Below are positions 1 to 64,000 of a stretch of DNA of 64,000 nt, in pieces; positions within the stretch are counted from its first letter, which is position 1; each line of letters begins with the position of its first letter. The notes under the pieces are model-generated. The model was given only the letters and a program-made list of their open reading frames with translations. It was not told where the DNA came from and did no database searches. This DNA is from Candidatus Segetimicrobium genomatis (GTDB lineage: Bacteria; Sysuimicrobiota; Sysuimicrobiia; Sysuimicrobiales; Segetimicrobiaceae). Location: the NCBI GenBank assembly GCA_005882275.1, contig VBAK01000112.1, positions 1 through 64,000 on the forward strand, read 5' to 3'. A program made the position numbers and the translations under genes.

Positions 1-539
1 TGGTCGATCGGCAGCGGCCCGGCGGACACCCCCGCCTCCTGGCCGGGGAACGCCCACTGCCCGACGGGCGCCGGATGCGCCGGATCGGCGATGTCCACGA
101 TGAGCAGGATGTTCGATCGAAACCCGGGCCACTCGGTCGACAGGAACGCGTGCGTGCCCTGGAGATCGAAGCGGTGCACGCCGCGTCCGGCGGTACGGAA
201 GAAGGCGATCTCCCGGGGCGCGCGGCGGTCCGCGATATCGAAGACTTTGAGACCCACGGCCGGCGCGCGGCCGCGGTCGTGCTCGGGGAAGCGTTCGTAG
301 TTCACGAACATCACGTCGCCGGCCACGCGCACCTTGTGTGAGTGGATGTCACCCGGAACGCCGAGCTGCGCGACCACGCGCGGATGCGCCGGGTCCCCGA
401 CATCGAGAATCGTGGTGCCGTGCGGCGGCGCCATGTGGCCGACGTACGCGTACCGCCCGTCGACGACGATCTGCCCACCGCCCGGCAGATCGAGGTATCC
501 GACCGGGACAAGCGTTGCGCCGCCGGAAGAGCCGGTCAC
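1..539 (-). CDS. LVIVD-repeat beta-propeller protein, 3' part cut by the window edge
   Basis: The visible 179 codons read as repeated blades of the LVIVD type: segments such as LKVFDIADRRAP and LLIVDIADPAHP mark each blade, with a phrase in between about mid-protein (FRTAGRGVHRFDLQGTHAFLS). LVIVD proteins are beta-propellers of unknown biochemical role, usually exported. The C-terminus lies beyond base 1. The GTG start at 539 overlaps the stop of the upstream flavin protein as GTGA, so the two are probably translationally coupled. No signal peptide is visible in the first residues, unlike the two other LVIVD-type proteins at 8188 and 30320, so this copy may be cytoplasmic or may be an incomplete family member. 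It is the last visible gene of the minus-strand UbiD operon. Confidence 0.7.
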   Translation of the reverse strand, partial: MTGSSGGATLVPVGYLDLPGGGQIVVDGRYAYVGHMAPPHGTTILDVGDPAHPRVVAQLGVPGDIHSHKVRVAGDVMFVNYERFPEHDRGRAPAVGLKVFDIADRRAPREIAFFRTAGRGVHRFDLQGTHAFLSTEWPGFRSNILLIVDIADPAHPAPVGQWAFPGQEAGVSAGPLPID

Positions 540-988
540 TCCGACCAGTCCCGCAGCTCGGCCACCACCGCCTGTTCGATCCGGCGCAGGGAAGCGGCCT
601 CCGGGCCCCGCCACTCGTAGGCCAGCGGCGAGACCGCGACCGGCGCCCAGGCCTGGTCCCGGACCTCCGCCACGGCCATCTCCCACATGGCCATCGCGAA
701 CGGGGCGGCCTCGATCCGAGGGCGCCGCATCCGCGCCGGCCCCTTGACCAGCCCGATGATGTCGTCGCGGCCGATCACCTGGAGGGCCGCCTTCCCGTCG
801 CGTTCGAGGTTGGCCAGCGTCATGCTCCCGTGGTCGGCCACGAACCGCACGCGGTCCGGGGCAATCGCAACGGCCCAGGTCATCGCCGCGTGCGCCCACC
901 CATCGGCGCCGACGGTCAGGAGCACCGCGGGGGCGCCGGCGCCGAGCAGGGCCGCCAGCCGGTCCGGGAGGATCCTGGTGGTTTTCAC
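536..988 (-). CDS. Pyridoxamine-phosphate-oxidase-like flavin-binding protein
   Basis: A 150-residue protein with the split-barrel FMN-binding pattern: an N-terminal LLTVGADGWAHAAM strand pair, then RVRFVADHGSMTLANLERDGKAAL, typical of PNPOx-like proteins in which T and N residues follow the FMN-binding strand. Length fits the small single-domain members. The GTG start at 988 was chosen because conserved sequence begins there; it lies 41 bases after the UbiD stop. In a UbiD operon a small FMN protein could handle or reduce flavin, but prenyl-FMN synthesis itself needs UbiX, which this is not. Substrate is unknown. Confidence 0.65.
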   Translation of the reverse strand: MKTTRILPDRLAALLGAGAPAVLLTVGADGWAHAAMTWAVAIAPDRVRFVADHGSMTLANLERDGKAALQVIGRDDIIGLVKGPARMRRPRIEAAPFAMAMWEMAVAEVRDQAWAPVAVSPLAYEWRGPEAASLRRIEQAVVAELRDWSE

Positions 989-1029
989 GGGCCGCCGCGT
1001 CCCCAATGCCGGCGCATGCGGGCTGAGCG

Positions 1030-2511
1030 CTATTCCGCCGCCTTGACCGCCGGGGCGCCGCGGGCCGCGGGCCGGCGCAGCGGGGCCCCGTCCGAGGACA
1101 GGACGCCGTCCCACTTCTTCAGCACCTCGGCGCGGCGCTCCGGGCTCGACTCGGCGACCGGGGGGAACTTGTCCCGCCACTCGAAGGGCCTGGTGGCGTC
1201 GATGATCGCCCGAGAGTTCAGGCCCTTTTGCCCAGGCGGGATGATCGGATCCAGCGGGCCGCTCCAGCAGCGGCGCAGGATGTCGATGTCCTTCTCCGGA
1301 TCGCAGCGGGTGCAGATCGCCCACATGACCTCCTCGAGGTTCATCACGTCGATGTCCTCGTCGACCACCACCGCAAAGCGGCCCAGGTACGCCCCGGCGT
1401 GGCACTGCGAGGCCACGAGCGCCGCCTGCCTGGCATGCCCGGAGTAGCGCTGCCTGACGGCCACCACCGTAAAGAGCCGCGACCCGCCCACTTCGTGGCA
1501 CCAGACACCGGTCACGTCGGGGACGCCTGCCAGGGCGAGCTCCTCATCGATCGCCGCCGCGCGCAGGAAGGCGCGGTAGTAGGCCAGTTCGGACGGGGGC
1601 TTGACCGGAGGGGAGCCGAGGAGAATCGGGTTGTTGCGGTGGTAGAGCGCCTGGACCTTCACCACCGGCTCTTCCCGCTGCGCGCTGGCGTAGTATCCCG
1701 TCCACTCGCCGAACGGCCCTTCCGGCAGCCTGTGGCCCGGGTCCACAAACCCCTCGATCACGATCTCAGCATCCGCGGGGATGGGCAGCCCCGTCACCGG
1801 TCCCTCGATGACCTCGACGGGCCGGCCCTGCACGCCCCCCACCCAATCGTACTCCGACATCCCCCAGGGAATCTCCAGCGATCCGGCCATGAAGATCGCC
1901 GGATCGTGGCCGAACGACATCGCCACCGGCATCGGGCCGCCGCGGGCGAGCCACTTGTCGCGTTGGATCCGCCCCTGCTTGCCGGGTGAAATGTAGAAGC
2001 CCACCTCATTCCGGGTGTGGATCATCACCCGGTAGCATCCCAGGTTCACCCACCCCTCGTCGGGGTCGCGGGTGATGTCGACGCTGCCGGTGCCGATGTA
2101 CCGGCCGCCGTCGTGTTCGTGCCATTTGGGGGTGGGAAACTTCAGCACATCGACGTCGCCGCCGCGCAAGACATTCTCCATGACCGGGCCGTCTTTCACG
2201 ACCTTCGGAGGAATCGGCCGAAGTCCCCGCTTCTTCTCCTGCCACAGGCGAAGCAGCGTCTTGATGTCCCGGTCGGTGGGCAGGCCGAGCGTCAGGGCCA
2301 GGCGCCGCGGTCCGCCCAGCGCGTTGGCGACGATGCGGTACCCCGCCGGGTAGCCGGCGATCTCGTCGAACAGGAGCGCCGGGCCGTGGCGGTTCATCAC
2401 GATCTCGGTGATGACGCCGATCTCGACGTCCCAGTCGGCCTTCCGGACGACCTTGAGTTCGCCGAGCTCTTCCACCTGCGCCATCCAGGCCCGCAGGCCG
2501 CGATCGCTCAT
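1030..2511 (-). CDS. UbiD family decarboxylase (first of three)
   Basis: A 493-residue UbiD-family enzyme, the usual length. These enzymes use prenylated FMN with a divalent metal and potassium to add or remove CO2 on aromatic and unsaturated acids. The catalytic pair of glutamates is intact in the motif EGPFGEWTGYY around residues 275-285, and metal/cofactor segments such as GGRYIGTGSVDITRDPD (about 165-180) are present. The ATG at 2511 follows a strong GGAGGAGGGAGAGG ribosome site; codons further upstream encode a basic, poorly conserved stretch. It is closely similar to the UbiD at 6466-7944, so the operon carries two paralogues. The substrate cannot be read from sequence. Confidence 0.9.
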   Translation of the reverse strand: MSDRGLRAWMAQVEELGELKVVRKADWDVEIGVITEIVMNRHGPALLFDEIAGYPAGYRIVANALGGPRRLALTLGLPTDRDIKTLLRLWQEKKRGLRPIPPKVVKDGPVMENVLRGGDVDVLKFPTPKWHEHDGGRYIGTGSVDITRDPDEGWVNLGCYRVMIHTRNEVGFYISPGKQGRIQRDKWLARGGPMPVAMSFGHDPAIFMAGSLEIPWGMSEYDWVGGVQGRPVEVIEGPVTGLPIPADAEIVIEGFVDPGHRLPEGPFGEWTGYYASAQREEPVVKVQALYHRNNPILLGSPPVKPPSELAYYRAFLRAAAIDEELALAGVPDVTGVWCHEVGGSRLFTVVAVRQRYSGHARQAALVASQCHAGAYLGRFAVVVDEDIDVMNLEEVMWAICTRCDPEKDIDILRRCWSGPLDPIIPPGQKGLNSRAIIDATRPFEWRDKFPPVAESSPERRAEVLKKWDGVLSSDGAPLRRPAARGAPAVKAAE

Positions 2512-2584
2512 CGTCCTCTCCCTCCTCCGATTTCCCGCAGCGCCCTCCCCCGGACCCGCCCCGGTCGGACGCCGTGCTGTCCGC

Positions 2585-3565
2585 TCACGCGTTCTCACGC
2601 CCGCTCAGGTGGAGGAGGCGGCCTGCGGTGTCCCCCAGGATGGCCTCCGCCGATCCCCGCGGGAGCCCGAGGCTCCGGATCAATCCGATGTAGTCCCGGA
2701 TCGCCCCGATCCCCTTTCCCGTCTGGGTCGTCGCCCCCGTGAAGTCCTGTGGATAATCGGTGGCAAAGACCAGCCGGTCGGGCCGGATTCCTTCGAGGGC
2801 GCAGCGCAGCGCGACGGGCCCGCCTTCGAACCCGGCCGCGTCGAAATAGAGGCGGTCGAAGGACTCCTCGAAGGGCCGCCGCAGCGTGCCGAACCGCCCC
2901 GACTTGGCCGCCAGCCGCTCCTTCACGGCGGCGATCCCGCCGCCGAAGTGCGCAAAGACGAGCTTCAAGTCCGGCATCTCCTCGAGCACGCGCCCCGCGA
3001 TGACGCGCGTCACGGCCACCTGCAGGTCGATCTCACGGCCGATGATCCGGGCGAGATCGTACTCCCGGAGGAGCGCATAGCCGCCGGGGAGCTGCGCGGG
3101 ATGCACGAAGACCGCGAGGTCGAGCGCGCACGCCTTCCGATAGAATGGCACGAGCGCCGGAGCATCCAGCGGCAGCCCGTTCACCTGAGCGGCGATCGTT
3201 GCGCCCCGAAGGCCCAACTCCTTCACCGCCCGGTCGATCTCCCGCAGGCCGGACTCTTCGAGGACGGGGGCATGCGCCAGGCCGGCAAAGCGGTCCGGGT
3301 GCTGATCCTGGATCTCCGCGATCTGCTCGTTGATCAGCCGGCAGTCGTCCAGGGGGGCGTCCCACCCGAGGTTGCAGGAGAGCACCGCCATATCGATGCC
3401 CGCCTCATCCATGTCCCGGAGCTGGCCGGCGACGTCGTAGAGCTTGTCGTGGAGCGTGAACTTGGGGACGCCCTCCTCGATCAGGTTCCGGCGCTCTCCG
3501 GGCGCAAAGCCCTTGCGGGCGGCGAGCTCCACGGGCACGAAGTGATGCTGGAAGTCGACGATCAT
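2585..3565 (-). CDS. Amidohydrolase family 2 (ACMSD-like) protein
   Basis: A 326-residue TIM-barrel amidohydrolase of the ACMSD/resorcylate-decarboxylase group, which hydrolyse or non-oxidatively decarboxylate ring acids with a metal. Recognisable segments are the N-terminal metal motif region VDFQHHFVP (residues 3-11), HPAQLPGG near the middle, VFAHFGGG, and FATDYPQDFTG with the conserved aspartate near the C-terminus. The first histidine of the usual HxH pair is glutamine here (Q6, with H8 kept), so metal binding may be altered. The ATG at 3565 overlaps the TPP-enzyme stop as ATGA. Its place between a TPP enzyme and a UbiD decarboxylase suggests a ring-acid or ring-cleavage intermediate as substrate; this is inference. 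Confidence 0.8.
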   Translation of the reverse strand: MIVDFQHHFVPVELAARKGFAPGERRNLIEEGVPKFTLHDKLYDVAGQLRDMDEAGIDMAVLSCNLGWDAPLDDCRLINEQIAEIQDQHPDRFAGLAHAPVLEESGLREIDRAVKELGLRGATIAAQVNGLPLDAPALVPFYRKACALDLAVFVHPAQLPGGYALLREYDLARIIGREIDLQVAVTRVIAGRVLEEMPDLKLVFAHFGGGIAAVKERLAAKSGRFGTLRRPFEESFDRLYFDAAGFEGGPVALRCALEGIRPDRLVFATDYPQDFTGATTQTGKGIGAIRDYIGLIRSLGLPRGSAEAILGDTAGRLLHLSGRENA

Positions 3566-5337
3566 CGATCGATCACCACGTCCACGACGGCCGGCCGCCC
3601 GCCCTCTTTCACGGCCCGCATCGCCCCACCCAGCGCGGGGGCGATCTGCTCGGGATCCTCGACCGGGCCGACGCCGTACGCCCCGAAGGCGCGCGCCATC
3701 GCCGCGAAGTCCACCGGCGGGTCTTCGATCCGGATCCCGACCACGCGGTTCTCGACCGGCCGCCCCCGGGCCCGGGCCACGAGCGCCTGGTGGTTCTCGT
3801 CGTTGTAGTACGTCCGGTTGTTGCAGACGACGAAAAGGACCGGGATCCGGTGATGGGCGGCGGTCCAGATCGCGCTCGGCGTGTAGAGGAGATCGCCGTC
3901 CGGCTGCAGATCCACGCACACCCGGCCCGTGCCCCGGTGGGCGAGCGCGGCCCCGATCGATGCGCCGGCGCCGTATCCCAGCCCCGCGCCACCGCTGTTC
4001 CCCAGGTACTGGTGAGGGTGGACCCACTCCCACAGGCTCCGCGCCCAGCCGTCCAGCGTGCCGTTCACCAGCACCCAGTCCTCGCCCCGCAGAACGTCCC
4101 ATACCTCGGACGCCAGCCGCGCCGGCGCGATCGGCCGGTCGTTCCACGATTCCTCGCACGCGGTCCGCGCCTCGCGGCGGAGGGCCTCGTGCCGGGCCCG
4201 CAGCCGTTCGGCGCGCGGGCGGCGGCCGGCGGCTTCACCGTCCACGCCGAGCGTCCGAAGGCGCGCCATCAACACCGGCAGCGCCGCCGCGGTATCCGCC
4301 AGGATCGGCACATCGACGGGGGCCAGACGCTGGTAGGCGGTCACCCAGCTCCGGATGGCGACATCCGCCATCGTGATGTGGATCACTTTCGCCGATTCGG
4401 GGAGGACAGGCTCCGAGCGCCGGGTGAGGCGGTCGGCGCGCGCGAGCGCCCCGTAAAGGTCCACCACGTCCAGCGCCAGCACCACATCCGCGGCGGCAAG
4501 GAGTTCCTTCTCCGCGCCGGTGAGGTCCAGAGGGTGCGTGTTGGGAAAGTTGAACCGCCCGTGTCCGTAGAGGTCGATCACCGGCGCGGCCAGGAGCTCC
4601 GCGAGCCCGACCAGGGCATCCACGGCCGCGGGAGCACGCCCGAGGTACTCGGCGATGATGACCGGCCGCTCCGCGTCACGCAGCAGCCCGGCCGCCTCGT
4701 CCAGGGCCGCGGCATCCGCCGCGATGGGCGCGGGCGGCGCGTACCGGGCGACCTCCGGCACCGGCACGTCTTCGGACAGCGGCATCTCCTGGAGCGCGGC
4801 ATCGAAGCACAGGTACACCGGCCCCTTGGGCTCGGTCATGGCGATGCGGTACCCCCGGATGATCGCTTCCGGGATCGAGGCGAGGCTGGCCGGCTGATCG
4901 TCCCACTTCACGAAGTCGCGCACGGCCTGGCCCTGCACCAGCGCGGTGTGGATCCAGTCGATCCAGGGGCGCCTCTGCTCAACGGCCATCGGGCCGGTGC
5001 CGCCCATCACGAGCATGGGCGCGCGGTCGCACCACGCGTTGAAGATCGCCATGCTGGCGTGCTGGAGGCCGACGACGTTGTGGAGGATGGCCGCCATCGG
5101 TTTGCCCGCGGCCTTGGCGTAGCCGTGCGCCAGCGCGACGGCCACCTCCTCATGGCAGCACTGCAGGAGCTCCGGCCGTGTGTTGCCGCCGTAGTTGACG
5201 ATAGAATCGTGGATGCCCCGGAAGGTCGCTCCCGGGTTGAGCGCGGCGTATTCGATGCCGAGCGACCCAAGGACGTCGACGATCAGATCGGATCCGTACT
5301 CCGGGCGCCGTCCCCCCCGGACGGCTCCGCCGCTCAT
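3562..5337 (-). CDS. Thiamine-pyrophosphate-dependent enzyme (acetolactate synthase/benzoylformate decarboxylase type)
   Basis: A 591-residue three-domain ThDP enzyme. The N-terminal pyrimidine-binding domain has the activating glutamate in CHEEVAVALAHGYA (E63). The C-terminal domain has the diphosphate motif beginning PDGD and ending with NN about 27 residues later (near residues 480-510), the family's GDG...N signature with proline in the first position. The middle domain is of the transhydrogenase-like type. Such enzymes decarboxylate or ligate 2-oxo acids. A GAGGAG ribosome site precedes the ATG. Genes on both sides are acid-processing enzymes, so a 2-oxo acid such as an arylglyoxylate is plausible but not shown. 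Confidence 0.85.
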   Translation of the reverse strand: MSGGAVRGGRRPEYGSDLIVDVLGSLGIEYAALNPGATFRGIHDSIVNYGGNTRPELLQCCHEEVAVALAHGYAKAAGKPMAAILHNVVGLQHASMAIFNAWCDRAPMLVMGGTGPMAVEQRRPWIDWIHTALVQGQAVRDFVKWDDQPASLASIPEAIIRGYRIAMTEPKGPVYLCFDAALQEMPLSEDVPVPEVARYAPPAPIAADAAALDEAAGLLRDAERPVIIAEYLGRAPAAVDALVGLAELLAAPVIDLYGHGRFNFPNTHPLDLTGAEKELLAAADVVLALDVVDLYGALARADRLTRRSEPVLPESAKVIHITMADVAIRSWVTAYQRLAPVDVPILADTAAALPVLMARLRTLGVDGEAAGRRPRAERLRARHEALRREARTACEESWNDRPIAPARLASEVWDVLRGEDWVLVNGTLDGWARSLWEWVHPHQYLGNSGGAGLGYGAGASIGAALAHRGTGRVCVDLQPDGDLLYTPSAIWTAAHHRIPVLFVVCNNRTYYNDENHQALVARARGRPVENRVVGIRIEDPPVDFAAMARAFGAYGVGPVEDPEQIAPALGGAMRAVKEGGRPAVVDVVIDR

Positions 5338-5368
5338 GTGTCGCTCCTCAGATCATCGCCGGCTGGGT

Positions 5369-6373
5369 CTACCCCAGGCGCTGTTCGAGCCTGAGGAGCC
5401 TCCACGCGCCGTACGAGAGCGACCACGTGAGGATGAACAGGCCGGCCAGCAGGTAGCCGATCCGGCCGAAGTCCAGCGCCTGCAGGCGCCCCCAGACTCC
5501 GGCGGTGAGCCCCAGCGCCCGGGTGAGCACCTGGACCAGCTCGATGCCCCCGAGCAGGAGCGCCGCCAGAACCGAGAGCCCGGTGACGGTCAGGTTATAG
5601 TAGATCTTCCTGAGCGGCGTGGCGAAGGCCCAGCGGTATGCCGTCGTCATGAACACCCCGTCGGCGGTGTCCATCAGGGTCATCCCCGCGGCAAACAGCA
5701 GGGGCAGGACGAGGATGCCCCACACCGGCAGGGCCTTGGCCGCCGCGCCCGCCGACAGGGCGAGGAGCGCCACCTCGCTGGCCGTGTCAAACCCGAGCCC
5801 GAAGAGAAATCCCAGCGGGAAGAGGTGCCAGGAGCGATCGATCATCCGGAAGAGCGGTCCGGCGAATCGCGCGACGATACCCCGGGAGAGCAGGAGCCGC
5901 TCCAACTCGTCTCCGTCGTACGCGCCGCGGCGCATCTGCTGGAAGACGAGATAGATGTCGATCCAGATGAACAGGTTCAGCACGCCGATGAGGACGAGGA
6001 AGCCCCCCGAGACGGTCGTGCCGATCACCGCGCCGACGGACCGGAGGTGCGGGAGGGCGTGCTGCACCCAGCGCGCCACGAACGCCGTGGCCAGGACCAT
6101 CAGGAAGACGATCGTGGAGTGGCCGAGCGAGAAGTAGAACCCGACCCCCAACGGCGCCCTGTCGCGGCGCGCCAGCCTGCGGACCGCGTTGTCGATCGCC
6201 GCGATGTGATCGGCGTCGAAGGCGTGGCGCAGGCCGAGCGTGTAGGCGAGGAACCCCATGCCCAGGAGCGCGGGATGGACGCGGGCCGCCGGGACCAGGG
6301 CCAGGATCCCCACGAGGTGCAGTCCAAGGATCGCCGCGCCGTACCCGAACCACGATCGTCCGTATCTGTTCAC
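5369..6373 (-). CDS. NiCoT family nickel/cobalt transporter
   Basis: A 334-residue inner-membrane permease of the HoxN/NixA/NicT family. The diagnostic metal-binding signature RHAFDADHI sits in the second helix, and the second family motif appears as LGFDTASEVALL further on; about eight hydrophobic helices are visible. The GTG at 6373 is preceded by GGAGG at good spacing. These permeases import Ni2+ or Co2+ at low concentration. Its position between a UbiD gene and a TPP-enzyme gene is odd, since neither needs nickel or cobalt; a metal for the amidohydrolase or for a cobalamin enzyme elsewhere is a guess. Confidence 0.9.
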   Translation of the reverse strand: MNRYGRSWFGYGAAILGLHLVGILALVPAARVHPALLGMGFLAYTLGLRHAFDADHIAAIDNAVRRLARRDRAPLGVGFYFSLGHSTIVFLMVLATAFVARWVQHALPHLRSVGAVIGTTVSGGFLVLIGVLNLFIWIDIYLVFQQMRRGAYDGDELERLLLSRGIVARFAGPLFRMIDRSWHLFPLGFLFGLGFDTASEVALLALSAGAAAKALPVWGILVLPLLFAAGMTLMDTADGVFMTTAYRWAFATPLRKIYYNLTVTGLSVLAALLLGGIELVQVLTRALGLTAGVWGRLQALDFGRIGYLLAGLFILTWSLSYGAWRLLRLEQRLG

Positions 6374-6465
6374 CTGCGCCTCCAATTCACCAGAACCACC
6401 GCGGCACCCGCCCAGTGCGATGCGCCTGCGCGGCCGGTGCCCGGCCTGCGAGGCGGGCGGCGGGG

Positions 6466-7944
6466 CTACCGGCCTGGGGATTTCCCATCTCCGCTCAGCA
6501 GCCAGCCCCACCGCTCGCGGGTCTGCCGCTTGTAGTCGGGATCCGGCCCGATCGGGGTGGGGAACCGATCCTTCCACTCCCAGGGGCGGGTGGCGTCGAT
6601 GATCACCCGCGAGTTGAATCCCTTGTGGTCCGGGTGGATGGCCGGATCCAGCGGCCCGCTCCAGCAGCGGCGGAGGATCTCGTAGTCCTGCTCCGGATCG
6701 GCGCGGGTGAGCACGGCCCACATCACGTCGCTCAGGTCGGTGATGTCGATATCCTCGTCAACGACGACCACCATGCGGTTGAGGTAGGCGCCCGCGCGCA
6801 CCTGCGAGGCGAGGAGGCCGGCCTGTCTGGCGTGGCCGGGGTACATCTGCCGGACCGCGACGATGTACAGCAGGCGGCACCCGCCCACCGGGTGGCAGTA
6901 TACCCCGGCGATGCCGGGGACGCCGGCGTCCTTGAGGGCCTTGCGCAGCAGCCCGGACCGGAGGTACTTCCTGAAGTGGTGCGCCTCGTACGGCGGCTTC
7001 TCGGGCGGGCATCCCAGAAGGATCGGATCGTTTCTATGGTAGATGGCCTTGACGTCGATCACCGGCTCCTCCCGGCTGCCGCTGGCGTAGTACCCGGTCC
7101 ACTCGCCGAACGGGCCTTCCATCAGCCGGTCGTTCGGATGCACGAAGCCCTCGATGACGATCTCCGCGTGCGCCGGCATCGGCAGCCCTGTATGCCTGCC
7201 CAGGATGACCTCCACCGGCCCGCCCTTCACCGCCCCCGCCCACTCGTACTCGTTCACCCCGAGCGGGATCTCGAGACAACTGGCGAGGAAAAGGATGGGA
7301 TCCATCCCCACGACCGCCAGGACGGGCATCGGCTCCCCGCGGGCGAAGTATTTGTCGCGGTGCAGCCGGCCGTGCTTTCCCGGCGAGATGTACAGCCCGC
7401 CCCGCCTGCGGTCGTGAATCATCACCCGGTAGGTGCCGAAGTTGACCCATCCCGAGTCGGGGTCGCGCGTCACGTCGGCCACGCCCGTGCCGATGTACCG
7501 GCCGCCGTCGAGATCGTGCCACTTGGGGGTGGGGAACTTGTAGAGGTCGACCGCGTCGCCTTCGAGGACGTTTTCAAGCACCGGCCCCGCAGAGACTTCC
7601 TTCACCGGGACCGGATCGATCTGGCCGAGGCGCTGCTCCCAGGCGTCGATGAGATCCAGCGCGCTGATCTGCGGGTCCATCCCGAGCGTGAAGGCGAGCC
7701 GGCGGCGCGCCCCCAGCGAGTTGAGCAGCACCCGGAACCCCCGCGGGTAGCCGGGGATCGCGTCGCACAGGACCGCGGGCGACTCCTCGGTGTGATGGAG
7801 CATCTCGGCGATCCGCCCGATGTCCTCTTCCCAGGTCGCCCCCTCGACGCGGCGGAGCTCCCCCAGGCCGTCCATCGCCCGGAGCCAGTCGCGCAGGTCC
7901 GTGTACGGTCCCGTTCGCCTGCCCCGCTCCACCACCTTGCTCAT
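6466..7944 (-). CDS. UbiD family decarboxylase (second of three)
   Basis: A 492-residue UbiD-type prenyl-FMN decarboxylase, paralogous to the enzyme at 1030-2511: both share the segments GGRYIGTG, VMIH, ISPGK, EIVIEGFV and EGPFGEWTGYYAS. The glutamate pair of the active site is therefore intact. The ATG at 7944 has the ribosome site GGGGGGAAA. It is the first gene of the minus-strand operon, facing the LVIVD gene at 8188 across a 243-base divergent intergenic stretch. Two related UbiD enzymes in one operon may form a hetero-oligomer or act on consecutive or related substrates. Confidence 0.9.
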   Translation of the reverse strand: MSKVVERGRRTGPYTDLRDWLRAMDGLGELRRVEGATWEEDIGRIAEMLHHTEESPAVLCDAIPGYPRGFRVLLNSLGARRRLAFTLGMDPQISALDLIDAWEQRLGQIDPVPVKEVSAGPVLENVLEGDAVDLYKFPTPKWHDLDGGRYIGTGVADVTRDPDSGWVNFGTYRVMIHDRRRGGLYISPGKHGRLHRDKYFARGEPMPVLAVVGMDPILFLASCLEIPLGVNEYEWAGAVKGGPVEVILGRHTGLPMPAHAEIVIEGFVHPNDRLMEGPFGEWTGYYASGSREEPVIDVKAIYHRNDPILLGCPPEKPPYEAHHFRKYLRSGLLRKALKDAGVPGIAGVYCHPVGGCRLLYIVAVRQMYPGHARQAGLLASQVRAGAYLNRMVVVVDEDIDITDLSDVMWAVLTRADPEQDYEILRRCWSGPLDPAIHPDHKGFNSRVIIDATRPWEWKDRFPTPIGPDPDYKRQTRERWGWLLSGDGKSPGR

Positions 7945-8081
7945 GGCTTTCCCCCCGCGCCGTCGTCCCGGGTACCGGCCTGCGGTCCCCTGCGGTGTCT
8001 TCACGTTTGTCACACCATTCCCCTCTCGCGCACCGCTCGGGCGCCCTCCCCACGCAACGCCTGGACTTGGCGGATCATCCG

Positions 8082-8111
8082 TTGACCAATCAAATGCATG
8101 CTGGCTATACT
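8082..8111 (+). promoter_or_regulatory. Sigma-70-type promoter for the LVIVD gene at 8188
   Basis: TTGACC (8082-8087) and TATACT (8106-8111) are separated by 18 bases and sit in an AT-richer pocket of an otherwise GC-rich intergenic region. Transcription would start near 8118, giving an untranslated leader of about 70 bases. No promoter for the divergent UbiD operon could be assigned in 7945-8080. Confidence 0.6.
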
Positions 8112-8187
8112 TCTGGCCATAAGATTGCCGGAGGGCGACAACGCGAGGAATGTTCGCGTCGCCTTGAATCTGAGAGGGGGGGACCTG

Positions 8188-9711
8188 ATGATGCGCGCCG
8201 ATGGTCGCGCTCCGTCCATGGCGTCAGCGACATCGATCCTGCTGATCTTGGCGGTCTTGTTCGGCCCATCGACGCTCGCGCTGGGACAGGGAGTCGGGAC
8301 GGAAGCGAAGACGCCCAATCCTCCCGGGGTCGATTTCTTCAATCTGACGCTACAACAGACACGGGCCCTATCTCGAACCAAGAACTTTGAGGTGGTCGGC
8401 CACAGCTACTTCAAGGGTCCCTGGCTCACCCCGTTCGCCCAGCAGACCGGTATTGGGGCCGGCTTCAACACCCCCCGGGTGTATGACGGCATCGCGTACC
8501 TCGCGGGGTATGCCAGCCCCATCACGCTCTTTGCGATCCTGATCGCAGACGTCCGCGACCCCGCCAACATGAACGTCCTGAGCGTGATCCCCTGCAAACC
8601 GGGAACGCGGTGCCCCTACCTCCGAGTCAACACGGGCCGGCACATCCTCATCGCGACGCATGACACGAACCGCGACAACCCACGGCAGCCCCAAGCGGGG
8701 GACGCAGCCGGGGCCGGTGTCGGTTTTTACGACATCTCCAACCCCCGCCGGCCGAAGGGCCTGGGGTTCCTCGTCACGCGAGAGAACGGGGCCACGCACG
8801 GCTTCGACATCGACGATCGGTACGTCTACGCGTGCGCGAACACGCCCCCGACGAAAGATCCGAAGTTTGGCGGCGGCAACCAGGAAGTGGTGATCATCGA
8901 CTACGGCGACCCGGGGCATCCGACGTTGGTCAGCACCGTGCACATTCAAGGGCAGCACACCGGCGAAACGTTTGAGCCGAGAGACCGGCAGACCCCCGAG
9001 CAGACGCCTCAGCACATCTGGTGCCATGAGATCATCAAGCATAAGGACCGGCTGTACGTCGCCTGGCGGGACGCCGGCCTGGTGATCATCGATGTAAGCG
9101 TTCCGTCGGCGCCCAAGATTATTTCACGGCTCGACTACGTGCCTCCGTTCAGCGGCGGAAGTCTCGGCGCGGCCCATACCGCGGCCCCCGTCATCGTGAA
9201 TCCGACCGCATACCCGAAGCTGGTCGTCGTGAACGACGAGATCTTCGATTGCCCCCCGGGCATCACCCGGATCGTCGATATTTCCGATCTCTCGAACCCT
9301 CAGTTCATCTCCAATTACCGGATCCCGGCGGTTGATGACAACTACAACGACCAGACGGGGAAGTTCGTCTGTGCCGGCACGGTCCAGTCCAGCCATCTTC
9401 CGTGGTTCGACTACCGATCGTCCGGCCTCATCTACCAGGCGTGGTACGATCAAGGTCTCCACGCCTGGGATATCTCGAACCCCTACACGCCGCGGGAAGT
9501 TGGCTACTATTTCTCCCCCAGATATCCGTGCACGGGTCCCTGCGGCGGCGGATACCCGGGCGCAGTGCACCAGCATTCCGACCGGCATGTACGGGAAGTG
9601 TTCCAGGATCCGGCAACGGGCCTGCTCTACGCCACGGATGGCAATGGGGGAGGATTGACGGTCCTCCGCTGGACAGGGCCGATTCCACGGCCCCCGATGC
9701 CGCTGCATTAG
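8188..9711 (+). CDS. Secreted LVIVD-repeat beta-propeller protein
   Basis: A 507-residue exported protein. The start chosen is the ATG pair at 8188/8191 behind GAGAGGGGGGGACC; upstream codons in frame look non-coding. Residues 1-32 are a signal peptide ending near ALGQG. The rest is a beta-propeller with LVIVD-type blades: VVIIDYGDPGHPTLVS, LVIIDVSVPSAPKIIS, ITRIVDISDLSNPQFIS and LHAWDISNPYTPREVG. Several cysteines (PCKPGTRCPY, FDCPPG, PCTGPCGGG) suggest disulfides. The biochemical function of the family is unknown. It is a relative of the proteins at 1-539 and 30320-31981, each adjacent to catabolic genes, so a role in sensing, binding or oxidising a substrate outside the membrane is possible. 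Confidence 0.8.
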   Translation: MMRADGRAPSMASATSILLILAVLFGPSTLALGQGVGTEAKTPNPPGVDFFNLTLQQTRALSRTKNFEVVGHSYFKGPWLTPFAQQTGIGAGFNTPRVYDGIAYLAGYASPITLFAILIADVRDPANMNVLSVIPCKPGTRCPYLRVNTGRHILIATHDTNRDNPRQPQAGDAAGAGVGFYDISNPRRPKGLGFLVTRENGATHGFDIDDRYVYACANTPPTKDPKFGGGNQEVVIIDYGDPGHPTLVSTVHIQGQHTGETFEPRDRQTPEQTPQHIWCHEIIKHKDRLYVAWRDAGLVIIDVSVPSAPKIISRLDYVPPFSGGSLGAAHTAAPVIVNPTAYPKLVVVNDEIFDCPPGITRIVDISDLSNPQFISNYRIPAVDDNYNDQTGKFVCAGTVQSSHLPWFDYRSSGLIYQAWYDQGLHAWDISNPYTPREVGYYFSPRYPCTGPCGGGYPGAVHQHSDRHVREVFQDPATGLLYATDGNGGGLTVLRWTGPIPRPPMPLH

Positions 9712-9799
9712 AATCGGGCCCGGACGCGACAACCCATCCCCCTCGCCCCAACGATACGCGCCCGGAGGAGACGCCACCCGTCTGGAAGAAGCACCGCCC

Positions 9800-10657
9800 A
9801 TGGAGCGGTCTCAACCGAACGCCGCCGCGGCCGGCACGCTCGTCCTCGGGGATCTGACCGTCAACCGGCTCGGCTTCGGCGCGATGCGGATCACCGGGCC
9901 GCGCGTGCTGGGCGACCCGCCGGACCGCGAGCAGGCCAAGGCGGTCCTCCGGCGCGCCGTTGACCTCGGCGTCACGCTGATCGATACCGCCGATTCCTAC
10001 GGCCCCGGCGTGTCCGAGGAGTTGATCGCGGAAGCGCTGCACCCCTATCCCGAGGGAGTGGTCATCGCGACGAAGGGCGGGTTCTTCCGCCGCGGGGGCG
10101 GCTGGATCCCCGACGGCCGTCCCGCGCACCTGCGGCAGGCGCTCGAAGGGAGCCTCCGCCGCCTCCGGCTGGATCGCATCGCGGTGTACCAACTGCACAC
10201 CGTGGACCCGCGCGTGCCCATCGAAGACTCGGTCGGCGCCCTCGTTGACCTTGCGTCCCAAGGAAAGATCCGCCACATCGGGGTCTCGAACGTGACCGCA
10301 GAAGAACTCGCCCGCGCGCGCCGGCTGACGCGGATCGTGTCGGTGCAGAACCGCTACAATCTGGCCGATCGGGAGTCCGAGGACGTGGTCGATGTGTGCA
10401 CCCGCGACGGCCTGGGCTTCTTTCCCTGGTACCCGCTGGCCACGGGCGCGCTTGCGCGGACTCGGGACGAGCGCCTCCGGCGGATCGCGCGCGACCGCAA
10501 GGCCACGCCCGCCCAGGTGGCGCTGGCCTGGCTCCTGCGGCGCTCGCCCGCGATTGTGCCGATCCCGGGGACATCCTCGGCGGCGCACCTGGAGGAAAAC
10601 GTGGGCGCCGCCCACCTCCGCCTGAGCGACGAGGAGTTCGAAACACTGGCCGCATGA
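9800..10657 (+). CDS. Aldo/keto reductase
   Basis: A 285-residue NADP(H)-dependent (beta/alpha)8 oxidoreductase. The catalytic tetrad is visible: aspartate and tyrosine in DTADSYG, lysine in IATKGG and histidine in YQLHTVD. Cofactor-binding positions near the C-terminus include VPIPGTSSAAHLEEN. The ATG at 9800 follows GGAAGAA. It lies 88 bases after the LVIVD gene and 112 before the bicupin; the 88-base gap shows no clear promoter or terminator. Substrate is unknown; aldehydes or ketones from the neighbouring catabolic pathway are possible. Confidence 0.88.
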   Translation: MERSQPNAAAAGTLVLGDLTVNRLGFGAMRITGPRVLGDPPDREQAKAVLRRAVDLGVTLIDTADSYGPGVSEELIAEALHPYPEGVVIATKGGFFRRGGGWIPDGRPAHLRQALEGSLRRLRLDRIAVYQLHTVDPRVPIEDSVGALVDLASQGKIRHIGVSNVTAEELARARRLTRIVSVQNRYNLADRESEDVVDVCTRDGLGFFPWYPLATGALARTRDERLRRIARDRKATPAQVALAWLLRRSPAIVPIPGTSSAAHLEENVGAAHLRLSDEEFETLAA

Positions 10658-10708
10658 TGGAACGGCTTGGTATCATTGAGCCGCAGGACCGCGGGAGATG
10701 CCTCGGGG

Positions 10709-10723
10709 GACGCACAGTGCGTC
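10709..10723. repeat. 15-base palindrome upstream of the bicupin-eutA pair
   Basis: GACGCAC and GTGCGTC are perfect inverted arms around one central A. It lies 46 bases before the bicupin start, in the gap after the aldo/keto reductase. With a one-base centre it cannot form an ordinary hairpin, so a dimeric regulator site is the likeliest reading, if functional. Confidence 0.35.
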
Positions 10724-10769
10724 TCGGCGGAGAATTCTTCGGGGAAGGGAATCGGGGAGGGCGTCACCG

Positions 10770-11885
10770 ATGACGGGCGGGCAAAAGACCGAAGGTCAGC
10801 GGATCGCTCAGGAGGACCGGCTGCCGCAGGAGTGGCGGAAGAGCGCGTACGAGCGCTGGCTCGAATCGGAGGGGATTCCGGTGGTCAGCGGCGTCGCCGT
10901 GCCGGACCTCCGGAGGGTGGAGGTGGCGCCCTGGCCGCGCCTGGACGCCCGCGGCGCGTACATCCGCCTCCTCGGAGCTGAGGACACCAACAACGCCTAC
11001 ATCGCGGAGCTCCCGCCCGGGAAGGCGACGGCCCCGGAGCGGCACCTGTTCGAGGAGTTTTTCTTCGTCGTCGACGGCCGGGGCGGCTGCGAGGTGTGGA
11101 ACCAGGCCGGCGGCCGGCAGGCGTTCGAGTGGCAGACCGGCAGCCTGTTCTCGATCCCGCTGAACTGCTCCCACCGGCTGCACAACGGCTCGGGCCGCGA
11201 GCCGGCCCGCCTGCTCGGGGTCACCACCGCCCCCCTGCTGATGAACCTCATCCACAACAGCGAATTCCTCTTCAACTGCCCGTTCGACTTCCTGGACCGC
11301 TTCGACGGCCGGGAAGGGTACTTCGGCGGGGAAGGCACCCTGTACCCCGGCAGGGTCTGGGACACCAACTTCGTGGCGGACGTGCAGCGGTTCCAGCTCC
11401 ACGATTGGGCGGAGCGGGGCGCCGGCGGCAAGAACGTGATGTTCGAGTTCGCGAACAACTCCTTGTGCGCGCACATCTCCGAGTTCCCGGTCGGCACCTA
11501 CAAGAAGGCCCACCGCCACGGCCCGGGCGCGCACGTGATCATCCTGCACGGGGAGGGGTATTCGGTGATGTGGCCCGAGGGCGTCCGGGACCTCACCGAT
11601 GTGCCGTGGAAACCGGGCGCGATGTTCGTCCCCCCCGGGATGTGGTGGCACCAGCACTTCAACACCGGCCCCACCCCGGCCAGGTATCTGGCCATCCGCT
11701 GGGGGGGCGCGAAGTGGAAAGTGGCGCGCTATCTGGACATCCAGGGGGTCGACAAGAGCCGGAAGGACGGCGGCAACCAGATCGAGTACGAGGACCAGGA
11801 CCCCCGCATCCACCGCATGTTCACCGAGCGCGCCGCGGCGCGGGGCGTCCCGGTGCGGATGGACGCCTTCTCGGTCCGGGTCTGA
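10770..11885 (+). CDS. Bicupin protein
   Basis: A 371-residue protein with two cupin barrels. The first (about residues 60-150) has a weakened metal motif, with ERHLFEEFFFVVDG and later SHRLHN. The second (about 240-330) has AHRHGPGAHVIILHGEG followed by GMWWHQHFN, keeping the histidine pair and distal histidine that bind Fe, Mn or Ni. The layout resembles the gentisate-1,2-dioxygenase-like bicupins. The ATG at 10770 follows GGGGAGGG; the in-frame upstream stretch is arginine-rich and probably not translated. The EutA-like gene starts ten bases after its stop, so the two are likely one operon. Substrate unknown. Confidence 0.75.
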   Translation: MTGGQKTEGQRIAQEDRLPQEWRKSAYERWLESEGIPVVSGVAVPDLRRVEVAPWPRLDARGAYIRLLGAEDTNNAYIAELPPGKATAPERHLFEEFFFVVDGRGGCEVWNQAGGRQAFEWQTGSLFSIPLNCSHRLHNGSGREPARLLGVTTAPLLMNLIHNSEFLFNCPFDFLDRFDGREGYFGGEGTLYPGRVWDTNFVADVQRFQLHDWAERGAGGKNVMFEFANNSLCAHISEFPVGTYKKAHRHGPGAHVIILHGEGYSVMWPEGVRDLTDVPWKPGAMFVPPGMWWHQHFNTGPTPARYLAIRWGGAKWKVARYLDIQGVDKSRKDGGNQIEYEDQDPRIHRMFTERAAARGVPVRMDAFSVRV

Positions 11886-11895
11886 GCCCGCAGCC

Positions 11896-13374
11896 GTGCA
11901 CGAGGACGAGCAGGAACACATCCACCTGGGGGGCGAGGGCGACCCCGCGGTGTACACCGGCGAGCAGGTCCGCCTCCGCAGCGCGGGGATCGATATTGGG
12001 TCCTCGACGTCCCATCTGGTCTTCTCCGACCTGGTGCTCGCCCGCCAGGGGCGCTACCTGTCGAGCCGGTACCAGGTGGTGCAGCGGGACGTGCGCTTCC
12101 GGTCACGCGTGATCCTGACGCCGTACGCGTCGCGGTCGCAGATCGATACCGCCGGCGTGGGGCGGTTCATCGAGGACGCCTACCGCGAAGCCGCGATCCG
12201 CCGGTCGGAGATCGACACGGGCGCCGTGATCACCACCGGGGAGGCGGCGATGAAGGAGAACGCCGGCCCCCTCATCCAGTTGTTCGCCGCCGATGCCGGC
12301 AAGTTCGTCTGTGCCACCGCCGGTCCGCACCTGGAGAGCCTGCTGGCGGCGCACGGATCGGGGGCGGCCGCCCTGTCCCGCGAGCCGGGCCACCAGACGG
12401 TGCTGAACGTGGACATCGGCGGGGGCACCACCAAGGTCGCGGTGTGCCGGAAGGGACGCGTGCAGGAAACGGCGGCCGTCCACGTCGGGGCGCGGCTGCT
12501 CGCCTGGGACGGGGGCGGCGCGCTGCGCAGGGTGGAGGAGCGGGGGCGGGCGATCGCCCGCGAGGCCGGCGTGGCGGCTGCCCCAGGCGACGTCATCTCC
12601 TCCGCGGCGCTGGACGCGGTCGCGGGCCACCTGGCCGGCCTCATCGTTCGGGTGATCGACGGACAGCCGCTGCCCGAACGTACCGGCGGGCTGTGGATCA
12701 CGGAGCCGCTCCGGTCGCCCGGCCCCTTCTCGCACATCGTGTTCTCGGGCGGGGTCGCGGAGTACATCTACGGGTGCGAGACCGCCGAGTTCGGCGACCT
12801 GGGACCGCGACTCGCCAGAGCGGTGCTCGCCCGGCTCGGGGAGCGGGCCGTGCTGGAGCCCCGGGAGCGGATCCGCGCGACCTGCATCGGCGCCTCGCAG
12901 TACACGGTGCAGGTCAGCGGGAACACGATCTTCCTCCCCGACGCCGGCATCCTGCCGGTCCGCAACGTTCCCGTGGCCGCCGTGCGGGGACTCGACGTCC
13001 CCTCGCGCCGGCAGGTGGCCGAGGCGGTGCGCCGGGCGCTGCGGCGGCTGGATCTGGCGGACGGCGACGGCCGGTTCGCGCTCGCCATCCACTGGCACCA
13101 CGGACCGGAGTACGCCGCGCTGTCGGAGCTCTGCGGCGGGATCGTCGAGGCGCTGCCGGAGACGGTGGAGGCCCGCCGCCCGCTGCTCCTCGTCATCGAC
13201 GCGGACGTCGCGGGGCTGGTCGGCCGGACGCTGCGGGAGGAATGCGGCGTCGCCGGTCCCCTGGCCTGCATCGACCAGATCGCGCTGCGCGAGTTCGACT
13301 ACATCGACATCGGCAGTCCGCTCTCCGACCAGTACGTCGTGCCCGTCGTGGTGAAGAGCCTGGTCTTCCATTGA
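11896..13374 (+). CDS. eutA: EutA-like ethanolamine ammonia-lyase reactivating factor
   Basis: A 492-residue protein of the EutA family, ASKHA-fold ATPases that exchange damaged cobalamin out of ethanolamine ammonia-lyase. The nucleotide-binding motifs are clear: GIDIGSSTSHLVFSDL near residue 30, NVDIGGGTTKVAVC near 175 and VFSGGVAEYIYG near 285. The GTG start at 11896 was chosen because no better codon exists between the bicupin stop and conserved sequence. No eutB or eutC is in the window; the partner may be elsewhere, or this member may serve another enzyme. The immediate neighbour is a bicupin rather than any known eut gene. Confidence 0.8.
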   Translation: MHEDEQEHIHLGGEGDPAVYTGEQVRLRSAGIDIGSSTSHLVFSDLVLARQGRYLSSRYQVVQRDVRFRSRVILTPYASRSQIDTAGVGRFIEDAYREAAIRRSEIDTGAVITTGEAAMKENAGPLIQLFAADAGKFVCATAGPHLESLLAAHGSGAAALSREPGHQTVLNVDIGGGTTKVAVCRKGRVQETAAVHVGARLLAWDGGGALRRVEERGRAIAREAGVAAAPGDVISSAALDAVAGHLAGLIVRVIDGQPLPERTGGLWITEPLRSPGPFSHIVFSGGVAEYIYGCETAEFGDLGPRLARAVLARLGERAVLEPRERIRATCIGASQYTVQVSGNTIFLPDAGILPVRNVPVAAVRGLDVPSRRQVAEAVRRALRRLDLADGDGRFALAIHWHHGPEYAALSELCGGIVEALPETVEARRPLLLVIDADVAGLVGRTLREECGVAGPLACIDQIALREFDYIDIGSPLSDQYVVPVVVKSLVFH

Positions 13375-13490
13375 CGCACGCGCACCCTTGCGCGAATCCT
13401 CCGCAAAACTTTGGCGGCGGCGATCGTCCACCCGTAGACTCTTAGGAGCTTTTTCAGGAAACTGCCACATCCAACCGGGCGTCCTCCGGA

Positions 13491-13519
13491 TTGATCGTCG
13501 TGCGCCCGGCGCCTAGAAT
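13491..13519 (+). promoter_or_regulatory. Sigma-70-type promoter for the small membrane protein at 13606
   Basis: TTGATC (13491-13496) and TAGAAT (13514-13519) with a 17-base spacer, 86 bases before the GTG start at 13606. It lies in the 231-base stretch after eutA (13375-13605), which otherwise shows no gene and no clear terminator. Confidence 0.5.
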
Positions 13520-13605
13520 TCATACCATCAGCGAATCGAAACCATAGACCAAACCAACCGAGCGCGTCGCTCGGTCGGCAGATCACCCAATGAAGGGGGA
13601 CGTCC

Positions 13606-13920
13606 GTGTGGCCTGACCTGCTTGGACCCGGGTGGATTTTTGGAATCCTGATGACGGTGGATCTCTTCGCCCTCTCCCTTGCGCTGATCTGGTGGCTCGG
13701 CGACTTCCGGGCGCCGCGCCAGACCGTTGATCCAATCCAGGAGATCTGGCGCCTGTACGAGCAAGGCGATCTGACCCGGCAGGAGTTCGACCGGCTGAGG
13801 GCGCGCGTCAGAGACGGCGGGGACGCCGTGGAGTTGACCAGAATCGGGGACGTCTTCGCGCTGCCGCTGATTCGCGGCGGCGAAATCACCCAGGCGCCGG
13901 GATCTCAGGTCTTCAGGTAG
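13606..13920 (+). CDS. Small membrane protein with SHOCT-like helix pair
   Basis: A 104-residue protein. Residues 8-30 form one hydrophobic helix (GWIFGILMTVDLFALSLALIWWL), followed by a short soluble part with IQEIWRLYEQGDLTRQEFDRLRARV, the pattern of the SHOCT domain (two short helices, often at the C-terminus of membrane proteins). Start is GTG behind AAGGGGGA. It has its own promoter and ends tail-to-tail with the DUF6159 gene, the two stops overlapping by eight bases. Function unknown. Confidence 0.65.
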   Translation: MWPDLLGPGWIFGILMTVDLFALSLALIWWLGDFRAPRQTVDPIQEIWRLYEQGDLTRQEFDRLRARVRDGGDAVELTRIGDVFALPLIRGGEITQAPGSQVFR

Positions 13921-14779
13921 GCCTCCGCGGCTCCATTGACTGCCCATGCCAAGCCTTCGAGAAATGTTCCGGCCGGAACCCTGGTGGCACTTCGTGCCCG
14001 GTGGCGTAGCGGTAGAGCGCCGCCATGAAGATTCCCTGTACCGCTGCGCTCACCACGGCCAGCACCAGGAAGTAGGCGACCACCAGTACCCCGCCCAGAA
14101 ACATCCCCGCCGCCCCCAATACTCCGGCCGCCACGAACCACAGGATCACGCCCGGCAGCGCCAGCAAGCCGCAGATGTACCCGAAGCTGAACCCACCCGC
14201 CAGGTTCTCGCCCCAGTTCTCGCGGAACAGATGCGCCGAGCGCTTCAGCGCGTCCACGGGTCCCAAGTCCTCGAATGCCAGCACCGGCACGACGAAGTAG
14301 GCCGCCAGCGACCAGGCCGCCCCGACCAGGCGGACGATCAAGCGCCCCAGCCAGCTCAGCCGCCCTTCCACGATGCGCAGAATGATGCCCACCGTCGCCG
14401 CCAGCAGTGCCCACTGCAACACCTTCCCTCTGCGTTCCCACGCCAGGCCCAAACCGTCTCGCAGCGTCCCGGTCCCGCCGATCATCCGGTCCGACGCCAC
14501 GCCCACCAGCGCCAGGTTGAAGAAGACGATCACGAAGTAGTTGGCCACATAGAGGCACAACACCGCAAATGACGCCGGCACGCTCACCTGCGGTGGCGCG
14601 TTCCCCGACGCCAACGTGGTGATCGTGGACGAAAGGGTGCCGGTGACGCCCAAGATCACCGCAGACACCAGCAGGCAGGAGAACGCTGAAGCAATCGGAA
14701 ACAGCATCAGCTCATTGTCCGACTGCAGGATGGCAAAGCTCCGTTTCATGAGGTCCCAGCTACGCTCGATGCTCTCCAT
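13913..14779 (-). CDS. DUF6159-type multispanning membrane protein
   Basis: A 288-residue integral membrane protein with about six hydrophobic segments. The N-terminus (SIERSWDLMKRSFAIL, then DNELMLFPI) matches the opening typical of DUF6159 proteins, which have no known biochemical function. AFEDLGPVDALKRSAHLFRENWGENL between helices is another family-like stretch. The ATG at 14779 has GGAGGG in front. It is transcribed divergently from the cyclic-nucleotide-binding gene. Confidence 0.7.
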   Translation of the reverse strand: MESIERSWDLMKRSFAILQSDNELMLFPIASAFSCLLVSAVILGVTGTLSSTITTLASGNAPPQVSVPASFAVLCLYVANYFVIVFFNLALVGVASDRMIGGTGTLRDGLGLAWERRGKVLQWALLAATVGIILRIVEGRLSWLGRLIVRLVGAAWSLAAYFVVPVLAFEDLGPVDALKRSAHLFRENWGENLAGGFSFGYICGLLALPGVILWFVAAGVLGAAGMFLGGVLVVAYFLVLAVVSAAVQGIFMAALYRYATGHEVPPGFRPEHFSKAWHGQSMEPRRPT

Positions 14780-14842
14780 GGCGCCCTCCGTCCAGGCGGT
14801 TGTTAGGGTCCCTGCGCAATGGGTATCGACATACTATATACC

Positions 14843-14858
14843 TCGCTTCACGAAGCGA
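14843..14858. repeat. 16-base palindrome in the divergent region 14780-14969
   Basis: TCGCTTC and GAAGCGA are perfect arms around a two-base centre. On the minus strand a TATAGT hexamer (14831-14836) lies about seven bases downstream, so the palindrome would sit just upstream of a -10 element for the DUF6159 gene. An operator is a reasonable guess; no regulator is assigned. Confidence 0.35.
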
Positions 14859-14969
14859 TAGGCTTTCCGCAGGGCCTCCGCCGGAGCGCACCGTGATCCT
14901 GATGATCGAGGGGGCCGGGGTCAAGCCGACCGGCGATTGAAGAACCAATCGCCCGATGAGGAGGACACG

Positions 14970-15395
14970 ATGTTCAAGGGATCGGACAAACTCGCCTTGT
15001 TGGAGAAGGTGCCGCTCTTCGACGGACTCACCCGAAAACAGATGGAGCAGATCGGGCGGCTCGCCGACCTGATCACGGTTCCCGCGGGGAGACGGCTGGC
15101 CACCGCGGGCGAATACGGCGGGGAGCTCATCGTGATCGTGGAGGGACAGGTCTCGGTGACCGTAGGACACCGGGGCCCCGTCCGTCTCGGACCCGGTGAA
15201 TTCTTCGGCGAGATGAGCCTGGTCGACGGCAAGCCTCGCTCGGCCACGGTCGAGGCCGCGTCGGATTTGTTGGTGCTGGTCGTCGGCCAACGAGCGTTCT
15301 CCTCCCTGGTGGAGGTGTCGCCGATGCTCGCCCTCAGGATCATGCAGGTCTTGGCCCGCCGCCTTCGCGAGACGGAGTCGCTCGTGTCGGCCTAG
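14970..15395 (+). CDS. Cyclic nucleotide-binding domain protein
   Basis: A 141-residue protein consisting almost entirely of one cNMP-binding beta-roll: LLEKVPLFDGLTRKQMEQIG, the conserved glycine turns, GPGEFFGEMSLVDGKPRSATVEA (phosphate-binding cassette with GE and RSATV) and a C-terminal helix pair. No DNA-binding domain follows, so it is not a CRP-type regulator by itself. The ATG at 14970 follows TGAGGAGG; a TTG eleven codons upstream is less likely. It may sense cAMP or a similar ligand for an unknown partner. Confidence 0.75.
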   Translation: MFKGSDKLALLEKVPLFDGLTRKQMEQIGRLADLITVPAGRRLATAGEYGGELIVIVEGQVSVTVGHRGPVRLGPGEFFGEMSLVDGKPRSATVEAASDLLVLVVGQRAFSSLVEVSPMLALRIMQVLARRLRETESLVSA

Positions 15396-15449
15396 GGGCC
15401 GACCTCACCGACCGGCCCAGGAATCTCCGCAAGACGCTCGTCCACGACC

Positions 15450-15490
15450 CTTGACACGCGCGGGGCTAAATATATAATTGTTATACGTTA
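15450..15490 (+). promoter_or_regulatory. Consensus promoter and possible GntR operator upstream of the CoA-transferase/UbiD operon
   Basis: Perfect TTGACA (15450-15455) and TATAAT (15472-15477) with a 16-base spacer, 37 bases before the regulator start. The sequence TTGTTATACGT (15477-15487) overlapping the end of the -10 box is close to the T-N-G-T-N3-A-C-N-A pattern bound by FadR-subfamily GntR regulators, with one mismatch. This suggests autorepression by the first gene of the operon; the operator part is tentative. Confidence 0.6.
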
Positions 15491-15514
15491 TCGCCGCGTT
15501 GGGGGGATCCGCAG

Positions 15515-16252
15515 ATGGCGCAGGCGGCGGGCTTCCGCCCCGTCCGTCTCACCCGGGCGTCCGATGAAGTCGTCCGGCAGATCAAGGCGCGCATCTTCGG
15601 CAGCCGGCTGCCGCCCGGCGCGCAGCTGCCCTCCGAGAAAGACCTCGCCGAGCAGTTCGGCCTCAGCCGCATCACGATCCGCGACGCCCTCCGCGTTCTC
15701 GAGTCCGAAGGTCTCATCGACATCAAAGTCGGCGCGCGCGGGGGCGCCTTCGTCGCCAGGCCGAGCGCCCGGCGGGTCAGCGAATCGCTGACGACCCTGC
15801 TGCGGCTCCGGCAGATTACGATCCAGGAACTGACCGAGGCCAGGCTGGCGGTGGAGCCGTATGTCGCATTCCTGGCCGCGCAGCGCGCCACGGCCGAGGA
15901 CGTCGCGGCGATGGAGCGGGCCGTCGCCGGCGCGCGGGCCGGGAGGGCGGCCGGGGATCCACGGTTCATGCCCCACAGCGTCGCGTTCCACCTCGCCCTG
16001 GCGGAAGCGGCCAGGAACCAGGTCCTGCTGTCCACCGTGGCTTCGTTTCGGGACCCGTTCCACGAGGCGCTGGAGACCCTGCTCCCGGCCGACGACATGG
16101 CGCGGCGGGCGATCACGGACCACCATCGAATCCTGGCGGCGATCAAGGCCCGCGACGGCGGGCGCGCGCAGCGGGTGATGCACGAGCACCTCGCCTACTT
16201 TGCGAAGCGGGTCGGGAGGACTCAGGCGCTCCGGGGCAGGCGCGCCAGATGA
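15515..16252 (+). CDS. GntR family (FadR subfamily) transcriptional regulator
   Basis: A 245-residue regulator. Residues 12-80 are a winged helix with the GntR signature LPSEKDLAEQFGLSRITIRDALRVLESEGLI. The C-terminal all-helical FCD-type effector domain follows, with the metal-binding histidines in MPHSVAFHLALAEAA and ITDHHRI...MHEHLAYF. Such regulators bind acids or acyl-CoA effectors. ATG at 15515 follows TGGGGGGAT. The stop overlaps the next ATG (ATGA), placing it in one transcript with the two CoA-transferases and the UbiD enzyme, which it probably controls. Confidence 0.9.
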   Translation: MAQAAGFRPVRLTRASDEVVRQIKARIFGSRLPPGAQLPSEKDLAEQFGLSRITIRDALRVLESEGLIDIKVGARGGAFVARPSARRVSESLTTLLRLRQITIQELTEARLAVEPYVAFLAAQRATAEDVAAMERAVAGARAGRAAGDPRFMPHSVAFHLALAEAARNQVLLSTVASFRDPFHEALETLLPADDMARRAITDHHRILAAIKARDGGRAQRVMHEHLAYFAKRVGRTQALRGRRAR

Positions 16253-17547
16253 CCGGCACAGACCAGCCGCTGGAGCGGGGCGGCACGGACCCGCGCGCCG
16301 GCGCCCGGCTCCTGGCCCCCTACCGCGTCCTCGACCTGACCGACGGGAACGGCTGGCTGTGCGGCCGCATCCTCGGCGACCTGGGCGCGGACGTCGTCAA
16401 GATCGAGCCGGCCGGCGGCGACCCGGGGAGGCGGATCGGGCCGTTCTGCGGCGGCGGTCCACGCCCGGCGGAGAGCCTCGCCTGGTTGGCCTACAACGCC
16501 AACAAGCGCGGGATCACCCTGAACCTCGAGGCGCCGGCGGGACAGGACCTCCTCCGCCGGCTGGTGCACCGGGCGGATTTCCTCATCGAGTCGTTCGCCC
16601 CCGGATACCTGGACGGGCGGGGCGTCGGCTACCGGGAGCTCCGCAAGATCAGCCCGCGGCTCGTCTTCACGTCGATCACGCCCTTCGGCCAGACCGGGCC
16701 GTACGCCCGATACCGCGGCTCGGATCTGATCGCGATGGCCATGAGCGGCCTGATGGCGCTGGTCGGCGAGCCGGGACGGCCGCCGCTCCGCGTCTCCCTC
16801 CCCCAGGCGGCGATGTGGGCCGGGATGCACGCGGCCGCCGGAACGCTGATCGCCCACGACTACCGGGAGAGGACGCGCCGCGGCCAGCACGTCGACGTCT
16901 CGATCCGGGACAGCGTGCTGTGGGCCCTGGCGAACGCCCCGGCGCACTGGAGCCTGATGCGCGAGGACCTGGAACGCGGCGGGACCAGCATCGTCGGCCG
17001 CAGCACCACCGGCGCCCGCATGCGCGCCATCTACCGCTGCCGGGACGGCCACATCAATTTCATCTTCTACGGCGGCGAGGCCGGCCGGCGCTCGAACGAA
17101 GCGATGGTGCAGTGGATGACCGAGATGAACGAGGCGCCGGAGTGGCTGAGGCAAAAGGACTGGGGCACGTTCAACGTCGCCGCCAGCACACAGGAGGAGA
17201 TCGACCGGCTCGAGGGGCCCTTCGTCGCGTTTCTCTTGAAGCGGACCAAAGCCGAGTTTGCGTCAGAGTCCGTCAGGCGGAACATCCTCGGCTATCCCGT
17301 CGCCGACGCCCGGGATATCCGCGGGGACCCGCAGCTGGCGGCCCGGGGGTTCTGGCAGGAGGTGGACCATCCCGAGCTCGACGCGGCCGTGATGTATCCC
17401 GGCCCGTTCGCCAGGTGCTCCGGCGCGTCGTGCGCGATCGTCCGCCGCGCCCCGCGGATCGGGGAGCACAACGGGGAGATCTACGGCGGTGAGATGGGAT
17501 ACTCCCGGCCGGAGCTCGAGACGCTGCGGCAGGCGGGACTCCTATGA
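16249..17547 (+). CDS. CaiB/BaiF class III CoA-transferase, probable catalytic subunit
   Basis: A 432-residue family III CoA-transferase, which moves CoA between acids through an aspartyl-CoA-anhydride intermediate. The N-terminal Rossmann-type fold shows LADLGADVVKIEP-like sequence (GDLGADVVKIEPAGGDPGRR) and NANKRGITLNL. The stretch GQHVDVSIRDSVLWAL carries an aspartate where the catalytic one (D169 of formyl-CoA transferase) is expected. It overlaps both neighbours by ATGA. The next gene is a second family III member lacking that aspartate, so a heteromeric transferase with this as the active subunit is likely. Confidence 0.88.
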   Translation: MTGTDQPLERGGTDPRAGARLLAPYRVLDLTDGNGWLCGRILGDLGADVVKIEPAGGDPGRRIGPFCGGGPRPAESLAWLAYNANKRGITLNLEAPAGQDLLRRLVHRADFLIESFAPGYLDGRGVGYRELRKISPRLVFTSITPFGQTGPYARYRGSDLIAMAMSGLMALVGEPGRPPLRVSLPQAAMWAGMHAAAGTLIAHDYRERTRRGQHVDVSIRDSVLWALANAPAHWSLMREDLERGGTSIVGRSTTGARMRAIYRCRDGHINFIFYGGEAGRRSNEAMVQWMTEMNEAPEWLRQKDWGTFNVAASTQEEIDRLEGPFVAFLLKRTKAEFASESVRRNILGYPVADARDIRGDPQLAARGFWQEVDHPELDAAVMYPGPFARCSGASCAIVRRAPRIGEHNGEIYGGEMGYSRPELETLRQAGLL

Positions 17548-18785
17548 CCGGCGAAGCGTCGGGCGCCGCCCGGACGCCGCAGGCCCTTGAGGGCGTGAAG
17601 GTCGTCGAGTTCGCCGTGTTCGCCGCCGGTCCGATGGTCGGCAAGCATCTGGGCGAGCACGGGGCCACCGTCGTCCGCGTCGAGTCGCGGACGCGCCCCG
17701 ACGGCTTCCGGGTGCACTACCCTCCATATAAGGACAACATCCCCGGACTGAACCGGACCGGCTCGTTCGCCCTCTTCAACGACAGCAAATTCGGGGTCAC
17801 GCTGAACCTCAAGCACCCGCAGGGCCGAGAGGTCGCCGGGCGGCTGGTGGCCTGGGCGGATATCCTGATCGAGAACTTTGTGCCGGGCGTCATGGCCCGC
17901 AACGGTCTCGATTACGAGGCCGCCCGCGAGATCAACCCATCGATCATCTACCTCAGTTCGTGCAACATGGGACAGACCGGGCCGAAGGCGGGCCAGCGCG
18001 GCTTCGGCTCGCAGCTGACGTCCCAAAGCGGGTTCACCTACCTGACCGGCTATGCCGACGGGGAGCCGATGCTGCTGTTCGGTCCCTACATCGACTTCGT
18101 CGCCGTGGGCTTCGGTCTGATCGCGGTGACGGCGGCCCTGGATCACCGGCGGCGCACCGGCCGCGGGCAGTACATCGACCTGTCGCAGTACGAGGCCGGC
18201 CTCCAGTTCATCGCCCCCGCGCTGCTGGATCACGAACTGAACGGCGTCATCCCGGCCTGCCTGGGGAACCGCAGCCCGCACGCCGCGCCGCACGGCGCCT
18301 ACCCCTGCCGCGGCGAGGACCGCTGGTGCGTGATCGCCGTGCACACCGAGGAGGAGTGGCGCGCGTTCTGCCGCGCCGCCGGCCGCCCCGAGTGGACGGA
18401 GGACGCGCGGTTTGCCTCCCTCGACGCCCGCAAGGCGCACGAAGACCAGCTCGACGCGTTGGTCGAAGCCTGGACGCGGGGCCGGACGCCCCAGGACGTC
18501 ATGGAAACCCTGCAGGCGGCCGGGGTGCCGGCGGGAGTCGTGAACAGGCTTTCCGATCTGTTCGCCGATCCGCAGCTGGCCCACCGCCGGGTCTGGCGGG
18601 CGCTCCCCCATCCCGAGCTGGAGGCCTTCCATTACGAAGCGCCGCCGTTCATCCTCTCCGAGACGCCGGCCGAGCTGCGGCGCAGCCCGCTCCTCGGCGA
18701 GCACAACGCGCGGGTGTACCGGGAGATCCTGGGCCTGCCCGACGAGGAGATCGAGCGGCTGATCGCGGACGGAGTGATCGAGTGA
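17544..18785 (+). CDS. CaiB/BaiF class III CoA-transferase, second subunit
   Basis: A 413-residue family III CoA-transferase: EFAVFAAGPMVGKHLGEHGATVVRVES at the N-terminus, NDSKFGVTLNLKHPQGRE, and GQYIDLSQYEAGLQFI, where glutamate stands in the place of the catalytic aspartate of the preceding protein. That difference fits a partner or structural subunit, though many family members carry the same residue. It overlaps the upstream gene by ATGA and is followed 43 bases later by the UbiD gene. Paired class III transferases beside a UbiD decarboxylase recall succinyl-CoA:phthalate CoA-transferase SptAB; the substrate here is not proven. Confidence 0.87.
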   Translation: MTGEASGAARTPQALEGVKVVEFAVFAAGPMVGKHLGEHGATVVRVESRTRPDGFRVHYPPYKDNIPGLNRTGSFALFNDSKFGVTLNLKHPQGREVAGRLVAWADILIENFVPGVMARNGLDYEAAREINPSIIYLSSCNMGQTGPKAGQRGFGSQLTSQSGFTYLTGYADGEPMLLFGPYIDFVAVGFGLIAVTAALDHRRRTGRGQYIDLSQYEAGLQFIAPALLDHELNGVIPACLGNRSPHAAPHGAYPCRGEDRWCVIAVHTEEEWRAFCRAAGRPEWTEDARFASLDARKAHEDQLDALVEAWTRGRTPQDVMETLQAAGVPAGVVNRLSDLFADPQLAHRRVWRALPHPELEAFHYEAPPFILSETPAELRRSPLLGEHNARVYREILGLPDEEIERLIADGVIE

Positions 18786-18828
18786 TCGGGATGCGGCAAC
18801 GGCTGACAACCAGGGAGGGGGAGACGCC

Positions 18829-20391
18829 ATGGCAGTCCCGGTAAAGCTGGAGCGCAGTCTCCAGTCGCTGCGCGGCACGCTGGAGTGGCTCAAGCAGGAG
18901 GATCTGCTCCTGGAAACCGACGCGCCGGTCGATCCGGACCTCGAGGTGACCGGCGTGCAGAAGCAGCTGGACGGCAGCTGTCCGATCCTGTTCAAAAACG
19001 TCAAAGGGTACCCCGCCGCGCGGGCGGTCACGAACCTGTTCGCCAACATGGATATCGTCGACCGGATGTTCGGCTGGGAGACGCCGGTGGCGCGGACCCG
19101 CAAACTGGCCCACGCGCTCACCCACCCCCTGCCCCCGGTGGAGGTCCCGCAGAACGAGGCGCCCTGCCAGGAAGACGTCATCACCGACGACCTCGAGGTC
19201 AACAAGCACGTCGTGGCGATCCGCCACACCGAGCTCGAGTCGGAGCGGACCATCGGCAGCGGCAACAGCGTCGTCGTCGGGCCCTACTTCCACGGCGGCA
19301 GCCACATCGGCTACAACCGGATGAACGCGCGCTGGGGGAACGTCTGCACCTTCCAGTCGGCGCCGGGCGCCCACATGTGGCAGATCATCACCGAGCACTA
19401 CCACGATGAGCGGCCCATTCCGCTGACGATGTGCTTCGGCCTCCCGCCGGCGGCCACGCTCATCGCCGGGGGCGGCTTCGACTACGTGATCCTGCCGCGC
19501 GGCGGCGACGAGCTGGGCGCGGCCGGCGCGGTCCAGGGCTTCCCGATTCGCATCGTCAAGGCCCGGACCGTCGACGCCTGGGCCGTGGCCGACAGCGAGC
19601 TGGTCCTGGAGGGCCACCTCCACCCGCGGGACAAGCGCTACGAGACGGCCGAGGCCGAGGCCGCCGACAAGCAGGGCAAGTTCCCGTTCCACCCCGAGTG
19701 GGCCGGCTACATGGGCAAAGCGTACCGGGCCCCGACCTTCCACGTCACGGGCATTACCATGCGCCGCCGCGCCTCCAAACCGATCTTCTACCTGCTCGGC
19801 GTCCACATGCTCGACTGCCACAACATCGACACGACGGTCCGCGAGTCCGCGATCTTCGAGCTCTGCGAGCGCCTCCAGCCGGGCATCGTGCAGGATGTCA
19901 ACATCCCGTACTGCATGACCGACTGGGGCGGCTGCATCATCCAGGTGAAGAAGCGGCTCAAGACCGACGACGGCATGGTCCGGAATTTCCTCGTCGCGGC
20001 CATGGCGACGAGCCAGGGAATGCGCCTGGCGATCGTCGTCGATCACGACGTCGACATCTACAACATGGACGAGATCATCTGGTGCCTGACCACGCGCGTG
20101 AACCCGAGGACGGACATCCTCAACCCGGTCCCCGGCGGCGCCGGCCAGACCTTCATCCCCGAGGAACGGCTCACCGCCGGCGACCGGCAGTGGACGGCGA
20201 TGAACACCCGCTTCGAGGGGGGCATGGCGATCGATGCCACCGTCCCGTTCGGGTACGAGCAGGATTTCCAGCGCCCCGTCTACCCGATCCGGCGGGTGGG
20301 GCTCGAGAAGTTCTTCAGCGCGGAGCAGATTGCGAAAGGCAGGTCGCTGATGCGCGGCTGGGCGGAAGCGCTGTCGCGCAGCGGCCGCTGA
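18829..20391 (+). CDS. UbiD family decarboxylase (third, divergent)
   Basis: A 520-residue UbiD-family protein, about 27 residues longer than the two in the first operon and clearly a different branch. Family landmarks include ILFKNVKGYPAARAVTNLF, GGSHIGYNRM and VDHDVDIYNMDEIIWCLTTR. Around residues 270-300 it carries an extra charged segment (RYETAEAEAADKQGK) and its active-site motif reads KFPFHPEWAGYMG where the others have EGPFGEWTGYY, so the first catalytic glutamate is missing. Start ATG follows AGGGAGGGGGAG. As last gene after two CoA-transferases it may decarboxylate an aryl-CoA thioester, as phthaloyl-CoA decarboxylase does. Confidence 0.85.
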   Translation: MAVPVKLERSLQSLRGTLEWLKQEDLLLETDAPVDPDLEVTGVQKQLDGSCPILFKNVKGYPAARAVTNLFANMDIVDRMFGWETPVARTRKLAHALTHPLPPVEVPQNEAPCQEDVITDDLEVNKHVVAIRHTELESERTIGSGNSVVVGPYFHGGSHIGYNRMNARWGNVCTFQSAPGAHMWQIITEHYHDERPIPLTMCFGLPPAATLIAGGGFDYVILPRGGDELGAAGAVQGFPIRIVKARTVDAWAVADSELVLEGHLHPRDKRYETAEAEAADKQGKFPFHPEWAGYMGKAYRAPTFHVTGITMRRRASKPIFYLLGVHMLDCHNIDTTVRESAIFELCERLQPGIVQDVNIPYCMTDWGGCIIQVKKRLKTDDGMVRNFLVAAMATSQGMRLAIVVDHDVDIYNMDEIIWCLTTRVNPRTDILNPVPGGAGQTFIPEERLTAGDRQWTAMNTRFEGGMAIDATVPFGYEQDFQRPVYPIRRVGLEKFFSAEQIAKGRSLMRGWAEALSRSGR

Positions 20392-20574
20392 CGAGGCGCG
20401 GAGCGTGGATCATGTGATCCGGCCGCCGTCATCACCACCATGTAGATATTCAGGAGTCTCCCACCCAACGCTCGGGGCATCCCTCGATTTACAAACACCT
20501 CATCCCCCCATAGCGTAACTCTCTGAAGTTGAGCGCACACTCCTGAGGGGCACTGCTGGAGAGGGAGGTGGGAG

Positions 20575-21057
20575 ATGCGGCGGTATGCGATGGCGGTTGC
20601 CGTGCTTCTGATCGCGTTGCTGGTGCAGAGAGGGGGAGCCAACGGTCACGGCCGTGAGTTCGAGGCGTTCATGACGGGAGATCAGGAAGTGCCGCCCGTG
20701 GCGACGGAGATGCTGGGCAGCGTCGGCATCAGGTTCAACGACGACTTCACCGCGGCAAAGTTCACCCTCACGGTCAAGGACGGCGTCCGGGTCACGCAGG
20801 CCCATATCCACTGCGGCGCGCAGGGCACCAACGGGCCGATCGTCGTGTTCTTTGCCGGCCCCCACGCCCCCGGCTGGGACGTCGACGGCAAATGGATCGA
20901 CCACGCGCAGTTCACGGACGCGAACATCGTCAACACCGCCTGCGGGGCGACGCTGGACGCGCTGGCGCAGTCCATGGAGGCCGGGAACACCTACGCCAAC
21001 GTCCACACGGTGGCCCATCCGGGCGGGGAAATCCGAGGACAGATCACGTCGAAGTGA
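20575..21057 (+). CDS. Secreted CHRD domain protein
   Basis: A 160-residue exported protein. Residues 1-22 form a signal peptide. The remainder is one CHRD domain (first seen in chordin): MTGDQEVPPVATEMLGSVGIRF, QAHIHCGAQGTNGPIVVFF, and the closing NVHTVAHPGGEIRGQI. The family's role in bacteria is unknown; two cysteines (C82-region and C124-region) may pair. ATG at 20575 follows GGGAGGTGGGAG. A weak promoter-like pair, TTTACA (20488-20493) and TAGCGT (20511-20516), lies upstream and a strong terminator follows, so it is probably a single-gene unit. Confidence 0.85.
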   Translation: MRRYAMAVAVLLIALLVQRGGANGHGREFEAFMTGDQEVPPVATEMLGSVGIRFNDDFTAAKFTLTVKDGVRVTQAHIHCGAQGTNGPIVVFFAGPHAPGWDVDGKWIDHAQFTDANIVNTACGATLDALAQSMEAGNTYANVHTVAHPGGEIRGQITSK

Positions 21058-21124
21058 CGGCCCCGAGACCAGGAGCGGCTCGCGCCAACTGATCAGCGGC
21101 AGGCATTGAGCGGGCCGGGCTGAT

Positions 21125-21157
21125 GGGCGCCGAGGACCTCTCGGCGCCCGCGGCTTT
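21125..21157 (+). terminator. Rho-independent terminator after the CHRD gene
   Basis: Perfect 10-bp stem GGGCGCCGAG / CTCGGCGCCC (21125-21134 and 21140-21149) with a five-base loop, followed by GCGGC and TTTT. It lies 68 bases after the CHRD stop and separates this gene from the uptake operon that starts at 21215. Confidence 0.8.
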
Positions 21158-21214
21158 TCGTGGGAGCTTCGGCCGAAAGGACTTCTGTGCGGGATCATCA
21201 TATTGTCCGACCCG

Positions 21215-22207
21215 ATGTCCGAGGCCATCCCCCTGACGATCGCCTGCGGCGATTACGACCGGACCCGTCCGCTCTTCGACGGCCGGGTGCCCATCGAAGG
21301 CTGCCGTCCGCTGTACCTGCGCCTGACGACGGAGGAGATGTTCTTCCGCGCGTTTGTGCACGAGGAGTTCGACGTCTCCGAATTGTCGCTGAGCAGCTAC
21401 GTCATCCGCCGCTCCCGGGGCGGCTGTCCGTACATCGGCATCCCGGCCTTCGTGTCGCGCACGTTCCGGCACTCGGCGATCTACGCGCGGACCGACCGCA
21501 TCGGGCGGCCGGAGGACCTGCGCGGACGCCTCGTCGGGGTCCCCGAGTACCAGGTCACCGCCGCGGTCTGGGTCCGCGGGCTGCTGCTGGACGACTACGG
21601 GGTCCGGCCGCAAGACCTGCGCTGGGTGACGGGCGGGCTCGAAATGCCGGGCCGCGTCGAAAAGATCGCCTTCGCGGCGCCGAGCGGCGTCGCGCTGGAC
21701 GCGGCGCCTCCGGGCCAGACCTTGTCGGGCATGCTGGAGGACGGCCGCATCGACGCGCTCATCGCCCCCCGCGCCCCGTCCTGCTTCACGCGGGGCGCCG
21801 CGCACATCGGCCGGCTCTTCGCCAATTTCGGGGACGTCGAGGAAGCGTATTACCGGCGCACGCGCATCTTCCCGATCATGCACCTCGTCGGCATCAAGGC
21901 GGACCTGGCGGCCCGCCACCCCTGGCTCCCCGCGAGCGTCTACAAGGCCTTCGCGGCCGCCAAAGACATCGCCGTCTCATCCCTCAGCGATCCCAACGTG
22001 CTCAGCGTCAGCCTGCCCTCCCTGACCTGGAGCGCCGAGCGCGCGAAGGCGCTCATGGGCGAGGACTTTTGGACGTACGGCGTCGAGGAGAACGCCGGCA
22101 CCCTGGAGGTTTTCCTGCGTTACCACTTCGAGCAGGGCCTGTCCGCGCGCCGGATCACCGCAGATGAGTTGTTCGCTCCGGCCACCGCGTCGCAGTGGAA
22201 GATCTGA
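21215..22207 (+). CDS. 4,5-dihydroxyphthalate decarboxylase-like (Pht5 family) / periplasmic-binding-fold protein
   Basis: A 330-residue protein of the family annotated from Pht5, built on a type II periplasmic-binding-protein fold. It opens LTIACGDYDRTRPLFDGRVPIEG, then shows EEFDVSELSLSSYVI, FVSRTFRHSAIYAR and RLVGVPEYQVTAAVWVRG. No signal peptide is visible, fitting a cytoplasmic enzyme rather than a transporter subunit. It shares its layout with the protein at 28012-29001. Start: the ATG at 21215; a TTG four codons earlier is possible and no strong ribosome site precedes either. Whether it decarboxylates an aromatic acid or binds a ligand cannot be decided from sequence. Confidence 0.75.
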   Translation: MSEAIPLTIACGDYDRTRPLFDGRVPIEGCRPLYLRLTTEEMFFRAFVHEEFDVSELSLSSYVIRRSRGGCPYIGIPAFVSRTFRHSAIYARTDRIGRPEDLRGRLVGVPEYQVTAAVWVRGLLLDDYGVRPQDLRWVTGGLEMPGRVEKIAFAAPSGVALDAAPPGQTLSGMLEDGRIDALIAPRAPSCFTRGAAHIGRLFANFGDVEEAYYRRTRIFPIMHLVGIKADLAARHPWLPASVYKAFAAAKDIAVSSLSDPNVLSVSLPSLTWSAERAKALMGEDFWTYGVEENAGTLEVFLRYHFEQGLSARRITADELFAPATASQWKI

Positions 22208-22301
22208 GTGACCACCGGGTTGGGCCGGCGGCCGGGCCGCGGGGAAGGAGTGGCCGCGTGCCCGCAGCGAACCATGGGCCGCACGGGGAGGGGCTGCGAC
22301 C

Positions 22302-23039
22302 ATGGACGGCAGGACGTTCGCCATCGACCTCGTCCGGCGTTCCCACGAGTGGGCCGAGCGCTACGTCGCCCAGGAGTACGGCCGGATCCGCGCGCGGCTC
22401 CGGGCCCGGGGGCTGATCGAATACTGCCGCTCCCTGATGTGGCGGGAGTACATGGTCGGCGTGCACGTCCCCGCGAAGACGCTGGTCCTGCTGCCGGACG
22501 ACGCCCAGGATTTGAAGCTGCTCCTCACCCGGCAATTGCTGGAGGAGTGGAAGCATTCGCAGGTGTTCGCCGAGCGCGTCCGCGCGCTCGGCGGCGACGG
22601 TGACCTCGCGCGCTACGCGCCCACGCCCGGCGACTGGGAGCTCTACTACGGGACCTACAACTGGAGCCATCCGGTGGAACTGGTCGTCTCCCTCCAGTGC
22701 ACCGGAGAAGTCATGATCACGGAGATGTTCAAGACCCTGGTCGATCCGAAGCGGCTCCTCGTGGACGAGCGCACGGCGGCCGTGATCCGCGAGCAGATCC
22801 TCGCCGACGACGCGCAGGCGCTGGACAGCCTGGTGGACCCGGAAACCGCGAGACGCCTCGAGGAAGACGTCATTCCCGACGAGGGGCAGCACATCCGCTA
22901 CGGGCGGGTGATCCTGGAGCGCTACGCCGCGTCGGCGGAGGCGCAGCAGATGGCGCTGCACGTGCAGCAGCGCAAGATGGCGGCCCTCCAGGTGTCCCAC
23001 GGCGATCTCGTCGACCGGGTGCTGGCCTATGAAGCCTAG
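22302..23039 (+). CDS. Ferritin-like diiron protein
   Basis: A 245-residue, mostly helical protein. Two ExxH motifs are visible, EEWKHSQ (E82, H85) and DEGQHIRYG (E194, H197), with further glutamates in helix positions (E49 in WREYM, E136 in CTGEVMITE). This is the carboxylate-bridged diiron pattern of the ferritin-like superfamily. The ATG at 22302 is chosen from the start of good helix sequence. Its last codons overlap the LivK start, linking it to the transporter operon. A small oxygenase or oxidase acting on the imported substrate is one reading; its precise subfamily is not recognised. Confidence 0.65.
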   Translation: MDGRTFAIDLVRRSHEWAERYVAQEYGRIRARLRARGLIEYCRSLMWREYMVGVHVPAKTLVLLPDDAQDLKLLLTRQLLEEWKHSQVFAERVRALGGDGDLARYAPTPGDWELYYGTYNWSHPVELVVSLQCTGEVMITEMFKTLVDPKRLLVDERTAAVIREQILADDAQALDSLVDPETARRLEEDVIPDEGQHIRYGRVILERYAASAEAQQMALHVQQRKMAALQVSHGDLVDRVLAYEA

Positions 23040-24231
23040 CCGGGACCGGCTCGGAGGCGGGCGCGCGGCGCTCACCGCGGCCGCTGTCCTCGTGTTCGCC
23101 CTGGCCGCCCGCGGCGCTGCGCCTCCCTCCGGCCCGCCGTACGAGATCAACGTTATCCTGCCCCTGACGGGCGGGGCCGCCTTTCTCGGGCAGACCGAGT
23201 GGCGAACACTTCAGGTCCTGGAACGCTTCGAGAACTCGAGCGGCGGCATCCAGGGACGCCCCATCCACCTGGCCGTCCAGGACGATCAAACGAGCCCGCA
23301 GCTGGGGGTGCAGCTGGCCAATCAGGTGCTGGCGAAGAAGGTGCCCGTCCTCCTGGGATCCGCCCTGGTGGCCATCTGCAGGGCCATGGCGCCCCTGATG
23401 AAGGCCGGCCCGGTGATGTACTGTTTCTCGCCGGGCATCCATCCCGACGAGGGCAGCTACGTGTTTACCTCGGGCGTCTCCACCCACGACCTGGCCCAGG
23501 CGGGCATCACCTTTTTCCGAGCCAAGGGGTGGACGCGCCTCGCGGTGCTGACGTCCACGGATGCGTCGGGCCAGGATGCCGAGGAAGGGATCCTGGCCGC
23601 CGCGGCGCTGCCGCAGAATCAAGGCGTCCAGGTCGTCGCCCGCGAGCATTTCAACCCGCAGGACGTCAGCGTCGCCGCCCAGATCGCGCGGATCGGGGCC
23701 GCCCAGCCGCAGGCCCTCATCGCCTGGAGCACGGGGGCGCCGATCGGCACGGTGTTCAAGGGCATCGCGCAGAGCGGCCTTGCGATCCCCGTGCTCACCA
23801 CGGACGGGAACATGACATACCCGCAGATGCAGCAGTACGCCTCGTTCATGCCGCAGGAGCTGTACTTTCCCACGAGCACGTGGCCGGCGTACCAGGCGCT
23901 CCCCCCGGGACGGGTGAAGCTGGCCCTGAAGCTCTTTCTCGACGCGCTCCAGGCCGGGAACATGAAACCCGACCGGGCCGCGACGCTGGCGTGGGACGGG
24001 CCCGTCCTCGTCGTCGACGCGCTGCGGCACCTGGGCCTCGATGCCGGCGCGGCTCAGATCCGGGACTACATCGCGCGCCTGAGGGGCATCGCCGGCATCA
24101 ACGGCATCTACGACTTCAAGACGAGCCCGCAGCGGGGGCTGACCCTGCAGGACGCCATCGTCACCCGGTGGAATCCGGCCACGCAGGCGTGGGATCCCGT
24201 GAGCGGTTCCGGCGGAGGACCCATGAAGTAG
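23029..24231 (+). CDS. Liv-type ABC transporter substrate-binding protein
   Basis: A 400-residue periplasmic-binding protein of the branched-chain-amino-acid (LivK, type I) family. A basic N-terminus and hydrophobic segment (residues 10-30, ending ARGAAPP) form the signal peptide. The mature part starts YEINVILPLTGGAAFLGQTEW, with RPIHLAVQDDQTSPQLGVQLANQVL and QALIAWSTGAPIGTVFKGIAQSGL as typical lobe segments. Start ATG lies inside the end of the ferritin-like gene (11-base overlap). In soil bacteria such proteins often bind aromatic acids rather than amino acids; the neighbours favour that. Confidence 0.88.
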   Translation: MKPSRDRLGGGRAALTAAAVLVFALAARGAAPPSGPPYEINVILPLTGGAAFLGQTEWRTLQVLERFENSSGGIQGRPIHLAVQDDQTSPQLGVQLANQVLAKKVPVLLGSALVAICRAMAPLMKAGPVMYCFSPGIHPDEGSYVFTSGVSTHDLAQAGITFFRAKGWTRLAVLTSTDASGQDAEEGILAAAALPQNQGVQVVAREHFNPQDVSVAAQIARIGAAQPQALIAWSTGAPIGTVFKGIAQSGLAIPVLTTDGNMTYPQMQQYASFMPQELYFPTSTWPAYQALPPGRVKLALKLFLDALQAGNMKPDRAATLAWDGPVLVVDALRHLGLDAGAAQIRDYIARLRGIAGINGIYDFKTSPQRGLTLQDAIVTRWNPATQAWDPVSGSGGGPMK

Positions 24232-24239
24232 GAGAACGG

Positions 24240-26147
24240 ATGCGCGAAGCGGTCGAGATCGCGATAGGCGGTGTCCTCGCCGGCAGCGTCTTCGCGCTGG
24301 TCGCCGTCGGGTTCACGCTCGTCTACAGCGTCATGGGCGTGCCGAACCTCGCCCAGGGCGCGTTCGTCGTCCTGGGAGCGCTCACGATGTACTCTCTCGA
24401 GACGCACCTGCGCTGGCCCCTCCTGGCCGCGGTCCCCGGGGCGGCGGCCGTGGCGGCGCTGGTGGGGGGGGCGACCGAGCGCCTGGTCATCCGGCCGGCG
24501 CGGGACCGGCTGCCCACCAGCGGCATGCTCATTTTGATGGTCGGGCTCCTGACCCTGTTCGAGGGCGCGAGCCTGGTCATCTGGGGAAGCCAGCCCTACT
24601 CGATTCCCGCGTTTTCAGGAGAGCGCCCCGCCGTCATCGCGGACATCCGCATCCCCACCCAGGGGTTCTGGATCCTGGGAGCGACGGCCGCGAGCGTGGC
24701 GCTTTTATGGTACATCCTGGCGCGGACCGTCTTTGGGAAGGCCCTGCGCGCCTGCGCGGAAAACCCCGTGGCGGCAAGTCTGATGGGGGTGCCCGTGTCC
24801 CGGATGACCCTGTTCGCCTTCGCCGCCGGGGCCGCGCTCGGCGCGATCGGCGGCGAGGTCCTGGGACCGATCACCTCGATCGAGTTCGACACGGGACGGT
24901 TCTTTACCAACTCCGGGTTCATCGCGTTCGCCCTGGGCGGCATGGGATCGTTCTTCGGCGCGGTGGCGGGCGGGCTGGGATTGGGGCTGGTGCAGCAGCT
25001 GACGGCGGGCTACATCTCGTCGCTCTTCAGCAACACCCTGACGCTCGCGCTGCTGCTGGCCGTCCTCATCTGGCGGCCCGGAGGCCTCCTGGGCGGCAGC
25101 GGGGTCCGCCGCGAGGACGTGCGCGAGTTCACCGGCGCCCCCGCGCGTCCCGTCTCCCGCCTCCGGGGGCCGGCGGCGTGGTCGCTCGCCATCCTGGGGG
25201 CCGGGATCGTGGCCGTGCTTCCCGCGTTCCTCGGCGGCACGGGCCTGACCGGGTCGCTCGCGATCACCGGCATCCTCTTCATCGGGGTCCTCGGATTGGA
25301 CCTGCTCATGGGTTACACCGGGCAGGTCAGCCTCGGCCACGCCGGGTTCATGGCCGTGGGGGGCTACACCGCCGCCATCCTCGCCACCCGCCTGGGGGTC
25401 GCGCCCCTGGCCGCGACCGGCGCCGGGATCGCGCTGTCGCTGGCCGTCGCCCTCGTGCTGGCGCTGGTGACCGCCCGCCTGCGCGGCCTGTACCTCGCCC
25501 TGGCCACGCTCGCCTTCGGGCTCCTGGTGGATTCCGTCACCGTGGGGCTCACCGGCCTCACCGGCGGCCCGTCGGGCCTGGTGGGCATTCCCAGTTTCTC
25601 CCTGGGCGGCTACGCGTTTGCGAGCGCCACCTCCACGTACTATCTCGTCTGGGGCGTGGCCGCGGCGCTGGTGATCGTCCTGGCGAACCTCGCGCGATCA
25701 GGGTACGGCCGCGCCCTCCGCGCGACGCGGGCGGATCAGACGGCCGCGCGGGCGCTGGGCATCCAGGTCCCCCGCTACAAGGTGTCCGTGTTCCTGATCA
25801 GCGCCGCCCTCGCGGCGCTGGCGGGCAGCCTCTACGCCTTCCACTTCCATTTCCTCTCCCCGGAGATGGTCGGCACCTCCCGTTCCCTGGAGATGATCAC
25901 CATGCTGGTGCTCGGGGGCGAAGGCACCCTGGCCGGCCCCCTGATCGGGGTCGCCCTGCTGACGCTGCTGCCGGCGGCGTTCCAACCCCTGGCCACCTAC
26001 AAGACGCTGGCGGAGGGGCTCGTCCTCGTCCTCATCATGCTCTACCTGCCGGCCGGCATCTTCGGCGGAGTGCTCTCCGCGCTGCAGCGCCTCGCGTCCC
26101 GCATCACCCACCTCACCCCCCACGCCGGGACGGCGAGCTCGGGATGA
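24240..26147 (+). CDS. Fused LivH-LivM ABC transporter permease
   Basis: A 635-residue inner-membrane protein joining two permeases that are separate in E. coli. Residues 1-290 are LivH-like (LAGSVFALVAVGFTLVYSVMGVPNLAQGAF; IEFDTGRFFTNSGFIAFALGGMGS). After a short linker (RREDVREFTGAPARPVSRLRG), residues 310-635 are LivM-like (GLDLLMGYTGQVSLGHAGFMAVGGY; FHFLSPEMVGTSRSLEMITMLVLGGEGT). About 16-18 helices in all. Start ATG with GGAGAA that overlaps the preceding stop. A single chain therefore supplies the whole transmembrane path for the LivG/LivF ATPases encoded next. Confidence 0.9.
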   Translation: MREAVEIAIGGVLAGSVFALVAVGFTLVYSVMGVPNLAQGAFVVLGALTMYSLETHLRWPLLAAVPGAAAVAALVGGATERLVIRPARDRLPTSGMLILMVGLLTLFEGASLVIWGSQPYSIPAFSGERPAVIADIRIPTQGFWILGATAASVALLWYILARTVFGKALRACAENPVAASLMGVPVSRMTLFAFAAGAALGAIGGEVLGPITSIEFDTGRFFTNSGFIAFALGGMGSFFGAVAGGLGLGLVQQLTAGYISSLFSNTLTLALLLAVLIWRPGGLLGGSGVRREDVREFTGAPARPVSRLRGPAAWSLAILGAGIVAVLPAFLGGTGLTGSLAITGILFIGVLGLDLLMGYTGQVSLGHAGFMAVGGYTAAILATRLGVAPLAATGAGIALSLAVALVLALVTARLRGLYLALATLAFGLLVDSVTVGLTGLTGGPSGLVGIPSFSLGGYAFASATSTYYLVWGVAAALVIVLANLARSGYGRALRATRADQTAARALGIQVPRYKVSVFLISAALAALAGSLYAFHFHFLSPEMVGTSRSLEMITMLVLGGEGTLAGPLIGVALLTLLPAAFQPLATYKTLAEGLVLVLIMLYLPAGIFGGVLSALQRLASRITHLTPHAGTASSG

Positions 26148-26213
26148 GGCGGCGCCGGCGGTCGGCGACCCGGCGCGCGGGGGGCATCGTCGACCCCGCG
26201 GGGAGGCGCTAGC

Positions 26214-26993
26214 GTGCCGGGATCCATCGCGCTCGAGGCCCGAGGGCTGTACAAGTCGTTTGGGGGGGTGCTCGCGATCGCGGACGTCAGTTTCAGCGTC
26301 CGCGAGGGATCGCTCACGGCCGCGATCGGGCCCAACGGGGCGGGAAAGACCACGCTGTTCAACCTGGTGACGAATCTGTACCCGCCTGATGCGGGCAGCG
26401 CCTCCTGCTTCGGGATCGACCTGACCGGGCATCCGCCGGACACGGTCGCCGCCCTGGGTCTGGTGCGCACGTTTCAGACGGCCCGCGCCTTTCCGGGAAT
26501 GACCGTGCTCGAGAATGTCCTCGTGGGCGCGCATCTGCGCGTCCGCGCCCGGGCGTGGCAGCAGGCGCTCTGGCTGCGCGCCGTGCGGGACGAGGAGCGG
26601 GCGATCCGCCGGCAGGCCGAGGCCCTGCTCGAGGTCGTGGGGCTGGCCGATCGCCGGGATGATTCTGCAATAAGCCTGCCCCTCGGCGCGCAGAAGCTCC
26701 TCGAAGTGATCCGGGCCCTCATGGCCCGACCGCGGCTCCTGCTGCTGGACGAGCCTGCCGCGGGGCTCAACGACGTCGAGACGGCCGAGCTCGCGCGGCT
26801 GCTCCTGGCCGTCCGGGCGGCCGGGGTCACGCTCATGGTCGTCGAGCACAACATGTCCCTCGTCATGGGCATCGCCGACGACATCATCGTGCTCGACCTC
26901 GGCCGGGTCATCGCCACGGGCCCGCCCGCCGCCGTGCAGGTCAATCCGCGCGTCATCGAAGCCTACCTCGGCCGGGAGGCGGAGACCGCCTGA
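26214..26993 (+). CDS. livG: Liv-type ABC transporter ATP-binding protein (LivG)
   Basis: A 259-residue ATPase subunit. Walker A is GPNGAGKTT (about residue 40), Walker B LLLLDEPAAGLN (about 177), switch histidine in VVEHNMSLVM. The signature region reads LPLGAQKLLEV, the LivG variant of LSGGQ. GTG start at 26214 behind GGGGAGG, 66 bases after the permease. Its stop overlaps the livF start (TGATG). Together with the fused permease and LivF it energises import of the ligand bound by the 23029 protein. Confidence 0.92.
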   Translation: MPGSIALEARGLYKSFGGVLAIADVSFSVREGSLTAAIGPNGAGKTTLFNLVTNLYPPDAGSASCFGIDLTGHPPDTVAALGLVRTFQTARAFPGMTVLENVLVGAHLRVRARAWQQALWLRAVRDEERAIRRQAEALLEVVGLADRRDDSAISLPLGAQKLLEVIRALMARPRLLLLDEPAAGLNDVETAELARLLLAVRAAGVTLMVVEHNMSLVMGIADDIIVLDLGRVIATGPPAAVQVNPRVIEAYLGREAETA

Positions 26994-28015
26994 TGCGCGA
27001 CGATCCGATGCCGCCCCCCGCGGGGACTCCTACCCAGGGCGAAGCCGACCGCACGCAGATGTTGCCCCCTGCGGGGACTCCTGACCAGGGTGAAGCCGAC
27101 CGCACGCAGATGTTGCCCCCTGCGGGGACTCCTAACCAGGGTGAAGCCGACTGCACGCAGATGTTGGAGGTGCGGGGCCTCCGCGCCGGCTACGGGGAGG
27201 TCGACGTGCTCAGGGGCGTCGACCTGGACGTGCGGCCGGGCGAGCTCGTCGCGCTGGTGGGCGCCAACGGGGCCGGCAAATCGACGCTGCTCAAATGCAT
27301 CTCCGGCCTCCTCCCCCCCACGGCCGGGACGATCCGCCTGGGCGGCGAGTCCATCGCCGGCGCCCCGCCCGCCCGGATCGTCCGGCTCGGCGTCGCCCAC
27401 GTGCCCGAAGGGCGCCAGGTGTTCGGACGGCTGAGCGTTGCCGACAATCTGCTGCTCGGGGCGTACGGCCGGCTCCGGCAGCTCACGCGGGCCGAGGTGG
27501 CCGCGCGGATCGAGGAGGTGTGCCGCACCTTTCCCGCCCTCTCCGGCCGCCTGGCCGATGAGGCGTCCCTGCTCTCCGGCGGCCAGCAGCAGATGCTGGC
27601 GATCGCCCGGGGGTTGATGGCGCGGCCGCGGCTGCTGCTGCTGGACGAGCCCTCCCTGGGCCTCGCGCCCGTGCTGGTCGCGGAGATCTTCGAAGTGCTC
27701 CGCCGCCTGCGCCGGGCCGGCGTCGGCCTCCTGCTCGTCGAGCAGAACGCCCGGTTGAGCCTCGCCATTGCCGACCGCGGCTATGTGCTGGAAACGGGGC
27801 GGGGCGTCCTGTCCGGAAGCGGAACACAGCTGCTGCGCGCGCCGGAGGTCATCCATCGCTACCTCGGCGTCGCCGCCACCCGCGTGGATGCGCCGGACGG
27901 CGTGACGGCGGGGTTGACCGAGCGCCTCAGGTCCGTGCTCGGCGGCGGCCCGGGGAGGACGGCCGGGGGCGGGCGGCGGACCATTCCAGAGACTGCGGGA
28001 GGGGATCCTCGATGA
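26993..28015 (+). CDS. livF: Liv-type ABC transporter ATP-binding protein (LivF) with repeat-derived N-terminal extension
   Basis: A 340-residue ATPase. The LivF domain begins at residue 57 (MLEVRGLRAGYGEVDVL), with Walker A GANGAGKST, signature LLSGGQQQML, Walker B LLLLDEPSLGLA and VEQNARLSL. Residues 6-56 are three tandem 17-residue units (for example MLPPAGTPDQGEADRTQ) not found in ordinary LivF proteins. Each unit begins with an in-frame ATG, so translation could also start at 27059, 27110 or 27161. The annotated start overlaps the livG stop. A C-terminal tail of about 50 residues beyond the normal end (RVDAPDGVTAGLTERL onward) is also extra. Confidence 0.88.
   Translation: MRDDPMPPPAGTPTQGEADRTQMLPPAGTPDQGEADRTQMLPPAGTPNQGEADCTQMLEVRGLRAGYGEVDVLRGVDLDVRPGELVALVGANGAGKSTLLKCISGLLPPTAGTIRLGGESIAGAPPARIVRLGVAHVPEGRQVFGRLSVADNLLLGAYGRLRQLTRAEVAARIEEVCRTFPALSGRLADEASLLSGGQQQMLAIARGLMARPRLLLLDEPSLGLAPVLVAEIFEVLRRLRRAGVGLLLVEQNARLSLAIADRGYVLETGRGVLSGSGTQLLRAPEVIHRYLGVAATRVDAPDGVTAGLTERLRSVLGGGPGRTAGGGRRTIPETAGGDPR
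27008..27160 (+). repeat. Three tandem copies of a 51-bp unit at the start of livF
   Basis: Units 27008-27058, 27059-27109 and 27110-27160, in frame. The last two differ by very few bases; the first is more diverged at its start. Each holds a CCCC/GGGG-type inverted arm (CCCCCTGCGGGG) and ends GACCGCACGCAG (GACTGCACGCAG in the third) right before ATG. The unit therefore spans the likely original upstream region and start codon of livF. No further copies were noticed elsewhere in the window. Confidence 0.85.
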
Positions 28016-29001
28016 ACAGGCTCCACCTGACCCTGGCAATCGGCGAGTACGATCACACGCGCGACCTGACGAGCGGCGCGGTACCGGTGGACGGCATCGA
28101 CCTCACCCATCTCAGCCTGCCGATCGAGGAGATCCATTTTCGCTTCACCAATTTTCGCGAGTGGGACGTCTCGGAGATGTCCCTGGGCAAGTATGTCTCG
28201 CTGCTCTCGCAGGACGATCGCTCGATGGTCGCGATCCCCGTCTTCCCGAACCGCACCTTCAGGCATTCGGCGTTCTACGTCCGCCGCGAATCCGAGCTGA
28301 CCGATCCCGCGCAGCTGGCGGGGAAGCGGGTCGGCGTGCCCGAGTGGGCCCAGACGGCGGGGATCTATGCCCGGGGCGCTCTGATGCATCAGTACGGCCT
28401 GCGGTTATCCGCGATCGAATGGTGGCAGGCGGGGGTCAACCAGCCGGGGCGCACGGAGAAAGTGGAGCTGCGGCTGCCCCAGGGCGTCCGGCTCCACCGG
28501 GCGCCCGAGAAGACGTTGAGCGGCATGCTGGCATCGGGGGAGCTCGACGCGGCGATCACCGCCCATCCGCCGGAGCCGTTCGAGCGAGGCGATCCGTCGA
28601 TCGTCCGGCTGTTCCGCGACGCCCCGGACGTGGAAGCCGCGTACTGGCGGACGACGGGGATCTTTCCGATCATGCACATCGTCGCGATCCGGCGCGACGT
28701 CTACGAGCGAAACCGCTGGGTGGCGATGAACCTCTACAAGGCGTTCGATGAAGCGCGCCGCCGGAGCCTCCTGCGGATCTTCGATCTCACCTCCTCGCGC
28801 GTCCCCGTCCCGTGGGTGCCCGATCACGCGGAGCGCTGGCGGCCGCTGTTCGGCAACGACTACTGGCCGTACGGGCTGGCGCCCAACCGGACGACGCTGG
28901 AGGCCTTCTGCGAGTACGCCTTCGAGCAAGGCGTCGCCCACCGGAAGGTGGCGCCGGACGAGCTCTTCCCGCCCGAGCTGTCCAGCACGTTCCGCGTGTA
29001 A
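28012..29001 (+). CDS. 4,5-dihydroxyphthalate decarboxylase-like (Pht5 family) protein, second copy
   Basis: A 329-residue relative of the protein at 21215: LTLAIGEYDHTRDLTSGAVPVDG, FREWDVSEMSLGKYVSLL, FPNRTFRHSAFYVRRES, KRVGVPEWAQTAGIYARG and the shared closing pattern with TLEAFCEYAFEQGVAHRKVAPDELF. No signal peptide. The ATG at 28012 overlaps the livF stop (ATGA) and has GGGAGGGG in front, so it is co-expressed with the transporter. The family name comes from an aromatic-acid decarboxylase, but the fold is that of a ligand-binding protein; the function here is not settled. Confidence 0.77.
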   Translation: MNRLHLTLAIGEYDHTRDLTSGAVPVDGIDLTHLSLPIEEIHFRFTNFREWDVSEMSLGKYVSLLSQDDRSMVAIPVFPNRTFRHSAFYVRRESELTDPAQLAGKRVGVPEWAQTAGIYARGALMHQYGLRLSAIEWWQAGVNQPGRTEKVELRLPQGVRLHRAPEKTLSGMLASGELDAAITAHPPEPFERGDPSIVRLFRDAPDVEAAYWRTTGIFPIMHIVAIRRDVYERNRWVAMNLYKAFDEARRRSLLRIFDLTSSRVPVPWVPDHAERWRPLFGNDYWPYGLAPNRTTLEAFCEYAFEQGVAHRKVAPDELFPPELSSTFRV

Positions 29002-29064
29002 GCCACCCGCCGCCCTCACGCGGCCGCGCGGCGCGGCCGGCGGATGACCAAAGGAGTCACGACG

Positions 29065-30246
29065 ATGCCGGAGCTCAGATCGGAAGCCGGACCCAGCGAT
29101 CCTGAAGGACGCCAGGCGATTCGGGAAAACGTCCGCCGGCTGTGCAGGAAGTTCCCGGACGAGTACTGGCGCGCCGTCGACAAGGCCGGGGAGTACCCGG
29201 CGGCGTTCGTGGACGCGCTGACCGCCTCCGGCTATCTGGCGGCCCTCATCCCCGAGGCGTACGGGGGATCGGGGCTGGGCCTCACCGAGGCGAGCATCAT
29301 CCTGGAAGAGATCAACCGCTCCGGGGCCAGCGCCGGCGCCTGCCACGCGCAGATGTACACCATGGGCACGCTGCTCCGCTGGGGCAGCGATGAGCAAAAG
29401 GGCCGGTACCTGCCGCGGATCGCGCGCGGCGAGCTGCGGCTCCAGGCCTTTGCCGTGACCGAGGCGGCCTCCGGGTCGGAGACGACGCGGATCCAGACCA
29501 CGGCCGTCCGCCGGGGCGACCGGTACCTCGTCAACGGGCAAAAGGTATTCATTTCCCGTGTGAAGCAGTCCGACCTGATGATGCTGCTGGCCCGCACGAC
29601 GCCCTACGACGAGCTCACCGACAAAACGCAGGGCCTCTCGGTGTTTCTCGTGGATCTGCGAGATGTCCACGGGAAACTGGACGTGCAGCCGCTCGAGTTG
29701 ATGCTGAACCACCACTCGAACGTCGTGTTCTTTGAGGATGTCGAGGTCCCGTCCGAGAACCTCATCGGCGAGGAAGGCCGCGGGTTCCGGTACATCATCG
29801 ACGGCTGGAACGCCGAGCGGATCCTGCTGGCCGCCGAAGCGATCGGCGACGGCCGCTGGTTCATCGACCGGGCGGCCGCCTACGGCCGCGAGCGCGTCGT
29901 GTTCGGCCGGCCGATCGGCGCGAATCAAGGGATTCAGTTTCCCATCGCCCAGGCCTTCGCGCACGTCGAGGCGGCCGATCTGATGCGCTTCCATGCCGCG
30001 GCCAGGTTCGACCGCGAAGAGCCGTGCGGGGCGGAGGCCAACATGGCGAAGCTGCTGGCCTCCGACGCGGCCTGGGAAGCGGCCAACGTCTGCCTGACGA
30101 CCTTCGGAGGATACGGGTTCGCCCGCGACTACGACGTGGAGCGGAAGTTCCGGGAAACCCGGCTGTTCTCGGTGGCGCCGGTCAGCAACAACCTCGTGCT
30201 GGCGTTTCTGGGAAACAAGGTCCTCGGGTTGCCGAAATCGTATTAA
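29065..30246 (+). CDS. Acyl-CoA dehydrogenase family protein
   Basis: A 393-residue flavoprotein with all three ACAD domains: helical N-terminus (LTASGYLAALIPEAYGGSGLGLTEASII), middle beta domain (QAFAVTEAASGSETTRIQTTAVRRGD), and C-terminal helices (RVVFGRPIGANQGIQFPIAQAFA). Where medium-chain enzymes have the catalytic glutamate in YEGT, this one reads FSVAPVSNN, so the base must be elsewhere or the reaction differs. The ATG at 29065 is preferred over 29044 because AAAGGAG lies at proper distance. As the enzyme gene following the uptake system it probably oxidises the acyl-CoA made from the imported acid. Confidence 0.88.
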   Translation: MPELRSEAGPSDPEGRQAIRENVRRLCRKFPDEYWRAVDKAGEYPAAFVDALTASGYLAALIPEAYGGSGLGLTEASIILEEINRSGASAGACHAQMYTMGTLLRWGSDEQKGRYLPRIARGELRLQAFAVTEAASGSETTRIQTTAVRRGDRYLVNGQKVFISRVKQSDLMMLLARTTPYDELTDKTQGLSVFLVDLRDVHGKLDVQPLELMLNHHSNVVFFEDVEVPSENLIGEEGRGFRYIIDGWNAERILLAAEAIGDGRWFIDRAAAYGRERVVFGRPIGANQGIQFPIAQAFAHVEAADLMRFHAAARFDREEPCGAEANMAKLLASDAAWEAANVCLTTFGGYGFARDYDVERKFRETRLFSVAPVSNNLVLAFLGNKVLGLPKSY

Positions 30247-30319
30247 TCCAGCGCCCTGCGCAAGCACGCCGTGGGCCGGCTCGAGCGCACCCTGAGCGGC
30301 TCAAGAAGGGGGACGGTGC

Positions 30320-31981
30320 ATGCGAACGCTCGTTGCGCTAGCGGGGGCCCTCCTGGTCGTCGTCTCCACGCTGGCACTTCAGGTCAGCGGGCAGCCTGCC
30401 GCGAACGGCGGCGTCTACGAGGCCGTCGGCGCGCCGCGGCGGGATCTCGAGAAGCTGCCGCAGGCCTCCAATTTCGCCCTCGTGGGGCACGCCTCGCTGG
30501 TGAACCCGCCCGGGAGCCGCCTGTCCGGCGAAGGGGTGCCGAGGGGCATGAACGCGCCGCTCGCGATCGCGAAGACCTGCGCGTACGTCGGCAGCCGGAA
30601 CGGGCTCCAGGACGCGCTGATCGTCGATATCACGAACCCCCGGCTGCTGGTGGTCGCGGGGTTCGTCCCCGGCATCCCGCTCAGCTCGTCGCGCGAGATG
30701 CGGGCGTTCGGCGACCTCGATCTGCTGGTCATCGGCAACTTCCGGCTCCGGAAGGGCGATGCCACGTGGGAGAACCCGACGGGAGCGGACGGGACGGTCA
30801 ACAATTTCAGGATGTACAACATCGCCGACTGCACGCGGCCGGTCCTCAGGGCGACGATCGATCTCGGCCCGAACGTCTACCATGAGTTCTACCTCTGGGT
30901 CGACCCCAAGGATCACACGCGCACGCTCCTCTACGCGACGTTCAACGACAACAACAGCGGGCCGAACCTGCCCGACCTCAGGGTGTTCGACATCACGAAC
31001 GCGCAGAACGGCGCCGCCCCGAGCCAGATCGCGTCGTTCACCCTCGACCCGGCCGTGCCCGCCGACGTCCGCGTGAATCCGAACGACCCGGCGCAAAAAT
31101 TCGGCGACGATCAGTTCCCGTTCAAGGCGACCGACCTCGCCGCGTCGATCGACCCGCGGTTCCTGTTTGCCGGGCGGTACGGCCCCCAGCCGATCACGCA
31201 GTGGAACAACCGGCTGCACTCCCTGTCGGTGAACCCCGAGGGCACGCGCGTGTTCATGGCCAACCTGGGCGCCGGGTTCTTCATGCTCGATAGCTCGAAC
31301 CTGGCGGATCCGGCGAAGGCCAAATCCTGTACCCCGGACACCGTGACGAAGGACGCCGCGACCAACCAGGACCCCAACCTCTGCCTCCGGAAACTGGACC
31401 CGGATCCGAACGCCCGGGTCACCTGGCATCCGCCGCAGGCCAGCATCACGCACACCGCGGTCCAGATCCCGGGCCGCCCCTACGTGCTGGTCGGCGACGA
31501 GCGGAACGGCACGACGACCTGCCCCTGGTCCTACTACCGGATCATCGACATCCGGGACGAGATGCGCCCCGTCATCATCTCCGAGATGAAGCTCCCGGAG
31601 AACAAGCCGCAGGCGTGCCGCCGGGGCGGGCCGGGCGACCCGAAGTACAAGCGGGAGTTCTCGGCGCACAATGCGACGCCGTTCAAAGATGTCGGGTTCT
31701 TCACCTGGTACTCCGGCGGGTTGCGGGCGTGGGAGTACACCGACCCGCACCGCCCCCGTGAAACGGGCGTGTTCGTCCCCCAGCCCCTGCCCAAGGTGGG
31801 CGTCACCTGGCGCGACAGCGACGACGTCTGGGCGTGGAGCTACCCCATCGTGCGGAACGGGCTGATCTACTTCGTGGACATGCGCAACGGGCTGTACATC
31901 GTGAAGTACATCGGGCCGCACCAGGACGAGGTGCCCGCCCAGGGAGTCTACGCGGGGAACCAGACGGCCTCGACGCAGTGA
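30320..31981 (+). CDS. Secreted LVIVD-type beta-propeller protein (third)
   Basis: A 553-residue exported protein with a signal peptide (residues 1-24, cut near QVSGQ). Blade-like segments are DALIVDITNPRLLVVAGFVPG, FRMYNIADCTRPVLRATI, LRVFDITNAQNG, YRIIDIRDEMRPVIISEMKLPE and LRAWEYTDPHRPRETG. Like the protein at 8188 it holds several cysteines. ATG at 30320 follows AAGAAGGGGGA. It ends the plus-strand uptake operon or forms its own unit 73 bases after the acyl-CoA dehydrogenase. Function unknown; the recurrence of this family beside catabolic genes is notable. Confidence 0.75.
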   Translation: MRTLVALAGALLVVVSTLALQVSGQPAANGGVYEAVGAPRRDLEKLPQASNFALVGHASLVNPPGSRLSGEGVPRGMNAPLAIAKTCAYVGSRNGLQDALIVDITNPRLLVVAGFVPGIPLSSSREMRAFGDLDLLVIGNFRLRKGDATWENPTGADGTVNNFRMYNIADCTRPVLRATIDLGPNVYHEFYLWVDPKDHTRTLLYATFNDNNSGPNLPDLRVFDITNAQNGAAPSQIASFTLDPAVPADVRVNPNDPAQKFGDDQFPFKATDLAASIDPRFLFAGRYGPQPITQWNNRLHSLSVNPEGTRVFMANLGAGFFMLDSSNLADPAKAKSCTPDTVTKDAATNQDPNLCLRKLDPDPNARVTWHPPQASITHTAVQIPGRPYVLVGDERNGTTTCPWSYYRIIDIRDEMRPVIISEMKLPENKPQACRRGGPGDPKYKREFSAHNATPFKDVGFFTWYSGGLRAWEYTDPHRPRETGVFVPQPLPKVGVTWRDSDDVWAWSYPIVRNGLIYFVDMRNGLYIVKYIGPHQDEVPAQGVYAGNQTASTQ

Positions 31982-32028
31982 AGCGAATCCGGGCCGACGG
32001 CACCGCCCGGCGCCGGCTGACGGGCGCG

Positions 32029-32061
32029 CCGGGACCGAGCACCACCCCGGCGTGGTCCCGG
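32029..32061. terminator. Possible bidirectional hairpin between convergent genes
   Basis: CCGGGACC (32029-32036) and GGTCCCGG (32054-32061) are perfect 8-base arms in the 102-base gap between the convergent LVIVD and DapA-family genes. The position suits a shared terminator, but the loop is 17 bases and no T-run follows on either strand. Confidence 0.35.
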
Positions 32062-32083
32062 ACGCGGAAACGGCGCGGCCGGG

Positions 32084-33007
32084 CTAGGTCGCGGCCGCCC
32101 GGAGCGACACCGGCTCGAGCTTCGCCCGCTCCAGCACCGCGTCCAGGCGGTCCGCCAGGCTCTTGTCCGCGGGGAGCATCGGCAGCCGGTGCTCGTTCTC
32201 GGCGATCAGTCCCAACCGCTTCATCATGTACTTGACCGGAATCGGGTTGGTGTCCCAGAAGACCGCCCGGTTGAGCTCGAACAGCTCGAAGTGCAGGGCG
32301 CGGCCTTCGGACAGGGCGCCGGAGGCGACGGCCTCGCACAGCCGCGCGATCTTTCTCGGCGCGAGGTTGCCGACCGCGTTCATCAGCCCGGTGGCGCCGA
32401 CGGCGAGCATCGGGAAGCTGAGCTCCTCAAGCCCCACGAAGACGCGGAACTCCGGCCCGAAGCGCTGCAGGAGCTGGCTGGTGTGCCCGAGGTCGTTGAC
32501 CGCCTGCTTGATCCCGACCAGGGTCGGCAGCCGCGCGGCGATCCATTCGATCGTATCCACGTCCAGCGACACCGCCGCCCGGCCGGGGATGTGGTACAGC
32601 AGGAACGGCAGCGTGGTCCGCCGGCCGACGTCGACGAAGTACTCCACCAGCCCCCGCTGGGGGGGCCGGATGTAGTAGGGCGTCACGACCAGCACGGCCG
32701 CGGCCCCCGCGAGCTCGGCCTCCTCGGTCAGCCAGACGGTCTCCGCGTGCGACTGCGAGCCCGTGGCGGCCACGACCGGGATCCGCCCGCGGCTGGTCTC
32801 CACCGCGACCCGGACCAGCTGGGCGCGCTCGTCGGCCGAGAGCGTGCTCGGCTCCGCGGTGGTGCCGCAGACCACGATGCCGTGGGAACCCTCCGCGATC
32901 TGGTACTCGACCAGCCTGGCGAACGCCTCGTAGTCCACGGCGCCGTCCTTGAACGGCGTGATCAGGGGAGGATACGACCCCCGCAGGAAGGTGCGGTCCA
33001 GGTCCAC
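32084..33007 (-). CDS. Dihydrodipicolinate synthase (DapA) family aldolase
   Basis: A 307-residue class I aldolase of the DHDPS/N-acetylneuraminate lyase family. Key segments: GTTAEPSTLSADERAQL (GTTGE motif variant), VTPYYIRPPQRGL with the catalytic tyrosine, and LVGIKQAVNDLG with the Schiff-base lysine (about residue 165). The TTGE glutamate is present but with alanine before it. GTG start at 33007 behind GAGGAG, ten bases after the bicupin stop. Because it sits with catabolic genes, a keto-acid aldolase or dehydratase is more likely than lysine synthesis. Confidence 0.87.
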   Translation of the reverse strand: MDLDRTFLRGSYPPLITPFKDGAVDYEAFARLVEYQIAEGSHGIVVCGTTAEPSTLSADERAQLVRVAVETSRGRIPVVAATGSQSHAETVWLTEEAELAGAAAVLVVTPYYIRPPQRGLVEYFVDVGRRTTLPFLLYHIPGRAAVSLDVDTIEWIAARLPTLVGIKQAVNDLGHTSQLLQRFGPEFRVFVGLEELSFPMLAVGATGLMNAVGNLAPRKIARLCEAVASGALSEGRALHFELFELNRAVFWDTNPIPVKYMMKRLGLIAENEHRLPMLPADKSLADRLDAVLERAKLEPVSLRAAAT

Positions 33008-33017
33008 CGCGCGCTCC

Positions 33018-34118
33018 TCAGGACTTCGCCGCGACTCTGCGGTTGGTCGAGAACCCCTTGTGCGACCCCAGCAGGCGCGGCGGGTGCCGGAGGTCCTCCT
33101 GCCAGAGGAGGGAGTCCATCGCCAGGTTCAAAGGTTGGTCCTGGATGGTCAGCTCGTAGACCGGCTCGTTGTTGGAGGAGTGGTTGTGGATCGCCCACCC
33201 CGGCGCCGTGAGCATCAGGTCGCCCGCCTTCCAGTAATAGGTCTTGCCGTCCACGATGCTCTTCCCGGTTCCGCCGAAGAAGTAGTTGATGGCCGCCGAG
33301 GAGTGCCGGTGGGGCTTGTCATTAATAGAAGGCGGCCGGATGGTGATCGCGGCGAAGAAGTTGTTCGTGGTCCCGTTGGTGCGGCCGGTCGCCGGATTGT
33401 AGAGGAGGTAGAGCCGCCGTCCGATGTAGCCCTTGCCGAGGACCGCCAGCTTGTCGAGCTCGGCCTTCACCCGCGCCCACGGCCAGTGGAGCGGCCGCTG
33501 CTCGACGGCCTCCGGGTTGATCAGCCGCTCGTAGGACATCAGGGTCGTCCCGTCGTCGTCCAGCCGGATGAGATCGGGGAAGGGCGATGCCGCGGCGGAT
33601 CCCGCTTCGGCCTCCCTTTCCGTCGCGGCCTCTTCGGCCGGTGGGGTGTCCTCGACATAATGAATCATCATTTTTTCGAGCAGCGGGGCGTTGCTGTAGG
33701 TCAGCCGCACCTGGATCTCCCTGGTGTCGTTGAAGTGGCTGTAGGTCGCGAGCGACGGATGAATCCAGACATCGTACTGGGTGAAGCGGATGGTCTTGCC
33801 GGCCACGACCGAGTGCCCGGCTCCCTGGATGCAGAAGTTCACCTGCGCGGAGTTGTGGCGGATCGGCTGCGTCCGCTCGCCGGGCAGCAGCACGTCGAGG
33901 GCGACCCGGATGCCCGGCGCGAGGCCCAACCCGGGCTCTTTCGACTCCGGGTGCACGAACAGCGCGCTCCGCCGTCCGTTCGCCGGAGCGGGCGCCCCCG
34001 CGAGGCGCTTGACCTGATCCTCGATCTGCTCTTTGGGGATGACCAGGGGACTCCATCGCGTGAGCTCCGGCGCCCCCGCGCCGCTCCGATCGACGAACCG
34101 GACCGATGACTCACTCAT
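33018..34118 (-). CDS. Gentisate 1,2-dioxygenase-like bicupin
   Basis: A 366-residue two-cupin protein like gentisate and salicylate ring-cleaving dioxygenases. In the first cupin the usual HxH is HNS (IRHNSAQVNFCIQGAG), with a lone downstream histidine (ATYSHFN). In the second the metal ligands look complete: PHRHSSAAINYFFGG and WAIHNHSSNN. Gentisate dioxygenases normally use the first cupin, so activity on gentisate is uncertain. Start ATG at 34118 lies eight bases after GGAGG; GTG at 34127 is the alternative. It overlaps the ornithine-cyclodeaminase-like gene by eight bases. Confidence 0.8.
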   Translation of the reverse strand: MSESSVRFVDRSGAGAPELTRWSPLVIPKEQIEDQVKRLAGAPAPANGRRSALFVHPESKEPGLGLAPGIRVALDVLLPGERTQPIRHNSAQVNFCIQGAGHSVVAGKTIRFTQYDVWIHPSLATYSHFNDTREIQVRLTYSNAPLLEKMMIHYVEDTPPAEEAATEREAEAGSAAASPFPDLIRLDDDGTTLMSYERLINPEAVEQRPLHWPWARVKAELDKLAVLGKGYIGRRLYLLYNPATGRTNGTTNNFFAAITIRPPSINDKPHRHSSAAINYFFGGTGKSIVDGKTYYWKAGDLMLTAPGWAIHNHSSNNEPVYELTIQDQPLNLAMDSLLWQEDLRHPPRLLGSHKGFSTNRRVAAKS

Positions 34119-35139
34119 GCCGGACACCTCCTGAAATGCACTTCTGCGGTTTTAACCGGATCTCCACACGCTTTGGAAGCTGCACGGTTCGCCCCAGCCC
34201 CCCCTCCATCGCCTTCCGGTAGCAGTGGACGCCGAGGGCGAGGTCGGAGATGCCCATCCCCATCGCCTTAAACAAGGTCAGGTCCGACTCCTCCGGCCGC
34301 GCCTGGGGCCGGTCGACGAGGGCGCTGAGCAGCGTGACCCTGGACCAGTCGCGCCCCCCGGCCTCGAAATAGGCGCTGAACTCGCGGGACAGCCGTTGGA
34401 CCTGGGGGAGGCTGTCGACGGCGATCGGGTTGCAGCGGTCCAGGATGTCGGGCTCGAACTCCGCCCGCTCCGGGGTGATCGCGCCGACGGCGTTCACGTG
34501 GGCGCCGCGGGCCAGCATGGCGGAGCGCAGGAACGGCTCCGTCGCGCGCGTGACAAGCGTGACGATGTCCGCGCCCTCGACCGCCTCCGCAACCGATCCC
34601 TGCGCGACCGCGCTGAGCCCGAGGCCCTCCTCGACCCGCCTGGCGAAGGCGGCCCTGCGCTCGGGGTTGCGCCCGAAGACGCGCACCGACGCCAGCGGCC
34701 GCACCGCCGCGACCGCCGCCACCTGAGGAAGCGCCTGCTCCCCGGTGCCGATGATGGCGAACGTCCGGGCGTCCCGGCGGGCCAGCCGGCCGGTGGCGAT
34801 CCCGGAGATCGAGGATGTCCGGAGCTGGCCGAGGGCGAAGGCTTCGATCACAGCCACGAGCGCGCCGGTGCCCGCGTCGAACAGCACGAGCAGGGGGGTG
34901 GCGCCCCGCGGCGTGTTGGCCCACGTCTTCGTTCCGACGATGCCGGTGGACTCGAAACTGGCGCCGATGGCGTGGAGCGTCCCGCCCTGCCAGGTAACGT
35001 GCGTCTTGGTCATGTTCCGGGCCTCGCCGCGCGCTTCCAGGCGGAGCCCCTGCTCGAGCGCGGCGATCGCCTCGCCCAGGTCGAGCAGGGAGGCGACGTC
35101 GGCCTCTGCGATCCATAGGGGCGCGGTGCCCGCCGTCAT
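34111..35139 (-). CDS. Ornithine cyclodeaminase / mu-crystallin family protein
   Basis: A 342-residue NAD(P)-dependent enzyme. Family marks are WIAEADVASLL at the N-terminus, GTKTWANTPRGATPLLVLFDAGTGALVAVIEAFALGQLRTSS (substrate-binding core) and the Rossmann motif IIGTGEQALPQV near residue 130. Members make proline from ornithine or reduce imines and keto-imines; the true substrate is often unrelated to ornithine. ATG at 35139 overlaps the DUF488 stop (ATGA). It lies in one operon with the bicupin and the DapA-type aldolase. Confidence 0.88.
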   Translation of the reverse strand: MTAGTAPLWIAEADVASLLDLGEAIAALEQGLRLEARGEARNMTKTHVTWQGGTLHAIGASFESTGIVGTKTWANTPRGATPLLVLFDAGTGALVAVIEAFALGQLRTSSISGIATGRLARRDARTFAIIGTGEQALPQVAAVAAVRPLASVRVFGRNPERRAAFARRVEEGLGLSAVAQGSVAEAVEGADIVTLVTRATEPFLRSAMLARGAHVNAVGAITPERAEFEPDILDRCNPIAVDSLPQVQRLSREFSAYFEAGGRDWSRVTLLSALVDRPQARPEESDLTLFKAMGMGISDLALGVHCYRKAMEGGLGRTVQLPKRVEIRLKPQKCISGGVRHE

Positions 35140-35732
35140 CTCGTCCGCCTCGCGTGGGATGAGCTCGGTGCAGCGGTATGTTCTGCGCCGTCGGAGGTTC
35201 CCCTCCGGGGCGGAGGCTCCCCCGGATAGGTGACGAGCCCGCCCTCAACCTTCGCCCACGGCGTCAGCGTATGCGGGCGCTCCACGCCCTCCCCCATGAT
35301 GTGGAAGACGGTATCGCCCCGAGCGATGAGGGCGTCGGCCACGAGCGAACGGTGGCACCGCCACGGGACCGCCTCGGCGCACATCACGGCGGCCGGCCCG
35401 GCGTCTTGGGCCAGGACCCGCAATTCGTCAATCGCCGCCGCGAACTCCGCCGTCTCCATATAGTCGGCAAAGCCCCTGAAGCTCGTGTTGCGCCAGGCCG
35501 TATTGGTCGAGCCGGCCCGCGGCTTCCTGAGGCCGCCGAGGCCCGCCAGGTGCCGGTAGTCGATGCCGCGGTCCCGGAGGCGCGGGCCGAGGTCCTCCCG
35601 GTTGAACTGCGGCGTGTGTCGCGATCGGGGCACGGTGCGGATGTCCACCAGCGTCCGGATCTCGAAGCTCCGCAGCGCCGCCACCAGCTCGTCGAGGGTA
35701 CGCGTGGAATGGCCGATGGTATAGATCCGCAT
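35136..35732 (-). CDS. DUF488 family protein
   Basis: A 198-residue protein with the clear DUF488 opening MRIYTIGHSTRTLDELVAAL, the following VDIRTVPRSRHTPQFN and the conserved VMCAEAVPWRCHRSLVADAL, whose cysteines and histidine are family hallmarks. Biochemical role is unknown. The ATG at 35732 marks where conserved sequence begins; in-frame codons upstream (CSGCHLEDIP) look spurious. It is the first gene of a four-gene minus-strand operon and is divergent from the LUD fusion gene, with only 80 bases between. Confidence 0.85.
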   Translation of the reverse strand: MRIYTIGHSTRTLDELVAALRSFEIRTLVDIRTVPRSRHTPQFNREDLGPRLRDRGIDYRHLAGLGGLRKPRAGSTNTAWRNTSFRGFADYMETAEFAAAIDELRVLAQDAGPAAVMCAEAVPWRCHRSLVADALIARGDTVFHIMGEGVERPHTLTPWAKVEGGLVTYPGEPPPRRGTSDGAEHTAAPSSSHARRTR

Positions 35733-35812
35733 GACCCAGCGGAGGGATTTGCCGCCGGCGGCAGGAATGTCCTCCAAGTGACAGCCACTGCACACAGCGC
35801 GGCGGGGCGCCG

Positions 35813-37930
35813 GTGAAGCTCCCGCCCCTCAGCCAGCGCATCGCCTCAGGACTCGCGGACGCATCGGCGGATCAGGCCCGCCGGGTGGTGTTCGACGGGC
35901 TCCGGCCCCGTCTTGCCGCCGCGCGCCATCGCTACCCCGATCTGCAAGATCGCGTCCGCGCGATCAAAGCGGACGCCCTGGACCACCTCGACGAACTGGT
36001 CCGGCTCGCGACCGACCGGCTGGAGCGCAACGGCTGCACGGTGGCGGTCGCCCGGACGGCCGAGGAGGCCCGGCGGCACATCCTCGGGATCGTCGGGGGC
36101 GGGACGCTCGTCAAGTCCAAGAGCAACGCGGCCAAGGAAATCGGGATCGTCGAAGCGCTCGAATCGCGCGGCGTCCAGGTTGTGGAGACCGACCTGGGAG
36201 ACCGCATCAACCAGCTGAACGGCACCTACGGCGGACACATCATCGCGCCGGCCATCCAGATCACCGCGGCGCGGGTCCGCGAATTGTTCAGCGAACTCGC
36301 CGGTGAAGTGCTCCCGGAAGACCCGGAAGAGATCGTGAAGGTCGCCCGGGAGGACCTCCGCGCCGCGTTCGCCGGCGCCGGGTACGGGCTCTCCGGCGGC
36401 AACGTGCTGGCGGCCGAAACCGGGACGCTCGGCGTCGTCGAGAACGAGGGGAACATCCGGATGCTCTCCTCGCTTCCGCCCGTGCACATTGCCGTCGTCC
36501 CGATCACCAAGATCGTCCGCTCCGTGGAAGACGCCCTCACCGTCATCCAGGGCGCCAGCGTCTTCGGCGTCGGCCAGCGGCTTGGGACCTACGCCTCCTT
36601 CATCTCCGGCCCCGCTCCCGCGGAGGGCTTTGGCCCGAGGGAGGTCCACGTCGTCCTCGTCGACAACGGCCGGCGCCGGGCGGTCGCTCAGGGGTTCGGC
36701 GAGGCGTTCTCGTGCATCAGCTGCGGGGCGTGCCTCGACCACTGCCCGGTGTACGCGGTCATCGGCGACAAGTATGGGGTCACCACCCACATCGGCGGCA
36801 TCGGGCTCCTGCAGGCCAGCTTCACGTCCGGGCTGGACCTGACGGCGCGGCAGGGCCTCTCGCTGTGCCTGAACTGCCGGGCCTGTGTCGACCCCTGCCC
36901 CGTCCGGATCGACACCCCCGGCATGCACGCCCGCCTCCGCGAGCGCCTCCCGGCCGGTCAACGGCTCCCTGGCCTCGCCCGGGTGGTGCTCGCCCTCGCG
37001 CGGCGCGTCCCGCTCATGCGCGCCGCCGGATGGGCCCTCTATGGCGCGGAGCGGCTGGGGCTGCGCCGGATGGTCCAGCACAGGCTCCCCCGCCGGCTTC
37101 AGGAGATGGCGCCGCTGCTGCCGCCGATGCCGGCCCCGCGGGAGATGGCGCGGCCGCCGGCGGTGATCGAGCCGATCGGCCCGCACAAGCACACCGTCGC
37201 GTTCTTCAGCGGCTGCGTGATGAGCACGTGGCTCGCGCCGGTCAACTGGGCGACCCTGCGGGTGCTGGCCCGGTCGGGCTGCCGGATCCGGGTGCCGCGC
37301 CGCCAGGGCTGCTGCGGGGCGCTCCATCACCACATGGGCGCGGGGGGCGCGGCGCGCACACTGGCCCGGCGCGTCATCAACGCGTTCGGCCGGCTCGACG
37401 ACTGCGAGGCGATCGTCACGAACTCCGCGGGGTGCGGCGCGGCGATGAAGGAGTACGCGGAACTGCTCCACGACGACCCACGCTACGCGGACCGGGCGGC
37501 CGCGTTGTCTGCGCGCGTCCGGGACGCGAGCGAATTTCTCGTGGTCCACGGCTTGGCCCAGGCGGGTCCGGTCCGGGCGCGGGCGGTGTACTTCGATCCC
37601 TGCCACCTCGGCATCGCCCAGGGGATCACCAAGGAGCCGCGGTGGCTCCTCAGCCACGTGCCCGGCCTCAAGGTCGTGGAGGCCCAGCGCCGGGAAGCCT
37701 GCTGCGGCAGCGCCGGGATCTTCAACCTCGTCCATCCTGAGGTGAGCGGCCGCCTCGCCGACCTCCTCGCCGAGGATCTGATGGCGGCGGACCCGGAACT
37801 GATCGTGACGAGCAACCCGGGGTGCCTGCTGCAGGCCCGCTGGGGGCTGGCCCGGACCGGCGCCGACCGACTTCCCGACGTCGTCCATCTGATGGAGCTG
37901 CTCGACTGGGCCACGGGAGAAGCCAGATGA
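35813..37930 (+). CDS. LutB-type LUD domain fused to ferredoxin and GlcF-like CCG domains
   Basis: A 705-residue cytoplasmic iron-sulfur protein. Residues 40-290 are a LUD domain (GGTLVKSKSNAAKEIGI; GNVLAAETGTLGVVENEGN). Two 4Fe-4S sites follow, CISCGACLDHCPVY and CLNCRACVDPCPV (about 305-370). The C-terminal 270 residues hold two CCG-type cysteine-rich domains (SGCVMSTWLAP...QGCCGALHHH; DPCHLGIAQGI...REACCGSAGIFN) and closely resemble the GlcF protein at 40536. In Bacillus LutA and LutB are separate; here one chain covers both. With LutC next it should form an L-lactate or hydroxy-acid dehydrogenase. GTG start. Confidence 0.85.
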   Translation: MKLPPLSQRIASGLADASADQARRVVFDGLRPRLAAARHRYPDLQDRVRAIKADALDHLDELVRLATDRLERNGCTVAVARTAEEARRHILGIVGGGTLVKSKSNAAKEIGIVEALESRGVQVVETDLGDRINQLNGTYGGHIIAPAIQITAARVRELFSELAGEVLPEDPEEIVKVAREDLRAAFAGAGYGLSGGNVLAAETGTLGVVENEGNIRMLSSLPPVHIAVVPITKIVRSVEDALTVIQGASVFGVGQRLGTYASFISGPAPAEGFGPREVHVVLVDNGRRRAVAQGFGEAFSCISCGACLDHCPVYAVIGDKYGVTTHIGGIGLLQASFTSGLDLTARQGLSLCLNCRACVDPCPVRIDTPGMHARLRERLPAGQRLPGLARVVLALARRVPLMRAAGWALYGAERLGLRRMVQHRLPRRLQEMAPLLPPMPAPREMARPPAVIEPIGPHKHTVAFFSGCVMSTWLAPVNWATLRVLARSGCRIRVPRRQGCCGALHHHMGAGGAARTLARRVINAFGRLDDCEAIVTNSAGCGAAMKEYAELLHDDPRYADRAAALSARVRDASEFLVVHGLAQAGPVRARAVYFDPCHLGIAQGITKEPRWLLSHVPGLKVVEAQRREACCGSAGIFNLVHPEVSGRLADLLAEDLMAADPELIVTSNPGCLLQARWGLARTGADRLPDVVHLMELLDWATGEAR

Positions 37931-38688
37931 GCGCGGAGCAGCCGGACGGGCCCGGAGCCGCCACCCCCGAAGCCCCCGCGCCCCCGCCGGTCGTATTAGA
38001 TGAAGTCCTGGCTTCGCTGCGGCGGCTCAGGGCGCGCACCCGCGTCCGCGTTCGCACGGGGCTGCTCGGCGAGGCGGTCGAGGCGATGACCGCCGTCGGG
38101 TTTCAGGTCGCGCAATTCGACAGCGGCGACGCCGTGCTCGAGAAGCTGCGCGAAATCATCCCGCAAGGCGCGCGCGTGGTCTACCAGCCGTGCGCCGCCG
38201 GCCGGGCGCTGCAGGTGCACGAGGTCCTTCGGGCCGAGGGCCGGGACATCGTCGTCCTGCCGGACGATGCCGAGCGTCTCGGGGAGAACGGCTCCTGGCG
38301 CGAGCACCTGCTTGGGGCCCAGTTCGGCGTGACCGGCGCGACCGCGCTCGTCGCGGACACGGGGAGCGTCGCCCTGGCCGAGGAGTTGGGCTTTGGCCGG
38401 GCCGCGAGCAATGTCCCGCCGGTGCACATCGCGCTGGCGACGGCCGACAGCGTGGTCGACACCATCCTCGACGCCGCGGTCATCGCCCGCGGATACGCCG
38501 CCCTGCACCTCGATCGCCCGCTGCCCCGCTACCTCTCCCTGATCTCCGGCCCCAGCAAGACGGCGGACATCGGCTTCCAGTTGGTGCCCGGCATGCACGG
38601 CCCCCGCGCCGCCCACGTGCTCATCTGGGACCACCCCAAGGGCACGGGGACCGGTGACGATGCGCTGAGGACCTGGGTCCTCGCTTAG
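37927..38688 (+). CDS. lutC: LutC-type LUD domain protein
   Basis: A 253-residue LUD-domain protein. A proline/alanine-rich N-terminus (about 30 residues) is followed by the LUD core: QGARVVYQPCAAGRAL, GVTGATALVADTGSVALAEELGFGR and the closing RYLSLISGPSKTADIGFQLVPGMHGPRAAHVLIWD, a strong family signature. ATG at 37927 overlaps the stop of the fusion gene (ATGA). It completes a Lut-type hydroxy-acid oxidation complex. Its stop overlaps the end of a small minus-strand gene by three bases. Confidence 0.85.
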   Translation: MSAEQPDGPGAATPEAPAPPPVVLDEVLASLRRLRARTRVRVRTGLLGEAVEAMTAVGFQVAQFDSGDAVLEKLREIIPQGARVVYQPCAAGRALQVHEVLRAEGRDIVVLPDDAERLGENGSWREHLLGAQFGVTGATALVADTGSVALAEELGFGRAASNVPPVHIALATADSVVDTILDAAVIARGYAALHLDRPLPRYLSLISGPSKTADIGFQLVPGMHGPRAAHVLIWDHPKGTGTGDDALRTWVLA

Positions 38689-38849
38689 GGCTGATAGACG
38701 TAGTCGAGTGTCGCCTGGTCGGCGCCGATCATTGGAGAGAGCGCCCACCCTGCGACGATGGCGAAGGCCGCCAGCAGCAGGCCCAACACGATGCGCTTGG
38801 TCAGGCCTGCCCGCAGGGTCCTCGCCGGCTGCGGCCGCAACGTCTGCAT
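38685..38849 (-). CDS. Small single-helix membrane protein, 54 residues
   Basis: A short reading frame with a good ribosome site (AGGGGTGG, seven bases before the ATG at 38849). The protein has a basic N-terminus (MQTLRPQPARTLRAGLTKR), one hydrophobic helix (IVLGLLLAAFAIVAGWAL) and a polar tail ending DYVYQP. It is convergent with lutC and faces away from glcD. I recognise no family. It could be a small subunit or regulator of a membrane oxidase or transporter; its coding status rests on the ribosome site and the membrane-protein pattern only. Confidence 0.5.
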   Translation of the reverse strand: MQTLRPQPARTLRAGLTKRIVLGLLLAAFAIVAGWALSPMIGADQATLDYVYQP

Positions 38850-38959
38850 GATCCACCCCTCTTGCTCGTAGCGGCACGTCCCGGCACGCGTCGAGCGTAT
38901 TGAAGCATAGGCAACTTACCGTCCCGGCGCGCCTCCGGCCTTCTATCGTTGGGATGATC

Positions 38960-39003
38960 TCCCCCATCGAACGGGGGAACCGCGCGCTATCAATCGAGCG
39001 CGG
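38960..39003. repeat. Two adjacent inverted repeats upstream of glcD
   Basis: TCCCCC / GGGGGA (38960-38965 and 38973-38978, seven-base loop) and, directly after, CGCGCT / AGCGCG (38983-38988 and 38997-39002, eight-base loop). The second covers the -35 position of the glcD promoter, so it may be an operator. No T-run follows, so neither looks like a terminator. Confidence 0.4.
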
Positions 39004-39012
39004 GGACCATTA

Positions 39013-39021
39013 TGCTATACT
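39013..39021 (+). promoter_or_regulatory. Extended -10 promoter for a leaderless glcD transcript
   Basis: TGC followed by TATACT (39016-39021) makes an extended -10 element; there is no good -35 hexamer. Only six bases separate it from the glcD GTG at 39028, and no ribosome site is present, so the transcript would begin at or next to the start codon. The rsmI gene at the window end has the same arrangement. Confidence 0.6.
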
Positions 39022-39027
39022 GACGCC

Positions 39028-40503
39028 GTGCAGCTCGCCGAGCTCCGCCGCGGCATCGACGATCGAACCGCCCTGGCCCGGGCCCTGCAGGAGATCGTGG
39101 GGCCCGGCCACGTCTTCACCCATCCGGCCGATCTGATCGCCTACGAGTACGACGGCTGCAACTTCATGGCCGCCCTGCCCGACCTCGTCGTCTGCCCGCT
39201 CTCGCGGGACGAGGTGGTGGGGATCGTGAGGGCCGCGGGCCGCCACCGCGTCCCGGTGATCGCCCGCGGCGCCGGCACCGGGCTCGCGGGGGGAGCGATC
39301 ACCCCGATCGGCGGCATCATCGTGTCGCTCGCCAGGATGAAGCGCATCCTGCAGGTCGACCTGGACAACCGGTACGCCGTCGTCGAGCCCGGCGTCATCA
39401 ACCTGGACATCACGGCGGCCGTGCAGGCGCGCGGGTACTTTTTTGCGCCCGATCCCAGCAGTCAGTCGGCGTGCAGCGTGGGCGGAAACGTGGCAAACAA
39501 CAGCGGCGGCGTCCATACCCTGGCGTTCGGGGTCACGACGAACCACGTCCTCGGCCTCGAGCTGGTGCTGGCCGACGGGTCGGTGGTGCAGCTCGGCGGC
39601 CGCGGCGCGGACGAGCCCGGGCTCGACCTCCCAGGCCTCGTCGTCGGGTCGGAGGGCACGCTCGGCATCGTCACGGCCGTCACCGTCCGGTTGATGCGCC
39701 GCCGCGAGGGGCTCCTGACGATGCTCGGCATCTTCCCGACGATCGAGCAGGCGAGCCAGTCGGTCGCCGAGATCATCGCCTCGGGAATCGGTCCCACCGC
39801 GCTGGAGATGATCGACCAGCTGACCGTGGAGGCTGTGGAGCCGGCCGTCCACGCCGGGCTCCCGCTCGATGCCGGCGCCGTGCTCCTCATCGAGGTGGAG
39901 GGGGTCAGGGAAGTCCTCGCGCCCTCGGCCGGGACCATCGACGCCCTCTGCCGGCGCAACGGCGCGCGTGAGGTGCGGACCGCGCGCACGGAGGAAGAGC
40001 GCCACCTCTACTGGGCGGCCCGCAAGGGCGCGTTCGGCGCAATGGGGCGGCTGGCGCCCAACTACTACCTGCACGACGCGGTCGTGCCCCGCAGCCGGCT
40101 CCCCGCGATCATGCGCCAGGTCATGGAGATCGCCCGCCAAAACGGCATCCGCGTCGCCAACGTGTTCCACGCCGGGGATGGGAACCTCCACCCGCTCATC
40201 CCCTACGATGCCGCAGTCCCCGGGGAGACCGAGCGTGTGATGAAGGCCAGCGAAGAGATCCTGGCCGCCTGCGTCGCGGCGGGAGGCAGCCTCAGCGGCG
40301 AGCACGGGATCGGATTCGAGAAGAACAACTATATGCCGTGGATCTTTTCCGAGACGGATCTCGCCGCCCAGCGCCGGCTGAAGCGCGCGTGGGATCCCGA
40401 GGACCTGATGAACCCGTTCAAGATGTTTCCCACGCCGATCTCGTGCGGGGAATTGATGGTCCGCCGGCCGCCGCGGTTGAGCGCCTCCGGACTCTGGATC
40501 TGA
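39028..40503 (+). CDS. glcD: Glycolate/D-lactate oxidase FAD-binding subunit GlcD
   Basis: A 491-residue FAD-linked oxidase of the GlcD/D-lactate dehydrogenase family. The PCMH-type FAD fold shows RGAGTGLAGGAI (about residues 80-92), PDPSSQSACSVGGNVANNSGG, and VGSEGTLGIVT. The C-terminal oxidase domain has NVFHAGDGNLHPLI and the closing GEHGIG with PEDLMNPFKMF. It oxidises 2-hydroxy acids, passing electrons through GlcF. GTG start without ribosome site behind a -10 element, suggesting leaderless translation. First gene of glcD-glcF-glcE. Confidence 0.92.
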   Translation: MQLAELRRGIDDRTALARALQEIVGPGHVFTHPADLIAYEYDGCNFMAALPDLVVCPLSRDEVVGIVRAAGRHRVPVIARGAGTGLAGGAITPIGGIIVSLARMKRILQVDLDNRYAVVEPGVINLDITAAVQARGYFFAPDPSSQSACSVGGNVANNSGGVHTLAFGVTTNHVLGLELVLADGSVVQLGGRGADEPGLDLPGLVVGSEGTLGIVTAVTVRLMRRREGLLTMLGIFPTIEQASQSVAEIIASGIGPTALEMIDQLTVEAVEPAVHAGLPLDAGAVLLIEVEGVREVLAPSAGTIDALCRRNGAREVRTARTEEERHLYWAARKGAFGAMGRLAPNYYLHDAVVPRSRLPAIMRQVMEIARQNGIRVANVFHAGDGNLHPLIPYDAAVPGETERVMKASEEILAACVAAGGSLSGEHGIGFEKNNYMPWIFSETDLAAQRRLKRAWDPEDLMNPFKMFPTPISCGELMVRRPPRLSASGLWI

Positions 40504-40535
40504 CCGGCATTCATGACACGAGGAGGACGGGCCCA

Positions 40536-41867
40536 GTGGCGATGAGATCCACCGCCCCGGAGGTGCCGGCCGCGCAGCCGATCCCGCGCCTGGCGGTCCC
40601 GGAGCTGGACCGGTGCATCCAGTGCGGCTTCTGCCTCCAGCACTGCCCGACCTACCGGATCCTGGGAGTGGAGACCGAATCGCCCCGCGGGCGGATCCAC
40701 CTCATTGAGGCCGCCGCGCAGGGCAGGATCCCGATCGACGCGCGGTTCGAAGAGCACATGTACGTCTGCCTCGGCTGCCGGGCGTGTGAGACGGCCTGCC
40801 CCTCCGGCGTGCGGTTCGGCACGATCATCGAGGCCGCCCGGGCGGAGATCGGCCCCACCGGATCCCCCCTCGCCAGGCGCCTGACCCGGCTCGCCCTCCG
40901 CCACCTGATGCCCTCCCCCGGCCGGCTGCGGTTCGCGGCGGCGCTGCTGCGGTTCTACCAGCGGAGCGGGCTCCGCACCGCCGCCCGCGCGCTCCACCTC
41001 ATCCCGCGCCGTCTGGCGGAGATGGAGGCGCTGCTCCCAGCGGTCCCCCGCCGGTTCTTCGCGCCCCGGCAGGAAGTCTTCCCCGCGATCGGGCCGCGGC
41101 GGGCGCGCGTCGGGCTCCTCAGCGGCTGTGTGATGAGCGTCCTGTTCGCCGACCTCAACGAGGCGACGATCCGGGTGCTGCGGCGGAACGGGTGCGAGGT
41201 CGTCGTCCCGCGCGCGCAGACCTGCTGCGCCGCCCTCAATCTGCACAACGGCGAGCGCGATCGGGCGCGCGCCATGGCGCGCCGGAATATCGAGACGTTT
41301 CTCGCCGCCGGGGTCGACGCGGTGATCATCAACTCGGCCGGCTGCGGCAGCACGAGCAAAGAGTACGATGTGCTCTTCCGCGACGACCCGGCGTATGCGG
41401 CGAAGGCGAAGCAGTACAGCGGCCTCTGCCGTGACGTCAGCGAGTTCCTGGCGGATCTCGGGCTCGCCGGCCGGCTCGGCGAAGTCCGGGCGCGGGTGAC
41501 CTATCAGGACCCCTGCCACCTCGCGCACGGCCAGGGCATTCGCCGGCAGCCGCGGGACCTGCTGCGCCGCATCCCGGGGATCGAGCTGGTGGAGATGGCG
41601 GGGTCGGATCGCTGCTGCGGGAGCGCGGGGATCTACAATCTCACCCAGCCCGGCTACTCGCGCCAGGTGCTCGACGAGAAGATGGCCGCGGTCCGCGAGA
41701 CCGGCGCCGCCCTCGTCGTCGCGCCGAACCCGGGGTGCATGCTGCAGATCGCCTCGGGGATCCGCGCCCACGGGCTGGAGATGCAGGTCCGCCACCTCAT
41801 CGAGCTCCTCGACCGGGCCTATGAGGCGGCCGAGGGGGGCTCCGCGGGAGGGACCCCGCGGGCATGA
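40536..41867 (+). CDS. glcF: Glycolate oxidase iron-sulfur subunit GlcF
   Basis: A 443-residue protein with two 4Fe-4S motifs (CIQCGFCLQHCPTY and CLGCRACETACPSGV, about residues 25-90) and two C-terminal CCG domains (SGCVMSVLFAD...AQTCCAALNLH; DPCHLAHGQGI...SDRCCGSAGIYN). In the first CCG domain the third residue is alanine (TCCA), otherwise standard. The GTG at 40536 lies nine bases after AGGAGG; the ATG at 40542 is the alternative. It relays electrons from GlcD/GlcE to the quinone pool. Confidence 0.92.
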   Translation: MAMRSTAPEVPAAQPIPRLAVPELDRCIQCGFCLQHCPTYRILGVETESPRGRIHLIEAAAQGRIPIDARFEEHMYVCLGCRACETACPSGVRFGTIIEAARAEIGPTGSPLARRLTRLALRHLMPSPGRLRFAAALLRFYQRSGLRTAARALHLIPRRLAEMEALLPAVPRRFFAPRQEVFPAIGPRRARVGLLSGCVMSVLFADLNEATIRVLRRNGCEVVVPRAQTCCAALNLHNGERDRARAMARRNIETFLAAGVDAVIINSAGCGSTSKEYDVLFRDDPAYAAKAKQYSGLCRDVSEFLADLGLAGRLGEVRARVTYQDPCHLAHGQGIRRQPRDLLRRIPGIELVEMAGSDRCCGSAGIYNLTQPGYSRQVLDEKMAAVRETGAALVVAPNPGCMLQIASGIRAHGLEMQVRHLIELLDRAYEAAEGGSAGGTPRA

Positions 41868-43192
41868 CCGCCGCCCTCGCCGGCCGGGCGCGGGAGATTG
41901 TGGGGCCGGACAACCTGCTCGACGATCCCGCGGCCCTGGTCGCGTATACCGTCGACGGCATCCGCCCCGCCGCGATGGCCCGGCCGGCCACGGCCGAGGA
42001 GGCCGCCACCCTGCTCGCCGCCGCGGGCGAACAGGGCGCCGGCGTTCTGCCGCGCGGCGCGGGGGCGCACCAGCACCTGGGCGGCGTGCCGTCCCGCGCC
42101 GACCTCGTCGTCGACACGACGCGCCTCACCGGGATCACCGACTATGAGCCCGCCGATTATGTCGTCGCGGTGCGCGCCGGGACGCGCCTCCGGGATCTGC
42201 AGGCGGAGCTCGGCAGGCACAGCCAGTGGCTCCCGCTCGATCCCCCGGGCATGTCGGTCGCCACGGTCGGGGGGATCATCGCCGCCAACCGGAACGGCCC
42301 GCGGCGGCTGCTGTACGGCCCGATCCGCGATATGGTGATCGGCATCCGGGTCGCGCTGCCGACCGGAGAGGTGATCAAGGCCGGGGGCAAGGTCGTCAAG
42401 AACGTCGCCGGCTACGATCTCACGAAACTCTTCATCGGCTCGCTCGGGGCGGCCGGGGTGATCACGGAGGCGACGTTCAAGATCTCCCCCCACCCGCGCG
42501 AGGGGCAGACGGTCTTCGTCACCGTCCCGGACCGCGCGGCCGCCCATGACCTCACGACCGCGATCATGCGCTCGTACCTGCTGCCCGCCGCCCTCGAAGC
42601 CGCCAACCCCGCCGCGCTCCGCAGGCTGGCGCGCGCCGCCGGGATGGCGCTCCCCGAGGCGGGGGCCTGGGGGGTGCTGCTGCTGACCGAAGGGCTCGCG
42701 GAAAGCCGGGCCCGGCATGTGAGCGAGATGCGCAGCCTCGCCGGATCTCGCGGCCGGATGGAGGTCTTGGATGGGGCCGCGCACGCCGCCCTGTGGGCGG
42801 CGGCGGCCGAGTTCCCGTCGCCCGAGACGCACCCGGGCGGGATCGTCTGCCGCGCCGGCGGGCCGATCGCGCGCTGGGCCGACGTGGCGGCGCGCGCGGA
42901 AGCGATGCCCGCCGCCTCGGGCCCCGTGGAAATCCTGGCCCACGCGGGGGTCGGCCTGCTCTACGCCGCCTGCGGCGCCGCGGGCGGACGGGCCCTCGTC
43001 GAGGCGTGCGCGGCGGGCGCATCCGCCGCCGGCGGCTATGCGGTCGTCGAGGTGGCGCCCCCCGCCCTCAAGCCCACCCTGCCGCTCTGGGGCGCGCCGC
43101 CGGGAGGGCTCGACCTGATGCGGAGGCTGCGCGAGCAGTTCGATCCCCGCGGGATCATGGTCCCCGGACGCCTGGGGTGGGGACTCTCGTGA
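41864..43192 (+). CDS. glcE: Glycolate oxidase FAD-binding subunit GlcE
   Basis: A 442-residue FAD-binding protein with the GlcE pattern: LPRGAGAHQHLGGVP (about residues 60-75), VAVRAGTRLRDLQAELG, PPGMSVATVGGIIAANRNGPRR, KAGGKVVKNVAGYDLTKLFIGSLG. The C-terminal part is alanine-rich and closes with RLREQFDPRGIMVPGRLGWGL. ATG overlaps the glcF stop (ATGA). Gene order glcD-glcF-glcE differs from the E. coli glcDEF order. The MFS gene follows with a GTGA overlap. Confidence 0.9.
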   Translation: MTAALAGRAREIVGPDNLLDDPAALVAYTVDGIRPAAMARPATAEEAATLLAAAGEQGAGVLPRGAGAHQHLGGVPSRADLVVDTTRLTGITDYEPADYVVAVRAGTRLRDLQAELGRHSQWLPLDPPGMSVATVGGIIAANRNGPRRLLYGPIRDMVIGIRVALPTGEVIKAGGKVVKNVAGYDLTKLFIGSLGAAGVITEATFKISPHPREGQTVFVTVPDRAAAHDLTTAIMRSYLLPAALEAANPAALRRLARAAGMALPEAGAWGVLLLTEGLAESRARHVSEMRSLAGSRGRMEVLDGAAHAALWAAAAEFPSPETHPGGIVCRAGGPIARWADVAARAEAMPAASGPVEILAHAGVGLLYAACGAAGGRALVEACAAGASAAGGYAVVEVAPPALKPTLPLWGAPPGGLDLMRRLREQFDPRGIMVPGRLGWGLS

Positions 43193-44736
43193 CGCGCCGG
43201 GTGGTCGTCACCATCGCCGCGATGCTGGGCATGTTCCTGGCCGCCATGGACCAGACGGCGGTGGGCACGGCGATGCCCAGCATCACGCGCGCCCTCGGAG
43301 GCCTCGCGCTCTACTCCTGGGTGTTCGCCGCCTACCAGCTGGCCTTTGTCGTGACGACGCCGATCTTCGGCCGGCTCGCCGACCTCTACGGCCGGAAGCG
43401 CATCTACCTCACCGGCATTCTGTGGTTCGTCGGCGCCTCAGTGCTCTGCGGGCTGTCCCGCTCGATGGATGCGTTGGTGCTGTTCCGCCTGCTGCAGGGG
43501 ATCGGCGGCGGGGCGGTGCTGCCGATCGCGCTCGTGATCGTTGCCGATCTGTACCCGGTGGAGCAGCGCCTCAGGATTCAGGGGATCTTCAGCGGCGTCT
43601 GGGGGCTGGCCGCAATCATCGGCCCGCTCCTCGGCGGGTTCCTGGCCGACCATGGGTCCTGGCGGTGGATCTTCTTCCTGAACCTGCCGGCCGGACTGGT
43701 CGCGACGGCGATCATCATGATCACGTTCACCGAACCGGCGGCCGGGCAGCCGGGACGGGTCGACTACGCCGGGATCGGCCTCCTCGCCGGCGCGGCGGCC
43801 GTCCTGATGCTGCTCCTCTTCTGGGGCGGGCAGGCCATCCCGTGGCGGTCGCCCGCGGCGGCCGGGCTCGCGGCCGTCTTCGCCGCGCTCGTCGTCCTCT
43901 TCATCCGGGTGGAGCGCCGGACCCCGCAGCCGTTTCTCCCGTTCAGCCTCTTCGCGGACCGCGTCATGGCGGTGGGATCGGCCGGCGGCTTCCTGCTGGG
44001 CGCCAGCATGTTCAGCGCGGTGGTCTACATCCCGCTCTTCGTTCAGGGGGTGATCGGCACGAGCGCCACCACCGCCGGCATCGTGTTGATGCCGTTCATG
44101 CTCTGCTGGACGTTCGGCAGCATCGCCGGCGGCCGGCTGGCGCTGCGGTGGGGCTACCGGCCCGTCACCATCGCCGGCATGGTCATGCTGGCGGCCGGCT
44201 TTGCGCGCCTCGCCCGCCTGGAGCCGCAGGCGCTCGTCCAGGACGTCTTCGCCTCGATGGCGGTGCTGGGCGTCGGGATGGGCCTCACGGCCACGATCTT
44301 CATGATCTCCATGCAGAACGCGGTGCCGCGCCCGATGCGCGGGATCGCGACCTCGATCACCCTCTTCTCGCGGAACATCGGGAGCGCGATCGGGGTCAGC
44401 CTTCAGGGCGCCGTGCTCGTCGGGGTGCTGGCGGGGCGGATGCGGACAATCGCCGGCGGCGTCCCCGGGACCGGGCTCCCGCGGATCACGGATCCGCAGA
44501 TGGCGCTCGATGCCGCCGTCCAGGCCCACCTCACCCCCGCCGGGCACGAGGCGTTCCGCCAGGCGCTGGCCCAGGGGCTCCACGCCACCTTTGTCCTCGG
44601 TCTCGGGGCGGTGCTGCTCGGACTCGCGTTGGTGGTGCTCTACATGCCGGGCGGCAGCGTGCTCGAGCTGGCCCCGGCCGAGGGGATCGCAGGCGGCGGT
44701 GGCGGCGATGGCGCGGGGGACGGCGGAGCCGGCTGA
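43189..44736 (+). CDS. MFS transporter of the DHA2/EmrB (14-helix) type
   Basis: A 515-residue major facilitator with about 14 helices. Motif D-like LAAMDQTAVGTAMPSI, motif A GRLADLYGRKRIYL and motif C-like GIFSGVWGLAAIIGPLLGGFL are present, as in drug/proton antiporters. A glycine-rich tail follows the last helix. GTG start at 43189 overlaps the glcE stop (GTGA), an unusual link between a drug-type exporter and glycolate oxidation; it may export an acid or related compound. Helices and motifs make the family certain, the substrate unknown. Confidence 0.9.
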   Translation: MTRRVVVTIAAMLGMFLAAMDQTAVGTAMPSITRALGGLALYSWVFAAYQLAFVVTTPIFGRLADLYGRKRIYLTGILWFVGASVLCGLSRSMDALVLFRLLQGIGGGAVLPIALVIVADLYPVEQRLRIQGIFSGVWGLAAIIGPLLGGFLADHGSWRWIFFLNLPAGLVATAIIMITFTEPAAGQPGRVDYAGIGLLAGAAAVLMLLLFWGGQAIPWRSPAAAGLAAVFAALVVLFIRVERRTPQPFLPFSLFADRVMAVGSAGGFLLGASMFSAVVYIPLFVQGVIGTSATTAGIVLMPFMLCWTFGSIAGGRLALRWGYRPVTIAGMVMLAAGFARLARLEPQALVQDVFASMAVLGVGMGLTATIFMISMQNAVPRPMRGIATSITLFSRNIGSAIGVSLQGAVLVGVLAGRMRTIAGGVPGTGLPRITDPQMALDAAVQAHLTPAGHEAFRQALAQGLHATFVLGLGAVLLGLALVVLYMPGGSVLELAPAEGIAGGGGGDGAGDGGAG

Positions 44737-44741
44737 CCCCG

Positions 44742-46889
44742 ATGCACCCCCTCGTCCTGTCGCTCGCCATCCACAACCACCAGCCCATCGGGAACTTCGA
44801 CCACGTCATCGCCGAGGCGGCGGACCGGGCGTACGCGCCCCTGCTCGGCGCCCTGGAACGCCATCCCCGCATCCGCCTGGCGCTCCACTACTCCGGACCG
44901 CTGCTCGACTGGCTGAAACCCCACCGGCCCGACCTCCTCGAGCGGATTCGCGCGCTCGTCTCCCGCGGGCAGGTCGAGATGCTGACCGGCGGCTACTACG
45001 AGCCGATCCTCGCGATCTTCCCCGATGCCGACAAGCGCGGCCAGATCGAGAAGCTGACCCACGCGGTCGCCGCGGAATTCGGCGTCCCCGCGGAGGGCCT
45101 CTGGCTCGCCGAACGCGTCTGGGAACCGCACCTGGCCCGTCCGCTCGGCGAAGCGGGCGTCCGGTACACGATCGTGGACGACACCCATTTCCATGCCGTG
45201 GGGCTCGCCGAGCCGCAGCTGCTCGGCTACTACCTCACCGAGGAGGCGGGGGTGCCGCTCGCGATCTTTCCGAGCCTGAAGCGGCTGCGGTACCTGATTC
45301 CCTGGGGGTCGGTGGAGGAGGTGCTCGCCTATCTGCGGACGCTCGCGGAGAGCGACGTGCGCGCCGACGGCCGCGAGGACGTGCTCGATCTCGCGCTGAT
45401 GGGGGACGACGGAGAGAAGTTCGGCCTCTGGCCGGGCACCTACGAGCACTGCTGGACGCGGGGGTGGGTCGATCGCTTCTTCGAGGCCCTCGAGGCGGCC
45501 TCGTGGATCCGGGTCACCCCCCCGGGCGAGTACCGGCGGTCCCACAGCCCCGCCGGGCGGATCTATCTCCCGACCGCCACGTACGAGGAAATGGCCGGGT
45601 GGGCGCTCCCGGCCGATGCCTCCGCGCGCCTGGCGCGCCTCAGGCACGAGCTCGAAGGCAGCCGCTTCGCGGAGGCGCTCCCGTTCGTCCGCGGCGGATT
45701 CTGGCGGCATTTCCTCGTGAAGTACCCCGAGGTCAATACGCTCTACCGGCTGGCCCTGCGCGCGGGCGCGAAGATCCACGCGATGGCGCCGGGGGCGCAG
45801 CAGACACAGGCGCTCGAGGAACTCTGGGCCGGCGAAGGCAACTGCCCGTACTGGCACGGCGTCTTCGGGGGCGTGTACCTCCCGCACATCCGCGGCGCCG
45901 CGTTCAGCCACCTCATCGCCGCCGAGGCCCTGGCCGACGCCGCGGCGCGCGACCCCGGGCCCTACGCGCTCGGCGAGGCCGCCGACCTGGACGGGGACGG
46001 CCACACCGAGGTCCGGCTCGCCACCGACGTCCTCGCCCTCACCGTCGATCCGGGGAGGGGCGGGAGCCTGGTGGAGTGGGACTACCGGCCCGTGCCGCGC
46101 CACCTGGGCAACGTGCTCACCCGCCGGCGCGAGGCCTATCACGCCGACCTGCTCAACGCCGCCGCGGCCGGCACGCTGCGCGGCGCGGCGGCCGAGGGGG
46201 TCGAGTCGATCCACACGAGCGCGGTGCGGGTCAAGCACCCCGGCCTCGAGCGGCACCTCGTCTACGACCGGACACGGCGGCCCAGCCTGCGCATCCGCCT
46301 GGTGCCGCAGGGGACCACGCTGGACCAACTCCGGCGCGACGGGCAGGACGACCTGGGCGGATTGGCGGCGGACGCCCACGCGTGGGAGCTCGACGTCGAG
46401 GCCGGGCGCGCGGCGGTGCACCTGCGCCGCCGCGCCCCGATCGGCGGCGGCCGGATCGCGGTGGAGCGGACCATCGAAGCGGGGGCGGGCGCGCACGGCC
46501 TCCGGCACGGCATCCGGATGCGATGGGAGGGGACCGCCCCGCTCCGGGGGATCCTGGCCGAGGAGTGGGCGCTGGGCGTGTTTGGCTCGCCGGAAGACGT
46601 CTGGGCCGAAGCCGCGGGGCGCCGCGTCCCCCTCCACGAGCCCGGCACGCTCCCGGAGGCTCGCCGCGTGACGGTCACGGAAGGGTATTCGGGATTGGCG
46701 CTCACCTTCGACCTGTCCACCCCCGCGGCGGTCTGGTGCTTTCCGATTTTCACGATCTCCAATTCGGAAGGAGGGTTCGAGCAAAATTTTCAGGGCGCGG
46801 TGCTGCTGCACTCCTGGTCCCTGGACTTGGCGTCCGGGGATGCCTGGCAGGAGAGCACCCGCTGCCAGATCACCTTCCAGCGGCGCTAG
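44742..46889 (+). CDS. Glycoside hydrolase family 57 protein (4-alpha-glucanotransferase/alpha-amylase-like)
   Basis: A 715-residue GH57 enzyme. All catalytic motifs are present: HNHQP (residues 11-15), GGYYEP (83-88), WLAERVWEP with the nucleophile E124, and MGDDGEKFG with the acid/base aspartate near 222. The C-terminal half has the beta-sandwich domains typical of the Thermococcus-type glucanotransferases (ADLDGDGHTEVRLATD; SNSEGGFEQNFQG). It should cleave or rearrange alpha-1,4-glucans such as glycogen in the cytoplasm, as no signal peptide is visible. It starts five bases after the MFS gene. The 236-base gap that follows (46890-47125) shows nothing clear. Confidence 0.9.
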   Translation: MHPLVLSLAIHNHQPIGNFDHVIAEAADRAYAPLLGALERHPRIRLALHYSGPLLDWLKPHRPDLLERIRALVSRGQVEMLTGGYYEPILAIFPDADKRGQIEKLTHAVAAEFGVPAEGLWLAERVWEPHLARPLGEAGVRYTIVDDTHFHAVGLAEPQLLGYYLTEEAGVPLAIFPSLKRLRYLIPWGSVEEVLAYLRTLAESDVRADGREDVLDLALMGDDGEKFGLWPGTYEHCWTRGWVDRFFEALEAASWIRVTPPGEYRRSHSPAGRIYLPTATYEEMAGWALPADASARLARLRHELEGSRFAEALPFVRGGFWRHFLVKYPEVNTLYRLALRAGAKIHAMAPGAQQTQALEELWAGEGNCPYWHGVFGGVYLPHIRGAAFSHLIAAEALADAAARDPGPYALGEAADLDGDGHTEVRLATDVLALTVDPGRGGSLVEWDYRPVPRHLGNVLTRRREAYHADLLNAAAAGTLRGAAAEGVESIHTSAVRVKHPGLERHLVYDRTRRPSLRIRLVPQGTTLDQLRRDGQDDLGGLAADAHAWELDVEAGRAAVHLRRRAPIGGGRIAVERTIEAGAGAHGLRHGIRMRWEGTAPLRGILAEEWALGVFGSPEDVWAEAAGRRVPLHEPGTLPEARRVTVTEGYSGLALTFDLSTPAAVWCFPIFTISNSEGGFEQNFQGAVLLHSWSLDLASGDAWQESTRCQITFQRR

Positions 46890-47125
46890 GCCACACGTCC
46901 GCCGAGATCAACGCAGCCCGCCCCGCAGGACACAGGGTCCCGGCATGAGACGGGCGCCATCCGCCTCGTCGGGAGCAGGGGCAATCCACCAAACGGATGG
47001 TTGGCCTCCCGAACGATCCAGACGAAACCCACAAACGAACGAGCCCCGGCGTTCACGATTGCGGGTATTGAGGAGACAGCAGGACGACACGAAGCCGGGT
47101 GGTCCCGATGCGGCAAGGAGCGGGG

Positions 47126-48475
47126 ATGGCCAGGGGGGAGCGCGGGGCCGTCATGATCTTCGTCCTCATGATGATCGTGCTGATCTGCGCGCTCACCATC
47201 GGCGTGATGCGGATCATCGGCGGCGGCGTGGCGGGAGGGGCGCAGTCGCTCGAGGCCGACCAGGTGTTCAACATCGCCCGGGCCGGCCTGCACTATGCGA
47301 TGGGCAGGCTCCAGATCACCGGGGCCGCCTCGTACGCGGGGGAAACGGTCTCGATCGCCAATGGGCCGGCACCCATGGGCAGCGCCGCGGTCGCGGTGAC
47401 CTGCATCGATACGGGGGCGGCCCCCCCGTGCAGCGGACCCTATGCGATGTACAGACGCATCGTGTCCACCGGGGCGCTGCCGGTGAGCGGCCCCGCCCGG
47501 ACGGTGGTCGCGGTCGTCCAGGACGGCGGCGGAAACAACGGCTACGGGGTCTGTTCCTACTCGTCGCTCTCCATCGTGGGACCGGACGTCACCACCATCA
47601 CGGGCGACATCGGCGCCAACGGCGCGATTGACGTGTCGTCCATGAACCAGCCGGGGACGTACGTGGTGGCCGGAGCGCCGGGCGTGTTTACCGGGAAGGC
47701 CGTGGCCGGGACCACGATCGCCTGCAGCGGCAGCTGCGGCCCGCAGATCCAGGGCGGCGCCTCCCCGAACACCGCCGTCGCGATCTGCCTGCCCCTGACG
47801 CTTCCCCCGTCCTCTCCAGGAACCACGAACAAGATCGTGGCCCTGCCGGGCTTCCCGATGGATCAAACCACCGGGTTCACCTGGGGCGACGTCACGGTGG
47901 CGGCCGGCGGATCGTCGGGCTCGTGCGGCGACACGTATAATACCCTCAGCATTCACGCCAGCGACGCCGACCCCAACGCCGTCACCGTGGTGCAGATCAA
48001 GTCGCTCACCATGGGGGCCTGCACGCGCCTGGCCATCCTCGGCGTGGGGAAGGTCGATCTGCGCATCGGCTCGACCACGACGCCGCCAACCGGCAACGTG
48101 CTGGCAATCGGGGGATCGGGATCGTCCCCGAACGATATCCATTTCGGGGTGACGTCCGCTGATAGGGGAACCGTGCCTGCGCCGGTGGCTCCCGGCCGGC
48201 TGACCGTGTGGGTGAGCTCGACCTGCACGCCGCCGGGATGCACGTGCGCCCAAAACACGGTCACGCCGACGTGCGCGGCGGCGGTCAGCCACATCGCCGG
48301 CACGGCCATCATCAATGTCCCGAACGGCTCATTGAACCTCGACGACAGCTGCCCTGTCAGCGGGACGATCACCGCCAACTGGGTCCTGCTCAGCGGGTGC
48401 GCCGATCTCGATGCGTCGGGCTACATGACCACGCCCACCAGTTTCTCCATTCTGCGGTCCTGGAAGGACCAGTAG
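47126..48475 (+). CDS. PilX-like type IV pilus-associated or surface protein
   Basis: A 449-residue protein. The N-terminus MARGERGAVMIFVLMMIVLICALTIGV resembles the PilX/minor-pilin-assembly type: short basic leader, then a long hydrophobic helix. The remainder is rich in Gly, Thr, Ser and paired cysteines, with repetitive beta-strand character and no catalytic motif. The ATG at 47126 is chosen because AAGGAG lies five bases before it; starts at 47099 and 47108 are possible. No other pilus genes are nearby, so the assignment rests on the N-terminal pattern. Confidence 0.55.
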   Translation: MARGERGAVMIFVLMMIVLICALTIGVMRIIGGGVAGGAQSLEADQVFNIARAGLHYAMGRLQITGAASYAGETVSIANGPAPMGSAAVAVTCIDTGAAPPCSGPYAMYRRIVSTGALPVSGPARTVVAVVQDGGGNNGYGVCSYSSLSIVGPDVTTITGDIGANGAIDVSSMNQPGTYVVAGAPGVFTGKAVAGTTIACSGSCGPQIQGGASPNTAVAICLPLTLPPSSPGTTNKIVALPGFPMDQTTGFTWGDVTVAAGGSSGSCGDTYNTLSIHASDADPNAVTVVQIKSLTMGACTRLAILGVGKVDLRIGSTTTPPTGNVLAIGGSGSSPNDIHFGVTSADRGTVPAPVAPGRLTVWVSSTCTPPGCTCAQNTVTPTCAAAVSHIAGTAIINVPNGSLNLDDSCPVSGTITANWVLLSGCADLDASGYMTTPTSFSILRSWKDQ

Positions 48476-48593
48476 CCGGCACCGGGACGCGCGCCCCCCT
48501 CGCGACGCCGGCGCCGCCAGCGCGTTGTCAGGGAAGTTGGGTATATCCTTCATGGAACACCAGTCCCTCATCCGACAGCCCGGAGGTGGTTCC

Positions 48594-49121
48594 ATGCGCC
48601 ATATCTTGCTCGGAATATTCCTCGTCGCCGCGCTCGCGCTGCCCGCGTCCGCCCAGCCGAGCGCGCTGCCGTTTGCCCTCACGCTGGCTTCGCCGCTCGG
48701 GTCTTCCTGGCACAAAGACGAGGTGCGGAGTGGGAGCACATTCGGCGGCGTCTCGGTGACCGGGAATATCATCGGGACATCGACCAAAGGAACGATCACC
48801 TTGTACGCGGCCGGACGGTTGTTCCTCCTCGGCCGCTACTCATGCGAATCCGGCGCATGCAATCTCAACGGGGCGGTCGCGGGAAAGAGCGTCACGCCGA
48901 TGCGCCTGGCCGCCGGGGGGTGGCTGAGCGATACGGGGAATGCGGTCTCCGCCGCGTTTCCGACCCGCGGGGCGTGGGTGGCCGCCGTGACGGAATGGGC
49001 GAACGCGAACCTGACCGGCGCCCAGCGGGCCAAGTTCGTCTCGGCTCTCAAGGGCGACCGCATCCAGACGTCCGTCAAGATGATGCCGGCCACTCCGGCG
49101 GGGCCGAAGGACAAGCCGTGA
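48594..49121 (+). CDS. Secreted protein of unknown function
   Basis: A 175-residue protein with a clean signal peptide (MRHILLGIFLVAALALPASAQ, cut after SAQ or ASA). The mature part has GSSWHKDEVRSGSTFGG, a cysteine pair (YSCESGACNLNG) and a helical end. No known family is recognised. ATG at 48594 behind GGAGGTGG. Its stop overlaps the GTG start of the ArsC-like gene (GTGA), so the two are probably co-translated. Confidence 0.65.
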   Translation: MRHILLGIFLVAALALPASAQPSALPFALTLASPLGSSWHKDEVRSGSTFGGVSVTGNIIGTSTKGTITLYAAGRLFLLGRYSCESGACNLNGAVAGKSVTPMRLAAGGWLSDTGNAVSAAFPTRGAWVAAVTEWANANLTGAQRAKFVSALKGDRIQTSVKMMPATPAGPKDKP

Positions 49122-49558
49122 TCGAGGACGCCGTGCCAACGGTGCTCTTCGTCTGAGTCGGCAATAGGGCCCGCTCTCAAATGGCGGAGGGGCTGTTCAA
49201 CGCGGCCCCTCCGCCCGGGTGGCGGGCGCGCTCCGCGGGGACGGAGCCGGGCCCCCGGGTCAGCGATGCGGCGATCGCCCTGATGCGGGAGATCGGCATC
49301 GACATCTCCGGGGGCCGCCCCAAGGGCCTCGCCGAAGCGATGGGGCCCGACGTCCGGCTGATCGTTGGGCTCTGCGCGGAGGAAGCGTGTCCGGTCGTCC
49401 CGGGCGTTCGCGCGCTGCACTGGCCGCTGCCCGATCCCCGCGAGCGGGACCTCATCCAATTCCGGGAGATCCGGGACGACCTTCGAACGCGGATCGCTCA
49501 GCTCGTCTCCCACCTGGCGCGCGGCCCGGAAGGAACCCCTCCGAAACGTAACCGGTAG
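49118..49558 (+). CDS. ArsC/low-molecular-weight phosphatase family protein with in-frame UGA at the catalytic cysteine (candidate selenoprotein)
   Basis: Read through the TGA at 49154-49156, this gives a 146-residue arsenate-reductase/LMW-PTP-type protein. The nucleophile motif is V-(UGA)-V-G-N-R-A-R-S-Q-M-A-E-G, so UGA stands exactly at the first position of C-x5-R. Downstream are the other family marks: SAGTEPG, REIGIDISGGRPK, a C86-x4-C91 pair matching the resolving cysteines of thioredoxin-linked ArsC (normally six residues apart), and HWPLPDP with the conserved aspartate. GTG at 49118 overlaps the upstream stop (GTGA). Either UGA encodes selenocysteine or the gene is interrupted; the ATG at 49181 would give a product without its active site. 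Confidence 0.6.
49183..49215 (+). promoter_or_regulatory. Possible SECIS stem-loop inside the ArsC-like gene
   Basis: GGCGGAGGGGC (49183-49193) and GCCCCTCCGCC (49205-49215) are perfect 11-bp arms around an 11-base loop beginning UG. The loop starts 37 bases after the UGA and has G among its first two bases. As I recall, bacterial SECIS elements need an apical loop 16-37 bases after UGA with such a G, so this meets the limits at the far edge. Coding constraint on both arms could be coincidence in a GC-rich gene. Confidence 0.4.
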
Positions 49559-49673
49559 ACGGATAGCGGATCGGCCGGCCCGCCCACGGGTGCGACCGGC
49601 TCGGAGGCCCCCATAGCAGGTCCCCTACCGAAGATCGAACCCTACGACCGCCGGACTCATTCGAGTTGCTTTC

Positions 49674-49693
49674 TGGTAACGTATATGTTACCA
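49674..49693. promoter_or_regulatory. Operator/promoter of the toxin-antitoxin pair
   Basis: Perfect 7-base arms TGGTAAC and GTTACCA around the six-base spacer GTATAT. A -10-like TATGTT (49684-49689) lies inside. The palindrome ends five bases before the toxin ATG, so a bound antitoxin would block transcription, the usual autoregulation of such pairs. Confidence 0.6.
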
Positions 49694-49698
49694 TCAAA

Positions 49699-50046
49699 AT
49701 GACGATGCTAACCGTCGTTGAGTATGTGCGGGAGGACGGTTCCAATCCATTCAGGACCTGGTTCGATAGCCTTCACGCGCAGGCGGCCGCGAAGGTCACT
49801 ACAGCGACGGCGCGGCTCGAGATGGGCAACACGTCGAACGTGAGGTGGATGGGGGCGATCGGCGAGTACCGTATCGATTGGGGGCCAGGTTACCGAATCT
49901 ATCTGATGCAAGATAGCGATGCATTGATCATCCTTCTGGGCGGGGGCACGAAGAGAGGCCAGCAAAGAGATATCGCACGGACGCAGGCGCTCGCGGCAGA
50001 ATATAAAGCACGGAAGGCCGCAACGAAACCAAAATATCGGAGGTGA
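49699..50046 (+). CDS. RelE/HigB-type toxin of a type II toxin-antitoxin system
   Basis: A 115-residue protein of the small toxin family often called the upstream gene of an addiction module: MTMLTVVEYVREDGSNPFRTWFDSL, MGAIGEYRIDWGPGYRIYLMQDSDALIILLGGGTKRGQQRDIARTQALA with the conserved YRI(Y) strands and C-terminal basic helix. RelE-fold toxins cut mRNA on the ribosome. ATG at 49699 (or 49705) has no ribosome site. The gene is richer in A and T than the region around it, a sign of transfer. The stop overlaps the antitoxin ribosome site. Confidence 0.85.
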   Translation: MTMLTVVEYVREDGSNPFRTWFDSLHAQAAAKVTTATARLEMGNTSNVRWMGAIGEYRIDWGPGYRIYLMQDSDALIILLGGGTKRGQQRDIARTQALAAEYKARKAATKPKYRR

Positions 50047-50051
50047 ACAGC

Positions 50052-50375
50052 GTGGCACTGACACGGGATTTCAAACAAACGGTAGTGGAGCGTGTGAGAC
50101 GTGACCCGGCCTATGCCAAAGCGCTCCTTGACGAGGCAGCCACGCTGTTTCTCAATGGCGAGCCGCACATGGCCCGCCTCATTCTGCGTAACCTCGTAAA
50201 CGCGACAATAGGCTTCGAGGCGTTGGCTGCCAAAACCGCGAAGCCCACCAAGAGCTTACACCGGATGCTTTCAAAGAGAGGCAATCCGAGCATGGACAAT
50301 TTAGCCATCATCCTCGGTGCCCTCCGCAAGAAGTTGAGGGTAGCCCTTAAGGCCCACACGGTCGACGCTGCATGA
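50052..50375 (+). CDS. Antitoxin of the type II system (addiction module antidote, HTH)
   Basis: A 107-residue partner of the preceding toxin: FKQTVVERVRRDPAYAKALLDEA, then ARLILRNLVNATIGFEALAAKTAKPTKSLHRMLSKRGNPSMDNLAIILGALRKKL, a helix-turn-helix of the XRE/HigA type. GTG at 50052 follows GGAGGT at seven bases; GTG at 50043 is the alternative. It should bind the toxin and, with it, the palindrome at 49674. Toxin-first order is the usual one for this subtype. Confidence 0.85.
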   Translation: MALTRDFKQTVVERVRRDPAYAKALLDEAATLFLNGEPHMARLILRNLVNATIGFEALAAKTAKPTKSLHRMLSKRGNPSMDNLAIILGALRKKLRVALKAHTVDAA

Positions 50376-50430
50376 GGGATGGCACGGCCCGAGGGCAGGT
50401 CTCGCGGCTTCTACCTGGGGGGGAGGGAGG

Positions 50431-50904
50431 ATGCGGCGGTCCCAGATAGCGATCCTGTACATCCTGTTTGAAGTAATTTGGCTGGTGTTGCTTGTTGCAA
50501 CAGTAATGGCGAGCGCGCGGGGAGCGCCAACGTTCAACGATTGGATTGTCATTTCCGTCATCTTCGCGCTGATGGTGTTTGTACATCGACCACGACGGGC
50601 AATTTATACACGATCGTATTATTTTCTGAAGATACTCCTTCTCCCGCTCGTGTTTTTCGCCTTTTCTTGGTTTATGGCGCACGGGGGAAGATCTGATGCA
50701 AACTCGTGGGTCCCCTTGGGTGTCCTGATTGTCTTCGTTTTCAGCGTTCTACTACGTCGCTTACTTCCTCTAATAACAATTGGGCGAATTCCTGGGGATA
50801 AGAGGGTTTGGCGTATTTCAGTTTCCACGCTGCTAGCTCTACTGTACCTTTCACTAATCTACATTGCTTTCTGGCTTGCGAGGTGGAGACCTGGTGCTGG
50901 CTGA
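50431..50904 (+). CDS. Membrane protein of unknown function, four helices
   Basis: A 157-residue protein with four hydrophobic segments (about residues 7-28, 37-52, 64-84 with 92-112, and 128-150) and basic loops. No family is recognised. ATG at 50431 with a purine-rich GGGGGGGAGGGAGG leader. Its base composition is clearly more AT-rich than neighbours, like the toxin-antitoxin genes just before it, so the three genes probably arrived together. Confidence 0.6.
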   Translation: MRRSQIAILYILFEVIWLVLLVATVMASARGAPTFNDWIVISVIFALMVFVHRPRRAIYTRSYYFLKILLLPLVFFAFSWFMAHGGRSDANSWVPLGVLIVFVFSVLLRRLLPLITIGRIPGDKRVWRISVSTLLALLYLSLIYIAFWLARWRPGAG

Positions 50905-51033
50905 GATGATTATGTTCCCCGCCCTGGAGAGGGGCGCGGGCGGCGGGGAGCGAACGAGCGTCTACCGGCGCCGCGTGCCTCTGCGAGGACGCCGTGGTGT
51001 TGGTCCCCATGGGCCGGAGGGCGGATCCCCCCC

Positions 51034-52341
51034 ATGAATGAAGACGGCAAATCCACCGAGTACCGCGAGCGCGCCCGCCGGGTGCTCCCCGGAGGCGTCA
51101 ACAGCAACATCCGCTCCCTGGAGAAGCCCTATCCGCTGACCTTCACCCGGGGCCACGGGGCGATCCTGGAAGACGTGGACGGCCGGACCTACATCGATTA
51201 CGTCTGCGGCATGGGGCCGGTCATCCTCGGGCACGCCGAGCCCCGGGTGACCCGGGCGATCGTGGAGACGGTGGAGCGGGGCCTCGTCTTCGCCGGGCAG
51301 CATCCGCTCGAGGCCGACGCGGCGGAGCGGATCTCCGCCGCGGTCCCGTCGGTCCAAACCGTCCGCTTCACCTCCTCAGGATCCGAAGCGGTGCACGCGG
51401 CGATCCGCATCGCGCGCGCGGCCACCGGGCGCTGGAAGGTGGCGCGGTTCGAGGGCCACTACCACGGCTGGCTGGACACGATCTACGTTGGGGAGCGGCC
51501 GGAGCCGGAAGGGCCGGCGGCGCCCGCGATCCCGGGCACGCGCGGCCAGCCCCACGCCGCGGTGCAGGATCTCATCGTGCTCCCCTGGAACGACGCGGAC
51601 GCCCTGCGCGCGGCCGCGCGCCTCTACCGTGGGCAGATCGCCGCGGTCATCCTCGAGCCGATCCTCTGCAACACGGGCGTGATCCCGCCCAGACCGGGGT
51701 ACGTCGAAGCGATCCGCGCCTGGTGCGACGGCGAGGGCGCCGTGCTGATCTTCGACGAGGTGATCACCGGGTTCCGCGTCGCCCTCGGCGGGGCGCAGGC
51801 GCTGCTGGGCGTCACCCCCGACCTCACGGTGTTCGGCAAGGCCATCGCGAACGGATTTCCATTGAGCGCGGTCGGAGGCCGGCGCGACCTCATGGATGCG
51901 CTCGCCGGCGGCGGGGTCCTGCACGGCGGGACGTACAACGGCAACCCGCCGGCGATGGCGGCGGCCCGGGCCACCCTCGACGCCCTCTCGGCGGACGGGG
52001 GCGCGATCTACCAGAGCATCGCCGGCACCGGGCGCGCGCTCATGGACGGCCTGCGGCGGGCCGGCGCGGAGGCGGGCGTCCCGGTGCTCGTGCAGGGGTC
52101 CGGCCCGGTGTTCCACATGTGGATCTCGCCCCGCGGCGCCATCGAGGATCCGCGCACGGCGCGGACGGAGGGCGCGGCCGCGTACGCGGTGTTCATCGAA
52201 TCCCTGGTCCGGCACGGGGTGCGGCCGGTGCCCGGCGGGCGCTGGTTCGTGAGCGCGGCGCACACCCCCGAGCACGTGACGCAGACCCTGCAGGCCGCGC
52301 GGGCGGCCTTCGCCGACGTCCGGGCCGCGCTCCACGCCTGA
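51034..52341 (+). CDS. Class III aminotransferase, glutamate-1-semialdehyde aminomutase-like (HemL family)
   Basis: A 435-residue PLP enzyme. The opening YRERARRVLPGGVNSNIRSL, the cofactor region TSSGSEAVHAAIRIARA, the aspartate in LIFDEVITGFRVALGGAQ and the PLP-lysine in FGKAIANGFPLSAVGG (about residue 268) are as in HemL. Family members other than true HemL act on different amino-ketones. No heme genes are nearby, so haem synthesis cannot be assumed. ATG at 51034 with GGAGGG further upstream. Confidence 0.87.
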   Translation: MNEDGKSTEYRERARRVLPGGVNSNIRSLEKPYPLTFTRGHGAILEDVDGRTYIDYVCGMGPVILGHAEPRVTRAIVETVERGLVFAGQHPLEADAAERISAAVPSVQTVRFTSSGSEAVHAAIRIARAATGRWKVARFEGHYHGWLDTIYVGERPEPEGPAAPAIPGTRGQPHAAVQDLIVLPWNDADALRAAARLYRGQIAAVILEPILCNTGVIPPRPGYVEAIRAWCDGEGAVLIFDEVITGFRVALGGAQALLGVTPDLTVFGKAIANGFPLSAVGGRRDLMDALAGGGVLHGGTYNGNPPAMAAARATLDALSADGGAIYQSIAGTGRALMDGLRRAGAEAGVPVLVQGSGPVFHMWISPRGAIEDPRTARTEGAAAYAVFIESLVRHGVRPVPGGRWFVSAAHTPEHVTQTLQAARAAFADVRAALHA

Positions 52342-52374
52342 GGGCCGGCTGCGCCGGCGGGCGATCCTGAGGCG

Positions 52375-52782
52375 TTATCTCGGCGACGGCCGCCTCAGCA
52401 TCTTCGCGTTTTCGTCAAGCATCGCCTGATAGACTTTCGTCTGGGGCGTGTTCCTGAAGTAGAAGTCTTGAAGATCGTTCGCGTACACGTTCACGCCGAA
52501 GGGAAACGTGCCGGTGTGCGACCGGACGATCTCCGCGACCGCCGCGTCGACGGAGACCCGCGCGTCCGCCCGGTGGCGCTCCACCGCCTGCTGCGCCGTC
52601 GCCCCGGCGAGAAACCCCGCCACGTAGGCCAGCCGCGCCGGCTGCGGCATGGCTTCCCAGTCGCGGCCGTCGTATCCGACCCCGTGGGGATCCTCGACGG
52701 CCGCGGTCGCCGAGGCCATCACCATCGTCACCACCAGGGCCGCGCCCAGCGCACCGGCCCCGCGCGTCATCATCGCTGCCAC
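52375..52782 (-). CDS. Secreted small protein beside the PQQ dehydrogenase
   Basis: A 135-residue protein with a signal peptide (GALGAALVVTMVMASATAA). The mature part has YDGRDWEAMPQPARLAYVAGFLAGATAQQAV, a mostly helical region and FRNTPQTKVYQAML. No c-type haem motif (CxxCH) is present. GTG at 52782 is favoured by AGGAGGAG five bases before it; ATG at 52773 is possible. It follows the blue-copper gene and is likely in the same transcript as the PQQ dehydrogenase. Function unknown. Confidence 0.6.
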   Translation of the reverse strand: MAAMMTRGAGALGAALVVTMVMASATAAVEDPHGVGYDGRDWEAMPQPARLAYVAGFLAGATAQQAVERHRADARVSVDAAVAEIVRSHTGTFPFGVNVYANDLQDFYFRNTPQTKVYQAMLDENAKMLRRPSPR

Positions 52783-52859
52783 GGTGCTCCTCCTCTGCCG
52801 CCGCTGCCCCCGCGCGCGCCGGGTTCCCGGCGCGCGCCGCGGCCGGCTGTGTTGGCCTC

Positions 52860-53411
52860 CTACTTGATCGTGACGGCCGGCATGCCGGCGCCCGCGCCGA
52901 CGACGAACCGGTTCCACATGCCCGAGATGCCGTGGCTGGGCACTCCGCAGAACCAGAGGTACCGGCCGGGCGGCGCGGCGATGAAATCGACGGTGTCTTT
53001 CCGCATCGGCGGAACGCCGGCGATCAGGTTCCCCGTCTCGGCCCTGGGGATCGCCGGGGGCTCGATCCCCTGCGGCGGGATCTTGCCGGTGTCCCGGATC
53101 ACCTCGAAGCTGTGGGGGAGCGCCCCCGCGCCGCTGTTCACGAAGTCGATATGGACCCGCCATCCGGTGGGCACCGTGACCGTCAGGCGCCCGTTGGCGT
53201 AGCCGTTGAAGTTGAGCGTGCCGTTGGCTCCCCCCTGGGCCGCCGTCACGGTGAACGACGCCAGCTTGTGCGCCGCGTCCACGCGCATCCACGGCGGCGC
53301 GGCCGCCGACACCACCGCGGAGTGGCCTCCGGGCCCCAGCACCCCGCCGGCCAGCAGCGCCGCGCCCGCAGCCGGCCAGACAATTCTCCAGACAACTCTA
53401 TAGAAGCTCAT
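52860..53411 (-). CDS. Sulfocyanin-like blue copper protein
   Basis: A 183-residue exported cupredoxin. A signal/anchor segment (residues 8-40) precedes the cupredoxin fold. Copper ligands are recognisable: histidine in GALPHSFEVI and the Cys-His-Met loop FCGVPSHGISGMW. The segment TLNFNGYANGRLTVTVPTGW is typical of sulfocyanins. Such proteins carry single electrons. It lies 135 bases downstream of the PQQ dehydrogenase on the same strand, and may be its electron acceptor in place of a cytochrome c. ATG at 53411 with GGGAGGG. Confidence 0.8.
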   Translation of the reverse strand: MSFYRVVWRIVWPAAGAALLAGGVLGPGGHSAVVSAAAPPWMRVDAAHKLASFTVTAAQGGANGTLNFNGYANGRLTVTVPTGWRVHIDFVNSGAGALPHSFEVIRDTGKIPPQGIEPPAIPRAETGNLIAGVPPMRKDTVDFIAAPPGRYLWFCGVPSHGISGMWNRFVVGAGAGMPAVTIK

Positions 53412-53546
53412 CTCATGGCCCTCCCGCGGCACCCGCCCCGGGCGGGAGCCGGCGGCGCCGCCGCCCCCGGGAACGGCGCGGCCCGGGGTGCGCCGCCGGC
53501 AGCGCGGCGGGCGCGGACCCGGGCCGCGGACCCCGAGCGTCGAGCG

Positions 53547-55247
53547 TCAGTGCTTCGGCAGCCCGAACACGATCAACGCATCTCCATACGGATAACTGAG
53601 CTGGAAGTTCCCACCCGCGGCGACGGCGATGAATTCCTCGCCGTCCAATGCAAACGCCATCGGCGCCGCGTTCACCCCCGCCCCGGCCTGGAACTGCCAG
53701 AGCTGATCTCCGGTCTTGGCGTCGAAGGCGTCGAAGTTCCCGTTCCCTTCGCCGGTGAACACGAGCCCGCCCGCGGTGACGAACGACCCGCCCATCATCG
53801 GCTGGTCCATCTTCTTCTGCCAGGTCACCTTCCCGGTGTTGGTGTCGATCGCGGTAAACGTGCCGAACTGCTTTTCCGACGCGATGCTGGTGAACGCGCT
53901 CCCCAGCCACAGCTTGGCCTTCTGGTACGGGACGGAATGGACCGCGTACGTCATCGGCTGCTCCAGTGCGGCGACGTACACGTTCTGCGTCTGCGGGCTG
54001 TAGGAGGACGGCGACCACTCCGTGCCGCCGTTCGCGCCGGGCAGCATCCGGACCCCCTCGGCGGTCGGCTGGGCGAAGAGGTTTTCGTGGCGGACGAACT
54101 CCTCGCTGCGCAGGATCCGCTCTCCGGTCTGCCGGTTGAGGATGTAGAACCACCCCGTCTTGCCGGCGGCGCCCACCGCGTGGACGGTCTTGCCGCCGAC
54201 GGTCACGTCGAACAGCAGCGGCGGGCTCGTCTGGTCGAGATCCCAGACGTCGTGGGGAACCTCCTGGTAGTACCAGGCCAGCTTCCCGTTGGCCGCGTTG
54301 ACGGCCACGATCGATTCGGTGTAGAGATTGTCGCCCGGCCGGATCCCTCCGTCCAGATCGGGGGACGGGTTCCCCACCCCGAAGTAGATCATGTTCAGGT
54401 CCGGATCGGCCGCCGGGGTCACCCAGGTCGAGCCCCCGCCGCGCTTCCAGGCGTCCTGGTACTGGGGCCAGGCCGCCTTTTCCTTGGCGATATCCCGGTG
54501 CAGCGGGTCACCTTCCGGGGTCGTCGTCGCCCACTTGCCCTCCCATCCCGTGTCCGGGATCAGGTAGAAGCGCCACAACACCGCTCCGGTCTTCGCATCG
54601 TGCGCCTGGAGATATCCGCGGACGCCGTACTCGGCGCCCGAGGTGCCCACGATCACGATGTTCTTGTAGACGAGCGGCGCAATCGTCATCGCGTAGCCCA
54701 GCGTCGGATCGGCGACCTGCTTCGCCCACGCGACCTTTCCGGTCGCCGCATCGAGGGCGACCAGCTGCGCGTCGAGCGTGGCCATGTACACCATGCCGTA
54801 GCCGAGCCCCACGCCCCGGTTCACCGGGCCGCAGCAGAAGATCTCCGTCCCCGCCAGCTTGTGATCGTACCGCCAGAGCTGCTTCCCCGTCCGGGCGTTG
54901 AGCGCGAACAGGTGGTTGTACGCCGTCGTGATGTACATGACGCCGTTGGAGACGACCGGCGTGGTCTCGAACGACGCGACGATGCCCGTCTGGAAGATCC
55001 AGCGGGGGACGAGCTGCGACACGTTGGACGTGTTGATCTGATCGAGCGCGGAGTACCGGTCGTTGGTGTAGTCGTGGCCGTACATCAGCCACTCGTCCGC
55101 GTTGCCCGCGGCGGCGAGGAGCGCCGGTCCGTCAGGCATCATCCCCTGGGCCAGCACCGCTGCGGGACGCGGTCCCCCGGGAGAGGCGAGCAGGAGCGAG
55201 ACCCCAAGCACCAATGCGCAGGCCAACGCTGCCGTCCGTCGTTTCAT
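53547..55247 (-). CDS. PQQ-dependent alcohol dehydrogenase, possibly lanthanide type
   Basis: A 566-residue periplasmic quinoprotein with an eight-bladed propeller. Signal peptide residues 1-34. The vicinal disulfide is C138-C139 (IFCCGPVNRG). Predicted metal ligands are E206 (GAEYGVRGY), N293 (VGNPSPD) and D336. D338, two residues on in VWDLDQTSPP, is the extra aspartate that marks lanthanide-dependent XoxF and PedH enzymes. Repeated tryptophan-docking motifs such as DAKTGDQLWQF close the blades. ATG at 55247 behind GGAGGG. It has no cytochrome domain, so it needs a separate acceptor. Divergent from the pqq operon. Confidence 0.9.
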   Translation of the reverse strand: MKRRTAALACALVLGVSLLLASPGGPRPAAVLAQGMMPDGPALLAAAGNADEWLMYGHDYTNDRYSALDQINTSNVSQLVPRWIFQTGIVASFETTPVVSNGVMYITTAYNHLFALNARTGKQLWRYDHKLAGTEIFCCGPVNRGVGLGYGMVYMATLDAQLVALDAATGKVAWAKQVADPTLGYAMTIAPLVYKNIVIVGTSGAEYGVRGYLQAHDAKTGAVLWRFYLIPDTGWEGKWATTTPEGDPLHRDIAKEKAAWPQYQDAWKRGGGSTWVTPAADPDLNMIYFGVGNPSPDLDGGIRPGDNLYTESIVAVNAANGKLAWYYQEVPHDVWDLDQTSPPLLFDVTVGGKTVHAVGAAGKTGWFYILNRQTGERILRSEEFVRHENLFAQPTAEGVRMLPGANGGTEWSPSSYSPQTQNVYVAALEQPMTYAVHSVPYQKAKLWLGSAFTSIASEKQFGTFTAIDTNTGKVTWQKKMDQPMMGGSFVTAGGLVFTGEGNGNFDAFDAKTGDQLWQFQAGAGVNAAPMAFALDGEEFIAVAAGGNFQLSYPYGDALIVFGLPKH

Positions 55248-55522
55248 CACGCCCTCCTTATCGACATCATCGACATCGACGTGCTTGAACTTGACCTTGG
55301 AAACGGGTACGGCACCAGCCGGGCTCAGTCCTGACACGGGTGGAAGCAACATCACGCGCTATCGGGCAACCCTGGACGGAGGATATCTTTCTGTCGAGCC
55401 CGGCCGTCTCCCTTCTGGACGGATCAACTCGCCGGTCGACGGCGAACACAAGTTTGCAGGAGGAGAACGCCGCCGGAGCAAAATAGTGAGTGGACGTTGC
55501 CCGCGGAGGAGGTGACCTGGGG

Positions 55523-55594
55523 ATGTGGATCAAGCCCTGGTTCGAGGAAGTATCGCTCTGCGCTGAAGTCACCGCGTACGTCTATACGAAGTAA
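55523..55594 (+). CDS. pqqA: PQQ precursor peptide PqqA
   Basis: A 23-residue peptide, MWIKPWFEEVSLCAEVTAYV then YTK. The glutamate and tyrosine joined to make PQQ are E15 and Y19, with the required three-residue spacing. The MW-KP---E start is typical. AGGAGGTG precedes the ATG. It heads the pqqABCDE operon on the plus strand and is separated from pqqB by a strong hairpin. The 275-base upstream gap (55248-55522) contains the divergent promoters for this operon and the dehydrogenase, but no convincing -35/-10 pair was found. Confidence 0.93.
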   Translation: MWIKPWFEEVSLCAEVTAYVYTK

Positions 55595-55608
55595 CTGAAG
55601 TTCGCCCG

Positions 55609-55645
55609 GGGGCCGGTTCCGCGGATGAGAACCGGCCCCAGTTTC
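55609..55645 (+). terminator. Attenuator hairpin between pqqA and pqqB
   Basis: Perfect 11-bp stem GGGGCCGGTTC / GAACCGGCCCC (55609-55619 and 55629-55639) with a nine-base loop, followed by AGTTTCT. A partial terminator here would keep pqqA transcripts more abundant than those for the enzymes, as seen in other PQQ operons. Confidence 0.65.
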
Positions 55646-55665
55646 TCCCTTCCCTCGGTTCAGCG

Positions 55666-56571
55666 ATGCGCGTACGGTTGCTGGGCACTGCCGCCGGCGG
55701 CGGCGTCCCCCAATGGAACTGCCGGTGCGCGAATTGCCTGGCCGCCCGGCGCAGCCTGATCCCACCGCTCGCCCAGTGCTCCCTCGCATTTTCGCCGGCG
55801 GGGGAGGAATGGTACCTGGTCAACGCCACGCCCGATGTGACGCAGCAGCTCGCGCGATGGGAGGAGCTGCATCCTCAGTCGGGGATCCGCTCGACCCCCA
55901 TCCGCGGCGTGATCCTGACCGACGGAGAGCTCGACCACACGCTGGGGCTGCTGCACCTGCGCGAGGCCACGGGGTGGACGCTGTATGCGACCTCCCCGGT
56001 CGTGAGGATGCTGGACGACCATCTGCGCCTGCTGCCGGCCCTGCGGCGGTATGCTGAGATCCGCGTGCACGAGCTCTCCCTGGACGCGCCGCTGCTGCTC
56101 AGCGAAGGGGCCTCGCGGGTGGAAGTGCGTCTGGTGGAGACCGGCCGGCACCTGCCGCGCTATCTCGGCAGGCCCGCCGGCGCCGCCGCGGGCGTCGGCG
56201 TGGGCCTCATCCTGACGGACCTGTCCTCCGGCAGGCGGGTGGCGCACGCGCCGTGCGTCGCCGAGCTGTCGGACACCCTGCGCGACCATCTGCGGGGGGC
56301 CGAGGTCATCTTCTTCGACGGCACCTTCTGGAGCGAGGACGAGCTGCGCCGCCTCGGGATCGGCGCGGAGGGGGCGGCGGCGATGGGCCACATTCCGGTG
56401 GGCGGCGAGGCAGGCTCGGCGCTCTGGTTGTCGAAACTCTCCGCGCGCACCAAGCTGTACGTCCACCTCAACAACACCAACGTGCTGCTCGACCCGGCGT
56501 CGGCGGCGCGGGCGTGGATTCGCACCCTCGGTCTGGAGGTGGCCACCGACGGATGGGCGGCGACGCTGTGA
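55666..56571 (+). CDS. pqqB: Pyrroloquinoline quinone biosynthesis protein PqqB
   Basis: A 301-residue metallo-beta-lactamase-fold protein. PqqB signatures are LLGTAAGGGVPQWNCRCANCLAAR at the N-terminus (with the zinc-binding cysteines), GVILTDGELDHTLGLLHLRE, EVIFFDGTFWSEDELRRLG, MGHIPVGGEAGSA and HLNNTNVLLDP. It is the likely hydroxylase acting on the Glu-Tyr intermediate. Length matches the family. ATG at 55666; no clear ribosome site. Confidence 0.93.
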   Translation: MRVRLLGTAAGGGVPQWNCRCANCLAARRSLIPPLAQCSLAFSPAGEEWYLVNATPDVTQQLARWEELHPQSGIRSTPIRGVILTDGELDHTLGLLHLREATGWTLYATSPVVRMLDDHLRLLPALRRYAEIRVHELSLDAPLLLSEGASRVEVRLVETGRHLPRYLGRPAGAAAGVGVGLILTDLSSGRRVAHAPCVAELSDTLRDHLRGAEVIFFDGTFWSEDELRRLGIGAEGAAAMGHIPVGGEAGSALWLSKLSARTKLYVHLNNTNVLLDPASAARAWIRTLGLEVATDGWAATL

Positions 56572-57257
56572 CGGACCCGTGGCCCGCGGATGTCCTCGAG
56601 CAGCGCATCCGCGACCTGCTCGCCGAGCGCTATCACGACCGGCATCCGTTCAACCGGCGGATGCACGAGGGCACGCTCTCCCCCGAGCAGTTGCGCGGGT
56701 GGGCCGCCAACCGCTTCTACTATCAGCAGGTCATTCCCGTCAAAGACGCCGTCCTGCTCTCCAAGCTCCCGTGGGAGTACCGGCGGGAGTGGATCCGGCG
56801 GATCATCGATCACGACGGGACCCGTCCAGGAGAAGGCGGACTCGAGGCCTGGCTGCGGCTGGGCGAGGCTCTGGGCCTCAGGCGCGCCGACCTGCTGGAG
56901 CATCGGTTCCTGGTGCCCGGCGCCCGATTTGCCTGCGACGCCTACGTCACCTTCGTCCGCGATCATTCCTGGGTCGAAGGCATGGCCTCCTCGCTGACGG
57001 AGCTCTCCGCGCCCTCCATCATGGCGGTGCGGATCTCCGCGTTCGAGGAGCACTACCCGTGGGTCGAGCCCGAGGGGCTGGAGTATTTCCGGTCACGCGT
57101 GACTCAGGGGTCCAGAGACGCCGCCTACGCCCTGCCCATCGTGCTCGAGCACGCCGGCACGCGCGAGGCGCAGCAGGCCGTCCTCCGGGCCGTCGCCGCC
57201 AAGTGCGACATCCTGGGGGCCTTCCTGGATGCCGTGGCGGGGACGTTTCCCGCCTGA
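56568..57257 (+). CDS. pqqC: PQQ synthase PqqC
   Basis: A 229-residue helical enzyme that performs the last ring closure and oxidation of PQQ. Family segments: RYHDRHPFNRRMHEGTLSPEQLRGWAANRFYYQQVIPVKDA, RIIDHDGTRPGEGGLEAWLRLGEALGL, and VRDHSWVEGMASSLTELSAPSIM. GTG at 56568 overlaps the pqqB stop (GTGA). A little shorter than the usual 250 residues, mainly at the ends. Confidence 0.93.
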   Translation: MTDPWPADVLEQRIRDLLAERYHDRHPFNRRMHEGTLSPEQLRGWAANRFYYQQVIPVKDAVLLSKLPWEYRREWIRRIIDHDGTRPGEGGLEAWLRLGEALGLRRADLLEHRFLVPGARFACDAYVTFVRDHSWVEGMASSLTELSAPSIMAVRISAFEEHYPWVEPEGLEYFRSRVTQGSRDAAYALPIVLEHAGTREAQQAVLRAVAAKCDILGAFLDAVAGTFPA

Positions 57258-57285
57258 CCGCACACGAGGGACCGGGGTGGCGCCG

Positions 57286-57588
57286 ATGACCGATGCCGGG
57301 GTCGATGCGGGGCTCATGGAGGGAGGCCGACCGAGGCTGCTCCCCAAAGCCCGGCTGCGCTTTGATCAGGTCCGGGGGCGCCACGTCCTCCTGCTGCCGG
57401 AACGCGCGGTCATCCTGAGCGAGACGGCGGCCGAGATCCTCCGGCTCTGCGACGGCGGGCGGACGGGCGCGGAGCTCGTTCAGACGCTCGAGCGCAAGTA
57501 CCCCGGCGCCGAGCTCGGGGGCGATGTCGCGGAGTTTCTCGGCGAGGCCGTCAAGAAGAGGTGGGTCGAGTGGGTCCTCCCTCCCTAG
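57286..57588 (+). CDS. pqqD: PqqA-binding chaperone PqqD
   Basis: A 100-residue RRE-type protein that delivers PqqA to PqqE. Family pattern: RPRLLPKARLRFDQVRGRHVLLLPERAVILSETAAEILRLCDGGRTGAELVQTL, ending KKRWVEWV. ATG at 57286 with GGGGTGG in front; in-frame codons upstream belong to the intergenic gap. Its end overlaps the start of pqqE by 19 bases. Confidence 0.92.
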   Translation: MTDAGVDAGLMEGGRPRLLPKARLRFDQVRGRHVLLLPERAVILSETAAEILRLCDGGRTGAELVQTLERKYPGAELGGDVAEFLGEAVKKRWVEWVLPP

Positions 57589-58673
57589 ATCCGCCGGCCT
57601 CGCTGCTCGCCGAGATCACCCACCGCTGTCCGATCCACTGCCTGTACTGCTCCAATCCCCTGGAGCTGACCCGGCGCGCCGATGAGCTGCCGACCGAGGT
57701 CTGGCTGAGGGTCCTGGCCGAGGCGGCCGACCTCGGGGTGCTGCAGGTGCATCTGTCGGGGGGCGAGCCGCTGGCGCGCGCCGATCTGGCGGCCCTCGTG
57801 GAACGCGCCACGGCGCTGGAGCTTTACACGAACCTCATCACCAGCGGCGTCGGCCTCACCCGCGCCCGGGCGCAGGCGCTCAGGGACGCGGGCCTGGGAG
57901 CGGTCCAGTTGAGCATCCAGGCGGCCGGCCCCGAGCTCAGCCGGGTGATCGCCGGCGGGGAGTTCTGGCAGCGCAAGATGGACGCGGCCCGGCACGTCCG
58001 GGATGCCGGACTGCCGCTCGGGATGAACGTCGTGCTGCACCGCTACAACCTTCACCAGGTCACCGGGCTGCTCGAGCTGGCGGCGTCGCTCGGTGCGGAG
58101 CGGGTCGAACTGGCGAACGCCCAGTATTATGGATGGGCGCTGCGCAACCGGGACCATCTGCTGCCCGCCCGAGAGATGGTCGAGGCGGCCGAGCGCGAGG
58201 TCGCCCGGTTTCGGGAGCGGGCGGGCGACACGATGGAGATCCTCTGGGTCATTCCCGACTACCACGCCGAGTTTCCCAAGCCGTGCATGAACGGATGGGC
58301 GCGGATGTTCCTCACCGTGGCCCCCGACGGGACGGCCCTGCCGTGCCCGGCGGCGTCCGTGATCCCGGGGCTGGATCCCCCGTCGGTGCGGCAGCATTCG
58401 ACGCGCTGGATCTGGTTCGAGTCGCCGGCGTTCAACCGCTTCCGCGGGTTCGAGTGGATGTCGGATCCCTGCCGGAGCTGCCCCAGGCGCTTCGAGGACT
58501 TTGGGGGCTGCCGGTGCCAGGCGTATTTGCTGGCCGGGGACCCCGCGGTCACCGATCCCGTCTGCACGTACTCGCCCCACCGCCACCTGGTCACCGAGGC
58601 CCTCGGCCGCGGGGGCGGGGATCCCGGCGCGCCCGTGTACCGAATGCCAATCAAAACAAGGGGAGGCGAGTGA
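57570..58673 (+). CDS. pqqE: Radical SAM enzyme PqqE
   Basis: A 367-residue radical SAM/SPASM protein that forms the carbon-carbon bond between Glu and Tyr of PqqA. The SAM cluster motif is CPIHCLYC (CxxxCxxC, about residues 20-28), followed by LSGGEPLAR. The auxiliary cluster region has CMNGWARMFLTVAPDGTALPCPAAS, CRSCPRRFEDFGGCRCQAYL and CTYS. GTG at 57570 is preferred for its spacing from AAGAGG; GTG at 57561 is possible. The stop overlaps the next ATG (TGATG). Confidence 0.93.
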   Translation: MGPPSLDPPASLLAEITHRCPIHCLYCSNPLELTRRADELPTEVWLRVLAEAADLGVLQVHLSGGEPLARADLAALVERATALELYTNLITSGVGLTRARAQALRDAGLGAVQLSIQAAGPELSRVIAGGEFWQRKMDAARHVRDAGLPLGMNVVLHRYNLHQVTGLLELAASLGAERVELANAQYYGWALRNRDHLLPAREMVEAAEREVARFRERAGDTMEILWVIPDYHAEFPKPCMNGWARMFLTVAPDGTALPCPAASVIPGLDPPSVRQHSTRWIWFESPAFNRFRGFEWMSDPCRSCPRRFEDFGGCRCQAYLLAGDPAVTDPVCTYSPHRHLVTEALGRGGGDPGAPVYRMPIKTRGGE

Positions 58674-59050
58674 TGCGAACGACGGTGTCTCTGGTTCTGG
58701 TATCTGCCCTGTGGATCTGCGCCTTCGTTGTGCAGCCGGGCCTGGCCCGCGATCTGCCGCTCGCGCTCGTCGCGCTGACCTCGCCGGTCCGCCCCGGCGA
58801 GAACGCCAGTGTGACCGTGCAGACGGACCCGCGCACGCAGTGCATGCTGCTCGTGCATTACAAGACCCGAGCCGCGGAAGCCAACCTGGCGCTCCCGAAG
58901 CGGGCAGACAAAGCGGGGCGGGTGAGCTGGACCTGGCGCATCGCTCCCAACGCGGTCCCGGGCGCCTGGCCGGTCATCGTGCACTGCCACGACGAATTCA
59001 AGGGGAGCGTGGAGCAGCGGCGGCTGGAACTGCCGTTCAGGGTGGGATAG
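58673..59050 (+). CDS. Secreted beta-sandwich protein at the end of the pqq operon
   Basis: A 125-residue exported protein: signal peptide residues 1-25 (ending GLARD), then PLALVALTSPVRPGENASVTVQTDPRTQCMLLVHYKTR and VPGAWPVIVHCHDEFKGSVEQRRLELPF, an immunoglobulin-like strand pattern with two cysteines that could pair. No family is firmly recognised. One-base overlap with pqqE suggests co-translation, so a periplasmic role linked to PQQ or its dehydrogenase is likely. Confidence 0.65.
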   Translation: MRTTVSLVLVSALWICAFVVQPGLARDLPLALVALTSPVRPGENASVTVQTDPRTQCMLLVHYKTRAAEANLALPKRADKAGRVSWTWRIAPNAVPGAWPVIVHCHDEFKGSVEQRRLELPFRVG

Positions 59051-59074
59051 CCGACCGCGCTGCTGACGACCGCT

Positions 59075-59911
59075 TCACTTCACACGGCGCATCTGCGACA
59101 TGGCGGTCACGGCCGCCAGCCCCGCCGCCGCGGGGACGGTGACGACCAGCAGTAGATCCAGCCAGGGCGGCAGCTGCTGGAAGTCCAGGAGCGCCCCCCG
59201 CAGCAGGTCGACCAGATAGGTCACGGGGTTGGCGTACATCAAGGCCCGCAGCCACCAGGGCAGGTCCACGAGGAACCCTCCCAGCCCGACGATGCCGCGG
59301 ATGGGGAACACGGCCCCCGACAGGAAGTACAGGGGAAGGACGATGCCGTTCGAAATGCTTCCGAATCCCTCGAAGGTGGCCATGCGCGAGGCGATGACGG
59401 CGCCGATGGACACCAGCAGGATGCCCATCGCAAACATCACCGCCCAGGCGTGCAGCACGCGCGCCACCGAGAGGTCCACGCCGGCCAGAGGGGCACACAG
59501 GAGCGCGATGGTCCCCTGCGCCACCGCCACCGTGCTCCCGCCCAACACCTTCCCGAGGGCGACCGAGAGCATCGGAGCCGGGGAGACGAGGATCTCCCGC
59601 ATCAGCCCGACCTCGCGATCCCAGACCAGCGAGATCGCCGACTGCATGGACGCGAAGAGGATATTGAGGGTGACCACGCCGGGGAGGATGTATTGGGTGT
59701 ACGTGTAGCCTTCGATGTTCGTGTACGACGAGCCGATCCCGTAGCCGAGGATGACCAGCCACAAGACCGTCCGGGAGACGCCCCCGAACCACTGGGTGCG
59801 GTCCCGGCGATACCGCAGCAGTTCCCGGCGCCACAACGCCAGGACGACCCGCGCGTCGAAGAAGCGGGCCGGGGAATACCGCAGGGCCGGGAGCGCCGCC
59901 CCGTGGATCAC
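59075..59911 (-). CDS. ABC-2 type permease of the PQQ-alcohol-dehydrogenase-associated system
   Basis: A 278-residue membrane protein with six helices, the ABC-2 fold: ALWRRELLRYRRDRTQWFGGV at the N-terminus, ILPGVVTLNILFASMQSAISLVWDREVGLMREILVSPAPM, and the closing NPVTYLVDLLRGALLDF. GTG at 59911 overlaps the ATPase stop (GTGA). This permease, the ATPase, the beta-propeller and the binding protein form the set known beside PQQ alcohol dehydrogenases (the Ped-type cluster of Pseudomonas). Transported compound unknown. Confidence 0.88.
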   Translation of the reverse strand: MIHGAALPALRYSPARFFDARVVLALWRRELLRYRRDRTQWFGGVSRTVLWLVILGYGIGSSYTNIEGYTYTQYILPGVVTLNILFASMQSAISLVWDREVGLMREILVSPAPMLSVALGKVLGGSTVAVAQGTIALLCAPLAGVDLSVARVLHAWAVMFAMGILLVSIGAVIASRMATFEGFGSISNGIVLPLYFLSGAVFPIRGIVGLGGFLVDLPWWLRALMYANPVTYLVDLLRGALLDFQQLPPWLDLLLVVTVPAAAGLAAVTAMSQMRRVK

Positions 59912-60723
59912 CGGGTCAGTTCCCCCCCGCGGCGGGCAAACCCCAGTAAGTGGTCCCTCGCGGTGGCCTCCTCGTCCCGCAGGCCGCGTCCGGTCAACTC
60001 CAGGAACACCTCCTCCAGGGTGGCATCGGACCGCTGGGTGACGAGCACCTTCACTTCCGCCGGCGACCCCACGGCCAGCAGGCTTCCGTGATCGATGATC
60101 GCCACCCGGTCGCAGCCCTCCGCCTCCGCCATGTTCTGGGTCGACAGGAACACCGTCACCCCGCCCTCCCGCAGGCGCGTTACCTGATCCCAGAGCCGGC
60201 GGCGCCCCTGGGGGTCCAGGCCCGCCGTCGGCTCGTCTAAGAATAATACGGGCGGACGGTGCAGGAGGGCCCGGGCCAGTTCCAGCCTCCGCTTCATGCC
60301 CCCGGAAAAGGTGCGGACCGGTCGATCGGCATCGCCCGCGAGCTCCGCCCACGCGAGCGCCTCGCGCACCCGTGACGGCAGCCAGTGGGGGTGAATGCGG
60401 TAGAGCACGGCATGCAATTCCAGGTTTTGCCGGGCGGTGAGCCGATCATCCAGCGCCGGTTCCTGAAAGACGACGCCGATGCGGTCGCGCACCTGCGGCG
60501 CCTCCCGCACGACATCGCAGCCGGCCACCCGCGCGGTGCCCGCCGTCGGGAACAGCGTCGTGGTCAGCATACGGTGCAGGGTCGTCTTCCCGGCCCCGTT
60601 GGGGCCCAAGAGTCCGAACAGCTCGCCGGACCCCACGCGCAGGGACATCTCGTTGACGGCCGCCACGCCCACAAACCGGCGCGTCAGCCCGACACACTCG
60701 ACGGCCGGTGTGAGACCGCTAAT
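59908..60723 (-). CDS. ABC transporter ATP-binding protein of the PQQ-alcohol-dehydrogenase-associated system
   Basis: A 271-residue ATPase if started at 60723. Walker [12 protein letters not shown], signature [16 protein letters not shown], Walker [16 protein letters not shown] and the Q-loop VFQEPALDD are all present. No ATG, GTG or TTG exists near the beginning of the domain (VECVGLTRR). An ATT at 60723 overlaps the upstream stop by one base (ATTAG) and follows GGTGGTGGG, so an AUU start is proposed. The ATG at 60810 is the alternative, but would add 29 non-conserved residues inside the previous gene. Confidence 0.8.
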
Positions 60724-61777
60724 GACCCACCACCACGCTGTGGGCGCCCCGGCCGGCCGGGATGGTGGCGATGACGCGCAGTGTGGCGGCGTCGACGACC
60801 GACACGTCATCCGACCGTCCGTTGGCCGTATAGATCTTTTTGCCGTCGGGAGCCACCACCACTCCCCACGGCCGCCGCCCCATCTTCTGGGTGACGGTGG
60901 CGATGATCGCCCCGCGCGACGCGTCGATGACGAACAGGCAGTTGCAGCGGCCTCCTACGACGTAGACGCGCGTGCTGTCGGGGGCGACGGCCACGCCGAC
61001 CGGCTTGCTGTCGCGGCCCAACTCGATCGTCTGGATCACCTCGTGCCGGGCCGGGTCGATGACGGAAAGGGTCCCCGCCGTCTCCGCGGAAGCATAGGCG
61101 CGGGCGCCGTTGGGGGCGAACACGACGACCCGCGGACGCTCGCCGACGAGCAGGTTCTTGATCGGCCGTCGGGTCGCGGTGTCGATCACCGTGACGGTGT
61201 TGCTGGTCTCGGCCGTCACGTACACCCACCGGCCGTCCGGGCTCACGCCCACCCCTTCGGGCTCGATCCCCACCGGGATCGCGGCGATGACCTTCCCGGT
61301 CCCGAGGTCGAACACCGTGGCCGTCACGTTGTCCTCGTTGGAGCAATAGAGAGATCTGCCGTCGGGCGTGACCGCCAGCCGTTCGGGGTCCGATCCGCAG
61401 GGGTATTTGGCCCGGACCTTCCCCGTGCCGGCGTCGACCACCCAGATGAACTTGTACGGCGATTCCCGGCGGTTGGGCCACGGATCGGTGACCGCAACAT
61501 ACACGGTCGAACCGTCCGGGCTGAGCGCCATCCCCCTCGGGCGCGCGGTCCCGGCCGGCCCGATCGGAATGGTGCCGGCCACCCGCCCGCCGGCGGCGTC
61601 GATCACCGTCAGGCTGCCCCCGAACTCATTGCTCACGTAGAGCCGGGGACCGGATGCGCCCGCGGCGGGGCCGGCCGAGATCGGCATCGACGCCACGAGG
61701 AGCGCCGCGGCGGCCGCGCTGAACCGGGCCCCGCGTCTTGAGCGCGCCAACCCCCGCCGCTGCATACCTGTCCCCAT
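60719..61777 (-). CDS. YVTN beta-propeller protein, PQQ-dependent-catabolism-associated
   Basis: A 352-residue exported protein with seven YVTN-type blades, such as [70 protein letters not shown] and [18 protein letters not shown] signal peptide covers roughly residues 10-40. It matches the beta-propeller found in PQQ alcohol dehydrogenase gene clusters. Start ATG at 61777, or 61765 four codons in. Function is unproven; it lies in one operon with the binding protein before it and the ABC proteins after it. Confidence 0.87.
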
Positions 61778-61809
61778 GGTGCCGGCCCGCCCCACCGGAC
61801 GAGGCCCGC

Positions 61810-63186
61810 CTACGTGATGGAGAAGCGGCACGTGCTCTCCGGGGCGAGATCGCCCAGCTGATCCAGGACCTGCCGGGGATCGCGTCCGGGCGCGTTGACG
61901 TTGGGGATGCCGCCCACCGGCTCCGCGGCCCCCAGGAGATCGCCCGAGTCTCGCTGCAGCCTCACCATCTCGAGCGGCTGGCGCAGTTGGTGATCCCAGC
62001 GCCGGAAGGTCAACACGATGCCCTTGTGCCCATCCAGCGCCGCGCGGTCGCTCTCCAGATAGCGCACCACCTGGGCTGGATCCGTCGTGTGGGCGCGCAG
62101 CGCGACCTCCCCGAGGATCTTGATCGCGCACCAGGCGGCCCAGGCCGGTCCGTCCAGCGGATGCTTCCAGCGCGCGGCGAACCGGGAGTTCAGCTCCAGG
62201 GCGCCGGCAAACCTGACGGCGGGATCCCACAGCACGGCCCGGATGCTCCCGCCGGCCGACCTCGGCGCCGCGGCGAGGAGGGCGGCGAGGAACACTCGGG
62301 TCTGGGTCAGCGGCTCGGGGAAGCAGGAGACTTCGAACCGCAATCCGGCGGTTTCGTACTGCTTCATGAACGACAGCTGCGCGTCTGGCCCGAGCAGCAG
62401 AAAGACGAGATCCGGACGCGCCTGTTCGATGGCGCGCAGGATGTCCCGGACTTGACCGGTGGCGGCATCCATCACGGCGTCTCCGACGATCCGGCCGCCC
62501 CAGTGCCGCCGCTCGAGCGCCGCGTGCGCGCGCAGGCGCCGCGCCTGCCAGATCGGCGAGCCGGCGGCCACCAGGAACCACCGGCGGGTCGGCGCGCGCC
62601 GGATGATCCGGACCCCCTGCGGCGCATCCTCATCCACCAGGAACGCGAGGCCCCGCGTGAACCAGTCCGCCAGCGCGTCCAGGTACATCGCATCGCTGGC
62701 CTCGACGTGAAATGTGTAGCGGCCGCACGATGCTCCCCGCAGCGCGTCGCCGGTCGCGCCGACGTTGACGAAAACCACCCGCTGCCGCTCGGCGAACTCG
62801 GAGAGGGCCAGGGCCGTCTCGGCGCCGTAGCCTCCGGCGATGGCAAACACCCCCTCGACGGCCACCAGGCGCCCGGCCGCCCGGACCGCCGCGGCGGGCG
62901 ACGTGGCGGTCGCCACGCTCACGTCAAACTCCCGTCCCACCAGTTGCGCGGTCGTCCCCATCTCCTCCGCGCCGGCGCGGGCCCCCAGCAGGCCCGCGTA
63001 GCCCGCGACCTCCAACCCCGCGGGCGAACGGGGCAGGCTCTGCGCGCTTCCGACGTGAGCAATGAAGCCGACCCGCGGCGCCGCCGGGGAGGCGGCGGCC
63101 GCGGGCCGCCGCCAGACCGCATCCCAGAGCGCGGCGCCGGAGAGCACGGCGGAATCCCTCAAGAACGCGCGGCGGGTGCGCGTCAC
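61810..63186 (-). CDS. Periplasmic substrate-binding protein of the PQQ-alcohol-dehydrogenase-associated system
   Basis: A 458-residue type I periplasmic-binding protein. The N-terminus TRTRRAFLRDSAVLSGAALWDAV is a twin-arginine (Tat) signal. The mature part starts PAAPRVGFIAHVGSAQS; core segments are EGVFAIAGGYGAETALALSEFAERQRVVFVNVGAT and ARPDLVFLLLGPDAQLSFMKQYE. It matches the binding protein found with PQQ alcohol dehydrogenases. A Liv-type binding protein next to an ABC-2 (exporter-type) permease is odd and may mean a sensing role. GTG start at 63186; first gene of its operon, divergent from rsmI. Confidence 0.85.
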   Translation of the reverse strand: MTRTRRAFLRDSAVLSGAALWDAVWRRPAAAASPAAPRVGFIAHVGSAQSLPRSPAGLEVAGYAGLLGARAGAEEMGTTAQLVGREFDVSVATATSPAAAVRAAGRLVAVEGVFAIAGGYGAETALALSEFAERQRVVFVNVGATGDALRGASCGRYTFHVEASDAMYLDALADWFTRGLAFLVDEDAPQGVRIIRRAPTRRWFLVAAGSPIWQARRLRAHAALERRHWGGRIVGDAVMDAATGQVRDILRAIEQARPDLVFLLLGPDAQLSFMKQYETAGLRFEVSCFPEPLTQTRVFLAALLAAAPRSAGGSIRAVLWDPAVRFAGALELNSRFAARWKHPLDGPAWAAWCAIKILGEVALRAHTTDPAQVVRYLESDRAALDGHKGIVLTFRRWDHQLRQPLEMVRLQRDSGDLLGAAEPVGGIPNVNAPGRDPRQVLDQLGDLAPESTCRFSIT

Positions 63187-63343
63187 GGAAGGGTCCCCCG
63201 CGCCGCGCCCGGCGCCGGCATGCAGATCCGCATGAGGGCAGTATTCGTGATCGGCTCGTGACACTCTTCGCGCACGCTCTACCCAGCCGCCCGTCCGGGA
63301 CCCCCCGACCCGGGCGCTGACCTGCCCGCGCCGCCGGAGGCTC

Positions 63344-63352
63344 TGCTATAGT
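63344..63352 (+). promoter_or_regulatory. Extended -10 promoter for a leaderless rsmI transcript
   Basis: TGC followed by TATAGT (63347-63352), then six bases to the GTG start at 63359. The GAGG between them lies too close to the GTG to serve as a ribosome site. Same arrangement as upstream of glcD. No clear -35 hexamer. Confidence 0.55.
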
Positions 63353-63358
63353 TGAGGT

Positions 63359-64000
63359 GTGGCGTCGGCACGATCGGGCACCCTCTATCTCGTGGCCACA
63401 CCCATCGGCAACCTGGAGGACATCACGCTGCGCGCGCTGCGCGTCCTCCGGGAAGTGGCCCTCATTGCGGCCGAAGACACCCGGCGGACCCGCAAGCTCC
63501 TGGCGCACCACGGGATCCCCGCCCGGGTGTTGAGCGTCCACGAGCACAACGAGCTCGCCCGAGCCCCCGAGCTGATCGCCCGCCTGCTGGCCGGTGAGTC
63601 CATCGCCCTGGTCTCGGACGCGGGCACCCCGGGGCTGAGCGACCCCGGCGTCGAGCTGGTGCGGCAGGCCGTGGACGGCGGCATTCCGGTCATCGCGCTC
63701 CCCGGCCCCAGCGCGTTCGTGACGGCGCTGGTGGCCTCCGGGCTCCCCACCGAGCCGGTCACGTTTCTCGGCTTTCTCCCGCCGGCCCCGGGCGAGCGCC
63801 GGCGGACGCTCGACGCCTACCGCGCGGTCGCCCACACGCTCGTCATCTACGAAGCGCCCCACCGCCTGCTCAAGACCCTGCAGGCGCTGCTGGCCGCGTG
63901 GGGCGACCGGAAGATCGCGGTCGCGCGCGAGCTGACCAAGATCCACGAGGAGCTGTTCCGGGGCACGATCGCGGAGGCGGTCGGCCACTTCACCAGGCAG
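63359..64000 (+). CDS. rsmI: 16S rRNA 2'-O-ribose methyltransferase RsmI, 5' part
   Basis: The first 214 residues of a tetrapyrrole-methylase-fold enzyme, cut by the window edge. RsmI signatures are GTLYLVATPIGNLEDITLRAL, AAEDTRRTRKLLAHHGI, ALVSDAGTPGLSDPG and PGPSAFVTALVASGLP, then VIYEAPHRLLKTL. It methylates C1402 of 16S rRNA with SAM. GTG at 63359 begins the conserved sequence and lies six bases after an extended -10 element, so translation is probably leaderless. Divergent from the PQQ-associated ABC operon. Confidence 0.93.
   Translation, partial: MASARSGTLYLVATPIGNLEDITLRALRVLREVALIAAEDTRRTRKLLAHHGIPARVLSVHEHNELARAPELIARLLAGESIALVSDAGTPGLSDPGVELVRQAVDGGIPVIALPGPSAFVTALVASGLPTEPVTFLGFLPPAPGERRRTLDAYRAVAHTLVIYEAPHRLLKTLQALLAAWGDRKIAVARELTKIHEELFRGTIAEAVGHFTRQ

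Follow-up and report, generated by a model that had tools for sequence, protein, structure and literature searches.

The locus described here raises a simple question: does a TGA at the catalytic position of an otherwise complete enzyme gene encode selenocysteine, or does it mark a gene that is damaged or wrongly read? In the window, by which we mean the whole analysed stretch of 64,000 nucleotides from Candidatus Segetimicrobium genomatis, a first-pass annotation had noted an ArsC/low-molecular-weight phosphatase gene that is open from 49118 to 49558 apart from one TGA at the catalytic cysteine of C-x5-R, and had proposed it as a candidate selenoprotein. The frame is as described: the TGA at 49154-49156 is its sole interruption, and it falls on the cysteine of a C-x5-R-S motif. 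When read through, the protein gives a full-length match to the LMWPc family PF01451 (E 5e-19), with 69.3 bits against a gathering score of 23.2.

The gene does start before the TGA, as had been claimed, but not at GTG 49118. In all homologues the start lies seven codons 5' of the TGA, which identifies GTG 49133 as the natural start. Residues are numbered here from this codon, so that selenocysteine (Sec) is residue 8 and the resolving-type cysteine pair, C86 and C91 in the earlier numbering, becomes C81/C86. The pair is indeed kept, in a relay loop LC-x-EEACP that is invariant in the Sec clade; C86 is also invariant in 35 aligned Cys-type relatives. The features of the locus are collected in Table 1.

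Table 1. Features of the Sec gene, its surroundings and the selenocysteine loci of the same MAG (positions are those of the window unless a contig is named).
Feature	Location	Strand	Basis or remark
Upstream gene, small protein with N-terminal signal-like segment	48594..49121	+	No Pfam or NCBIfam match
Putative Shine-Dalgarno-like GAGGA 5' of GTG 49133	49124..49128	+	Read from the sequence
Sec-containing ArsC/LMW-phosphatase-fold gene, 141 aa, predicted Sec8	49133..49558	+	Stop TAG 49556-49558; translation, PF01451, homologue starts
UGA, predicted Sec codon at nucleophile of P-loop U-x5-R-S	49154..49156	+	Codon alignment
P-loop UVGNRARS, oxyanion-binding loop	49154..49177	+	N11, A13, R14 and S15 invariant within Sec clade
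Predicted bacterial SECIS stem-loop	49183..49215	+	Perfect 11-bp stem 49183-49193 / 49205-49215; apical loop UGUUCAACGCG
Relay cysteine 1, C81, matches C82 of S. aureus ArsC	49373..49375	+	Alignment to 1LJU; invariant LC-x-EEACP
Relay cysteine 2, C86, matches C89 of S. aureus ArsC	49388..49390	+	Invariant
Two selA-selB-tRNA-Sec sets in MAG G000	C34:4025-8412; C11:65169-70118		

The most direct evidence on the TGA comes from its relatives. A six-frame search of 43 genomes from the phylum Ca. Sysuimicrobiota identified 15 close homologues, including the window gene, in 10 genera and three families at 60% identity or more. The nucleophile codon is TGA in all 15, aligned to the conserved cysteine of other homologues, and is TGC or TGT in all 97 matches below 60% identity, which is the pattern expected of the selenoprotein proposed earlier. 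One of the homologues (L005) comes from a genome of the same genus, G030, likewise Ca. Segetimicrobium genomatis. The Sec genes group together (SH-aLRT 95) in a tree built by a quick maximum-likelihood run, and because of this grouping the clade would fit a single change from Cys to Sec.

The nearest Cys relatives were found in Gemmatimonadota and reach about 60% identity; 395 genomes were searched there, and all 14 loci inspected have cysteine at the nucleophile site. Some Gemmatimonadota matches contain a TGA and were considered as further Sec genes; the six inspected all have cysteine at the site and were rejected. The stops within these matches lie elsewhere, and where re-alignment showed a stop it was near the C-terminal end. 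No UGA version from another phylum was present among the 80 best loci of a GTDB scan.

The codons that follow the TGA are translated. Differences between the window gene and its 14 homologues are mostly at third codon positions after the TGA (8 of 10 in the comparison with L101), and Nei-Gojobori dN/dS values for this region are 0.30, 0.09, 0.13 and 0.05 in four pairs. The region 3' of the TGA is therefore under purifying selection. Further frame breaks in close relatives would have spoken for decay, and the domain is free of them in every close homologue.

Decoding UGA as selenocysteine requires dedicated genes, and a search for selA, selB, selC and selD found all four in the genome. In the window's assembly, selA, selB and tRNA-Sec(UCA) lie together on contig C11, and selD on contig C81 carries a UGA of its own in the catalytic loop (AGUASK). 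FdhA, on contig C111, has a UGA within UHGP. Tetranucleotide usage of contigs C11 and C81 matches that of the window (0.994 and 0.984). A second selA-selB-selC-selD set is present on contig C34 together with another UGA-containing FdhA; its tetranucleotide match to the window is deviant (0.92), and it is probably a contaminant or was recently or horizontally acquired.

Among the 15 genomes with the Sec gene, 12 have a selB above the family cut-off. A binning artefact is ruled out for G001 (four contigs, 97% complete), since a single contig of 3.15 Mb carries both its Sec gene and a full selB. The three genomes that lack a complete selB are G006 and G022, which are 69% and 87% complete (in one order or the other), and G020, which is 93% complete and where part of selB is found at the end of a contig.

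Bacterial selenocysteine codons are followed by a SECIS hairpin, and the model of this element calls for a spacing of 16-37 nt, G within the first two bases of the loop, a loop of 3-9 nt and a minimum free energy of -7.5 or below (PMC13188914). The window stem had been described as lying within such limits, and this is largely but not wholly correct. Its stem is perfect over 11 bp, and extends to 14 bp at -31.4 kcal/mol when inner G-U pairs are included; the loop begins 37 nt past the UGA, exactly at the upper limit, and its second base is G, so that a G-U stands near its start. The 11-nt loop, however, exceeds the model unless a U-G pair closes it. Against a background of synonymous re-codings, folding of this region gives z = -4.1, and is thus stable beyond chance and beyond what the protein demands. 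Stems read by eye after the UGA of SelD and FdhA in the same genome likewise have GU-type loops, GUC and AGUUU respectively. An Rfam scan of the window returned no family.

The geometry is less regular across the family. In a simple scan only about six of the 15 homologues satisfy the strict model, and the scan fails to discriminate between Sec and Cys genes (p = 0.06), for which reason we rely on the synonymous-shuffle test. By that measure the Sec clade has the stronger local RNA structure: its mean z is -1.74 (n = 15), compared with -0.24 (n = 89) for Cys relatives, and p = 6e-6 if the relatedness of the sequences is ignored. Covariation across the 15 stems, judged by RNAalifold consensus and pair counts, does not rise above shuffles in a fixed register, because the stems shift register between homologues. 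A convincing SECIS follows the UGA of the window gene, its sister L101, L103, L105 and L113; in the remaining homologues it is uncertain. As a separate observation, the loop G is lost in five Sec homologues that keep the UGA (L100, L006/L102, L007/L107, L011/L109 and L113), where a CTC, ATC or TTC codon occupies columns 40-43 of alignment A1.

Other readings of the TGA have to be weighed against these results. The MAG is fragmented (200 contigs) with 5.9% contamination, and a single codon is affected, as it would be by a sequencing or assembly error or if a decaying gene had acquired a nonsense mutation. The same TGA nevertheless occurs in 15 distinct MAGs from 10 genera, at 60-93% protein identity, which rules out a base-call error even without a recheck of the reads; substitutions after it are mainly synonymous, and no close relative has cysteine at the site. 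Error and pseudogene are excluded. Equally improbable is a start at ATG 49181, by which the TGA would simply end a short upstream peptide. An open reading frame does exist at 49181-49558, but its 125-residue product would be without the P-loop, missing both the catalytic residue and the first strand, whereas all 15 homologues conserve the P-loop and the seven codons that precede the TGA (M-x-x-V-L-F-V). Finally, a suppressor or near-cognate tRNA might read through the UGA and insert a residue other than Sec, such as Cys or Trp. The weak or non-canonical SECIS of some homologues and the three carriers whose assemblies lack a complete selB would be in keeping with this. However, the genome has the full sel set and the known UGA selenoproteins SelD and FdhA, the site is the classic catalytic position for exchange of Cys by Sec, and many of these genes themselves terminate at TGA, so that there is no general reassignment of UGA. 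We regard such read-through as very unlikely. That the protein is a selenoprotein is, on its sequence and those of its relatives, close to certain.

What the enzyme does is a further question. An AlphaFold model (pLDDT 91.6) has as its best PDB matches the arsenate reductases of A. fulgidus and S. aureus, ahead of tyrosine phosphatases, and arsenate reductases are likewise the closest PDB sequences. The P-loop and both relay cysteines are present, with predicted Sec in place of the P-loop cysteine and a shorter relay spacing. The DP aspartate that serves as conserved general acid in low-molecular-weight tyrosine phosphatases is not maintained: the position is D in eight of 14 homologues, N in five and G in one. 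PF01451 is the only Pfam match of the protein, and PF03960 was not found in it. The score for the NCBIfam arsenate reductase TIGR02691 is 74.4 bits, short of its cut-off of 174.3, and as the NCBIfam arsC cut-offs are missed we file the protein as an ArsC-like member of PF01451 and not as a TIGR02691 equivalog. By sequence and predicted fold together it groups with arsenate reductases of the thioredoxin type and not with tyrosine phosphatases.

From the invariant LC-x-EEACP we infer an arsenate-reductase-like Sec-Cys-Cys cycle, for which pI258 ArsC, with its nucleophile, relay pair and reduction by thioredoxin, is the mechanistic model. SelB and Sec-tRNA(UCA) would decode the UGA with the help of the downstream stem-loop. 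By analogy with pI258 ArsC, the Sec8 selenolate would then attack arsenate or a similar oxyanion bound in the P-loop; attack by C81 would release arsenite and leave a Sec8-C81 selenenylsulphide, which C86 would resolve to give a C81-C86 disulphide, to be reduced by thioredoxin. As a whole, a thioredoxin-type arsenate-reductase-like selenoprotein with a Sec nucleophile is the best explanation of the gene, and a highly probable one. Arsenate as the physiological substrate is a less secure choice, though more likely than not the right one.

Several observations count against that choice, the unconserved DP aspartate among them. No ars neighbours were recognised at the window or at 12 homologue loci, where open reading frames were picked crudely in GC-rich sequence and selected ones identified. 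A search for conserved neighbours gave only an aldo/keto reductase, which adjoins four homologues, and a MOT1-type molybdate transporter at two. In the window, the upstream gene stops 11 nt before the start of the Sec gene and may be co-transcribed with it. The region directly after the Sec gene (49666-50375) encodes a RelE/ParE-type toxin (TIGR02683, above cut-off), followed by an antitoxin with a weak match to TIGR02684, and further downstream (53547-56571) a PQQ-dependent dehydrogenase of the methanol/ethanol family adjoins pqqB. A protein judged by eye to be of PilX-like pilin-assembly type is encoded near the Sec gene both in the window (47099-48475, without a Pfam or NCBIfam match) and in G001 (L134:7546-9660), in differing orientation. 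The same MAG has a Cys-type arsC (L002) in a separate cassette of about 3 kb on contig C69, in the order ArsR-like regulator, glyoxalase-family (ArsI-like) protein, GNAT and arsC, where all names except arsC were assigned by eye; a search for ACR3 gave no match, and both results likewise count against arsenate.

The protein might be a selenoprotein of a different kind, a tyrosine or arginine phosphatase or another oxyanion or persulphide enzyme. Its fold is common to LMW-PTP, Wzb and YwlE, ars neighbours were recognised neither at the Sec loci nor at the one Gemmatimonadota Cys relative examined, and the MAG already has an arsC in an ars cassette. On the other side stand the invariant relay pair, which is an ArsC feature, the arsenate reductases as closest PDB entries by both sequence and fold and, for a phosphatase in particular, the N or G that replaces the general acid in six of 14 homologues. 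We consider this reading possible but unlikely. A little less likely still is that the gene represents the first selenoprotein family of the P-loop Cx5R phosphatase fold, and one that is not primarily an arsenate reductase. If true, P-loop selenium and a Cys-Cys relay would serve another oxyanion, a persulphide or a redox-signalling substrate, which would explain both the absence of recognised ars neighbours and the lost phosphatase aspartate.

Comparison with known systems shows both what the protein has in common with them and where it departs from them. It shares with the thioredoxin-coupled ArsC of S. aureus pI258 and B. subtilis (TIGR02691, COG0394) the fold, the P-loop [C/U]x5RS, the overall length and an LC..CP loop that holds both relay cysteines; it differs in its predicted Sec nucleophile, in a C-x4-C instead of a C-x6-C pair, and in the score, aspartate and neighbourhood described above. 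By fold the arsenate reductase-like protein 1Y1L of A. fulgidus ranks first (TMt 0.88, 36% identity), and it has both the C-x4-C spacing and NP in place of DP, but its nucleophile is Cys. The closest relatives with Cys are those of the CVANSARSQ/CAEEVCP type from Gemmatimonadota and elsewhere, the nearest of them L147, L148 and L150; they have the same relay spacing, in CAEEVCP, but each member for which the nucleophile codon was read has TGC or TGT there.

Proteins of COG1393/PF03960 have a thioredoxin-like fold, and neither their sequence nor their fold is related to that of PF01451. They form a separate family, although they too include predicted Sec arsenate reductases, with UxxS and UxxC motifs, which are already known (PMC1088965; PMC2398784; PMC13188914). 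In the fullest inventory located, a 2026 compilation of 119 prokaryotic selenoprotein families, the arsenate reductases are solely of the COG1393 type (TIGR00014, NF041106), and PF01451/COG0394 is absent from it (PMC13188914) and from the Sargasso, GOS and deep-Sep surveys. A full-text literature search that combined 'selenoprotein' and 'COG0394' gave no match; an earlier listing, for example in a groundwater selenoprotein study, is possible. Given its absence from those inventories, we call the PF01451-fold gene a new selenoprotein family, as judged by sequence.

The finding would add the LMW-phosphatase/ArsC fold to those with selenocysteine at the catalytic site, by what appears to have been a single Cys-to-Sec event, since retained in three families of a phylum about which little is known. 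Annotation pipelines that read TGA as a stop would truncate the gene or miss it. It also makes the effect of selenium on a P-loop nucleophile testable, in terms of pKa, arsenate affinity and resistance to overoxidation, and the Cys relatives, which reach about 60% identity, provide a ready comparison for the Sec enzyme.
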